From: Diprion similis
Lineage: Eukaryota > Arthropoda > Insecta > Hymenoptera > Diprionidae
Reading direction: 5' to 3'
Length of the DNA: 64,000 nt
Assembly: GCF_021155765.1 (NCBI RefSeq)
Contig: NC_060110.1
Span: 3,658,001-3,722,000 of the forward strand
Made by a program: the position numbers and the translations under genes. Shown piece after piece: positions 1 through 64,000 of this stretch. The first letter of the stretch is position 1, and each line of letters starts with the position of its first letter. The notes below the pieces were generated by a model, which made no database searches, was not told where the DNA came from, and worked only from the letters and a program-made list of their open reading frames with translations.

Positions 1-381
1 CAACTTATCCATACATAGTGCACTTCGTTAGTCCGCTTCGTGAAGTTAACTGAAAAGAGTTATTTCCTTGACAAGCCTAGGCTAGGATCGATACTTGTTG
101 ACCTCCTTCCTTATTTCATTTCGATGACTTAATAGTGTAGCTGAAGATTCTTTGAAAAATTAACACATAAGATGTTGCTTCGTGTTCATTCGCGTTCGGT
201 TCGCTAACATTCGCGCGAATAATCTTGTTGGAAATTTTCAGTTTTTTCAGTTCAAAATAATGGAAATAATTTATTCTGAAAACTTCGAATCCACGAATGC
301 AGTTTTACCTACACGCCTACGAGTTGAACTAACAAAAAAAAAAATTGGGTAACCACATATTTTGAGAAGTCCATTTTTGAA
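1..381. other. AT-rich non-coding stretch
   Basis: No gene, splice-bounded exon or repeat was recognised here. It is ordinary AT-rich sequence leading up to the first foldback repeat copy. Confidence 0.5.
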
Positions 382-753
382 AATAGCTATTTACGTGGCA
401 TGCCCGTAAACCGCTTGTTTTTTTGGCAAGGATAAAGATTTCAGGACGAGCTGAAGGCGAGCCGGAAGCGAGTACTGAAGTTATCCGAACCAAAAAACGG
501 TTTACGGGCATGCCACATACAATATTTTTTATGGTATGGGCATTGAAAAGCAGAACGAAGAGTGAGGTTATGTCGCGATCTGTTCGACGAAGCTACTTTA
601 TTCGGCAGTTTGGGATGCGCACTTCGAACTGCGCGTCAAAACTGCGGAATAAAGACTTTATTCCGCAACTTTGTTCGCTGCCGTATAAAGCGTCACTTTA
701 CGGAACGAAAACTGCCACAAAAAGTGAACTTTTCAATGCCTATGCCGTAAAAA
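382..753 (+). mobile_element. Composite foldback repeat, copy 1
   Basis: Two adjacent small palindromic modules. Module one (about 394-519) has terminal inverted repeats reading GTGGCATGCCCGTAAACCG at its left end and the reverse complement at its right end. Module two (about 521-753) is bounded by inverted arms around GGTATGGGCATTGAAAAG and contains an 11-bp-arm palindrome, GCGGAATAAAG-A-CTTTATTCCGC. The whole unit recurs in inverted orientation at 6371-6742 with the same module order and the same AATAGCTATTTA flank. A long open frame runs through both copies, but it has no recognisable domain and is best explained as repeat sequence. MITE-like; superfamily not assigned. Confidence 0.7.
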
Positions 754-2437
754 AAATATTTCTTTGTTTTTCTTATTACGTTGAAATTTTTTTGAGAAAA
801 GAAGGACGTAAGATTGTTGTTCGTTCGATGCTGTCACTACACATTCAATATTGGCGTGCTCGATCCGAGTAACGAGTGAGTGGTCTCATTACTTCGAAAA
901 GATATTACGAAAGGCATCGGCCTTATGTCCGTACGCGTACATATACATACAGCACAAAACATTGCTACCCTGCAACTGATTCGCAAGGAATTTCGCGTTC
1001 GTTATTACCTCGGATCATGCGATCGTTGTACTACATTGTAAGTAATGAACGTACCTACGTTTAATATAAACTACTTTGCAAGAGAAATGAAAAAGAAAAA
1101 AAAATAATTCATAACGTAAAAAGACTAAGAGAAAATTTCAAAAAAAATTCCTTTCATTTCGATTGAGCTTTGGCAAACGCGAAACAAAAATAATAATACA
1201 ATATGGAAAAAGGCAACAGAGGAATCTGAAGAGTCAGTTAACACGTGGTTTTCAAGGAATTGAACCGTTTAATGTAAGCGCGGGCTTTTTAAATTCAACT
1301 GATTAATCGTAAAAGCGAGCAACTTCCAGAATTTCTGAATCTTCTCTTACATGTAATCTCTTACATGATTCGAATAGGAAAATTAAGTATTTAAAATAAT
1401 TAGAAAAATATTAATCGTAAGCCTTTAAATCGTTTTATTCTATCACTAACTTTAAATAGTCGCAACAGTTACGTGAAAACATAGCAGAGTGACTGTAATA
1501 AGAATTGATAGTAACTCATATTCGATCGGTCGGTTTACAGCTACAAAACTAATTTTTATTTTATACCCAGAGTTATATTTTCCGGTAGTAAAAAAATGAA
1601 GATAGTCAATGAGTATAGGGTGACTGCAACTATTTAGGAATCGTATTTTGAAATTCTGAAGTACAACTAATACGAAAGGGAATAGCCTCCTCCCACGTGG
1701 GACTTAAGAAGCACACGATAACGACCAACTTTGCAATTAACGATAAATATTTAATTTCATAACCTAAATCCATGAAATATTTCAGATCAAAGAGACTCCC
1801 TGGATTAGTAAAGAAAGTTGAAAAGCGAGATGCATAATAAAGAGAGGGAGGAGTTCAGGGGTGCCGTGGAATGTTAGTAACTGTCGGAGAGAAAGTACTT
1901 GAGTACTTCTGCCTGCCTGCCTACCTACCTATATCCACGCTTCGTATAATATTCCAGCATGTAGCATAGATACATCGAAGTTCGGTATTGTACGCAAGGA
2001 GAGAAATACCAGCGACGAGAGATGAGAGAAAAATGTGTTACAGTGCAACATGCTGCTTCATTGTGTCATCTGTCAGGCTGCGTGAAGATAACGCGAGTCA
2101 GTGATGGCTACAAACGAGATTCGATACTCAGCCGATCAAACGTTCAAGAGTTCTACAACGTTTAGAGGCTTGGAGGTTGCAAATACTGAACAATTTCCGG
2201 CACAACTGAATGCGAAGTGAAATGCTTAAAAATCGTTTTGGTTTTTTCATACCGTCGTGTACTGATAAATGAACAAATCGAATTTTCTCAACACACTTAC
2301 TTTTTGTCACTGGTTTGCAATTTGGCAGACAGTAGGTTTGCAATGAATTTTCATAATACTAGATACGTAACTGTTCAAATACAAAAGCCTCTATCGCGTA
2401 TAAACTGAAAATTAATACTTCGATAAAGCCGAGGGGC
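754..2437. other. Non-coding stretch, no gene seen
   Basis: AT-rich DNA with only short chance reading frames. No repeat of note was seen apart from short CCTGCCTGCCTACCTACC-type slippage near 1910. Confidence 0.5.
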
Positions 2438-3030
2438 TATTCACTTGTTGAAATCGCAAACCACGTTGGAAAGCAGTCGCTTTAAAATTGCTTGGAATCA
2501 CTTAAAATCGGTTGAAATAGGTTGAAATCGGTTGAAATTGCATAAAATCGTAACAAATCGTACGAGATCCCTTGAAATCGCATGAAATCGCACGAGTATT
2601 CATTTGTTGAACTTGCCAATCACTTTGGAAAGCAATCACTTTAAAACGGCTTGGAATCACTTAAAATCGGTTGAAATCGCTTGAAATCGGTTGCAATTGC
2701 ACAAAATCGCAACAAATCGCCCGAGATCCCTTGAAATCGCATGAAATCGCACGCGTATTCACTTGTTCAACTTACAAATCACTTTGGAAAGCAATCACTT
2801 TAGAATTGCTTGGAATCACTTAAAATCAGTTGAAATCGGTTGAAATTGCACAAAATCGCAACAAATCGTACGAGATCCTTAAAATCACATGAAATCGTAC
2901 GCATATTTATTTGTTGAACTCGCAAATCACTTTGGACAAGCAGTCACTTGAAAACTGTTTGGAATCACTTAAAATCACTTAAAATTGCATGAAATCGTAG
3001 GAGATCCTTTGAAATCGGATAAACCTTTTT
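2438..3030 (+). repeat. Tandem array of about 159-bp units built on a 10-bp motif
   Basis: Units start near 2438, 2597, 2756 and 2904 at TATTCACTTGTTGAA-like sequence, giving periods of 159, 159 and about 148 bp; the last unit is degenerate. Inside each unit the decamer TTGAAATCGC/G recurs about every 10 bp (for example GGTTGAAATCGGTTGAAAT). No coding function is supported. The similar decamer array at 12999-13450 may be related. Confidence 0.8.
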
Positions 3031-6000
3031 TAAATTTCAGCAGTTTTGTTCGGTAAAAAGATTGAAATCGCTTAGCCAAAGACTTGTTGAAACTGAAATA
3101 GTCACACAGCAACGACGAATAAAAGTCTACAAACGAAACCTATTTTGCTTCGATATAAGTTTATACATTTCGCTAGTAAAGCTACATATTATAATAAAAA
3201 AGTATAGAGGAATGCATTCGTACCAATATGGTGATTAACCATTATCTCAGCGCCGCCGTATACATATAGATAGTAGAAAGCTGAAGGTGCATTATAATCG
3301 GCACGTCAAAGAACGGCGATTCAGGCTGGCAGGTGTAATGAATGACTACAATTCATGCAGTTCTCCATTGAGAGGGAAATTAAGCGCAACTCGATACACA
3401 GGTAGGTGTACCTATACATATATATACACGTATTTACAACCCATAGATTGAATCCTATTGCAAATTGAATATTTGCTCTTTTTACTCCGCGCTAATTAAC
3501 CTCGACGAAAATAGCAAGAATTTGTCAGGCTGTGTAAAGAATATGTAATTATTATACTGTGTATTAAGTGAACTCGTCGACAAGGCCTTTGTGAACATCT
3601 TTTTGTAGAATCTTTTCATCGTACAATGTCATTGATAAAAAAATGAATAACTTTTATTATTCGAGTTAAATAACTCAGCAGTTATTGATGAACGATAATT
3701 ATTAATTTCTTTTTTTTTTTTCCTCATCTTTTAAGTGAATGAATTTCTATACCGAGAAAAATTTCATAAACAAGAGTTGTTTACGGAGTGTACGCAATTC
3801 ATACTATAAAAAGAACGGAACACACAATCAATATCATTTAGTAACAAATAAAAGCACCTTCTATCGGCGTAATAATGATCAATGAAAACTGCAATGTCAG
3901 TTCAAAAATAGTGTCACTTACTACATTATTTATTTATGTATAGAAAATTCAACTGCAAAAGAAATACCAACTCGGTCTGTTGCACACTAAATATATGATA
4001 AAATTTTAACAATCAATTTATTCATGTATTTCTGTTTTTGCTCGTTCAGTTAAAACCGTGTTTCAGTTTAAAAAAAATATTTGCTTGATCTAAAATAGTT
4101 TTAAATTTACACTTCTGAAACAATTTTTCAGTTACCTACAAATATTCGAACTTGTTTAGGAAATTCTACCTTTTGTAGAATCCTCAAAAATTCTCCAAAA
4201 TTTCGCGTTCTGTTCCGATAATTTCAAGATCCGTCCCATGACGGATAATAATGAAAAATTATGAATACACAAAAATCAATGTTTAACGTTTTGCAAAATA
4301 TCAAAGAATTTCTCAAAAATTTTTCATACAATCAAAAGTACGTTTAACGTATAGATGATGAAATTATTCGTTTTAAGGAATTTTCCTGATTTTGTGAGAA
4401 GATATAATCCGATCACAAAAAATTACCGAATAGCTTAAAGAACTTTAAAAATAAGTCATTAATTTTATCGCAATGATGATTGTACCTTCAAACCGAAATT
4501 TTCGCGACGTAATATTTTCACTTTTGTCGTTAAAAATTTTTTTTCACCTACTGAAAAAAGTGGACCAATAATAGCACCGTCACCACGCCAGTCTTGAACC
4601 GACAGTAACAACAAACAACAATATTTTCGATACACATATCATACATGTATAATGTATATATATAGTATAGAAACTACTTACGGGTATCCTGAAAGATCAT
4701 AAAGTCAGTCAACTACAAGGGTAGTCATATGTGAACGCCTCGAGGCGCAAGTAAATAAGTGAGTAGTAAGCACGTGAGTGAGTTATCTCAACGTCTATAC
4801 GGTACTATAATACACTATTGATTGTAGGATGCGCGCCGCTTTAGGATGAAGGTAATGCGAGGTGATTGAATTTAAAATATTGCAGTTTGACGAGGACGCG
4901 GTATATAGAAATTAGTCGACTATGGCAGTGAAAACTAGTAAAAAGACAGTAGTTGCTCTCTACTTAGACGAACATCTACCTTGTTTTCTTATAATCATGG
5001 CGTCTCCGAGCACACGAGATTTATAACCTTCTTGTATAATGAGCCACAACGCAAATGATAATCACCATTCACAGTTTGCGATCATCAATTTTATGGGAAC
5101 GCAATGCACGTACCGTCATTTCAAAATGAAGAATAAATACAAACGAGACCATCAATGGAAAATGAACCAAATTGAACCCTGACTATTTTTGATTTTGTTG
5201 AGACTTTTTTTAGGTAAATAATAATACTTAGGTGTGCTCAAAACCCGCCATTTATTCACTTTTTCAATTTTCTTATGGAATAACTTTCGATATACAAATC
5301 AAGTTTTTCAAACTTTGATATATTTGGAAATTTACAAAAAATTCTAGAGAATCTCATTTTTCGTTACAATTATTTCAAGACTGATTCCCATGATGATGGT
5401 ACGACTTTCCGTTCATTTTTTTCAGCAGTGAACAAAAAGAATTTTAGTCGACAAGAATGAAAATTTTACGTTGCGAAAATTTCGATTTAAAAAAACGCAA
5501 TTTACAATAGAATTAATGACTTATTCAATTGTTTCGAGTTTTTTCTTGTATTCACTTTTTACGGTAACGAAGACCCACGAATTTAAGGTAAACAGGATAG
5601 CAAATCCAAAATTTCAGACAAGAATTCAACTACAAAGATATAAAGCATTTTTTATATCAAAAATCAATTCACTCAAATTTTTTTCAACCAGCCAAATTCG
5701 CAAAGATTTCAATAACAGTTTAACACAATTCATCAAATATCGCTCCCAACTATTTATGCAAAACCTCTAAACTTCAAACAATTTACAGCTTTGAGAGATT
5801 TCATCATTTTTACTCGAAATTCAGGCTCATTAAGCCTGAGAATAAATTTATCTCTTTCCTGACATTTGAAAAGACTTTGAGAGTGTGTATACATAAAGAG
5901 TGATAGTATAACCTCTTTTCTGTTACTTTTCCTTTTTAACTCCAATTTTGTTTTTCGTCACTTTTACTTTTCTCACACTTTCTCTTTTCCTAGCACTCCT

Positions 6001-6370
6001 TGTATACATAGTACACATACCTGTTCACCGTGCACATATGTCATACAATTAATGACATGGATATCTAACATAAGTTTTATTCTATTAATCTGGGATGAAA
6101 GGAGAAAGTTTTTTTTTCTTTCATTTTCTTCGGATTAAGACAAAAAAACTTGGACAAACCCGTTTGAATTTTTACTTGAATGATTGAGAAAATGGCGAAA
6201 TTTTTTGTTTTGATGTATAAAATATTACACTTTAATTTTCATACACAACGCAATTGCCTGGTTCATTGAGACACGAGAATAGTAAATACTGCAGGGAGAA
6301 GAATTTCTAGCTGTGTTTACTATACGGTACTTTACTATTTCCATTATTTACCATATACCGAAAATTACAT
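3031..6370. other. AT-rich non-coding stretch with diverged interspersed repeats
   Basis: No gene was recognised. Two diverged copies of an interspersed repeat (about 4130-4440 and 5230-5480) share a TTATTTCAAGACTGATTCCATGA-like core with a third copy near 21760-22060. Reading frames here are short and AT-driven. Confidence 0.45.
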
Positions 6371-6742
6371 TTTTACGGCATGGGCGTGGAAAAGTTCACT
6401 TTTCGTGGCAGTTTTCGTTCCGTAAAGTGACGCTTTATACGGCAGCGAACAAAGTTGCGGAATAAAGTCTTTATTCCGCAGTTTTGATGCGCAGTTCGAA
6501 GTGCGCATCCCAAACTGGCGAATAAAGTAGCTTCGTCGAACAGATCGCGACATAACCTCACTCTTCGTTTTGCTTTTCAATGCCCATACCGTAAAAAATA
6601 TTGTATGTCGCATGCCCGTAAACCGTTTTTTGGCTCGGATAATTTCAGTACTCGCTTCCGGCTCGCCTTCAGCTCGTCCTGAAATCTTTATCCCTGCCAA
6701 AAAAACAGGCGGTTTACGGTCATGCCACATAAATAGCTATTC
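6371..6742 (-). mobile_element. Composite foldback repeat, copy 2 (inverted)
   Basis: Reverse-complement copy of the repeat at 382-753, with the same two palindromic modules in the same order. The terminal CGGTTTACGGTCATGCCACA arm lies near 6711-6730 and the TAAATAGCTATT flank near 6730-6742. The conceptual frames of the two copies differ by scattered substitutions and small indels but keep the same central peptide string (for example RSYFIRQFGMRTSNCASK). This shows recent common ancestry rather than a functional gene. Confidence 0.7.
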
Positions 6743-9193
6743 TGGATACAAAATGAAAACAAGTATTGCAGCTACAACAAGATAGTTCAGGATCTGCTAT
6801 ACTATTCCTCATTCTATTTGTTATTCTTTTTTTAATTTGAAGTTAGACTTAGGATTGACAACTGCATAAAATACAATCACGATAAATAGTGACTCGTTCT
6901 ACATTTTATTATTATTATAATTATAAATATAAATATAAATATAAATAAACAATATTAAAATCCTTATTATAACAGTACTCCATTCCACTAAAGTTTCTAA
7001 ATAACTATAATAAATCAAGTTCTTCTCACAATCAATGTATGTATGTACCTACCTACCCAATGCAGTAAGGCAAAGAACCTAAACCAGCTACCAAATCGAT
7101 ACCTAAAGTACAACGATCGACATTGCGATACTGTGGCCTTAATTACACCTTGAATAATGCCGGTGTGTAACACTTCTGCTACACCCAGTGTAGTGGAACC
7201 GATATGTTACGCGCGTACGCTTCTGGCTTACGAAAACGAAAATTCTATGCATACCGCGTAGCATATCAGACCAAGACCTGCAATATTCGTGCAGTCAACG
7301 CTTCTCATTTTATGTAACCTCGTGATTATATTATACGTATAGGATTGCAACAAGTTGTTTTCTTTTCAGTAAATAAGACTTGGATAATTCGTTGTTTTTT
7401 TTTTTTATCGTTTGTAGCATCGGACATGTTTGCTGACGTCACAGGTCACGAAAAGTTATGGTAAATCGATCGGGTGGAAAATCGTCAACTACAAAATGGC
7501 GGCAATGACGTTTGTGATTTGTATTTAAGATGGCGGCGGTGACGATTGCAATTTGTAAAAATCAATGTATCGTTAAGAAATTTTTATTTAATAAATAACG
7601 AATTGCTATGAATATACAAATCATATTTCGAATAATCCCCGACGTTGTGAATTCTGCAAATCATGTTAATTTTTTCATCTGATCCGTGACGTATATTGTA
7701 TAAGAAACGCAAATTGAATTGTGAGATTAAAAATTTCTTTACTTCGCAAATTCTCTCAATTTAAAAATAAAATTGCGAAATCAGGTGAAAAAAATTTTTT
7801 TTTGAAAGTTTTAAATATTCATTAATATAAATATTCAGCGATATTAAAGATGCCAAATTTTTCGCGTATTCCTTTTGAAATACGTTTTGAAATGAGTATA
7901 AATTAGCTGATCGGTCACTTTAATTTTTAAACTTTCCATTCTGAATCTAGTTTCAAGTTGAATTATGATATAGCTAAGATCAAACAAAAACGATATTTCG
8001 TCAAGTTTTTTTAAAAAAATATGTTTTTACATTCAATTTTTCCGCACAACAACGCAGCGTCAAGTAGGTATGCAATGTGTTAGAAAAAAAAAATGAAAAA
8101 AAATGGAACATTCGTAATAGCAAAAAAAAAAAAAATGTTCAAACTGTGATTTCTTCAAGAAAACAAAGAAGTATGGAGACATTCTGTTAGTCGTGACGTT
8201 GTGATTTCAATTTCCAACATCACCTCCTCGAGCGAGCACTTATTTCCCAGCTCGTTTGCTAATTAAACGCTACCGAGTAATTAAAAAAATCAGTCACGTA
8301 CGGAGGGATCTAACGCTTAAGGTTACCCCAATGGGTTGAGTTGGTAGATACAGAAACAAGGTGAGTGACTCATTATTGTCACAGTCAACTTAGTCAATCC
8401 GGCATTCAGGCATTTGTAAAGTTCCTTAAATATATATATATATATACAATGAATACGCGGCACGTTCGACGTAATATAGAAAAATACATACGTAGACGCA
8501 TAAATATTGCTACACATATGGTTTGTACACACGTATATCCACAATTTTACATGCGGTGTTTAATATTTATTTTATTTTTTTTCATTTTTTTTTTTTATTA
8601 TTAATTTTTTTTTTTCTTTATATTATAATTCATTCTTCTCGTCTTATGTCCATAAATAATATTCCGTACAACATGTATGTATGTACTTGACTTCATCCAG
8701 ACCACTGTAGAGTGTTATAAAAGAATTTTGATGATTGTAAAATTTTTTGCATTAAAATTCATACTCGTGTTAAATTGGCTTCAGATTTTGTACAATTTAT
8801 GAAAAAAAACTTTCAACACAATTCTATTACGAAAATATGTTTACGAATTAAAAAATGTCAGTTGTGCATTTGTTTACTTGTAGAAAAGCAAATTAATATC
8901 GATTGATAAGGTACCACGGATGGCCGTTATAGACGGCGTAGAACACTCAACGAGAATTTGGCGCCAAAAGTAATATGAAAAGCATATCAAGTCTGGTGAA
9001 GGATTAATCGGATCAACCGACTGTATTAAAATACATATAAATTCAATGCCTAATCGGTGTAAAAATATCATTACATAGCAAATGTTGCTTAAAATTAATA
9101 AATTGGAATTAACAATAAAACCGTCGTTATTATTATCAAAAGATTCATTTTATTTAATATACACAAAACGCAACATTTAAAATTTCTTGCTAA

Positions 9194-9226
<33 letters not shown>

Positions 9227-9279
9227 CAATTTGACTCGTTCAATTCGAGTGCAAAATTATCTGCAAAATATAAAAGCCT

Positions 9280-9316
<37 letters not shown>

Positions 9317-9781
9317 GACACGAAAGAATGAGAAGGTGACAACGCCGCGTTCAATTGCGCCGCAGCAATTATCATCCAGCTGGTTGAATACCTGCAATAA
9401 TTACGACTGGACTACATCTGTATATACATACAACCGTGGTGTATCCTTCTTTTTCCTGACATAATATACTTTTCACATATTGTTTTGTTATAACTTTTAT
9501 TCTTTTTTACAACTGTAACGATAAAAAGGTGAAAAATTATTATATTCGCAATATTTTTATCTGTCACGTTTAATCAAGCGAGTCAAATTTCATTATTTAT
9601 AAAAACGCTTCGAAGAAGGAAAAAAAATGTTTCAGCAGAGCATATTAACATAGAGCATTGCAGGAAAAAGAAAAATTTGATGCAATAAAAGTATTTCAAT
9701 TTCATTCAGACGACAATAACTTTCTGAAATTGCAAAAAGTTTTTTATACTTTCATCCAGAAAGTAAATTCCCAACGACTAG
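6743..9781. other. Non-coding stretch with microsatellites and a 29-bp poly-A run
   Basis: No gene was recognised. It holds an AAAATGGCGGC / AAGATGGCGGC direct repeat pair (about 7494-7560), a (TA)n tract near 8431-8447, T-rich sequence at 8570-8620, a 29-bp poly-A run at 9196-9224 and a (TA)n tract at 9282-9311. Confidence 0.5.
9282..9311. repeat. (TA)n microsatellite
   Basis: About 15 uninterrupted TA dinucleotides. Confidence 0.95.
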
Positions 9782-10047
9782 ACGTTTCATCGTCTGTGCA
9801 AAGTTAATGCGCACGCGTTACAGTCAAAGATCAACTATTCGACAGGGTGACCAACCGTCACAAATTTACTCCTACTTAAAAGTCATTCAGAAATTGGCAA
9901 ATACTGATTTTACATTACGTTAACGTCACTAACTTCAGCCTCGTAACCTTTTTGAGGTTACGTTTATAGCAGTTGGTCACCCTGGCGAACAGGGACTCTC
10001 AACTTGTAGCGCATGTGCACTAAATTTGTGTGCAGACGACGAAACGT
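9782..10047. mobile_element. 266-bp foldback (MITE-like) element
   Basis: The two halves are approximate reverse complements. The outer arms are ACGTTTCATCGTCTG (9782-9796) and CAGACGACGAAACGT (10033-10047). An inner perfect 13-bp pair is CAGGGTGACCAAC (9843-9855) and GTTGGTCACCCTG (9972-9984). The CAGGGTG terminus resembles hAT-type ends, but the 8 bp next to the inner pair continue the palindrome rather than forming a target-site duplication, so the family is uncertain. No coding capacity. Confidence 0.65.
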
Positions 10048-11072
10048 AAATTCGCTAGAAATTCACTCCGTGTATGAATTCCTGTCAAGGACTTTTGTCC
10101 CACGAATACGGAGCTACGAACCAGAGGGAACCCTGGACGTATGATTATCCTCAGACCAAAAAATGGCCACAGAAAAAAAAAAAAGAAGCAAATCTAGGAA
10201 CCGCCGATGACTTCAGACTTGTGGTATTCGCTATCGGCGATGGTATTGGATATACGACGAGAGGTTATGAGGTTTACTTGTATCCTATGTACATAGGAAT
10301 ACGCTGTACCATACCTCGCTAATTTATGGCACGCGCGGCAATTCGCGCACGTCACAATTCGGCTCGATTTATGTTTTATTTTCCATTAAATGCAATGACA
10401 TTTTATTCTCCTTCAAAATTATTCTGCACTGGTTTTTAAGATAAAAAAAATGCGACAGATTTTACAGTAATTTTTTCTCAATTTCGAATTAAATGTTATT
10501 GTTACAAATATATTTTATATTTATTTGTACAATAGATTGCATCGTGATATATTTGCGTCATGTTTCTATCCGACGAGTTGTAATTAGCAGCGTCAGAATT
10601 GTTGCTTATTTTTCACATTTCATCTCGTTCACGTTGTAAATTATGAGAGTCGTTACTTCCCTTGAATGGGCGGGTTAAACAGAGTTCGTTAGAATAGTTG
10701 GAGGCGGTTCTTAGACAGTTATGAGCTGATCTCACTGAGTTTGAGACTGTAGTAGATACGTATTATTCAATGTTGGTTGCATAGACTATTTCCATGAAGT
10801 TAGCACTGCCATTTGAGAATTTCTAGCAAAGAATTTCTGTGCTAGATTCGTAGTACGTCGTGCTGGAAACCGCTTATCGATAACTTTGGATATCAGTCGA
10901 GGTTGAAAGACTAGATACTTTCATGAAAATTAATTAAAAAATGATGAATCGAATTTGAAAAATTCCGCAAGCAATCGTCTATTCATCGGCTCCTTATTGG
11001 CTCAATGCTTATACGCCAAGTACACAAGTAGTAAGATATATATAGTAATGTTGTTTGCCTCACGTTACTTAT

Positions 11073-11113
<41 letters not shown>

Positions 11114-12200
11114 CGTCAGAAGCAGAGAGAATTCGTCTGCAAAATTCTAGCAATTACGCAATGCGTTCGTTGCTCGCCGCAGAATATATTACAATAATCA
11201 AAGAATATGAAGAAAAGACTCGTAATACCCATAATTCGAATAATTCCTGACCTGTAAAAATCTTCAGCTATATTTCTGTTCATTTTTATTTCTTGCTTTT
11301 AATCCTAGTAAGAATAGAATAGAGAAAAAAAACTTGAACGCACATTTCGACCAGCGAAATACCTTGCAATTATACTTACATGAGTAGAACGCGGAAGAAG
11401 ATTAAAAAAGAATCAAACCTGCTCAAGTCCGCTACTAATGAAGGTGATTAGTAACAATGAATCCGCAGTGTGTATATACACCCTGACGCAAAATCAACCA
11501 GATAGGTACTTAGATACTCAACGAATTCACGCAAACTATTTCGTAATTACCTCAATTAATTTGCCTGTAACTAAAGATGCACAAGTTAAAGAAAATGAAT
11601 AAAAAGTCAAAACAGAAACGAAAGATTTTTGTTCAGAGTTAAAGTTCACCCTGTATACATAGCTTCCGAGACATCGGATCGGACTGGATATATATGGGGC
11701 ATTCCCCACCATCTTGACCTAGACATTACTCCTGATAGCATGTTACAGGCCTTACAAAAAAACGCAATCTACAAAATGTAAGAACATAAAAACAAATTGT
11801 TTTTCTAACGGCCAAAATCATAGCCGTCATCAATCCCAATGAAGTTTCCACGTTAAATACGTCACGATAAAAAAAAATGTACGAATATAGCTTGAAAGAG
11901 AAGATGAATTCAATTGAAAATAACAACTTCTAAAAATATAAAAAAAAAAAGCGGAGCAAAAAATATTAGCATTAAGAAATTTGTCATCGGTATTTGAGTT
12001 CGGAATCTATTTTTTCCCGATTTTAATATTTCGAATCAAACTGCTTCACGTTTCGTAATTGCTTTGCAATTATTATTATTGATTACTTATAGAATAGTAA
12101 TTTTATATAAAAAAAATGAAATTTTGCAATTCATTCATTTCTTTCACAATGTCTCACGGCATCTAAATAAAAGAAAAAAAAAAAAATTAAAAATAACAAG
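10048..12200. other. Non-coding stretch, no gene seen
   Basis: AT-rich. Contains a (TA)n tract at about 11075-11111. The 82-codon frame near 10074 has no recognisable feature. Confidence 0.45.
11075..11111. repeat. (TA)n microsatellite
   Basis: About 18 TA dinucleotides directly readable. Confidence 0.95.
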
Positions 12201-12361
12201 ACTCGTTATGCCGGGTCGACATAGCCAAGAACGCCCCATATCTATGGATGTACGTAGAAATGCCGTATGTATATAGGTATATGCGGGCAATTTACCGGCA
12301 TTTCATATTTATGCGTATACTAAACTTGGTCGAGGAGATGGCCAGCGATATATACGGTTAT

Positions 12362-12364
12362 GGG

Positions 12365-12400
<36 letters not shown>
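12362..12400 (+). repeat. GGGTAT hexamer repeat, G-quadruplex-prone
   Basis: Six GGG tracts, at 12365-67, 71-73, 77-79, 83-85, 89-91 and 95-97, are separated by TAT loops after an initial G6. Four or more G3 tracts with 3-nt loops fit the standard G-quadruplex pattern. A second short array, (GACGC)4, follows at about 12444-12463. Both lie in a locally GC-richer block (about 12200-12850) with no recognised gene. Confidence 0.85.
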
Positions 12401-12401
<1 letters not shown>

Positions 12402-12998
12402 CGTGTACGGGCATATTCCAGTCGTACTGCACAAGGGTCCGCACGACGCGACGCGACGCGACGCTCTGGTAGGTTGTAAATTGTAATTTGCATGCGAGGA
12501 CCGTTTGAATCCTTATTCCGTTGCCTTGTCCCCGATTTCTGGGCATTCAGTTGCATTACCGATCTCTTACGTCATGCCGATCTCGAATGCGAGGCACCAT
12601 GGCTTGTTTCTTACGTCTCCATTCATTATCCGGGGATCCTCTGGTACCGATTGCTTATACAGGCGGTTACGCGTACCTTCACGAGTCAAGTTCGTCGTGC
12701 CGCATATTACACACACGTAAGGTAACGCTTGTTCCCGTAATCGACGGATTTCCGTGTTATACAAGCTTCGCTGCACGCCCCGCGACCCGATGTAACACTA
12801 GATAGCATCGCTATGGTTATACCAACACCAGAGATCGCATCGTCGTAAGGTGAGCCAGAAGTTTAAATGTCTTGGCTTCTCTGGGGTCGACTCTTTACTT
12901 CTCACCCATTCCCCGTTGAACGATAGGTATTCCTACCACGGGATAAAATTGGAAGAGGGATCGAAATCTAAGCCTCTTCAAATTCACACATATATTGA

Positions 12999-13450
12999 TG
13001 ATTTCAAGATTACAAAGGTTTCAAAATATTTCAGGGATATCAAAAGATTTCAAACGGTTTCAAAGAATTTCGGATGTTTTGAGAAGATTTCAAAAGATTA
13101 CAAGGGATTTCAAACTATTTCAGAAAATTTCAAAACATTACAAGAGACTTCAAAAGATTTGCGGAGGATTTCAAAAGGTTCCAGGGATTTTTCAAAAGAT
13201 TTCAAACGATTTCAAAGAATTTCGGATGTTTCGAGAAGATTTCAAAAGATTACAAGGGACTTCAAGGAATTTCATAGGTTTTCAAATTATTTCAGGAAAT
13301 TTCAAAACATTACAAGACACTTCAAAGGGATTGCGGAGGATTTCAAAAGATTCCAGATGATTTCAGAAAATTTCAAGAGATTTCAAAGACTACAGATGAT
13401 TTCAGAAAATTTCAAAGAATTTCAAAAACTTCAAAAGATTTCACAAGATT
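12999..13450 (+). repeat. 10-bp-period TTCAAAAGAT satellite-like array
   Basis: Decamers of the type TTCAAAAGAT / TTCAAACGAT / TTCAAAGAAT recur head to tail with an almost strict 10-bp step for about 450 bp. A higher-order unit of roughly 170 bp is repeated: GGATGTTTTGAGAAGATTTC... recurs with GGATGTTTCGAGAAGATTTC..., each followed by a TTGCGGAGGATTTCAAAAG block. Long open frames (213 and 121 codons) run through it in more than one frame because the decamer contains no stop. They give a monotonous FQKISKDFKR-like pattern and are not taken as a gene. Confidence 0.8.
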
Positions 13451-13777
13451 TCCGGAAAAGTGTATATCTACCGGATTTCACCAGTGATTAACCCCTCGTG
13501 CCCAACTTTATTTATCAGGTTTAAAACGTTGACATTGAATAGTTCATTGAACGGGGGTAATAAGTCATTGTAACGAAACGAACACTGAAAAGATGTGATG
13601 TTAAAATTGGCCGGTATCGACTACTACAGAACAATTGTTGTGATCGATTTGGAAGTTTGTAATCAGAAGGTGTCAGATTGATACTAAATTATAGTGTATA
13701 GAAATGAGCACAAAAATTTGTCTCGCAGTGAACCGATGACTGTCACGAACGATTTGGTGATTTTAGTTTGCCTACAG

Positions 13778-14038
13778 GTAGCCCCACAGGTTTCTGGTAC
13801 GATTGTGATTCGACCTTCATGGTCACGGGCTACGGTCCAGAAAATCCGCGGTCCATTGAAACAACATCATTAGCAAGTTTTGCAATCCTCAACCCCGAGC
13901 AAGTAAAACACGAACCAGCAAGCACGAGATTGAGCAAACGAGTTCAGGCCAAATGTACAAACACCTGTTGCTATAGGTACAGAAAAACATTCTTGGTGAG
14001 GAGGAAACTTAAGGTAAAAACAGTGTCCGGTTGCCAAG
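13778..14038 (+). CDS. Candidate internal exon of an unidentified gene
   Basis: A 261-nt open stretch bounded by an acceptor (TTTGCCTACAG, ending 13777) and a donor (CCAAG before GTAGGTGA, at 14039). The length is a multiple of three. The translation (SPTGFWYDCDSTFMVTGYGP... to ...CTNTCCYRYRKTF) is not low-complexity, but I do not recognise it. No partner exon could be matched nearby, so it may be a chance open frame in this gene desert. Confidence 0.2.
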
Positions 14039-15507
14039 GTAGGTGAAATGAACTTTGAATACTCACTACAAATTGCTGAATAAATAATGTAAATTAATTT
14101 CAAAATTTTTGGATCTGTGATAAAGTACGGAAAATGAAATTTTCTTATAGTTTTACATGCATCGTCGAGCAGTTGTTATTTGATATTCGTTTCGACGAAT
14201 CTGATATTCCAGTCACTTGTCACCTCAGACTTATCATATGACGTAGTTTGAAAAAGTGTGTGCCATAGAAGCAAGTTTTTTACCTCTGACCGAAATTTTA
14301 AAAACTACAACCAAATCTGTACACAGATAGTTTTTTTATCGTTGAGCATAATAATTAAGCAACACGATGAATTGTTAATATCATTTGCCCGTAATGGATT
14401 ATTGAAAAAATACTCTGCCGCCGCACTCAACGAAAACTGATATACGATTATGATTAATGATTGCGAAAGCAGGTTTTATTGACTTTAAATAAAAAAACGT
14501 AACTACATAACAAGGTACATTCAAAAATATTTTTGATTCTGGAGAAAACAAATTTTTTTTCCTCACAATCAGTATAATACACCCAATTTTATCTAATTTG
14601 AATAGCGAAAAAACTATTACCGTTATATTTTGCAAAATTTGAAAGACAAGCTTTGTCTACAGTTTTTGAAGATGAAATCGATGACAGTATAGACTCTAAA
14701 AAAGACGCTCTCTTGAAACATCGAATAAATTAGAAAGGAAATCGAACTAAAATTCAAAGTGTGCCAATTCGTGTAATTCTAGGAACTCGAGATGCGATTA
14801 ATAGCCGCTCTTTCCACCTTCCTTTTCTCCTCCTTGTCCTGCTATGGGTATATTATCAACCTGCAGACATCGGTAAACTGGAGTTGGAAGATTGATTATA
14901 AATTCTTCAGAAATCTCCATATTCTCAAAATCATCTCCTTTTGCACTAATAAACTTGAAAAGCAAACCAACAGTACTTAGCTGTAAGTAATGGTAAATGC
15001 AGGTAAGTGCAATAAAAAATTAATTTCATCATGCTTGCAAAGATCATTTTCCGAATTTTCATTTTAAATCATACATTTGCACCTTGGTGCTGTACAACTT
15101 CTGCATTAATTGAAGCAGTAAGAAGCAAATTTTGTAAGTTTTCTACTAAATAGTATAAAAGAGGTAAAACCAGTATTAAGGGAAGTTTTCACTTTGTTAG
15201 ACCAAAAAATGTTGGATTTTTTATCAATATTTTATGCAAAAAATATCTACTATAGAATGTCGATATTTGGTATATTTACTCAGCGATCTTTATTGAACAT
15301 GATGATATTTTTTTTATTTTGACAAAGCATGGTACTGAGAGTAGAAGGAACCACTATGTCATATAAATAACATATGTTCGTACCAAGGCATGAAAAATAC
15401 GCAAATTGAACAAAACCGAAGTCACGCGCTCTTATGTAAATGAGTCAGTTAAGCGATCGATGAATTGAGAACCATCGGCACTGATGTGTTCCACGGCCCT
15501 CATAACC
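14039..15507. other. Non-coding stretch, no certain gene
   Basis: AT-rich. The only item of note is an ATG-led frame at 14792 whose first 19 residues (MRLIAALSTFLFSSLSCYG) resemble a secretory signal peptide and which reaches a possible GTAAAC donor at 14872. No following exon was found. Confidence 0.35.
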
Positions 15508-16193
15508 CAGTCGAATTAGCAAATATAAAAACATTAATTCTTTACAGCAATTTTCCTTCGGAATACTTTGGGGGGGGGGGGGTCACTGGCAGTCTAAGTT
15601 TCGGTTTTCAGGATACTAGACCCATTGCGTCATCCGCCATCTTGAATTATCATATATCGAGCCATATCGATCCTAGGAAAAAATTTATGAGAACCAAAAT
15701 TGTAGGAAATTTGATTTCAAACAAGTTTTGTAATAACTATTTTTCGCGTAGAATCGAAAATGAACGAGTTGTTAGATAATTGTATAAAATTTGATTTTAA
15801 ACAACTTTGTCTATGATAATTTTTGGCGTAAAATTGCTAATAAACTTGATAATACGGTTGTATGATTTTACCCCCTCCTTTTATCGGGTATAAATCGAAA
15901 AATATCGATCCTAGGAAAAAATGTACAAGAACCAAAATTGTGGAAAATTTGATCTCGAACAACTTTTGTAATAACTATTTTCCGTGTACAATTGATAATA
16001 AACGAGTTATTTAATAAACAAAAATTGACCCTTAAATTCAAGATGGCGGATGACGCAATGGGACGCAATAGCATCCCGAAAACTGAAACTTAGACTGCCA
16101 GTGACCCTCCCCCCAAAGTATTCCGAAGGAAAATTGCTGTAAAGAATTAATGTTTTTATATCGCCTTTTTCGAGCTAATTCGACTGGACTATC
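15508..16193. mobile_element. TIR element (about 690 bp) with internal direct repeats
   Basis: Long terminal inverted repeats. The left arm (about 15508-15650) runs from CCAGTCGAATTAGC through ACATTAATTCTTTACAGC to GCGTCATCCGCCATCTTG. The right arm (about 16030-16193) is its reverse complement, ending GCTAATTCGACTGG. Between the arms, a block of about 120 bp containing ATCGATCCTAGGAAAAAAT and AACCAAAATTGT is present twice in direct orientation (about 15660-15780 and 15900-16020), with a weaker third copy between. A poly-G run in the left arm (15570-15582) corresponds to only six C in the right arm. No transposase ORF. Ends such as CATAAC and ACTATC show no clear target-site duplication, so the family is unassigned. 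Confidence 0.75.
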
Positions 16194-18070
16194 AAAGAAG
16201 TCGAAGAATCGAGTTATATCCGACAGTTATGGTAGAACTTAAACAGAACGATGGAAGACGGTAAGAATGTGGAGCAGAAGAGTAACGATGAAATAGGTTA
16301 AAACCAGAAACATTGGATAAGACCGTGCCATGATTGCAGCATAAATTGTAGTACAGTGTGCCTTATTGAAAATTGTTTATAATCATTTTTGACTCACTAT
16401 TGTAACCCCCCCCCCCCCCCCCCCCCCAAACCGAAATCTTTTACCATTTATTATCAAAAAGAGATGTATAATACTCGTTTTTATTGTTCCACTATAGAAA
16501 ACCGCCATTGATTGTCGAGTTTACAAAAAAAGGGTTAAAAATCGATATTTGATTTCCATGCCGAAGTACGTATGTACACATGCGAACATTATTTCGAACA
16601 GGGCGAGTTTTTTCGGCCGAGTCGATTGCGTTGGTAACGCCGATAGATGGTTGATAGCAGACGCTGCAATACACCACAAATTTACCATTTTTACAGCTCG
16701 TTTGATAGCTCGCACACGTTGGCAGATAGGGTTATGTTCGCAAGGTTTACACCAGGATCGTAACACTGAAGGACGCCATATTCTGTTCGCTTAGATTGCT
16801 GTTCGTGGAACATCTCATGCAGACTACTGAACTGAACTAAAATCCGGTCACTCAACAAATCCAAGTTAAACGTTCTACATTTCTTACATCATGGTTGAAT
16901 CTACCAATAGAATGACATGATTTAGCGCATGCGCATTTGCTTCTTAATATTCTTAAGACTGTGACGATATAGAGCAACAGGATTCCTACTCAATTTCAGA
17001 TAGTGATAGAAAAATGCAATACCCAGTGAAACCCTCGTGAACAGAAGTAGAAAAGATAAAGTTGAAGTCAAAGACTGGAATAAATTGTTTCTTTGAAAAA
17101 TTGTAAGAAAGAAAAACTCCTTTGAGACACGCAGTCAACGATGAACATCTGTAGAGTTATTCTTGCAGATACGAATCTCGGGTTGCGGTGGAAAGACACC
17201 CGTACATACATACATATACCCACTCACTCAACTCTTCGTCCCAGCATAGCACATTTAAGAGGTGCATAGGCAGACCAAAGTCTTAGGGTTTTCGTGCGGC
17301 AACGAAGAGACTGCGATGCCGATGATGCCGCGTACGTAGTGGAAGAATGAAGTGCTGCCGAGAACTCGATGGCCAGGTTGACAAGAGAGCAGGACACACC
17401 ACCACGTTACAGAAGGATCGAGAGTGGAGGCTCGACCACGCTCCTGAGGAGGCTTTGTCTTAGCCGCCCTACTGGTTGGCATTCCAAGCTTGAAAGATAC
17501 CTATTTCAGTCCAAGAATTATAATCACTCCGTCGCAGAGGCAAACCGAATATATAGCCCCCCTCCCCACGCTCTTTCTCTTTCTCTTTCTCTGGTGCAGA
17601 ATTTCTTGAAAATAAAATCAAAAAAGAGTCTAAAAAATGGAAAACGAAAAGAAAATTTTAGCAGGTAGGATCACCGTCAGGAACTTGATGTTACCTAACA
17701 GAATTATATGGAGTAGCTTTTGACATGTTTTATCCATGCACAAAGTTTAGTCACTTCCCTCCCAAGTGTTGCATACATATATGTGTATTCTTTTTGTGGC
17801 AAAAACATGATACATATGTTTTCTCAATACTTTCAAAGTTGTGTTCTATTCAAATTTCACGTATAAATACCGAAATTGACGAGCAGTGCTATTTTGAACA
17901 AATAATTGAATAAGAAAAGTGATAGTAATTAATACAATTTGAAAGTTAGTTTTTGAATAGCACGATAAATGTATTTACGAATAAGATAAACATTTTTCAA
18001 AATTTATACCACACATTATGGTAATCTGCCTTATAAAATCTGCAAACCATTGAATAAATTCATCTTTTTA

Positions 18071-18104
<34 letters not shown>

Positions 18105-18487
18105 CACCGAATTGATGTACCTTTTAGAGTTTTGTACAGATACTTAATGAATTTTTTTGCAACGATTACAGAGTGGCTAACGTGCGGAATAAGCAGAAGC
18201 TTCAACAAACAACAAAACCGCGACAACTTAACGATGCGGTGAGTGTCACGTGCGGAAAAGACAAAAAGAACCCCCGAACTAAAAAAAAAAAAAAAAAAAA
18301 AAACCATGTGAAAGACTTGAGTAAATAACTATATGGAAGAAACGTGAGGAGACGAAGAACCCTGCGGGCTCAAAGGAGAAGAGACCAACTATAAATGCGT
18401 ACAACGGACTCGCGAGTATCGCGCATTCTATCGCTCGGAGCCTGGAATGCACGTAGAGAGAACACGATGAGGCTACGTGACCTCGAT
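16194..18487. other. Non-coding stretch with a 22-bp poly-C run and a 29-bp poly-T run
   Basis: No gene was recognised. Holds poly-C at 16406-16427, a GCGCATGCGC palindrome near 16924, a TTTCTC repeat near 17570-17592, poly-T at 18076-18104 and poly-A at 18281-18303. The open frames near 17255-17670 overlap on both strands and have no recognisable domain. Confidence 0.45.
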
Positions 18488-18857
18488 TCAAGATCTGGCG
18501 GGTCCAGAACGCGAGAGGCGACCAACAACCCGGCCAGGACATGATCCTGTCAAAGGAACGTCAACGTCATTGTAGCCACCGACTAACCAACAAACCCAAC
18601 TTGGTAAACCACGATCGGCAATAACGACAGAGAACGAAGTAGACTTAAGTTGGCTTCCATGGTACATCCACATAACAATGCCGATCATAACAGTGAGAAA
18701 AAGCATCTGCACGATGCGATTCCATAATATCAACTTTAAACGAAAAAGAGAAAGATCATGAACAGAAGAGTTCTTTACAGGAGCTTTTTTTGACAAACGT
18801 TTTACACCATGATCATCTCTATCCCAGTTGGTGGAGTAAAAAAAATCCTACATACGT
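18488..18857 (-). CDS. Unrecognised open frame with one strong hydrophobic segment
   Basis: The minus-strand frame is open from about 18857 down to 18488. It has no ATG before the hydrophobic stretch, so it could only be an internal exon. It contains one convincing transmembrane-like segment (IVQMLFLTVMIGIVMWMY) preceded by basic residues (SKKAPVKN...), the layout of a type II signal anchor. An acceptor-like TAG precedes it, but the polypyrimidine tract is poor. No homologue was recognised and no adjoining exon was identified. Chance is a real alternative. Confidence 0.18.
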
Positions 18858-21800
18858 GGGTGTCTCAGTTTTATTAGTGTACGGGTTAAATTTCTCGATA
18901 AATATATCAAGTTTTATAGAAACTTGTCGAGTTAGGGTCATGTCAGGTTTCAATCACTGTCTTTGATAATTTATGGATGATGTTTACGCCGGACCTGATC
19001 GAAGATCTTCAGGCTCGTTGAAAAAATGTAATTATGGATTTACTTTCTAATTCCTGATTATTACTAGCAACTACCTTGATCAGCAGTATTGTATTAAAAT
19101 TTACTATTTATATTATTACTCTATGGTTGAATTGTCTAGAGTTCAGAGCGCTGATGCAAGAGATATTTTTCCAAGATTACTTTTTCTATGTTATAAACCA
19201 CGGTAGCCGCATTTGGTATTCTACATTTTTATACTAATCTGGTAGCAAACTTCAGGTGTAATTATTTACAAGTTTTAAAAGACAACAGTCCAATGAATAG
19301 AAAAGTTAAAAATACTACAACTCCTGGGTTTTAAAAATTATAGCAAAATTTTTGTTTCTCGGAAATATACAGTTGGCGTACAAAATTGTGCAATACATGC
19401 AATATTTATTATCAATAAATCCTTCCTACTTTCCAAACAAGAATGAGAAGGTTGTGTACAGCACCATCGCATGTCCCCCTCAAAGGTCACAAATTTGCGT
19501 GTCAAAAATTATTCCCTTAAACCTACATTTCCCGAGATGTTAATCCGTTTCACTCAGAAAAAAACGAAAAGGTTTACTTATTTTCAGGCAATCTTGCGTT
19601 ACTTCACATCGAGTTTTTCCTCAGCTCTCTCAGTTTTCCTAGCCAAAATTGATTGTATAAATATTGTAAAAACATTGGCAGTTAAAGAAAGTGCGAAAAA
19701 TGTCGAAAAAAGGCCCGAATTTCGAATGAAGAATGGCGCCAAGAGGTTTGTTTCCACGATTTAGGTTCTCTATGAGGTGTTTGAAAAATGTTCGGGGTAA
19801 AATTCACCCGGACTGACCAATAGGGTTAAACATTCGGTGACCCTCCGTTTTTGTCGTGATAACGAATTCTTTAGAATTTTTTTTACACGCGTTGGACACT
19901 TTGTATCAAACATCTAAAATTATTCGGTATATAAATTATTAAATAAAAATGTGGCCAACATGTAATCTCCATAAAATGCTGTATAAATTCAACGATTTTT
20001 AAAGCCGTAATTTTTGGATAAATGTTCTGTAACTTGCCTCGAAATTTTTCTAATTCAATGACATGTATTCGTACTTAATTACGAACAAAAATCAGTAAAT
20101 TATAAAATATTTGGGTTCGTGCAAGGAATACCTTCTAACCTTGTTTTTCGTGGTAAAATACTCCCGAAATTAAGCTTGTTTTTTTTTTTTTTTTTTTTTT
20201 TTTTTACATGTTGGCAAACATTCCGGCCGCCTTTACCTTACTTTTGTGTTTCGATACAATAACATTCAGATTCAAAGTGTCTTTACTTATGAAAGTAATC
20301 TAATCATGGCTTCGTTCCCTCCGCAACATGCTCTCAGAATTGAAGAAACTACGCGTGTAGCTAACCTCAAAAGTTGATGCAAGTCTTAGATACATTAACT
20401 CGTCCTCCTCGTTTTGCGATGTTTTTTGTACCTGCATCCTTGATGCAGAACTTGCCGCATAGCGCACAAAAAACTCAATGTTTGTGCACAGGCTTCAGCG
20501 TGACGGCTTCGCTGCGCTGGTACCACAACAGGTTATGAAGATATCAGTAGAGTGAACGAGAAAGGGAAGCTGAGGTGACACAAATTTTTTCGTTTGGTTC
20601 GAAAACTGGTGACTGTAAGCAGTGTTGCCAATTCGATGGTTCCGTAGCTAAATCTAGAGTTTATGAACATTGGATTAAGATTTTTTTTCCCCGCTTCGCA
20701 GCACATCTCGAAAATGGTGGTTTTTTTTGAAACAATTTTTTCAGTCGTTTGAGATTGTCTAGGGATATCTAGTGATTTTTAATTACCAATGTTTTTTTTT
20801 CACTGTATCAGTGAGGCCGGTGTCCCATCATTCGGAATCAACTCGAAAAGGAACATCCCATAACGAAAACGATTTTCCGTCAGATCCGACGACGAAATTT
20901 TAATAACTTTCGAAAAAGTTTGGTTATAGTTTTTGTTACCGACCGTCGGTAGTTTGTATAAATTACATTTGTTGTTAAAATCTAATGTGCACCAATCGTA
21001 AAATCTTGTGAAATCATTTGAAATTTCTGAATTGCTACTAGAAAATTTCTAAATCTTGTAAAAATGAAATATCTTATACTGGACTGATCGTCTACATTCT
21101 TTTGATCCTTTCTCAAGACTATGGACAAGTTCTCACCAGCGAATATACATGAAACTGGAATGATCATTTGAAAGCAAAAGTGACGTGAATCACATCCTGA
21201 ACCCAAAAAGGGCATAATTTGAAGGTTAAAGAATGGGTACAACATCTCAACTTATCTTTCGAGGAATGACGATTTTCATTTTTTCTCCCCAAAACGTTCA
21301 TCGCTCAAACAATTTCTAAACATCATAACGCCGTCAACGTTACAAAATTTGGAAACGTACGATTCAAACGTTTGATAATAAAAGCAAAATAGGGATCATC
21401 CGCTCAGATTCGAATAAAGATTTTTTACCACCCCTCTACGCAGGCATATACACACACACATATATATATATATATATACTTTTGAGTATAGAACTGCACG
21501 CAAGATTGTGCAAACAAAGAATCAACGGGGGCTGCAAATATTTGAATAATTAAATCACCAAGAAAACGAGGGAAAGCTTGTTTAGAGATAACAGGAACGA
21601 GTACATAAGTATAATACCACCAAGTACAAGTAAATATGCAACGGATAAACGAAAATGTTCATAAATATTCATCTAGAATATACATATATACGGCATTCCA
21701 TGAAAAATCGATCACCTTCGATCCGCACTATTTTTAATTTCGTTGAAACTTTCAAGCCGTTAGCCACATCTTCAAAATCTCCGTATTATATAAACTTTTC

Positions 21801-24800
21801 TTTTTTTTTTTATGGAATCGATTTTGAGTTATAAATACTTGAACCTTCTTCCAAGTTCCACTATATTTGAAATTTTCAAAAAATATCGTAATATTCGTAT
21901 TTTATTCTGATTATTTCAAGACTAGTCTCACGACGAAGTCATTTTCTTTATATCCTTCAGGACTTTGAAAAACTTAAGAGTAGATAAAATCAATGTTGAA
22001 CGTGTTGTAAATGTCATCTTGGAAAAAAAAAAAAAAAAAAAACGAAACTCATGACAAAATTACGATATAACTGTATATTTTTTCAAGAACTTCAGCAATT
22101 TTCACCAATGAAAATTTAATTTAGCCTTGATAAAATCAAAAAAATATAAACACATGACATGCACAATCTGAACGTCTTTCTGCTTCTAGCGCAGCGAAAA
22201 ATGTCTCAGAATTTTGCTGACATCTTTAAAGCTTTGAAAATTGATTTTCATCGGTTTAAAATATACTCAAAAGTGCTCAAAGAATGAAAAAAAAAAAAAC
22301 TTATCCCTTAAGAAAGTTTGAATATTTGTGTGTTCAAAATTGGTTCAATAAACGCCATTTATTTGAATAACTTGTCAATTTTGAACACATCACTAACATC
22401 GAAAAAAAAAAGAAGAAAAAAAGATTCAATAAAATCAAAGAAGGTGAGAATCATAATTCATCGATTTGACATGGAATGCCCAATATATGTATGTGTAGAA
22501 AAATCCGTTATACCCACACACTTGTACATTCCTCTAGAATATTCGACGCTTCTTGCGTTCAGTCGCGAGTATATAATAAATAAAAGAAAGATATAAGACA
22601 CACACATATATATATATATGTATATATGGCATGTATGTAAATGTTTTTGGCCGATCGATGACTCGCATGAGATTTCGTCAAACTGTCAATCACTTCACAC
22701 GAACAGGTCCCCGATAACTAAATGCCTACATAATTGTCGTAGACATATGGAGACCATGCAGTGCCAACTAATCCGAGCCCGCATAAAACACGCGCTCTTT
22801 TAAGTGCACGCTGACTCTAGTATCTCTTTCTATACGCGAATCTAGTATCTCTTTTTATACCGTCATATCCCCCTGGGAGGGTAATAGAATGAATAAACGA
22901 TGACATACCGCAGGAACGAACACTGAACAGCTATGTTCCTCAAAGCGATGAAGATGAAGGAAAAAAAAAAAAAAAAAAGAGTCATCGAGCACCGTACGCT
23001 AGTTAAATTGATCGATAGAATCTCACCTTTCTGCATATACATATTCAGTAAAAAGAGATGAGGACCTAGAATTAAAAAAATTAAAATAATATTCCCCGAG
23101 AAAAAGTTACAAAATTTCCAGAAAACTTAAATTTTCCTGTTTTCGCGTTTCGCTTGGATTCAATCTCTCCCCCCCCCCCCCCCCCCTCCCCCCAGAACAT
23201 CGAATATTTCTTGTCAAATGACAAAAATTGTCTCACAAAATTTTTTCCCTGAAAAAAATTATGGAAGCTACTACCGATCGATGAAAAAAATTCTGAAAAA
23301 AAAGAATCCGAGTATATTTTGTAACTAACTGCACCACGACGTAAAACAAAAATTATCTGCCTATCAGAGATATACTTAGAACCAAATGTTAGAAAAATTG
23401 TCATGGAATGCCGGATATACATCATGTTAAATGTACAAATACGCAATGACTTGAAAAATTTCGTGAGCCGTTCAAGACTGTGTCCAACACATTTATAGGC
23501 GCTCCGCAACTGTGCGCGAAAAAAGGTTTGTAAAGTATTATAACCATACAAATGCTTACCGCATACCTCTTCACTCGAGGACCAAAGCCTAACTCTGCGA
23601 TTAACATTCAACTCACAACTTAACTCCGAAGAAGTGAAGACCGCGAAACCGTTCTACGCCTACAATCAGGCATTTCTGTACTGTTATACCTGGGATATCT
23701 CCATATTACGTTTTTAAATACTTAGAGAGTCTATGCTACGCGGATTAATTATAAATAAATATATAATATATGAAGTTCGCACCCCAAATTCATATTAAAC
23801 TGAGAATTACGAATGCGGTGGGTTTTTTTTTTTTTTTTTTTTTTTTTTCCCGAAAGTAATTCTAACAATGTAAAGAAACATTCATTTCAACTTCTGGAAG
23901 TGAAAATCTCACGAGGCACACGTTTTATAGAATAATGGGATAGAGGTGAAAACTTGGATTGATTAAAATTTCGAATTGCCGATGTAGGGGGGGGGGGGGG
24001 GGGGGGGTCCCCTCAAAAATAGGATCAAAAAAAAATAATTATTTTTTTACTATTTCTTGGGAGGTAGGGGGGGGGGGGGGAGGTCGTGCCCCAGAAAAAC
24101 AAAAATTGTTCTTTTTTTTAGAGTTTTGGTAAAATTCTGGTTTTCTTTCCCTTTATTATTATTATTATTATTATACATAGCCGCATCAATCGTCTCGAAT
24201 TTTTTTTTTTTTTTTTATAGACAAGACAAGATATTTCATTGATAACGTAACATACGTATTAGCGTAGTTCCGTTTTTGATTAAAAAAAAAAAGGGTGCTT
24301 TCAAGGTGGTAAAAAAAAAAAAAAAAAAAAATTTGATCGAATAAGAAAATTAATTGAATAACGTGATTTTGTAGCGGTTGAAATACCTTACAAGTAATAA
24401 GCCACAATATTATGTGATAAGTCTAGTATTTTCGGCGTTGACCTCGAAAAAAGCGAACTTTTGCATGATTTCAACTTCAATATTGAATAACTTTTGAAAG
24501 AGACGAGTTATCAAAAAATTCTAAGTGACCTTTTTTGTAGAGCATTCAATGTCCTACAGAATATGTATCGCACATTGATCCATATTGTCTCGTTGTTGTT
24601 ACTGAGCTACAAAATTCAGAAATACCTCAAATTATTTTTTCGTGTATTAATTAAATGAAAAATAGAAAATTCCGTTCAGGAACCACTAAATTTTAACATT
24701 ATTTAAGGGCATTCCTCTTGCTACAACTATTGAACGTGTGACTTTGAAAAAAAAAATAATTAAAAAAGGAAACAAATGGTGAATTTTTTTTACCACCCTA

Positions 24801-26159
24801 ATACCCACCCATATGCACAAAGAAATATATATGGAATGAGAAAATGTTTAGTTTCTTTGAATTCGTTCGATATTCATAAAAAAGATGTATGGATATGACA
24901 TGACATACGCAAGTAAAAAAAAATATACATAAATGGAGTTAATATCTCTATGACAGGTTCGTTTACTGTTCAACTTGATTGTGGTATAAAACTTTCAATA
25001 ATAGGATCGTCAATATTTCAATCAGTAGTGGCAAACAATACTATGCTGGCCTGATTGGTTATAAAATGAATATTCTAAGAAAACGACACACCCTAACCGC
25101 AGTATGCAAATATGGAAACATTGCTTCGCGTTGGCCCTCACTATACCTTTCAAGCAACATATATCTGCATGCGACTTTACCTAACGAATACGAGTGCGAG
25201 TAAAGTCGATCAACCATATGATGTTGTTCTTTTCACGGACTTATACAACCATCTTTGTAGAAAAGTTGGCAATTGAAAAATGTGTTCACTAATGACACAA
25301 AGGAATGGCAAATATGTCTACATGTATGTACATTTGCTTTCGTTGTGGTGGAAACATGCATCACTGAACCAGGCCTGAGGCAAAGAGGTGGGAGTCTGAA
25401 TTTAGTACCTAACTTGTATCGAAATGTTGAAAAAAAAATTACTATTTCACAGCTTTAGAATAACTTTCCCTATCGAACCCAAAAATGATTCTGAACGAAA
25501 ACTTGGACACTTTTCCGTAAGGATCCTAAATTTTCAGGGCAGTATGACCATACCATAGAATCTCGTTTGATCTAATTTCGCGCCCAATAAGGTTTAAGCA
25601 AGATAAGGCAAAAGTAATCACGACAATCACACGTACGGTGAAATGATTTTCGTTCAGTTCCGCAGCTGTGCAGGCATTAGTTGTCAGAGAGCGAAGGAGA
25701 ATAAGGAGGATAAGGAGGAGGAACAGAAGAGGAGTTACATCGACCTCTCTTACGCCTCGTCACGGTTCAGCTTACGCGAAGGTGAATAAATGATTTCAAA
25801 CGTAACGAGATCTAGAAGCGAGCATGCTTCTTGCTCGGCGATTATTATCATGAGTACCATTCATGATTCAGTGTCGTACGCTGCAATATTTAATATTAAG
25901 GCGATACTATACTCGAGTATACACTCTTGAACAGAACGGTAAAATAGAATTTCTTTTTACCGTCTAATAATTTGTACGGAGTAAAATAAATGTACATCGA
26001 TTATAGTGTGAAGGGAATTCATTTTTTCACCTTTTACCGACAAGAGAGTGCAAAAAAGTTTTTTTCAAACACCTCCCTGTCGCAATAATTAACTTTAGAT
26101 ATATGTTCACGCTATCGCTTCTCTACAAAATTAGATCGACAAGCAATTAAACGGTTCAA
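18858..26159. other. Gene-poor AT-rich stretch with homopolymers and old repeats
   Basis: No gene was recognised over about 7.3 kb. Seen: poly-T at 20178-20205; an interspersed repeat copy at about 21760-22060; (CA)n/(TA)n near 21450-21478; poly-A at about 22024-22042; poly-C at 23169-23193 (one T interruption); poly-T at 23823-23848; poly-G at 23987-24007 and 24067-24080; a purine-rich stretch near 25690-25735; and a TTAACCCT-type transposon-like end near 19792-19829. Open frames here are short or overlap homopolymers. Confidence 0.5.
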
Positions 26160-26360
26160 GTCTAATTTCAGCGGCGCAACCACAAAGTACAAAGAAAAGT
26201 GGAAGGAAGAAAAACCGATAGACATCAGTGACTACTACAGATTGTTAAGAAAGTCATTTGAAACGCGGTGCAGCTTGTCGAGCGACGAGCGAAGAGCATC
26301 GGTACAGAAGCTTCCTACCATTACCGACTCGACCAGCATTATCATCCCGTAAGCGAGTCG
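26160..26360 (+). other. Possible non-coding first exon ending in a consensus donor
   Basis: A locally GC-richer segment ends at AAGCGAGTCG followed by GTAAGTTG, a near-perfect donor (GT at 26361). No coding frame is recognised. It could be a 5' UTR exon of a + strand gene, but no partner exon is proven. Confidence 0.2.
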
Positions 26361-27039
26361 GTAAGTTGTATAGGTCACTGCCATTGCTTCCGCGGCATTT
26401 CGTCTACTTCAAAATAAATTGTACCCTTAACTCGCAGTCTCCATCGATTTTTATTCAATGTCGATATTGAAGGTAAACGAATAATTGCAGGAAAAAGAGA
26501 TGAAGCAATTTGAATAATCTTCAGGAATATTATTCACACGAATGACAGTGAACACAAACGAAACGAAATCTCTACTTTACGATGGAAACGAATCTGAACA
26601 TATGAATAACCCAAACTAAAGTACCACCAATTGGAGAAAAAGATTTATGATTACAACGTTCGGAACAATTAGATTTTACGTTTTTGAGTTTATTTTCTGA
26701 GCTCGCTTGGATGAAGCTTTGCAAAAAAGTTAATCTCTAGAGTGGTTAAAAATAGATTATAAGTAAGCAAGGTGGTACAACATAAATGTGTTGGACATAT
26801 TACAACTATGATGTAACGTGAAATTTCTGAAATGTCTTGAGCGTTGAAAGACATTAGAACCGGATGATAAAAAAAAAAAAAAAAAAAAAAAAAAACAGAA
26901 TTTAATCACTTTTAATCACGTTCTAATTTTGAAAACCTTTCGCGTTCACTGTTACAGTTATCGGTGAAAATAAGACTACTGATGATTTTTCAAACTGTTG
27001 TTCTTCTTTCCCAACATTTGATTCAGACAGTCTTAGCCG

Positions 27040-28085
27040 ATTCATCGTTAAGCGAGCCGCCGTTAACGCGACGCCGCAGCGCCGATACGAGTCGGTGGAA
27101 TCTGATAATCCAACTAAACGGCTAAATGCTGACGCGGTGCGTCGAGCCGCGGTGCCGGCGGTATTCTCTTGGAAAGGAGAGAAAGATTCGGGAGCGCACG
27201 CGGTCTATGCTGAAATCGCGTCGTGGAGGGAGAAGGATAACGAGAGAATTTTTGATTTGGAAATTAAGACGCAAGCGACCGGCAAACCAATATCTGACCG
27301 ACTGACTCACCTCTCCACCGGAGGCCGAGACGTTCATCCAGCCAGAGGCGGCATCCCAAATGCCATCGGTTTTTAGTAATCCAACTGAACACAACAATGA
27401 TCTTGCATACGCGCCCGGTCGGTATGCGCGCGACAAATGATCGCGGTGATAAACTCACACTCGTGCGTTTTTTACGTACACACAGCACACCGCGGGAAAC
27501 GAGAAAGCAAGAATGAAAAAGAAATAGAAATAAAAAGAGAGAAAGAGAGAGAAAGAAGAGAGAAACTATATAACTCTCTATCAATCTATTTTATCGACCG
27601 AGCTCGTCGGATCGCGGGCACTCACTCCGACTTCCGATGCACTGGAATTACGGGCAGAACACGCTTCCGCGACTATAATTTACCGGCGAAATAATTGTTC
27701 ACATACGAGGATCCGGATTCACCATTCTCACTGCACCACCTCGAGCACGTTTTATCATCACCAACCCCGTTCAGCGGCTCGCGGACGGATGCCAAGTGCA
27801 AAGGCGCCGCAAGCGTGCACAGAGATCGCTGCCGTTGACTTACTTGCGACAAAGACCGACCAGCGGTACCGGCAGTCGGCGGCTGACTGTTGGCATTCGG
27901 CACACGCCGATTCCTCCAGGTTCAGGCTCGCCAGTCGCCGCGAGATGCGCGCCTAACTAACCTAACCTCGGCGGTCAAGCGCCCCCTTCGTCAGCGCCAC
28001 CGTGCGGCCGATCGCTCAACTCTTACCATTCTCCCACAGTCCCATGCGTGCGTACCTGTTGCCCATTCTCTTCACTTTGCATCGG
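27040..28085. promoter_or_regulatory. GC- and CpG-rich island, probable promoter or first-exon region
   Basis: About 1 kb of CpG-dense sequence stands out from the surrounding AT-rich DNA (for example GAGCCGCCGTTAACGCGACG near 27051). It includes a GA-rich tract (about 27533-27567, GAAAGAGAGAGAAAG type) like GAGA-factor sites. Open frames exist on both strands, as expected from few stop codons, and none is recognisable. In insects such islands often mark promoters, so this may be the start of a gene outside the recognised set. Direction unknown. Confidence 0.4.
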
Positions 28086-28153
28086 AGAGAACACTGAGAT
28101 TATAAACTTTTTATACTTATTTTGTTGTTTTTTGTTTTGGTGAAATAATTGTA

Positions 28154-28742
28154 AGGGGATATGTAGACCGTAAACTAAGAAATTCGAAGTCATTTTTAAA
28201 GGAGCGCAGTTGATGGGAGAATAAATTTTATTTCAGCATTACATTGTGCGTAACTGCGATGCCATTTTTCACATCTGAAATGATTGGGGTTTTGCGTGAA
28301 TAAATTAAACAGTCATGCGCATGGATTCCACCAAGTATTAGTCGGAATTTGACCATTTTTTAACATTTATTTTAGCCTGTATTTAGCGGAGTACTTCTAA
28401 TCACTGTGTTTATTGATTGTTGAACAAAATTCTGAATGGAATTGCTACGTATTGTTGGTGGAATACATGCGCATAACTGTTTACTTTATTCATACAAAAC
28501 CCCAATCGTATCAGATGAAAGATGGCATCGCAGTCATGCACAATGTGATGTAGAAACAAAAACGTGACGGTATCTCTCCAGGGCTGAACCGCTCTTCGTA
28601 ATATAGTTAAGAGATTTGTTTAACCAAGGAAATAATCCCCAAAGATGATGCCAAACTATAATTAACAACATTTATTCTCCTATCAACTGTGTTCCTTTGA
28701 AAATGACTTCGAATTTATTAGTTTAAGGTTTGTGTGTCCCCT
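28154..28742. mobile_element. 589-bp foldback element flanked by TA
   Basis: Near-palindromic. The left arm begins AGGGGATATGTAGACC after TA (28152-53). The right arm ends GTGTGTCCCCT before TA (28743-44). The arms also match internally: AAATTCGAAGTCATTTTTAA on the left against TTGAAAATGACTTCGAATTT on the right, and GATTGGGGTTTTGCGTGAAT against ATTCATACAAAACCCCAATC. The TA flanks suggest a Tc1/mariner-type MITE. No coding capacity. Confidence 0.7.
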
Positions 28743-31490
28743 TAATATAAGCGTGTATTGCTAATGAGACGGTATATATACTTACTAATAAATAAAAGTA
28801 AAATTCAAACTGAATACTATGCTTAATTCCTTATTTGTTCTATCACCGGACCACCCACCCTATATATTAAAACAAAAACAAGCGATGGAAACCAGAGTAC
28901 GCAAATAAGTCGAAATCGTTAATCGAATATTTAGAATTCTACGTGCAATTTGAATTTTTCGAATTATTTCGGTCAGTTTGATTCATTCGATTTTTAGTTC
29001 ATTCTGGGTACCTTAACTTGTTATGAAAGAATAGCAATTGAACTACTCCTGCTATTATCGAATCTAGTGTGAAATGGCATCAACAATAAGTCATTCCTAA
29101 AGGCTCTAAATTGTCAAACTACCGAATAATTTGAACTAATCTAGTTATTCGAATATTCGAATTCGATTGTCATTTCTTCGACCATTATTCGCACACTCCT
29201 ATGGAAAAAACAGTGTTTTTCGCAGTGTACTTTTCACCATCTTACCAGTCAGTTTAGTCGCACTCTGCATCCCAGAAATTGATGTCATTGAAATAAATTC
29301 CAGTTAAAGAACGTTGGATTAATTGTTACTCACTATTCCAGTGTTTCAAGAGCCGAGACGAATGTTTTCAGCATGATATTCGGAATTCTAAATTACCCAA
29401 AAACCTATGCGAAGGATGCAACAAATCTAATGGACAAATTGTATCATCAAGCATATAGTCCGTTCTGTTTGAAGGATACGCCTCCCTCTGCTCGTAGTAC
29501 AGTAATATGCAAATGTGCGAACAAGCATTTCTTATCAATTCACCACATTGAATAAAGTCCTTGTACATTACAGCGACTAAATTTAACGTTCCTCGCAGCT
29601 TTTTTAACACTGACAATATTATAAAATATATTGTATTCTATTACTATGTAACCAAGAATATTGTAATCAACCACCATTTCGCCGATTAGATGTTGATAAT
29701 ATTGCGATTTAAAATAAGAAACAAACAACATCCAGCAAACTTATCACAGTTGAATAAACAACATTCGATTTTCACGGGCAAGGTGTAGAAAACATAAGCG
29801 TACATTACTTTTTTCAAAGTTACATCTTCATAATGAGATAATGAAAAATACTTTTATGCGCATCGCGATACAATCAAAACCTGTGTACGATTGATTGTAG
29901 CACAATTAAAAACGAGTTCTTTGCGTACAGCGTAATATACCTATACTTACATGTACACAATACATACAATATACATACATATGTCATTACGCAGCCTTAT
30001 TTATGGTTATCATGTCCATTAATCAAACCTTCAACCTGACCATCGATATTGCATGATTAATTATTTATTCCCTCTTCCTGTTCTCATACCTTCCAATCCA
30101 CGTACAGTATTACACAATAGCATATATGTATAATGGGTGCAACTCGGTCAAGGAATAAAAAGTAAAAAAGCATCTCTGATACGAAACTTTGGGAACACTT
30201 TACGGTTGTAGTAATTAATCTTTCATCTAGTTTGTTTTTTTATTACTAAAGTGACGAAAAATTAGGGTAAATCGAATTTGGTGTAGTTTTCGTCCGCTAT
30301 ACATCAGCAAATCAGTTATGGGAATAAAATACTGCTCAAAGAACCTAACAATTAGAGCGCTGCAGTGAACTGTCGTCGTATACGTGCAGAGTGCTTGTAT
30401 ATTTAAAGATGTGATCTATCAAATGGATACATTAGTTCACACGATAATTTTCCTGACTTACGAAAAAGTATTGATTTTTAATTGACCTACATCCTTAGTG
30501 GTAAAACGCATACGTTTAAACCAAATACTTCCTGTTTCTTTCCGAAGGATTCACACGTATAATACATATATGATAGTAAATAGACGAGACCGGAATAATT
30601 AGGCGACGGATGCAAGCCAAATTGACGTTTGCAATCCTAGTAACAATCTGAGTAAAGATATTCACATGGCTTAGAAAAAAAGTCAGCAGATTTTTAGTTT
30701 AAGCGGCAGACTACTAAAATTAGTCCAAGAAAATTACTCGGAAAATAACCGTTCCATTAAAATAAATTCTATTTGTTATCGATTTTTTACACACAGTTTT
30801 ATTTACTAGTCAGAAACAAAGTCTAAACGTTTCACGCGGTGTCAGTGGCACCCTCGTTGCTTCTCAAATGAAACTTCCTTCACAAAAATTCACAGGTGCA
30901 AATGGGCGATACTTAACTCTAGAGTCTCTGACTCGTGCGACTACAGCGCTTACCTTGGCTCATGAAGCGTTCACGCTAAAACTTGTGGAATTGCAGCATT
31001 CGTGTTCATGTGAACGGAGTACTAGGGTTGTCCTTATTTAGGGGTAGGAAAAGTTTTCATTGGGGCGCCCCTCAGATCTGTTCCAAAATATTCCAAACAA
31101 GCGGCTTTAGGTCGACCGTGAGCCAGCCCTAAAACAAAAAAATTATTCGTCAGTCACTAAATTTTATAAATATTATTCAAGTTCCACGATGGAAGAAATA
31201 TGCGCTAGTATTTATACAATCTTTACACTGAATAGTGTACATCTTAGGAATTATACATTTGTAAATAAATAAGTGTTACTAGTTATTTAAGTATTCAAAT
31301 TGTGACTGCTGTCAGTATTGTATGCCTGAAGATTCGGTCGATCAAGTAAACCTAACGAGTGAGTGAAACTGATCGTGAGTTACGACGTTAAATATCAAGG
31401 GCGGTTCATTTTTTATTGCTAGCTAAAATTACCCGACTTTATCCTCATCGATAGCTGTAGATCGTGTTTTATTTACTTCTTATAAACTTA
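28743..31490. other. Non-coding stretch, no gene seen
   Basis: AT-rich. A cluster of TTCGAAT/ATTCGAA motifs at about 28905-29200 may be a decayed inverted repeat. A short dispersed GCCTGAAGATTC...GATCAAG motif is at 31324-31346. No recognisable gene. Confidence 0.45.
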
Positions 31491-32075
31491 CCGTGTTGGC
31501 CCGAATATAAGTCGACACCCAATTTTTGAATGCTGATTCAGGACGTTCTTTTTTAATTCCGAATATAAGTCGAATTTCAGAATACTTTAGCTTTTGCTTC
31601 ATTTTACGCGAATCGCGTACATTTTTCTCCGGTATACCGTACTTCAACGGATCTCGGCGATTGTCGGTGTTTTCGGCTTCGCGCACAACTATTAGTTTAA
31701 AGTTCGCATCGTAACTGTGACGAACGTTTTTGTGAACTTGATTTGTCTTTAAAACCCTTCACTCCATTCTATTTTCACTCCGAACATTCATTTTCTCGAT
31801 TATTGCACGCACGAAACATCTGATAAACAATTCGCTTCTTCCAACTTCAGACTGATGCTTAGAAAAAATTGAACTTCGAATATTCGATTCTCGAGATTAG
31901 GCGCGCACGCGCAGTGCACGAATATTGCGTTGCGAGAATACTACAATTATCGGTCGATAACGGAATTTCCAGTTGATAATACAAATCCCCTAAAAAGTCC
32001 CGAATGTAAGTCGAGTACGGTTTTAAGGGTAAAGTCGCTTACCAAAAACCTCGACTTATATTCGGGCTAACACAG
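31491..32075. mobile_element. 585-bp non-autonomous Tc1/mariner/pogo-like element
   Basis: Terminal inverted repeats are CCGTGTTGGCCCGAATATAA (left, from 31491) and TTATATTCGGGCTAACACAG (right, ending 32075), flanked on both sides by TA (31489-90 and 32076-77), the expected target duplication of this superfamily. The CCCGAATATAAGTCGA motif is repeated subterminally (near 31558 and 32000). No transposase reading frame inside, so it is a non-autonomous copy. Confidence 0.75.
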
Positions 32076-32980
32076 TAATTACATACGTACGTACATACAT
32101 ATATACGATGTAGATATATTATACACACATACACGCATACACAGCGTCGCAAAATTCATAATTGCTGACATATTCAAAGCCGCATATTGTCCGGGGTCAG
32201 ATTGACCCCTTACTCAAGGGTTAAGACGTAAAAATGTCGCGTTCAGCGCAATTCTACATGTGATACTGAACAAAAATATCCAAAAACTTCTATTCCATAC
32301 GAAAAGAAAGCTGAGAAATATATTCCCGCAATAATTCTTCATTCAATTATAGAAACACATTTTAGGTATTATTGTACCGTAAAGCAAAACTTTTTCTGCA
32401 TATTTTTACTCAGCATTGCACGTAGAATCGCGCTGACTGTGGTATTTTCGCACGAGTGATGCGTGGACTATGATTATAGTAAAAATAAGTGAAATTCCAC
32501 TCAATCGGTAAGAAGACTGACTGAATCAGAATCCTGACTGACTGAATCCAGACCGTAAAGAACGGCATTCTCTCGAGGGATAACAAAGTGGGTGAGAAGC
32601 AGTGCTTGTGACCCGATTCACCCACCTTTGCTTTGTAGCAATTCAAATAAACGAGACGGTCAAGACTTCTAATTAATAAAAACCAAATATATCTTTTATT
32701 CAAAAGTATTGCGAAGATGAAGAAGAAGAATAACAAGCGTCGTTAAAGAGAATAATAATTGAATAATTAGAAAACAAGTCAAGGCGTGGTGAGCTATGCT
32801 GGTCTTGTTGCGATCCGTCTAGGGGAATCTGTTGTGCGCGTCATGTGGATATAGCATGAGGTTTGAACATCATGTGGATGCGGTATAAGACGGAGTAAAT
32901 TCCACAGCTTTTTTTCCAGCAGCGTCATCTAGCGGCATGAATATCCGTCGAAGATGCAGCAGACGGAATAGGAAGCTCGC
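32076..32980. other. Non-coding stretch, no gene seen
   Basis: Contains a TTAA-flanked transposon-like end (32191-32224, with a GGGTCAGATTGACCC hairpin). No gene was recognised. Confidence 0.4.
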
Positions 32981-33540
32981 TCTGTCGTGGAATTTTCTAA
33001 GCTTAAAGAACTAGCGGGGCCACCTAACCGCCTCCCAGAACGACTGTCGAGTAGGAGAGTGACGTGAACGACGATCTAAACAAGTATCAGCTGGTGGCAG
33101 TCATTGTTCGTAACTTCGTATCCGTTTTGGCAGGCGTACAAGAATCCTATTTCTTCTTTTTTTCCCGTCGCTGTACGGTCCGCTGGTGCAGCAGCATCGC
33201 GTAGGAAAGGGGGCAAATTGCAATTTTTGTACAATCGTGGCTCCGTGCTTTGCCCCACCAACGAAACGAGCGATAATAATTGTGTGAAAAACGGGGTGGT
33301 ACGCGAACAAGCCTGGCCTCGAGCGGCGAGTCGGACGACGGTGGACTCGCTCCGCCACCGCGCAAAAGGTCCCGTAGTTCTCTCTCGGCTACCGTAAGAC
33401 CAGCGGACGAGCTCCACTCCAGCCTCGAGATGGAAAATTTTCGGTAATCGTCGTCGCCTCGCCGAGTGCCCCGCTCGTTCATCGCCCATTAATTTTCGCT
33501 CTTCATCAAGTTTCATCCCCGTTCGCTCACGACTTCCTGG
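32980..33540 (+). promoter_or_regulatory. GC-rich block upstream of WDR26, probable promoter or 5' UTR exon
   Basis: A GC- and CpG-rich segment about 0.8 kb upstream of the WDR26 coding start, which itself follows a splice acceptor (TTTTGCAG at 34320). WDR26 must therefore have an upstream non-coding exon, and this block is the best candidate. Possible donors are at CTACC/GTAAGA (about 33392) and TTTTCG/GTAATC (about 33441). Overlapping open frames on both strands (up to 146 codons) have no recognisable domain and are probably by-products of base composition. Confidence 0.4.
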
Positions 33541-34324
33541 ATAATATTAACAGATTTAAAGATTTGACATGTAACCTACTTTTCTATGACATTGCAAAAA
33601 TTTCTTACCGTACAGTTTTTACTCCCATTAATTCAGCTTTAGCTCCGTAAGCTTGGTCTATAAATCGGTTTCTATTCTTGATACACAAAGGCCAAAGACA
33701 TGCACTCTCGGACTATCGTTGCATTTGTCATTCTGTCTAATGAGAAGGCTTTGTCGTTCGATAGACCTCTAATTTTAAAAGTAAACCTCTACTGTTGTTA
33801 TCGTGCATAAACTTGTCAATGTCTGGAATGATTCATGGAAATTGCGACACTTTATGCTGAGAAAAGGAAAAATTATATTACGCATATTTTTGCAAATATT
33901 TTTTCTGATCCAAGTTTATATAGCAGCATTGCTTACAACATTGCATTGAATTTGTCAAGTAATGCTTCATCGATCAACAGTCGGACGTCTATGATAAATT
34001 ACGCAAATAAGACAAAACGATATGTATGATCCAATTCTCTTTGTCTGGTGGTGGAAGCTTACAATTGGATAATGAAAACTGTATCATTTTTGCAAAAACT
34101 TGTCTGCGATATGCACATATTCACAATTATGCGATGTCATGTTGACTAATTAATTTCACAAAGTCATTTTTGACCGTATCAAAATCGTGATCCCTACAAA
34201 CTGTGTCTGTTATATTACCTAAATTATAGATCTTAAATTCTCGTGAAAAAAAGCTTGGTTATTGCTGATGTAACAAACGACATTTTCCATAGTAGATATT
34301 ATTTCATGTTAATTTTGCAGCACG

Positions 34325-37300
34325 ATGCAGCAGGCGTCTAATGGTGTATCTCCGCCGCCTGGGCCTCAGCAAAACGGAGCTTCGGCAGATTCTGGAGGCC
34401 TGCATAGCAATGGCAACATAGCACTAGGACCTGACAGTGATCTAAATGGTCTGAACGGAGAGGCAAACAGAGCTCCGGAGACGTCGAAAGTTATGGACAA
34501 AACAAATCAAGACATTGTGCGACTGATTGGTCAGCATCTGAAGACAGTTGGACTTGAGTATGTTAATTTTTTTACAACAGTGTTGTCCTGCTCGAAAAGC
34601 AGTTCACAAGATTATCATTTGCACTTCTTATTTGAACCCAAATATGAAGGCACAAAAAATAGTTACCGTAAAGTATATAATGCTTACTCAGACTAGACGT
34701 TTCTGCACTAATTCCAATGATTCTGATATTCTTAGAGAATTTACTTTCCTAATCATATAACTTGACTCATTTATTAGTCATTCTATAAGTTCAGGAAAGG
34801 ATAGTAAAACTGAATGCACAATTATTCTGGCCACAGTTCAAAGTAGACAAAACAATTGAGAACAAAACTAATCAATTTCTACATCACAAAGAAACCATGT
34901 AATACTGGCGATACAGCAATTTCATAAATAATCAAATTAAATTTATATTTATTCATTTCAGTTCAAAGCTGCCATTTCTATCTACTGTCTTATCCTGAAA
35001 CCTAAAATTGAAAAATATTTAATCTGACGGTATAGAATATCATGTATCGATTGATTGATTGATTCATAATTGGCTTGCGTTCTGAACATTGTAAGGTACA
35101 TAAAAAACTACGAGATTAAAGTTCGTATCACCAACACAACAAAATATCTACCTTAATGTCAGTTACTTTAACTGTTTAAGGTTTTCAAGGATGGCTAGAA
35201 AGAATGATTTGCTCATATAACAATTGTATGCCCATGATTTTTCACCATCCAGTGTACATTCAAAGGCTGCGGTGACGGAATTTCTTTCACCTATTCTACT
35301 TGTTACATTAACACTAGAAGCTTGAACTTCGTAGAACATCAGACACACTAAAATTGGTACAGAAACAGTTGGTGTAGTGAAGTATTATCTATTTTTTATA
35401 ATTTTAATACATCACGAAATGTTTGCTTCGGCTTACTTTGTTAAACATCTTGAATTTAGAAACAAATATCTGTATCATTTCTCAAAGTAATTATACATAT
35501 TCCTAATGTACTGATCTGAGATTTTGACGAGAATCCACAGCAAGAAAGCACATAAACTTTTAATTATGTTACACGCATTTCCTTTAACTAAAAACTGTGA
35601 AAGTGTTTCATTATTTGCACTGAAATATACAAAGTAATTAACTACTGTTTCAACAAACTCAGATATGACTGTTTCTCTTTAACTAGACCGTCGACCTGTT
35701 TTGTCTTTAGGCTTCACCAAATTTCTTCTTCCAAATTAAAACCAAACCTCAAAGAAAACTGGGCCACATTTAAAAGTTTTAAATATCTTACATTTGTTGT
35801 GAAAATGATTTTTTAGTTGTTGTTTTTCCGCCAATATTTAGTGGGAAATGTAGTACATATTTATTGTTGTCAATAATTGCTCACCATTCATCAGAATAAT
35901 AAGGCAATTTTTTGATTAACATTGTCAACAAAGACAAACATGTTTGTTCCTTATTACAGAACCAGTACTGCTTTTATTGTACACAACCCTGTCAATATTG
36001 AAGGACATGTTTCCTCAGTTTTTTTTTCCTACTTGCTTGTGTTTACACCAAGAAATTTTCTGTCGCAGACATATCTGTATTGCATTTTATTATTAGGTAG
36101 GAGCAGGTTAATTATAGTATCATGTCTATAGTGAATACCTTCCTGTTATATGTAGAATATGACTATATCAAGGTGATTTCAATGTGTGAATTGGACCATA
36201 TATACCAATGACAAATCTTAATTCAATTTTGCGTGCTTCTTTGTGTTATTCTTACCCAAATTTCCATTTTCGCAAGTGACGAATTAACAACGACAAACTG
36301 GTTTCCCCATTCATCATTGCTTGCAGTTGTTTTGCACATTTACATGTAGTTATATTGAAATGGAATGTCAAGTATTAATATTTAAACATCCAGTTGTCTT
36401 GTCGTAAAGCAATGTTACATGTTACGATATATATTCCTTGATTTTCAAAACGAAATATCATTATTTCAGAATGATCTGTCAATTTCATTATCCATGATCA
36501 AAATGATAAATATAATCTTAATGAAACTGGAATTATTTGTTGGATACTTCTTTTTTAAACATGCACTAATTGATTCCCAATAGTCATTTTCAGTCATTTC
36601 TTTTGTCTTTTTTTAACAACTTCTTAAATGTTTTCAATGTTTACCAGAATCAGTTCTAACGCATAGTTGTATTCTTTGTTTCTGTAAGCTATAATATTGT
36701 CACATAATCGTTTTTAGTCGCACAGCCGATCTACTTATGCAAGAGTCCGGATGTCGTCTTGATCATCCTTCTGCAGCAAAATTCAGGCAACACGTAATGG
36801 ATGGGGATTGGAACAAAGCAGATCATGACCTCAATGAATTAAAGTCCTTTCTACATGGATCCAGTCAGAGTCTCGTGGTGAGAACATCGCTGTTTAATTT
36901 TGTAGTAAGAATTCAACCTTGTTAACTTACTCAATCTATGAATGAACAACATACTGAATTCTACCTTATTTTTGTTAGGAAATGAAGTTTTTGCTGCTGG
37001 AACAAAAATACCTCGAATATTTGGAGGAGGGTTTGGTTTTAGAGGCCTTACAAGTTCTACGTAACGAACTCACTCCACTTGGACATAATACTGGCCGTGT
37101 TCATCAACTCTCAGCTTTTATGATGTGCAGTGGACGCGATGAACTACAGGTACAAATATATAACACATTGAACGAAATACAAATCTAAGAATACTAATGT
37201 CGTCTTTATTATAAATACTCTCAAGCTCTTTTCTATACGTATATTTTGTTACAGACACGTGCTGGTTGGGATGGCAAAGGTCCAGCCTCCAGAGCTGCCT

Positions 37301-39922
37301 TAATGGACCGATTGCAAAGATATCTACCACCTTCTGTTATGCTCCCGCCACGTCGCTTGCACTCCCTGCTCTGCCAAGCTGTAGAAATGCAGAATCAGCA
37401 ATGTACATACCACATTACTCAGACACAGGTAATTAACATAAATAAAATAGAATTCGTTCCAAAAGTTGGTGAATATGTAAAGTAAGAATGTTGTAAAAAA
37501 TAGCATGTGATCATCAAATTTACCAGAATCACAACAAAAATCCAGATATTTGTAAGTATGTATTGAAGAGATCAATGTTAATTGTCCTTTTGAGAAGTGT
37601 TGAAAATTAATTTACATATTTTTCTGGCACATCTTTAAACCAAAAGATCAAAAACCGTGTATTATCGACCTATCATCGTCACTTATTTCGTTTAGACAAG
37701 TTTAGAGAATGTGTCTCTACTGGTGGACCACAACTGCAGTAAGGAACAATTCCCATGCCACACAACTCAAGTACTTAATGACCACTGTGACGAAGTCTGG
37801 TACTGCAAGTTCTCTCCAGATGGTCTTAAGCTTGCCACTGGTTCCAAAGACACAACGGTCAACATATGGGATGTTTGTCCTGTAAGTAAAAAGCAGATTT
37901 TCATAGTACTTGGATATATCCGCATGAGACTGAATCATACTACACAGTACGTTGAACGCTTCAGTTGCTTAATAGCAACGTTTGATGAATTTAGTTTACT
38001 TTACTAGACTTTAAACAAACTCACAATACCATCAAACCAATAATAATTTTAAGGAGGTACATCCGGTGAGATTTTCTTTTAAAGATTTTTTTATTGAAGT
38101 TCAAAGTGCTACGAATATTTTATTTCATTTTAAGTTAAAATGTGACGAATTCTTAAATTTATGGGCGAGTTACTATAGCAGTATGCTTTTCGTCAGGTTG
38201 GTGTACAATTTCAGATCACTTTTTCTCAAAATCCCATTTAAAGATTGTACCAGTTCTTTCAAAAAGGACACGTAACTCAGTTTGTCATCTACTGTGCAGC
38301 CGCGAACATAACTCGTGATTTTGTTCTCTGTATTCACTTGATTATATTTCAAAGTATGAATGGGCAGTATAAATAAGACTATTCAAATTACACTAAGGCA
38401 ATTCGAATTATGGAATTTTTGTTAGGAAATTATAAAGAAGTGAACTTTTCGATGTATAAAATATGACTATATTATAGGACACCTTAACTGTGACGCATAG
38501 AAAGACTCTGGAAGGACACTCTTACGGAGTGGCACTAATTGCGTGGAGCCCTGACAGTAGTCATTTAATTGCTTGCGGACCTGAAGATTGCCCTGAACTT
38601 TGGCTTTGGAGTGTCGAAACACCTGACTGCGAACTTCGAGTGAAGTTGACTCAAAGTCCAGAGGATTCCTTGACTGCATGCGCATGGCATCGCGATGCCA
38701 ATAAATTTGTCGCCGGAGGGCTGCGAGGTCAATTTTATCAATGTGTAAGTTTGACGCTCTTTTAATTTTCTCACAAATTGCAAAAATTGGAATAAGATGT
38801 TTAACATACATGATTAGAGTTCTTAACTACCTGTTCACTTTGATCGCGCCTGTGTTTGTTATATCCTTCAAACAGGAAAGTACTATTGAATTTATCAGAA
38901 CTTCTGCATTTGTTTGCAGGACATGGAAGGCAATGTTATCGATTCATGGGAAGGTGTTCGGGTAAAATGTTTATGGTGCAGAAGTGATGGAAAAACTGTT
39001 CTAGCAGCTGACTCACATTACCGCATACGTGGTTACAACTTTGACGATCTGTGCGACTTCACAGTGTAAGCAAAATAATAAGTATCCGTCCAATTTGAAT
39101 TGAACAACTCTTTATTGGCACAATACTTGAACAGAATATTAATTTATCTCACTTCTTATACTCACCATTCGGTTCTTGCATTAAATTTTACCTCAATTTC
39201 TTAATAATGAAGACATCCTTATAGACTGCAAGAAGACCATCCGGTAATGTCCTTCAGTGTGAACAAGTCAGACCGACTTGCTCTACTCAATGTAGCCAAT
39301 CAAGGCGTTCATCTCTGGGATCTACAAGATCGTTGCCTTGTAAGGAGGTTTCAGGGTGTCACGCAAGGACATTTTACAATACACAGCTGCTTCGGCGGTA
39401 TTAATCAAGACTTTGTTGCCTCTGGAAGCGAAGGTCTGTTGATGGTGAATTAAAACTCACAAAATTGTATAATTCGAGTAAAAATTACAATTTGAGAAAA
39501 TTAGGAATGACGATGCCAAGAGTCTGCAAGTGTTCAGATTTTAATTTCATATTAAATTTACATTTGTCCGAAAAACATATAGAATTAATATGCGAATATG
39601 ATGTATTGTCATTTAAAGTTACGCATTTTGAGTGCAAAAATACATACAAATGTTGAGACAAAAATTTTAAATAGCATGTTAAACATTTATTTACTGTTAA
39701 CTTATGATTATAGATAACAAAGTCTACGTTTGGCACATAAAGAGAGAATTGCCTATAGCTACACTGGTAGGCCATAGCAGAACTGTTAACTGCGTATCTT
39801 GGAATCCTGTTTATCATCAAATGATGGCTTCTGTGTCTGATGACTGCACGGTACGGATATGGGGGCCCCGACCCTCTACCCCAGAAAGGTCAGATAGTGT
39901 CAAGACTGGTGAGTCCAGATGA
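34325..39922 (+). CDS. WDR26: WD repeat-containing protein 26 (CTLH/GID E3 ligase subunit)
   Basis: Nine coding exons: 34325-34557, 36718-36877, 36979-37149, 37255-37428, 37696-37881, 38478-38744, 38920-39065, 39225-39433 and 39714-39922, all GT-AG and in frame, giving 584 aa. A low-complexity N-terminus is followed by LisH (about 60-94, [15 protein letters not shown]...LLMQESG), CTLH (about 95-155) and a WD40 propeller from about residue 270 ([37 protein letters not shown]...VRIWGP). The match to the WDR26 family is close throughout. Known role: substrate-recruiting scaffold of the CTLH/MAEA ubiquitin ligase and a Gbeta-gamma-binding signalling protein, in cytoplasm and nucleus. The start follows the acceptor TTTTGCAG, so a 5' UTR exon lies upstream. 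The last exon holds a strong donor (ACTG/GTGAGT at 39909), so an alternative C-terminus is possible. The gene symbol rests on recognition, not a search. Confidence 0.93.
34558..36717 (+). other. WDR26 intron 1 (within the coding region)
   Basis: 2.16-kb intron with a GTATGT donor and TTTTTAG acceptor. AT-rich, and no nested gene was seen. Confidence 0.8.
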
Positions 39923-42900
39923 GCTTGAGGAACTTTTCTAATTACTTATTAGTTAAGTAGTCGTTAGCGAATCTGAACAAGGTATGAAGCACAAGCTCGT
40001 TTATCAATATATCGATTATATGCTTTGTAAATAATCTGTGCTTCCTGAGAAGAAGAAAAAAGAAACGACGTACACATCTAACCTAAGACCTAATTCTGAT
40101 TGAATTCGAAGTGTCTGTAATGGCTGGCCCTAGAAACGGGCTACAGTGAATTTTAAACAGGCTAGCCTGTTAATCGGCTTCAAATGAATTTAATGAAAAA
40201 AATCTTGCCAACAGCGCAACTCTGTATCTGAGTAGTCAGCGTTAACAAAATTTGCAATTCATGTGAATCCAAGGTGTATTATCAGTATCAGCGAAACTTT
40301 TGGCGACACCTGCTGCAATGAGCTGATAGCTGAAAAAGTGGGCGATTTTGGGAATTTATAACTAGATAATATAATATTCAATTCGATCGGAGTTTTTTTT
40401 TAAGCGAAAGTATGCCCATCAAGCTTCATTGATATGTTTTGTTATTTATCAAAATAAATTAAGAGGTAGTATTAGTGAGACTTTTTGCAATACCCACGAT
40501 ATATCAAAAACAGCTCAGCCGATTTACTTCTTTGGATACAGTATTCTGGAACAGTTTATTTTCCTTGTCGCGATCCAAATTTTTTTTTTCTATGAAAAAA
40601 ATGAAAGTGTTCAGTTGAAATTTCATTTTCTCAATAAAATTGATTCAATGAAGACAAAAAATTTCATACTTAAATTAAAAGTGGGATCGTGAAATTGGTT
40701 AAACTATCCAAGAATACTGTCTTCAAATTTGAAACAAATCGGTCGACCCGTTTTTTAAGCACCACAGAATATATCACCGAAAGAATTGGTAATACTAATA
40801 AACACAAACAAAATGCAAACAAAGTTTAACCTGCATACTTTGCGATAAAACAAACCCCACTTAAACTAAATAATTGATTTTCGATGTACAAATTCGCGAA
40901 ATTCACCCACTTTTTCAGCTATTTACTCTTATGCACGTCCTTAATTAAATGAAAAAAAAAATTATAGCTGTATTAATTATTGGATCAGAAGCTATTGAAA
41001 TTTTTGATTCTTCTAACACTAACCGACGTCAAAGAAAAAGAATCTCAAAAAAAAAGAAAATCAACAAATCAGTGTTATTCAAATAAGAAACAAATTGTGT
41101 TTACAGATGCCAATTCCTGATTTGGATACATCGTAGCTCACTGGCGCAGATTTTCATTTATCCCTTTGAAGCCAATTCGGAGAATTGACTTGGATAAAAT
41201 TCAGACAAGCCCATTTTAAGGACCAACAAAATATATCCGTATCTTCTAAGTTAGTTTTTGACTAACGTCACAACTCGAGCAGCAAATATGTACGAGATCA
41301 TTGCACCGTTGAATTGCGTGGATATACAGTTGGTTTTCACCTAGTGATGCTATCACGTGATTCGTCAATTAATATCGTGACCCGTTTGATTTTTTAGCAG
41401 CGCCGGAAAGTAGTTCATCAAATGGCAGTGGATGGCACGAGATGGTGTCGTAGCGGTTCAATGTAGACTGTGATTCCCATAACCCTGTGGTGTTCAAAAG
41501 ACTGCCCTGTTGACCCTATATCTTGAAAATGAATAATTCGATAATCTGCTCTACTATATCCTGATCTATCACAGCTCTGGAGACAACCGCGGGCCTGATA
41601 TAAACAGCGCTTAACGCTCAACTGATTTGCATAAGCCAGTATCCTCCAACGGGTAATAATCGTGTAACATTTCGCATGATGAGTGCATTCAAGTATACGC
41701 ACTTTGTAGTCCAGCCTTACTACATTTCGCAATTATTTCGGCAAAAAGCACTTTCATCGCCTATTGATTTGCCGAATTTTGACGTCATGTCAACTCACAC
41801 CGAAATGCCACTAAGCTCGTAACAGCAAACTTTCATTTATATAAGTACTGGTACGTTCAACACGACATACAAATAAAGTGTTTTGTGCCTGGCCATTAGT
41901 TATACTGTATTGGTTAGTGGGTACAAATTTTAATTTATAGACATTGATATCCATTCAACAGCTGCACTACATTTTTTTCATTAAATTATTTTCAGTTGTG
42001 AGAAACATTAGTTTACCTCCATTTAGACATTCAATCATTTACTACTTCCTTGGAAATTTGATTGCTCATCTACTTCGCTGCCGAATATTGAACATCGACT
42101 TGCGAAAACTTCAAACGCTATGTCTTACAATTAGATACTGGTCTTCTAAATTTGACTTAAAAAGGAGTAAATATTTAAATTTTTAAAGATGGGGAACTGT
42201 CAGTCTGGCTGCAAAAAGCATTATCTATCTGGAGCGTATTGATAAAGACAATCCCTTGATAATGCTGTGCCAAATTAATTTGATTAGACGATAATTGAAT
42301 TCTTAATAATTAGTGATGTGTAAGTGAAAATAGGAGCATGTGTGATAATAATTTTTCGATACAAACAAAGCTATTACTCCATCTTAACTTTTGTAGATTA
42401 TAGAAGAAGTAATGTAAAATCTCAAACTGTGCCCTAACTGATCGCACTAGGTGCAATTGGGGAAAAACATGTTTCCACTGACCTGAAATATACATGATTC
42501 ATTGATTTATATTTCATGGAGTTACTTCACATGATGATCACAACATGCAAGTTCAATGTTGGGCAAACTCTCAAACCGAATATGATCTCATCAAATGTCA
42601 CCAACAGCAAATTGAAAATAAGATGTGAAACTCGTTTTGAATTTGCTTGATTTCAGAAAGACTCAGATTATTTTAACTCTTGTGTTTGCAAGTTACACAA
42701 CAATCCAGGTGTAAGATACTGGATAACTTTGTTTACATTTCCTACGAGTACCCTCGTATAAAATGCTTTCAATGATCGATACCATAATAGATGTACATAT
42801 ATACTGTGTAATAATTGCTCGGAATTCTGAATCTGTTTTTGATGCAAAGTACAAAAGGTTACCAAGCAGAAAAATCTCTGCATCAACATCTATGTACAAG

Positions 42901-43470
42901 CATCCTGATGAAAATGCACATTTATGATATCAATACCGAAAAAACATTGAACAAAAAATTTATATTTCTGTGAATAAAGTTGAGAATACAAAACTGGTGG
43001 CTATTGATGAGATTATATGTGTGATAAACTTTTCAATATATGAGTTATCATTCGAAGTGATAATAACTCGCGAATGAAATTATTTATACATACGTATGTG
43101 TATAGGTGTGCTTTAATATCAATGAAAAATACAATAAAAAATTGAGCCCAACTTGACACGTTTTTACTAAATTTAATCTGAAAAAAAAATGTATCGAACC
43201 AGCATGACACCTTTTTTTTGCACTGAAAATGTATCCTACCTGCAACCCTGACTCGTGGCTATCCACATCACATTTTGACCTACTAATTTTCATGGCCTAA
43301 TCCAATGATTCTAAAAGTTCTACAAATGCTTGTTTCCTGTAGTGTACGATGTTGCAGCAAGCCTGAATAATTTTGGTATCCACATAAGCGAAGATCATTG
43401 GAAATGAGAGATGCACTTAAGCCTTAGGGTAAGATTCAGACAAAAAGAAAAAGAAATGGGTATACACGTG

Positions 43471-43508
<38 letters not shown>

Positions 43509-44330
43509 TATGTGTGTATATACATATGTATATATGTATATGTGTATATGTATACACACACACATATAGGTATAATAAACATATAATATTTAACAGAATA
43601 GATCGAACAAAACACATTGTAGTAAATAATAAAAGTTTTCAACTCCCGAGCATCTTTGGTGAGAAACAATTGGAATGGATATCTGTAAGTACACCTTCGA
43701 TTAAACTGACACCCTTGGTCCATTTATGTCACAATGCAAGTCAGGCGGTTACAATCTTAAAGCGGAATGTTATATCTCAGTGTATGTGAATATCACCGGA
43801 TAAGAGCATATGAAAAATTATTCCTCATTAGAAATACAAACATTATACCTGTATTCTAAAATGCGTCAACAGAAAATATCAAACGATCAGTTGAAATAAA
43901 TTATTAGTTTTAACTGGTCATTTTGAACTGTCAAATCTATCGTATTTATAGTGATAGTCGATATTTGATAATAATATTGATAGATAGTTGCAGGTGTCAT
44001 CATTTTTGCCATCCAATAATTTGTATAAATTGAAAAGATGTTGTATGTAGATACAACGTGGTGGCCAAACATACGAATTTTAATGCGAGATTTATTATAT
44101 ACTAGACCAAAACCACGTCTCGTCACAATTTTTAATAGATGTTTATTGAATAAATTCTAACATCTAGATAATTTGACACTAGTTCAACCTTGCGAATCAA
44201 ATGATTAAAGTAAGAGAAAAACAATATCTAAACATCTGATCCACACATTGTTTTAGGATTAGTAGAATAATATATGTACACACACATAAATATATATAAA
44301 TATATATATATACATATACATATATAGTAT
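39923..44330. other. WDR26 3' flank and intergenic DNA
   Basis: No further gene was recognised. Possible WDR26 polyadenylation signals are AATAAA near 40452 and 40633. A (CA)15 microsatellite followed by mixed TA/TG repeats lies at 43475-43570. Open frames (for example on the minus strand at 41418-41732) have no recognisable domain. Confidence 0.45.
43475..43504 (+). repeat. (CA)15 microsatellite
   Basis: Uninterrupted CA dinucleotides followed by AT/GT-rich compound repeats to about 43570. Confidence 0.95.
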
Positions 44331-44849
44331 ATTAGAGTGTGCCAATAAGAATTTTTTTTTTGTCTGAAACGCACATCAAAATTTTGATAGAGCACTTCAA
44401 ATACAATATCTCAGCCAAATATGAGCTCTTAGTATTTACATTTAGAGTTGCTTGTTTTATTTTTTCCATTTTCCATTTAAATAACAATTTCGTATGAACG
44501 GCTTGACGTATAAACTACCTAAATGCAGAATCTTATTGGAAATTTCACACTCTATAAAATAGTACTGAGATAGAATTTTCCTAAATCTAACCGATCTATA
44601 GAGTGTGAAATTTCAAATCAGAATCTGTATTCAGATAGGTCATATAAGTCAAGCCATTTACAAGAAAAATAATTTCAAAAATTTTCCCATTTTTTTACAC
44701 GTCATTTAAATGAAAAATGAAAAACATAAAGTGGCACCTCTAAATACCAATATTAAGAGCTCATATTTGGTTGAGATATTCTATTTCAGATGCTCTACCG
44801 AAATTTTGATGCGCCTTTGAAAAGAACTTTTTTTTTGGCAAACCCTAAT
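44331..44849. mobile_element. 519-bp near-perfect palindromic (foldback) element in (TA)n
   Basis: The ends are ATTAGAGTGTGCCAA on the left and TTGGCAAACCCTAAT on the right. Arms match nearly to the centre: CAAATATGAGCTCTTAGTAT against AATATTAAGAGCTCATATTTG-type sequence, GGAAATTTCACACTCTATA against TATAGAGTGTGAAATTTC, and GGCTTGAC against GTCAAGCC. It lies within TA-rich microsatellite on both sides. No coding capacity. Typical of a MITE; family not assigned because the target duplication is hidden in the TA repeats. Confidence 0.72.
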
Positions 44850-47800
44850 GTGTATATATATAATATATATATATACATTTAAGAAGAGTGAGAATCTAAT
44901 GTTGTGTTATATTTTCGACATGTTTTTGTGATGTCCATAACGGCACGTAATATTTTTATTCTTTTTAAAACTGCTATTTAATCAGAAAAAACTTTTTTAA
45001 CCTTTATTATATTAAGATGTGTCAAAAATAAACTTTTCTGGCCAGCTAATATTTCCTGCTGTAACAAATAGCTTAAAAGAATAAACTTCAACTGTTAATC
45101 CCAAATCGAAAAGTGTGTTGATATTCTTTTAATAAATTAGGAACAGTGTCTATGGTACTTTAGGCTCAAAATCAAAGTTTGTGAACTTACTTTGTTTCTG
45201 TTGATATTATCATCGTTGATGGCAGTGCTGTTATAATAGCTATTATCGAAATCATTGCAGTTGCTATCGATACATATTAAAGTGGCGTTGTGAGTGAGTT
45301 GTCGAAAGAAAATTGAGAAATATTAAAATTGTTAGGTGATACCGCATATTGAAAATCAGGTATTTGCAAATTCAGACACACTTATTCATGTATACATACT
45401 CTGTATTCACTAAGCAATAAGCTATATTATCACATCACATAACTAAGGATAGAAATGCTTCTGCTGAAGAAAAAGCAGTACGCTGTCCGACACTACCAAT
45501 ACTAACTTAAATGGTAATGCAAACGTATTCATTACAGATGATAGAATGATATAATTTGAATTCTTGTCTACCTTGTGGTGCATCTTGGTCATCCTAGTAG
45601 TAATTTGTAAACTAATAATCTTGATAGAAATTTCCAAAAACTATTTTGTACAGAAGTGTATTATTCTTTTTAATACTCCCATCTAAATATTATCTATTGT
45701 ATATTTTACTGCTAATGCTTGTAGTATCTGTATTAGATATAAGTATCGCATAAGTACACCAAATGTCGTCTTACCAAACTAAAATTATGCCTTAAGCAAG
45801 TACATGAAAACGTCCCCTGGTTGAAAGAGTGAGGAAGAAAAAGAATCTTTCATAACTACCAGACTCCGTAATGCGGAAGATGAAAGAGATAACGCTCGGA
45901 ATTTGGAATTCATTTAATATTTATTACTATATGTTTGTGGCTTGTAAATTGAATACTCATAAATGAATCTGTGATTACAGATTACTCCTTAAACGATGTT
46001 TGTAGTTGCAACTAATGTTAATGTACATGTAATGCTGGCATCACGACATTAGAATTATATAAATTATCGACTTGTGCAATACGTCTACTCAGGAATAACA
46101 TAATGACTCTAATCATTATCAGTAATATGTAGAACATCGGGGAAATGTTACAGATTCCAAAAATAAGAAAAACTTTATTAAGGTGTATGGTTTTGCTTTG
46201 TCAAAAACTGTTTGTTAGAGGCTTATGGAGTCAGACACATATGTCAATGCGTGTATTGGAAATTCTCGGTTCAGTCGAGTAAGATCAGAATTTTAAGTCT
46301 TACATTGCACTTTAAAATTTGAATCCAGAATTTTTATTACGAACAAAAATATAAAAATAATTCGAGTTCAATTAAGTTTACGAATTCGTTTTCAATTTCC
46401 TTTGATCTTAGTGCAGCTAATTACAATTAAAACTACTAGAAATTAATTTAATCAACGTATTTAGAAATTTTGTGTTTAATAAAATGACTGACATAGGCTT
46501 GTTTTACAAGATCCTAATTAAAAAATTTACAATTCATCGAAAAAAAGTGATCTCATTTTCGATCAGGGCTCCAAATTTTCGTTACCTTGTCTGGATTTTT
46601 GTAAAGAAAAACTATGAAAATAAAAAGTGGCGTATTTTGAGAATCTTGAATTTTGTTTTCATATTGAAAAATCTCCCAACGCAGTTAAGTAATTTGAAGT
46701 GCTTGAGCGAAAACGAATGTCTGTTTCCTTAGCCGTTTATTCCTAAAGCAATCAGTCATGATAAGTAAAATGTCATAACTTGTCAAATGTCAATTCTTTG
46801 AAAATTTTTTAAATTGCTTATTCGAAATCAAAGACTGCAAAAAAGTATTTGGGGAAGTTTTACATTGTAAAATGTAACGCAAAACAAAATTTTCAGTGGA
46901 ATTTGAGACTTGAAATTTTGTACCCTCTATTGAACAACATGCTTTGAATATTAACATAAAATATTGCACGTCAGGGAATTATTAATTTCTTAGGCACTTG
47001 TCAGTGAATGGTGCCTGGGAAATTACATGATTCTGCCCAAAGATTCTTCAGATATTGTGGAGTTGTTCAATACATTTACAATCAAAGGATTTGATAGAAA
47101 AAATTATTTTATCCAATGATTGCGAAATTAAATCTGAGGTTTTTTTGTTTATATGTCCTGAAAGTATGGCAAGAAACTTTAAAATCTGTTGATCAAAAAT
47201 ATCACTCCATATGGACTACTGTATACATATACGAGATAAAACACAATAACCCAAGAGAAAATTGATCTACTTCTCGTGGAATGTCTTATAGCTAACGCCT
47301 AAATATCACATACTGTTGGTTGTTAAGATCGTCCTTGCAAGACGTTATTATAGAATCGCTAATATAGAATAAATATATTTCGGTTTAAATATTTCATCAG
47401 AGCTGGTAGGACAAGTTCAATGAAGTGTTCTAGATTTAAGACAAACAATTAAATTGAGTTATTTTTAGAATTAAACATCGCATTTTTACTCCAAGCAATG
47501 TTTTCAACCAATTTCATATCTTTTAGGTGTCGCTTGGAATTATAAAGCAGCTAACAACAACACAAGAAAAATTCTGTAATTAAATCTTGTAAAAATCAAC
47601 AAATGTCTAATGCACCATTTTATCAATCGCCTATTTAAGTTACAAATTATAGACCAATACTGAAACCATTTGATTTTTCACACAAATTGATACAACTGAA
47701 TCAAGAATTGACTGTGTAAATTAAAACATTTCACATTGTTATTTGAACCTGATTTGTAAATAATGTAAGATGAAATGAAGAGGTATGTTCAATTGTAACT

Positions 47801-48365
47801 ATAATATACATTTCGAATACTCTCATCTTTAAAGAATGAGTGCAGTCAGTTACAGTACGAATTCTGACCATTTTCTTTTTTCAAGTCTTATAAGAAAGTT
47901 CAGTTGCTGCAAAAGAAAATCGGAGCAGAGGTTTCGAGCTCTCTGCAGGCACCGTGCCTGCCGTCACTTTTAATATTTGTTGGTCGACGGATGTTCAAAA
48001 TATTAGTAGCAATGGTATATAGTACTATATAGTATCGTAGCATGGCTTTATTTATTTTTTTATCAACCTGTGTTGTCTCATTAAGACATTTATCAATGTT
48101 CAAACTTATCTCCAGGTGACTAAATCATTTTTCATCTATAAGTGGGTACTCGGGTACCCGCGTGCGCACATGAAGGTTCATTTATTGCAACTTGAAATAT
48201 AGAAACCAACGGTGTGGCAATATCGGCAATATATTTATGGAACACCATTTCGTAGTTTTGGAATAGAATTTTTTATAGACTATCGAATTTCCTTCGAAAT
48301 ATTGTACTTTTTGTAGATTATCATCATTTTTAATTTTCGTATGTAGATTCAAATTCTGCTAGATT
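44850..48365. other. Non-coding stretch, no gene seen
   Basis: AT-rich, with no exon-like sequence recognised on either strand. Reading frames near 46472 and 47900 are short and featureless. Confidence 0.5.
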
Positions 48366-48425
48366 CAGGGTGGCCACAAATTTTTACGAAAATAATTTCA
48401 TGACATCTCCAGGTTTTCCAGGTGT
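48366..48425 (+). mobile_element. Possible hAT-like terminus (truncated)
   Basis: CAGGGTGGCCACAAATTTTT followed by a CCAGGTTTTCCAGGT repeat. This combination is typical of non-autonomous hAT-type ends in insect genomes. No opposite end was found nearby, so it is probably a remnant. Confidence 0.3.
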
Positions 48426-48933
48426 GTATGAGAGAGATGCGACATTTAGCGATGGTTCGAAAATAGAATTTCATACTTTCCCATGTATCAATCTAAATCA
48501 AATTTTAAAATTGTCTCATCACAATTTTTTGTGGAAATTCGTACTCTTTTACCGCTCAGTCGGCTCTCGCGCCACACGCCCATGTGAACCCAGCCTTACG
48601 GATCTAGGGTATTTTGACGCCGTTGGTACACATCTTACTTAAATCCAGTCCAGTGCGAAAGAGAAACTTTTTTGGAGGAAAAAGCTGCAACTCTTATAAG
48701 GCAAACCATATTTACCCACACTACGCTGCACATACCTTCTTAGGCCCTGGAATATTATTATAGTTTAATCTGGGAATGCGAATAAAAAGCGAGATATAAA
48801 ATTCCCTATCTTTGGTGAAACATGAAAATCACTGAACCTGTAGTAGTTCATCCAGCGCTGCGAATTCACAGTTCACATCATAGGCGCCAGTGATTTCCAT
48901 TTTAGGAAATCTGCCGTCTGTACCTTCTTTAGT

Positions 48934-50464
48934 ATGCTGTACAAACCAGCCAAATCTCGATTAGGTAAAATCACAAAAACCGGGTTAAAGGCTGCAGTAG
49001 CAATAGAGTGTGTACTTTTTATGAGCAGCTTCTCAGCGTGGCAATTGTTGAAACACTCTAGAGGTGAGCAGCGAACTATATTTATACCTACATCTCCATC
49101 ATATTTTAGGTTATAAATTTCACATCCCGATTCCTCTTCAATTTTGAAAGCTATTTGTCTTCTTTAGTATAACTCTGAGTGGTAATACCCGCTAAAGTAA
49201 TTTCCCAAATACGTTACTTCGACTCTTTCCACCTGTAGATACCAAAACATCGTTCCCAAAGTAATCATCTGCATACTAATTTACACCTACACGCCCTTTA
49301 CTGGAACAAAGATATGCCTGCCCACATCACTTCATACGAAATTCGGTACTTATCTAATGTAGCTCAAATAATTAATAAGCGACTTTCGAAAAATTTCATA
49401 TTAATAAATTCCGTTCATTATTCCTCCCTCCATTGTTTAGCACAAACTTGCATGATAATGATTCCTTACCTGGATTATCAATGATTTTTGGTACGATAGT
49501 TGCAAAGTTTCATCGTTTACCGTTCTCTATTTTTTGCATCCCACTTTCCTTCTTAACCTTTTGACGACGTAGAAATGTCAGTTAAAATCGACCTTTTATT
49601 AGAGGTGAAATTTATAAATAAATTCAATGAATTTCTTACGTGGACTCCCCAACCTGACTGTTGGTCGACATATTGACCAGCCCTGCCGTTAAAAGGCTAA
49701 ATATCCATATAAAACATCACAGAGTGCTATGCGTTAATCAGAAATGCAGGATTATGTTCCAATTGATGCTTGAAATTACTTTAATCTCATGAACCCGATA
49801 ATTTAAGATGAATCTGTAGCTAGCTGCCATAATCAGCAGTTGAACGTGTTCATTTTGATTCAATTAACCTAATAAAGCCGAAATTAAAGTTTGCTAAGTA
49901 CTTTGCATCTCAGATATTATTATTAAAAATTATGCGTATACAACTGAACTGCATCATCTTAGTGGAACAAAGTCTAATACTTTCAGCTCTTAACACTTGC
50001 CGCTTCTTTAATCTTCATTAATTTAAGTTGTACAGTTTCTGTAAATTTGTTATTCTGCTTATGTATTGGATATGCCTGAAGATCTGAGCGATCAAGCTTG
50101 ACCCTGACTTCAAATTCACACTAATACTGAGTATGGGTCATGATATTATTTAGCCCTAAGTTCGCTTTGTTGTGCTCCAGCACATGTTAAATAATTTCAC
50201 AATATTTATCCATTTATAATTTATCACTGAATCTCAAACTCAGCGCCAATCTAGATTTTGATCAAGCTTGACCTATCAAACCTTTGGGTGCAAATGAATT
50301 TGCTGTTAAAATATGTTTTATTAGATTCCAGATTTTTCTGTCACAAATATTGTCCCTACATTTTGGACAAATATTATGCATTTGAAGAATATACCAGTCC
50401 TCAACTTGAGAACAGAATAGCAGACCAGAAGGTCTGGGAATACAGCGAGAAATTAACCAAATAA
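48934..50464 (+). CDS. CEBPZOS-like single-pass membrane microprotein
   Basis: Two exons, 48934-49063 and 50325-50464 (donor AGAG/GTGAGC, acceptor TTTTATTAG; phase 1), giving 89 aa. One hydrophobic segment (about residues 19-38, AAVAIECVLFMSSFSAW) follows a basic N-terminus (KSRLGKITKTGLK). The second exon encodes FFCHKYCPYILDKYY...DQKVWEYSEKL. The arrangement, length and the YCPYILDKYY / DQKVW positions fit the vertebrate CEBPZOS family (about 80 aa, mitochondrial, function poorly known). The assignment is from memory of the family, not a search. Its stop is only 13 nt before the next start codon, suggesting a shared mRNA with the UQCC3-like gene. The 1.26-kb intron carries a TTAA-flanked MITE-like element (49557-49696). 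Confidence 0.6.
49557..49696. mobile_element. piggyBac-like MITE in the CEBPZOS-like intron
   Basis: The left end is TTAA + CCTTTTGACGAC; the right end is GCCGTTAAAAGG + CTAA. The inverted ends CCTTTTRACGRC and the TTAA-type flanks fit a short piggyBac-like non-autonomous element. About 140 bp, no coding capacity. Confidence 0.4.
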
Positions 50465-50477
50465 TCATTCATTTTCC

Positions 50478-51527
50478 ATGGCGTTTGTCAAGGTGGTACT
50501 TATGCTGGCTGGTTCCTTTGGTTTCTCATACGCATTATTTGCACTTATAACTCCCAAAGATCACGAAATAAAGAAGGTAAATGTCTCATACGAGTTTTAA
50601 TTAATCCTTTCTTTACTTGGCTAATCAAAAATAATGACTAATAATATTCGAAATCCACTTTTAAAACAATTTCTTAGATTACTAAAAATCGTTGTAACTT
50701 TGGAAAGATTAACATTTTGAGAAAATTTCTTTTTTGCTATGCAACCAGAGCTGTTGTAAACCTAAAAAGCAGGAAAGATTGTTGAAATATCATAGAATGC
50801 AATGAAAAATTTGAAAGATCCTCTTTTGCAAATAATCTTACAATTTAATGAAATACTAGAGTAGATTCAGAAATGTTGTCGTCTAGCTCCCTGAAACCAA
50901 ATTTAATTTGAAATCATCACTCCATTACAGAGTCTAGTTAAAAATACTTGTGAAATTGCAAGGGAATAGTACATTTTAAAGATTTTCAGTCATCTGCAAC
51001 AATCGTGTGCTACATTTGACTCGAGTCACGATATTATAATACTGAAATACTTTGATATTGTTCTGAAATACGAAAACGGGATCTGCAACTCTAGGCATAT
51101 AATTCAAATTACGATCTCTCATTGAGAATTCTTTGATCAAGAATACTAATAAAAGTTGTGGTTGAAAACAAACCTTTGTAATAATTCATATTGATGCATG
51201 TGTATGTCCATTGGGTATCATATAAATTGAACAAACCTAATTTTGTTGTTACAATTATTTTATCCACATTGAAATAATCATTATAATAACTGAATGTTCA
51301 TGTATTATTTACTTGACAGTTTCTATAGTAACAAACAGAAATTCATATTTCTAACCAATGGATATTTTACGACTTTTGAAAATGAAAATTCCTGATTTCA
51401 GCAACTGGGCCATAGACCTGACCTTATTACCGAGACCCCTTTTTTCGAGTCACTGCGCAAAGCTACTTTGAAAAAGAGATCTATGAACACAGAGCAGAAG
51501 ACATTAGAATCCAGCGACAGTTCGTAA
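50478..51527 (+). CDS. UQCC3-like complex III assembly factor
   Basis: Two exons, 50478-50576 and 51402-51527 (donor AAG/GTAAAT, acceptor GATTTCAG, phase 0), giving 74 aa. An N-terminal membrane anchor (about 3-24: VKVVLMLAGSFGFSYALFAL) is followed by ITPKDHEIKKQLGHRPDL and a charged C-terminus. The hydrophobic YAL...TP...KK core resembles UQCC3, a small inner-membrane protein that helps assemble cytochrome bc1 and stabilise cytochrome b. It is shorter than the human protein (about 93 aa). Other small mitochondrial assembly factors share this layout, so the assignment is moderate. It starts 13 nt after the CEBPZOS-like stop and ends 49 nt before the TBCC start, with no polyadenylation signal in either gap. 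Confidence 0.55.
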
Positions 51528-51576
51528 ATACCAAAAATATATCAAGCGGCGTTGAATAATATCTCCTGTCACAGTA

Positions 51577-52605
51577 ATGGAACCATCTACCCTAATAGAG
51601 GGTAGCTTACCCGAACGAATAACCAAAAGAGATCGGGAGCGCAAAAACGTAATAGAGAAACGCAGAGAAGAGAGGCAGCAGCTTGCCGTGGAATCCGAAC
51701 AGTCTAGTTATTTCAAAGATGCATTCTACGCGTCCTGTAAAACGATTAAAGATTTACTAGACGATGCTTGTACAGCTTCACCATCCGTGCTTCCTGCCAT
51801 ATTTGACAAAGCAAACAAGGAGATACAGACATTGAAGAACTTTCTTTCCCAATCCAAAATGTATCTAAAGGTTTATGACATTCGCAGAGCACAGGAAAAC
51901 CTGCAATTACTTGAGATCGAGGCGGATGAATTGGAGTTGAAATTATTGCCGAAGAAAAAATTTGGATTTAAAAATCGTAGAGTATTGAAAAAACCGTCGG
52001 AAAAATGTCATGATGTCACTGACGGACTAAAGGATCTCAAAATATCAGACAGCATTGTAAATAACGCGACGAACCAAAACAACAAACTTTCAAGCAAATA
52101 TGGTGACAGTGCCTGTATGATAATGGGAAAGGTGGATGAGAAATTGGTTCTGGATGCGGAAAATGTGAACAAAAACGACATCTTACTCTCTGACCTATCA
52201 GGGTGCTTCATCAGGATATATGGGGCGCCCAGTACGTTACATATGGTCAACCTACAAAACTGTACAGTCTTAGTTGGGCCAGTTTCCTCCTCTGTATTTG
52301 CCGACAGATGTAACGCCTGTTCCCTTGCTTTTGCTTGTCAGCAACTTAGACTGCATACTTCCATGAACTGTGACGTTTATTGTCACGTTACAAGCAGAGC
52401 TATCATAGAAGACTGTTCGAAAATACGGTTTGCACCCTACAATTGGTCCTATGACGATCTTTCTATACATTTCAACTTGGCTGGGCTAGATCAAAAAATT
52501 AATAACTGGCAATTGGTGGATGACTTCAATTGGTTGTCGAACGAAAAACACTCGCCTAATTGGTCCGTCTTGGAACCGGAATTGAGAGTTAGGAAGTGGG
52601 ATTAG
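51577..52605 (+). CDS. TBCC: Tubulin-folding cofactor C
   Basis: One uninterrupted exon of 342 aa. The N-terminal region (about 1-120) is helical and charged (KRDRERKNVIEKRREERQQL), as in the TBCC spectrin-like domain. The C-terminal half is the C-CAP/TBCC beta-helix: GCFIRIYGAPSTLHMVNLQNC, then ACQQLRLHTS...VTSRAIIEDC, FAPYNWSY and NNWQLVDDFNWL. The arginine-finger position of the QQLR motif is present (R258), so GTPase-activating activity towards beta-tubulin in the cofactor C/D/E complex is expected. Length matches the family (about 345 aa). A possible acceptor (CTGTCACAG) just before the ATG could allow separate splicing, but the tight spacing downstream of the UQCC3-like cistron suggests co-transcription. 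Confidence 0.93.
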   Translation: MEPSTLIEGSLPERITKRDRERKNVIEKRREERQQLAVESEQSSYFKDAFYASCKTIKDLLDDACTASPSVLPAIFDKANKEIQTLKNFLSQSKMYLKVYDIRRAQENLQLLEIEADELELKLLPKKKFGFKNRRVLKKPSEKCHDVTDGLKDLKISDSIVNNATNQNNKLSSKYGDSACMIMGKVDEKLVLDAENVNKNDILLSDLSGCFIRIYGAPSTLHMVNLQNCTVLVGPVSSSVFADRCNACSLAFACQQLRLHTSMNCDVYCHVTSRAIIEDCSKIRFAPYNWSYDDLSIHFNLAGLDQKINNWQLVDDFNWLSNEKHSPNWSVLEPELRVRKWD

Positions 52606-52696
52606 TTGGAACCCTACAAGTTAAAAGTGAATTCAATTAGTTTTTAGATCGTAGATATTCAATTTCTTTTTAATTAGCAATCGATATACTTACCTC

Positions 52697-52702
52697 AATA
52701 AA
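52697..52702 (+). terminator. Polyadenylation signal after TBCC
   Basis: AATAAA about 92 nt after the TBCC stop, in CTCAATAAATTATT. It is the first clear signal after the CEBPZOS-like gene, consistent with one 3' end for all three cistrons. Confidence 0.6.
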
Positions 52703-53635
52703 TTATTTACACGTGTACTTGGCTTTTTCACGAAAATACAATACACCTTATTGCAGAACCAATGTTTATTGATTTAATCATTATTATAGATATCAATTTA
52801 TTTATTTAATTCCTAGAATTATCCTAGAATTACACAGTATTGTGTTGTTAGGATAATAAGTGTTAAAGACATCATTTACCTCAATGCGATGCTATTTACA
52901 TAAATGAAAGTCGATTCATCCGAGGAGCAAATGGAATTGTAAAATGACTTTTAACAGAGTAAACTGCCAATAGATTATGTAACAATTGCAAATTGAAAAT
53001 ATGTAACAATTCATTAAACCGAGAAGGATAAATGCGATAATGCAAACAACAGTCGGTGAAAATAAATGATCTTGTTAACAGAGTGTGAATGAAGTAAATC
53101 TTTGTGCTACAAGCTAGAGACAAGTGTTATTATTATGTTAAAGATTACTACTCCAATATTTCTTCGAAATAGCTTCACAACATCAAAAAGTATAAAGAGT
53201 TGTGGGTATGTTATTAAATTTTACGATGTAAGGTCGTCTCCGCGTAATAAACGGAAAAAATCTTTTCAACTGGAGATGCAGGGCGACTATCAAAAAATCA
53301 TATTCGTAGATCCAGATCAAATTTCTCTCTTATTTTTAACGTATGGAGGTAGGGAAAAATTGTTATTATAGCGTTAATTATTATATATTCTTCAGTCAAC
53401 GAGCATTACAATCTTTCATTCTTGCGTCACCGTACACGCGTGTAGAAGTATCACTAAAGTTGATACTGAGAACTGCAAATCGAATTACCCGCCGTTTCCC
53501 GCCACCGAATCACATCCATTCTGGTCCGTTCCTTGGAATTACGTCACCGTCATTCCTGTATCGAGGAACGGTGGAACTTGAACATCCCGTGTCTTTTCGT
53601 GCAGTTTTTTGGTTCCCGGACGAAGAAGCACGAAA
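52703..53635 (+). promoter_or_regulatory. Intergenic DNA and probable ATP synthase g promoter
   Basis: AT-rich up to about 53380, then a GC-richer stretch (about 53400-53635) immediately before the ATP synthase g start codon, fitting its promoter and 5' UTR. A frame at 53136 starting MLKITTPIFLRNSFTTSK resembles a mitochondrial presequence and reaches a GTATGT donor (about 53207), but no continuing exon was proven. Confidence 0.35.
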
Positions 53636-54541
53636 ATGGCAGCGCAACTACCAGCGAAGGCCGTGGGCCTAGTTAAAAGTATTTATTCAAAATTACATTG
53701 CTTTAGACATAATCTATTCATTATATCAACGAATCGTTTGATGCACCAGCAAGCCAACACAGTCGTGTGCGATCGGTGATCACAACCTTACATAACATTG
53801 GTCCAACATACATCCAGTTTCACACTGTTCGAGATTCATTTGACAATCGGTAGAATATTTTCGTTGTTCGTATTAAAAAGCGAACGTTTGTTGTCATGTC
53901 ATGATTTATTTATACCAGAAATTCATTTACTTCTTGGCTCAAAAGATGTATATAAGGTTGGCATTACACCTCGAGAGGACGTCAAAAAGTTGTCGCAATT
54001 CAGAGCATTTCCTTTTTGACTGAAACTTGTCGTGTGATTATTACATGTACCAAATACCGATACTCTGACAGATGGCTTAAAAAAATTTCATAGCACTTGT
54101 ACAACGCTTACCGTTAGCCGATATAAGAAAAAAAACAAAAGCTCCATAACTGACTTCAGTATGACACTACACGTTACGTTTGTAACTTACTTTTGTACAG
54201 TTTTTTCATGTTGAAGTTAAATCTTTAGAACTTCATTTTACATGCTTTAATATAATCCCATTATTTCTCTTTTTGTGACAGCTGGTCTGGTCTTGGCAAA
54301 GCCCAAACTGCAGATTTTCAGACAATATGCCATGGTCGAGTTAACGCCACCAAAATTATCCGATATTCCTGCTATTCGTTCCGGAATTGCAAAACTTTTG
54401 TCGAGCGCTAAGAACGGCAGTTACCGTAATCTGACTGTTAGAGAAGCGTGGCTGAACACTCTTGTTGGAATCGAAGTCCTCTGCTGGTTCTATATTGGTG
54501 AAGTTATTGGAAAACGTCACCTTGTCGGCTACAAAGTTTAA
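53636..54541 (+). CDS. ATPsynG: ATP synthase subunit g, mitochondrial
   Basis: Two exons, 53636-53678 and 54282-54541 (donor AAAA/GTATTT, acceptor TTTTTGTGACAG, phase 1), giving 100 aa. The product starts MAAQLPAKAVGLVK and continues LAKPKLQIFRQYAMVELTPP, ending with the membrane segment LVGIEVLCWFYIGEVIGKRH, which carries the GxxxG-type ridge region used in dimer contacts. Length and order match the ATP synthase g family (about 100 aa). It is a peripheral-stalk-associated subunit of the F1Fo complex in the inner membrane, needed for dimerisation of the enzyme. The 603-nt intron has no nested feature. Confidence 0.9.
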
Positions 54542-54614
54542 ATGAGACTCCAAATCTATCTGCTAGATAATTGTGTATATTTATAAATGTTCTCGGAAGA
54601 GTAAAACATTCACA

Positions 54615-54620
54615 AATAAA
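54615..54620 (+). terminator. Polyadenylation signal of ATP synthase g
   Basis: AATAAA in CACAAATAAAAC, 74 nt after the stop codon. Confidence 0.7.
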
Positions 54621-55987
54621 ACTTATAGAAACTAAATTGGTCTAGTTCATGTTATATCACGTAAATTTAGGCTACATCCCATTTTCATAAAAATAGGCAA
54701 AACGAATAAAATTATCACCTCATATAAAAAAATTGATGAGAAGTTACCGCGCTATTAGAGATATTGAAATGATTAATGCATATCAAGTAGCAAAATAAAT
54801 GATGAACGTCTTCCATGAAATTTTGAGTAGCGTAGCTGTATATTTACTTATGGAAAAATATGAACATATTTGAAACCTTGCGTGAAATAATCCTGATGAT
54901 TTCTTTTCTCTTGTAATAATCTATGCCATCAAATCGGAAAATTAATATTATTATTAGTATAAATCAACTGAAAGATGTTCCCGAAGCTCTGAATGTTCAG
55001 TTCAACGGAAATTCGAGCAAGTTGTATGTACCACGCATGTTTTTTTTTTATCTACGAACTTCTCCAAAAATTTCATTATTATCAATATCTCAATTAGTAC
55101 TAGTTTTCACAAGAATAATGTAATTTACAGTAATAAAGTCTGATAAAGAACTAGCCTGGTATAAAACATGAATTAACTAGAAATTAGTAGAGTTAATGTA
55201 ACGAAACATTGGTAAATAAATCACTAATTTGCAACTTTAAATTAACTTGGAAAGATTTAAAATTTCGCAAAGTCTAAGTAATGAGTATGTTCGAATTTAT
55301 TCCAGCTATTAAATTTTAGAAAATGCTAAATTTTCAAAGTAACATATTTTTCTATAAATGCATGATTACGTTAAGGTCACAGCCTAGACTTCGTATTTAT
55401 TACGTTATCTTCGTTCGAATAAAAGTTCAAGACTTCAAGCACATGTGTTCGAAAATTTACATTGATAGGAATATGTGTCAGAAGGTCAGAACACGATTTC
55501 GTTTTAAATTTCGTATGCATGCCTACGGTTAATTGCCGTGAATTGTGTAAAAGTTTTGAACGTTTTTTCTATCCGAAAATTTCAATTGAAAACAGTAGTT
55601 TAGATGACGTGATTAAATCCGTTCCTACACGAATAAGTCGTCAAGGATTTAACCAAAAGTGTAATTACACTTGCAGGATTTAAAATGAATTTATAGGTAC
55701 TGTTATAGTTCTAAGAATTAAGGCTTATAACTGGAAAAACGTTCGGAAATCTTTCACGGATTCAACTCGATTTATAACAATTTGAATTGCCACCAAAAGT
55801 ATGCAATTGCTGCTATCCAAATCCATTCCAGATGGCGCTGCTGTTGTTGGCTAATTTCATGACTGATTGTGTCAGTCCCACTCACCATGCTGTCAACTCG
55901 GAACTTAACCTAAAATTAAGTCAATGCATGTTGTCTGAGTATAGCAGGGAAGGAAAAGACTTGTTAGAATAATTGCACCAACAAATA
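54621..55987 (+). other. Intergenic DNA before SPOUT1
   Basis: AT-rich. No gene was recognised. The SPOUT1 promoter and 5' UTR presumably lie in the last few hundred bases. An in-frame TTG at 55973 precedes the true ATG but is not used as a start. Confidence 0.45.
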
Positions 55988-57208
55988 ATGGCATCGGTCG
56001 TAGCACGTGGTAAGAGCTGGAAAGAGCACAACCGTCTACACAAGGAACAACGCAAGAAGTGGAGAGAAGAGAGACTATTAAAAAAGGTGAAGAAAGAAGA
56101 GAGCGAAAATCTTGCCGAAGAGGTTAAAAAGTCAAACGAGTCTGAGAAAATATTGACAAAAAACGTATCCACCGTGAGTATCGCGGTGCCTGGTTCGATT
56201 CTGGATAACGCTCAGTCGCCAGAATTGAGAACGTATTTGGCAGGCCAGATTGCGAGAGCAGCATGCATATATAAAATTGATGAAGTGATCGTGTTTGACG
56301 ATATGGGAGAAGTCTTAGAGGAAGAAAAAAAGAAACTGAGACACGATGAAACATTCGGGGAAGTCAGAGTCGGATGTCTGCAGCTTGCAAGAATATTGCA
56401 ATATCTAGAGTGTCCGCAATATCTGCGTAAATATTTCTTCCCCCTACATAAAGACCTCCAGTACGCAGGAGTTCTGAATCCTTTGGATGCTCCGCATCAC
56501 CTAAGACAACAGGATGAGTCTGTGTTTCGTGAAGGCATCGTCACTAACAAACCTATAAAAGTTGGAAGAGGGTCCCAAGTCAACGTTGGACTGCTTAACG
56601 ACGTCACAATTGACAAAGTTCTGGCGTCAGGTCTTAGGGTCACTGTTAAAATACCTGCGGAACAAAAAAACCCCAAAAAATTAAAAGGTATCGTTGTGCC
56701 TCCAAGTATGCCGAGAGCACACACCGGCATTTACTGGGGTTATAGTGTCAGAATAGCAAACAACTTGACACAAGTAATCACAGATAGTCCGTACAAGGAA
56801 GGTTACGATTTGACTATCGGAACTTCGGACAAAGGAACTTCTGTAGATGATATCGCGTCAAATAGTCTCGCGTACAATCATGTTCTCATTGTTTTTGGTG
56901 GCTTGACTGGGTTGGAAGCAGCCTTGGAAGCCGACCCCCTCTTGAATGAAGACGATCCATCTATACTTTTCGACAAGTACTTGAACGTCTGTCCGGAGCA
57001 AGGGTCCAGAACAATAAGAACTGAGGAAGCTGTTTTATTATCACTGGGCGAATTGAGGAATAAATTAATGCCCAAACATCCCCCGTTGGAAAATCCTCAA
57101 TTTCAAAATGACCCTCAAGCGGGCGAGAATAATTTAACAACAAGTAAAAAAATGAAGACAGAAAATCCAACAGTGTACAGCTCCGATTCCAGTGATTCAT
57201 CCGGCTGA
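55988..57208 (+). CDS. SPOUT1: SPOUT-domain RNA methyltransferase (SPOUT1/CENP-32/C9orf114 family)
   Basis: A single 406-aa exon beginning MASVVARGKSWKEHNR. A charged, lysine/glutamate-rich N-terminus (about 1-55) is followed by the signature SIAVPGSILDNAQSPELRTY and GQIARA. The central insert includes LQLARILQYLECPQYLRK and NPLDAPHH. The C-terminal SAM-binding knot region includes YWGYSVRIAN, YDLTIGTSDKGT, VFGGLTGLEAAL and CPEQGSRTIRTEEAVLLSL. These match the SPOUT1 family. Known role: predicted m3U methyltransferase that also supports centrosome-spindle attachment. The acidic, serine-rich tail (SSDSSDSSG) lengthens it relative to the human protein (376 aa). A consensus donor (CAG/GTGAGA) lies 3 nt after the stop, pointing to a downstream exon on the same transcript. 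Confidence 0.92.
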   Translation: MASVVARGKSWKEHNRLHKEQRKKWREERLLKKVKKEESENLAEEVKKSNESEKILTKNVSTVSIAVPGSILDNAQSPELRTYLAGQIARAACIYKIDEVIVFDDMGEVLEEEKKKLRHDETFGEVRVGCLQLARILQYLECPQYLRKYFFPLHKDLQYAGVLNPLDAPHHLRQQDESVFREGIVTNKPIKVGRGSQVNVGLLNDVTIDKVLASGLRVTVKIPAEQKNPKKLKGIVVPPSMPRAHTGIYWGYSVRIANNLTQVITDSPYKEGYDLTIGTSDKGTSVDDIASNSLAYNHVLIVFGGLTGLEAALEADPLLNEDDPSILFDKYLNVCPEQGSRTIRTEEAVLLSLGELRNKLMPKHPPLENPQFQNDPQAGENNLTTSKKMKTENPTVYSSDSSDSSG

Positions 57209-57282
57209 CAGGTGAGATAGAAGTTGGTCAAAAATGAATGTAACGAAACATTTCCGAAAAAAAGTTATTTTACATCTTTAGA

Positions 57283-57489
57283 ATGACTTCAAAGGAATTG
57301 AGTTTGCAAAATACAACTATGTTTTGCGTTATCACGGTTTACCACGTTTCAGGTAGTCCTAAAGTTGCAACATTACGGTTTAACTCAAAGCAGCATCGTT
57401 ACGTTAATGTGACGGATTTCAACCTTGCAGATAAGGATTCCTTGAAAATTGCAGAAGAACAATTAGTTGAAAGCAAGATTACGAAATAA
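57283..57489 (+). CDS. Small unrecognised ORF, probable second cistron of the SPOUT1 transcript
   Basis: 68 codons, starting MTSKELSLQNTTMFCVITVY and ending DKDSLKIAEEQLVESKITK. The ATG is one base after an acceptor (TTACATCTTTAG, ending 57281). Joined to the donor at 57212 this removes a 70-nt intron and puts the ATG 4 nt after the SPOUT1 stop. AATAAA follows its stop at 57556. I do not recognise the family, and no transmembrane segment or clear domain is visible beyond a weakly hydrophobic patch (MFCVITVYHV). An internal CACGTTTCAG could act as another acceptor, so the N-terminus is uncertain. Confidence 0.4.
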   Translation: MTSKELSLQNTTMFCVITVYHVSGSPKVATLRFNSKQHRYVNVTDFNLADKDSLKIAEEQLVESKITK

Positions 57490-57555
57490 TTTTCTTTAAT
57501 GCTTGAACTTTCTCATCACGTTTTTAATCGTATAAAAATTATATACATAAATTAG

Positions 57556-57561
57556 AATAAA
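57556..57561 (+). terminator. Polyadenylation signal of the SPOUT1 transcription unit
   Basis: AATAAA in TTAGAATAAAAAATG, 67 nt after the small ORF. The convergent epimerase stop is only 59 nt further on, so the two 3' UTRs probably overlap. Confidence 0.6.
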
Positions 57562-57619
57562 AAATGAATGATGGATCATTAAAAAGCCTCTGCGATCACG
57601 GGTATTTGCCAATTTTTTT

Positions 57620-59812
57620 CTAACGCTTGTCCAACACAGCGGTTACTGTTTCCTTCAAAGATGCCATCACTTTGGTAGGATTTTCAGCACCTGTCACTGC
57701 AGTCCCAGAAACTATCATATTAGCACCAGCCTGAAATGTGGAAATAGTCTTTCTATAATGACTTAATTAAACTTTCATGAGGATAGAAAAACCGATTATT
57801 GGCATCAATTTTTGGCTGCTTTGGTCTTCCAAATAGTTTTCTATCACATAATTAGCTTTATGCAACAAAAGTTTTATGTGACACAAATGGAATGTTCGGT
57901 ATACTGAGGCAAGAATGTTTCAGATATAGTTTTTCTACTTCAATAAAACACAAAATTATACGGGTACTGTAACATAAGTAGAACAAAGCCCTTAATACCA
58001 ATAAGTAGAATTATGTTGGAATTTGTTCAATCATTTCGATACTTTCGAAAGGTTTTTCTCATCATATTTGCTCATTTTTCTAGATTTGTAACAACTCGAT
58101 CGTACAGAATACCAAAATTATTGCTATTACAATCGAGTGCCTACTCAGGCAATAGGTATTTAAAAATGTTCAGCAAACAATTTTTCTAATTTTTCAAAAT
58201 GGGTCTGAACGGAAATTATTACTTCCTCCCCATCCATGGAAACGATGATGGATGGAACAAGCTGATATACTAGTATATGTTGCTTGTCATGATCCGGGTT
58301 TTATATTCAGAATGAACATTAGAAATTACCTCTGCACAGGAGTGTATGGTGTTTAGCCCAACTCCTCCATCCACTTCAATGTCCAAAGTGGGATAATTTT
58401 TTCGGAGCCATCGAACTTTATTCATCATCGGTTCCATAAATTTTTGACCACCAAAACCAGGCTCGACAGTCATGATAAGGACCATATCTGCCAGGTCTAT
58501 GTAATCGATCACAATGTCTGCTGGAGTTCCAGGTTTCAGAGCTACCCCCACCTTTACAACATAAATTGTCAGTTTCCGTTAGCATTCCTCAAATTAAATT
58601 TTTCTTGTACAATTAGTTAATTCATAAGTCAAGATTCTTTATGCTGAAATCCAAAGAAATTCTAGTTGAAGTAGTGAGAGAAAAAGCACGCTGCATAGCT
58701 AAGCAACACAGTATCAAGTGCTTGGTTTTCAGTTGATTGTTTTGGGTTAATTATACAATATTACAGAGGTATAGAAAACTTCGCGTTAATTGTCACTTTT
58801 CAGTTTTGTTTCACTAAGTTAAAGGTGTGTCAACGATATAATGAATAGATGTCACCGCTTCATATTTTTGTTCTTAGTGTGGGTATAAGGTATGTGAATC
58901 TTCTTGGATTTAATACTTAGGTTTGCCATGATATTATTATTTTATTAATTAAATTTATCCTTCGATTACATTATTAGTTACTAATTATTTTTGTAATGTG
59001 TACTTTGAAAGATTCAACAAGAAATTATTTTTGTGATGGGTAGTCGACAATTCAACTAACAGTTACTTTTGTTATTTATACATATATGCTGAAAATTAAA
59101 GCGATCCTCTCGTTAAAACAGATTAATCTTGCAAGAACTAAAAAGTCAAAAGAATAATTGATTGAATTTTTCCAATTACTTATTACATTTCATTGGCAAT
59201 TATTTTATTTTTTTTCGATTCTGAAAATATTACTTGAATGCATACGGAAGCAAACTTGTACTTTGTCAAAATTATAACATTTTATACTTCATTGCATGCT
59301 TTATTGAAGTAATAACACATACCTTCATTCCTGCCTCTTTAACTTTTCTACAAACTGAGGGTACGTCAATAACAGGTTCAACGTGAAAAGTGTATTGATC
59401 TACACCGGCATCTGACATTGGTAAAATCCACTGGAAAGTAATAAAATTTTATAGAAGCTGAAAGATAAGTGATGTCGAGTGCAATGAACGGTTTTCATGA
59501 AATGGTAATTGTTCAACTCTCATGCAATTTTTTTTTTTTTTTTTAATTTTTTACACAGTTTGAAGCTCGAGTTACCTTTTCGGGTTCTGAAACCATCATA
59601 TGGGTCTCAAAGAATGCGTTTTTTATTTTATTTCGTAAACATTTAACCAACGGATGACCAAATGTGAGGTTAGGAACAAAATGACCATCCATTACATCCA
59701 GATGCAGATAATCCGCACCGCTATCCAACAAACGTTGAGATTCGGAGTATAAATTCGCCAAATCCGCATTTAAGATAGATGGGCCAATTTTCGCGGTTAC
59801 AATCTTAGCCAT
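57620..59812 (-). CDS. Rpe: Ribulose-phosphate 3-epimerase
   Basis: Four minus-strand exons in transcript order: 59812-59576, 59430-59323, 58551-58330 and 57730-57620, all GT-AG, phase 0, giving 225 aa (human 228). TIM-barrel enzyme of the pentose phosphate pathway interconverting ribulose-5-phosphate and xylulose-5-phosphate in the cytosol. The metal and catalytic residues are in place: H37 and D39 in [15 protein letters not shown]71 in ETHMMV and D176 in [10 protein letters not shown]. The loop [14 protein letters not shown] and the phosphate-binding [10 protein letters not shown] motif (last exon) are intact. The third exon begins with valine (GTG) after the acceptor TTGTAAAG and must not be read as a start. 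ATTAAA signals on the minus strand lie at about 57523-57528 and 57495-57500, inside the SPOUT1-unit 3' region. Confidence 0.95.
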
Positions 59813-61671
59813 GTTTTAAAGAAATATATTCACTTGACTAGATTCGAAGTTTAACTAGGTTAAACCGAAGGCAAAACGAGTCCAAGTTATAAGTTGTCTG
59901 TTAACTGTGGCCCAAGTGCCAAAGAGTGCGAATCCAAAAGACGTGACCATGGCCTTTGGAACCGGTGAACATTCGACGAGTGTAGTATACACGTACACAT
60001 GTGTGTACATGAATATGCGATTATGTTCTATTGATTATAGTTTGAAATGATTGTATAAGATGATTCCACCTCGGCTTTCATTTGCCATTTCATCCTACGA
60101 ATAGGATTAGGTATATTCATAGCACTAGTAAAATGCAGTCATTTATTGGTAATGAAGACAATGAGAAATGTAAAAATTGAGGTTTCGTTGCCTTTCGAAC
60201 TTTGAATTACATTCATACTGGGATGGATGGTAAAGTTTTCCATATTCATTCACGCTCATCTGTCTGATGATATGTCACTATTTACAGTGGATAGCAAGGT
60301 AGAGACTGTGAAAAAAGTGAGAAACGCTTAAAGCCGCTTTCTGATTAATCCAAATACAGTGTTCAAGATTGTCTTTGACAATCATGCGTTTGTCACTTTT
60401 CCACACGGTCTTGTATACGAAACGGTGACTGTTGGTGAAAGACTTTGTGTACAACGCCAGTATATTTTATTGCTTACAACTATTCCCTAAACATTAGTAC
60501 CAATAAATGATCTGTCACAAAAGATTTTGGCGACAGATTGTAATATCCGACTGGAACGTCGGTATATTTTATTGCTTATAATTATACATATACCTAATAT
60601 TAGTACCAACTAACTATACTAGAAATGGGAGAATTCTCTAAACTAAATCATTCAAGGAAAGAAGAAGAAGACTGGCTAAGCAATCGAATATCCCTAGATG
60701 AGATATATTGCTGAAATTCTTTATGTCATTCGTATAATTTTTGATTCTAAGACATTTTGAAAGAACGTTTTTACCAAATTTCAATTTATGAGTTTAAACG
60801 AAAATATAATATCTCCTTTGTATATATATCTCATTTTGCTGTTGCAGCAAATCGTGAGCAGCAAATATCCCTAGAAACTTTTGATCACGTGATGATTTTG
60901 CGGCTGCTGTTTGCTGTGCATGAAAAGACACCTTAAGGCCTGTGGCCGCGCGATGCAGCTCCAAGGGATATTTTTTATGCTCCATCCATAAGTCCGCGGA
61001 TATTTTGATCTCTGTCTGTACCACTTTCAGAGCAGACTTCTGAGTTTCTCCTTCTCTCTCTTTCTCTGTTGAACGTTGCGGGAATTTCAGTGGATCCGCA
61101 TTCCGCCAGTCGCCAGGAAGTGTTTCCTCCTGCTGTGCCGCTTGTTTACCTTCTCTGAGGCAAGCCCACTAGTGAACGGTATTACATACATACATATAAG
61201 ATATCGCACGGGTGTTAAATATTGATTGACCGTAAAAATGGCGTGAAAATTCAAAAGCAAATTTGGAATGTGACGACAGTGAGTGTTCGCAAGTTAATTG
61301 AGCTTTATATATTTGAATTGCTATGATGTAATTCTATGAAAATAGAATCATTCTGTTACTTAGTCTTGAATTTTGAATAATTTTATCTATGAAGTACTGT
61401 TTTTGCGGTGGTACGTTGGATCCGGCGTCTACCGTAGTTACGTTGGCAATTTAACGGAAATACTGGATTCCTAAATGAAAATGATCATATCAAGAGCTGG
61501 CCTGTCGTTATGGATGAATAGTAGAAAAAATCCGGCAAAAAATTTGTAAGTACGCACAAGAATTCAAATATATTTACTCATCAATTGATTGTCAATATTA
61601 TTCTCAGCAGAGGAAGGCCAGTATCTGGTCTATTTATACCCTTTTGAAAGTAATAAAGGAATTTCCAAAGC
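59813..61671. promoter_or_regulatory. Intergenic DNA between divergent genes, with 5' UTR of the membrane protein
   Basis: The region separates the Rpe start (- strand) from the membrane protein (+ strand). It is AT-rich apart from about 60890-61160. A likely 5' UTR exon of the + strand gene ends at the donor AATTT/GTAAGT (61546) and joins the acceptor TATTCTCAG (61607). An ATG at 61475 in it opens a short upstream ORF that stops before the main start. Confidence 0.4.
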
Positions 61672-63419
61672 ATGAAGATGCTGGCAAAGCGCATGTTCCC
61701 AAGTTTGATTACTTGCAGTTCTAAGGCTGCTGGCATCTTAGCACCTTTAATTATTCCTCCTGCACATATTGCTGCACTTTACTATTTCTGGACAGAATTT
61801 TCACGAGATGTCGACAGGCGTCATTGCTCCTGTTCTTGTTGGGACACCGTATTCAAGGGTAAGAAATCATAAAGATTGTTCTTGGTCATGGCTCATGCAT
61901 GTTTTACTTTGACTATAGAAATACACATCTCATTTGTTAAGACTTCAAATAACGAATAGATGTAATCTCTAATTATTCCCATCTTTTTGCATAAATATCT
62001 GTTGTTCGATAAATGTAAAACAAATCAGGTTATTTTGGTCAACCTGTAGTAGAAAAGTCTTTACATTCCTCACCAATTCATGATATAATTATTTTGAAAT
62101 TTCAAACACTTCTGAAATCCTTCAGCCGATATGTATTTCTTTGTTTTAATTTTTCTTTTCAGGCTCCTATGAATCTGGTGTTGCATCTTATAAGCATATG
62201 TATTTTAACGCCACTGCTAATACCATAAAAATATGGTTTATGATAGTAATTGGTATAATTACATTTTACGAAAGTGTAAAAGATTTAGCATGGCTAGCTA
62301 TGCAATGTCGTCTGAGATTTAGAATGTTGATACTTTTTGGGACTGCAGTGTTTTCTCATTACTATTCATGGTGGGTGTACATAAATTATTGGAATGACGA
62401 GTTTTATTCCCAGTGGTATCATCAATTGTTTTTCACTGCTACCGAATTATTGTCGACAATTCTGGTCGTTCATTTGGCTGATGCAAAAAATCCAATTACA
62501 CATAGAAAAGCATTTGGCATCGCTGCTATTGCAATCATGCATATTTTAGCTGGTAGTTGGGACCAGTTCATTACCAATGTTGTTAGAGGAGAGGGATATG
62601 CCCATCAGGTAAATAAAAATCTCATCTATCTTTGATAACTTTTGTATTCAATGTTAAGAAAAATGTCTTACTAATTATTGTAAATTAAAAAGATTTATCA
62701 ACTCACAATCGTATAAAAAAATTAGTTATATCAATTTAAAATAAACTTGGTCTCGGATTAACATTACAGAGTGAATTAATTCTAGATGCAAAGCAAAAGG
62801 ATCTATAGATTGCATCTCAAAATATCCAAAGTGCCATTTGTATGGCATATGCATTTGTTCATATTTGAAAATATTCAGCTAAAACCAAAGTTAACAAGCA
62901 AAGTATCTTTGTGCTTAACGAAAATCTGAAAACTGTGACTTTACAAAAAATTTAAGAAATTCTATGGGACTTGATTTGATAAATTTATGATATTTTTGAA
63001 TATTTTCCCTGTTTGGTGAAATTATTTACTTACATTTGATAAATCGTGTTTCATTATACGTAATACATAATCAGCTTATTCAATTCATAGAAAATGATTT
63101 TTAGTCAAGGAAAAATCTGAATTACGCTCCAAAACACCTGCGATTCTCAAGCAATCTCATTCACCTAGGCGATAGACATACTTTTCAAGCTTTGTTACAG
63201 TGCATTGTGGAGGTAAATGATTCATATAATTAACAGGTAATTCGAGATCTGGGATTCATGATTCCTGATATTCTCCATGTTGCCATCCCTCTATGGTCTG
63301 TAGAATGGCATAAACCCTGTGGCCTACCTGGAGCTGAATCCAACCAGAATATCAGACGTGATCTCACAATTATTTCAGTACTGGTTATACTCGGATTGTG
63401 CTTTTGTGCTGCCCTGTGA
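61672..63419 (+). CDS. Multi-pass membrane protein of unknown function
   Basis: Three exons, 61672-61858, 62163-62608 and 63237-63419 (donors AAGG/GTAAGA and CAG/GTAAAT), giving 271 aa. About six hydrophobic segments are visible: residues about 20-42, IKIWFMIVIGIITF, MLILFGTAVFSHYYSWWVY, LFFTATELLSTILVVHLA, FGIAAIAIMHILAG and a C-terminal LTIISVLVILGLCFCAAL. A cysteine-rich loop DVDRRHCSCSCWDTVFKG follows segment 1. Polar or charged residues near the membrane (NYWND, SWDQFITNV, RDLGFMIPD) look like a conserved, constrained family. I do not recognise a named family. It could be a channel, transporter or scramblase-like protein, but nothing in the sequence decides this. Intron phases and codon quality support a real gene. 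Confidence 0.8.
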
Positions 63420-63446
63420 TATGCAAAACGATGAGTTAGTAATCAA

Positions 63447-63452
63447 AATAAA
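63447..63452 (+). terminator. Polyadenylation signal of the membrane-protein gene
   Basis: AATAAA in CAAAATAAACG only 28 nt after the stop codon, implying a very short 3' UTR. Confidence 0.65.
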
Positions 63453-64000
63453 CGTGACCAGCTGGTTAGCGCTTATCTCAAAAGCATAGCGATGACTGGA
63501 AATATCGATTATAACAGGTATTACTTCTGGTTTACATCGATATAAGCTTTCAAATCTTTGTTTCTATATTTCAATCGCTAACAACATCTTGCAGATTTAG
63601 GTGGTCCATCAAATTTGTTTGGGTGAATTTTAATCAATCAATTTTCATTAAAATCTGTGACAATGTGGATAGCTCTATATCTCGGGGAGATACTGTGCCT
63701 CTAAAAACGTTTTATTCCTCAAAAATGTCATTATAGGTAGTGAAAATTTTCAGGAACCGGTGTTGCGATATTTCAAACCATTATAGATCAATTAACTTGA
63801 AGATATTTTATGTTGAGAATGGGTAAGACTGTAGCTATATGAAATATTACGTCAGGAGGCGGTAAAGTTTTTTTCAACTAGTAACGACAATACATCTTCA
63901 ATTCGTATGAAATTTTTATTTTTAAATGTTTACTGAACTTACAAAAAAATTACAACACGATGTATTCTAAAAGTCTATGTTATTCAGAGGAAAAACAACA
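63453..64000. other. AT-rich 3' flank
   Basis: No gene or repeat was recognised up to the window edge. Confidence 0.4.

Follow-up and report, generated by a model that had tools for sequence, protein, structure and literature searches.

Closely spaced CEBPZOS-like, UQCC3-like, and TBCC reading frames in Diprion similis may share a tricistronic mRNA

Three open reading frames (cistrons 1 to 3) lie on the + strand between positions 48934 and 52605 of a 64,000-nucleotide stretch of Diprion similis contig NC_060110.1 (hereafter, the window; all positions are in window numbering). The initial annotation described them as genes for a CEBPZOS-like microprotein, a UQCC3-like assembly factor, and TBCC, separated by stop-to-ATG gaps of 13 and 49 nt, and proposed that they share one mRNA. 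The coordinates bore out the strand, the order, and both gap lengths (Table 1). Cistrons 1 and 2 encode products of 89 and 74 amino acid residues, respectively, each from two exons, and TBCC is encoded in one exon.

Table 1. Features of the CEBPZOS-like/UQCC3-like/TBCC locus
Feature	Position	Strand	Remarks
Cistron 1 (CEBPZOS-like), coding exon 1	48934..49063	+	Start context ttagtATGc
Intron 1, GT...AG, within cistron 1	49064..50324	+	1261 nt; splice sites predicted from frame and alignment
Cistron 1, coding exon 2 with stop	50325..50464	+	Tandem acceptor 7 nt downstream would give exon start 50332
Out-of-frame ORF of 14 codons within cistron 1	50376..50420	+	Closes 5' of the cistron-2 start
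Gap 1	50465..50477	+	13 nt; contains no AG and no ATG
Cistron 2 (UQCC3-like), coding exon 1	50478..50576	+	Start context tttccATGg; AATAAA at 50567
Intron 2, GT...AG, within cistron 2	50577..51401	+	825 nt; AATAAA at 51148
Cistron 2, coding exon 2 with stop	51402..51527	+	Stop at 51525-51527
Gap 2	51528..51576	+	49 nt; contains no ATG; acceptor-like site ends at 51574
Cistron 3 (TBCC)	51577..52605	+	Unbroken, 342 aa; start context acagtaATGg
Putative poly(A) signal for the complete unit	52697..52702	+	First AATAAA 3' of TBCC

Of the three names in the initial annotation, that of TBCC was confirmed, and those of the two small ORFs are retained as likenesses. TBCC is a tubulin factor that works in the TBC/ARL2 machine, and the identity of cistron 3 can be regarded as firm: the product matched the Pfam families PF07986 (1.3e-38; 132 bits, cut-off 24.8) and PF16752 (6.7e-29; 101 bits, cut-off 27), and a PDB search returned a chain named 'Tubulin-specific chaperone C' at 8.4e-69. 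Searches for TBCC relatives gave 2 pattern matches in viral contigs and 39 in bacterial and archaeal genomes, none of which was confirmed, as expected for an animal gene. Cistron 2 is probably UQCC3-like. Residues 4-35 matched the Pfam UQCC3 family (PF15141) with an E value of 0.0013, and the score of 19 bits is below the cut-off of 33.6; thus, we use the name in its '-like' form only. The alignment with human UQCC3 scored 54, and the maximum of 2000 shuffles was 45. In the case of cistron 1, no Pfam family was found at E values up to 1, and the CEBPZOS-like label is suggested by the alignment of residues 10-81 (of 89) with human CEBPZOS, which scored 63 (maximum of 2000 shuffles, 46). Both human query sequences may be approximate. 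When each small protein was compared with the other human query, the scores did not stand out (equalled or exceeded in 1722 and 281 of 2000 shuffles). Both alignments need the splice joins for the frame to be open throughout.

The best 19-residue hydropathy was 1.55 for cistron 1 and 2.11 for cistron 2, which makes the latter the likelier of the two to have a membrane span. Codon statistics are weak here, and the small ORFs are not proven by them: 33, 5, and 11 of 155 null ORFs scored at least as high as cistron 1, cistron 2, and TBCC, respectively. In the PDB search, cistron 2 gave only designed repeat proteins, matched via many weak repeats, and cistron 1 gave one chain (E value of 0.24); we consider none of these relatives credible. 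Some Drosophila gene numbers considered as possible orthologues were also set aside, as a literature look-up tied none of them to these genes. Human CEBPZOS is tabulated among little-known mitochondrial proteins and assigned to the intermembrane space (PMC7066081, PMC5404111).

The end of cistron 1 and the start of cistron 2 are on the same exon (50325-50576), and the end of cistron 2 is on the same exon as the whole of TBCC (51402-52605). Thus, were cistron 2 or TBCC to have an mRNA of its own, its promoter would have to be within an intron or within the preceding ORF. The spacing is also unusual under a simple chance model, in which about nine gene starts (a guessed number) are placed at random on the two strands of 64 kb: the probability of a gene start within 13 nt is about 0.0009, and that within 49 nt is about 0.003.

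The initial annotation had also argued from the first AATAAA being located after TBCC. This is incorrect; five earlier AATAAA sites exist, at 49403, 49617, and 49871 (intron 1), 50567 (cistron-2 coding sequence), and 51148 (intron 2), before the one at 52697. Neither gap contains AATAAA or ATTAAA. The GT/TG count 3' of the signal was 11 for the site at 51148 in intron 2 and 2 for that at 52697, which counts against one mRNA. We consider exon sharing a stronger argument for one mRNA than the placement of AATAAA.

Per 300 nt, the CpG count peaked at 11 within the final 1 kb of intron 1 and at 7 within intron 2, compared with a window median of 10. In the 1 kb upstream of cistron 1, the maximum was 14, and the corresponding values for three other genes in the window were 28 (WDR26-like), 24 (ATP synthase g-like), and 17 (SPOUT1-like). 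The Pfam matches of these three genes are WD40, ATP-synt_G, and Methyltrn_RNA_3, respectively; the names WDR26 and SPOUT1 are presumed, and the anchor for the ATP synthase g gene (54242) is the ATG just 5' of its first recognised exon rather than its start codon. The stretch 50000-51399, picked after the CpG profile had been viewed, ranked 20th of 1252 overlapping windows for a low CpG ratio; other stretches of the window are equally low, so that this ranking is a hint only. Intron 1 contains a TATA word (49613) and Inr words (49578 and 49850), which count against one mRNA, and the region 5' of cistron 1 (48000-48933) contains Inr words and no TATA word. These core-promoter words are consensus words with many chance matches. 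A bacterial promoter scan is uninformative for animal DNA. The final 300 nt of each intron contain seven ATGs, which would burden any unspliced internal leader. The proposal of a shared mRNA, predicted from the sequence, is partly supported: it is the most plausible reading of the shared exons, the close spacing of the ORFs, and the low CpG content of the introns, and its poly(A) argument fails.

We consider a tricistronic mRNA, read via leaky scanning plus reinitiation, to be the best explanation of the locus and a probable one. An alternative that we regard as unlikely is that the small ORFs share an mRNA and that most TBCC is translated from a second mRNA whose promoter is internal, either within intron 2 or within exon 2 of cistron 2, the spanning mRNA being a minor product. 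According to FlyBase, the 3' coding regions of such loci frequently have their own alternative downstream promoter (PMC4528330). At our locus, a CpG bump (16 per 300 nt) is located across the TBCC start at 51451-51750, which counts against one mRNA; however, it may stem from the TBCC coding sequence itself. A transcript starting at 51383-51482 would have a leader with one ATG (51483), opening an ORF of 14 codons. Against this alternative, intron 2 is poor in CpG (a maximum of 7 per 300 nt against the median of 10), and its final 300 nt contain seven ATGs.

The splice sites themselves offer another way to reach TBCC. When 186 AGs were ranked with a simple matrix, an acceptor-like site 2 nt 5' of the TBCC ATG ranked 15th, better than the two modelled acceptors (24th and 26th). 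If donor 1 were joined to this site, an in-frame fusion of cistron 1 and TBCC would result, and if donor 2 were used, a stop would overlap the TBCC ATG. It is improbable, in our estimation, that alternative splicing of this kind, by which the small ORFs would be skipped, explains the locus; acceptor-like sites are frequent by chance, and 14 other AGs outscore this one. The top-ranked AG of the 186 is the downstream member of the tandem acceptors at 50325 and 50332, and its use would shift the reading frame and produce a different cistron-1 tail; the modelled acceptor at 50325 ranked 24th, and its frame is that which matches human CEBPZOS. Both the tandem acceptor and the acceptor-like site before TBCC may be taken as leads.

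It is very improbable that the small ORFs are not genes and that the stretch only forms the 5' UTR and flanking DNA of TBCC. A Pfam match is lacking for cistron 1, whose codon score is not distinct, and the match of cistron 2 is below the threshold; however, each alignment with the human protein exceeded all 2000 shuffles and needs the splice joins, and the weak PF15141 match is located where it would be expected. Least probable of all is an operon whose transcripts are separated by trans-splicing of a spliced leader, in the manner of nematodes and tunicates: the same-strand genes are close together and an acceptor-like site precedes the TBCC ATG, but an acceptor is not found before each downstream ORF, as gap 1 lacks AG and the AG nearest to the cistron-2 ATG ends 28 nt upstream, within cistron 1, in a purine-rich stretch, and spliced leaders are not known from insects.

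Returning to the tricistronic mRNA, we examined how its second and third cistrons could be translated. The spliced mRNA contains six AUGs from the start of cistron 1 to just 5' of TBCC, where the ATG density of both introns and the stretch 3' of TBCC would predict 10.7. Five of the six share the frame of cistron 1 or 2, and the sixth (50376) is out of frame. In synonymous shuffles, the observed numbers of out-of-frame ATGs, 1 and 0, compared with 2.3 and 0.5, respectively; thus, the shortage is modest. If the mRNA begins upstream of both, additional AUGs at 48776 and 48822 precede cistron 1. The start context is intermediate in cistron 1 (A at -3, C at +4) and weak in cistron 2 (T at -3, G at +4), and TBCC, with G at both positions, has the best start of the three by the usual context rule. 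With 89 and 74 codons, the two small ORFs are long by the standards of reinitiation; this length, the intermediate context of cistron 1, the modest shortage of out-of-frame ATGs, and the possible additional AUGs 5' of cistron 1 count against the tricistronic reading. No sign of a structured IRES was seen at the starts of cistron 2 and TBCC, where the predicted folds were no stronger than those of shuffled sequences (z = -0.33 and +1.20, respectively). In the case of the cistron-1 leader, z was -1.73, and 9 of 200 shuffles folded equally well. Rfam (at the gathering threshold) and ARAGORN gave no matches in the window.

Leaky scanning with some reinitiation after the short ORFs would be the likeliest translation route. 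The order, gaps, shared exons, GT-AG sites, and AUG census were read from the sequence, and from them we infer the following course of transcription, splicing, and translation. A single promoter 5' of 48934 would give one pre-mRNA ending near 52.7 kb, and removal of the two introns would give the tricistronic mRNA encoding the CEBPZOS-like, UQCC3-like, and TBCC proteins. Of the ribosomes scanning from the cap, a part would initiate at cistron 1 and a part would bypass its intermediate AUG; some of the latter may also bypass the weak AUG of cistron 2, and some ribosomes may resume scanning after having translated a short ORF. TBCC, with its better start context, would then be reached at a reduced rate, and the small ORFs would serve both as products and as a brake on TBCC. 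That the locus is an old, conserved three-gene unit, in which the output of TBCC is linked in this way to two mitochondrial microproteins, is a speculative extension that we consider doubtful.

Polycistronic loci are known in Drosophila. In 2015, the FlyBase catalogue comprised 159 dicistronic pairs, seven tricistronic sets, and two tetracistronic sets, and loci making only polycistronic transcripts had gaps of -34 to 319 nt (PMC4528330); the distances of 13 and 49 nt found here fall within this range. The Drosophila loci described there also resemble ours in their same-strand ORFs, over-representation of small proteins, and mixed functions (PMC4528330). However, they are backed by cDNA, RNA-Seq, and start-site data, whereas the shared mRNA here is a prediction from genomic DNA, and sets of three cistrons are rare even in Drosophila, with seven cases (PMC4528330).

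A further likeness is with Drosophila sloth1/sloth2, two complex III-related microproteins encoded in one mRNA with a 5-nt gap, for which a reporter assay supported leaky scanning (PMC9681215). Both loci have adjacent frames for small microproteins that are, or in our case are predicted to be, mitochondrial and single-span, a gap of a few nucleotides, and a link to complex III assembly, which in our case is by name only (UQCC3-like). On the other hand, sloth1 and sloth2 are two cistrons and likely paralogues, whereas we found three unlike ORFs with wider gaps; leaky scanning is reporter-backed there and proposed here; and, among human genes, sloth1 and sloth2 match SMIM4 and C12orf73 and neither UQCC3 nor CEBPZOS (PMC9681215). 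In the bicistronic mRNAs of green algae, the ORFs are likewise closely spaced and the downstream one is preceded by few AUGs, features which the authors of that study link to leaky scanning, but these mRNAs belong to an unrelated lineage and carry two ORFs, and the first start context at our locus is intermediate (PMC11291117).

Given the fly catalogue and the sloth1/sloth2 precedent, this kind of arrangement is already known. In the open-access literature searched, we found no paper on the CEBPZOS/UQCC3/TBCC trio; TBCC and the word 'polycistronic' occur together in a paper on reconstituted tubulin cofactors (PMC4574351). The fly orthologues may already be annotated as polycistronic, for example, in the supplementary list of FlyBase. 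If real, the locus would be an addition to the few tricistronic units on record (seven fly sets in 2015; PMC4528330), and it would allow one to study, in a natural setting, how a third cistron is reached by ribosomes when ORFs of 89 and 74 codons precede it. The locus is also a warning for annotation, as its two small ORFs could easily be discarded as the 5' UTR of TBCC, or fused.

Several other features of the window were recorded. Downstream of TBCC, its neighbour on the + strand is the gene for ATP synthase g (54251-54541; PF04718, 5.2e-27), so that a further small mitochondrial protein is encoded about 1.6 kb 3' of TBCC. It is followed by genes for an RNA methyltransferase (55988-57208, + strand; PF02598, 1.8e-106) and a ribulose-phosphate 3-epimerase (58270-58578, - strand; PF00834, 1.6e-22). 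A 372-base sequence is present as inverted copies at 382-753 and 6370-6741, which are 96% identical and each have an open frame of more than 100 codons; the open frame 387-869 at one copy had no Pfam match, and the copies are probably a mobile element or its remnant. An open frame of 161 codons at 62150-62635 (+ strand), with many hydrophobic stretches and no Pfam match, is possibly an exon of a membrane protein. An array of about 45 degenerate copies of a unit of about 10 bases (AAGATTTCAA) occupies 13006-13452, inside open frames of 229 and 137 codons.
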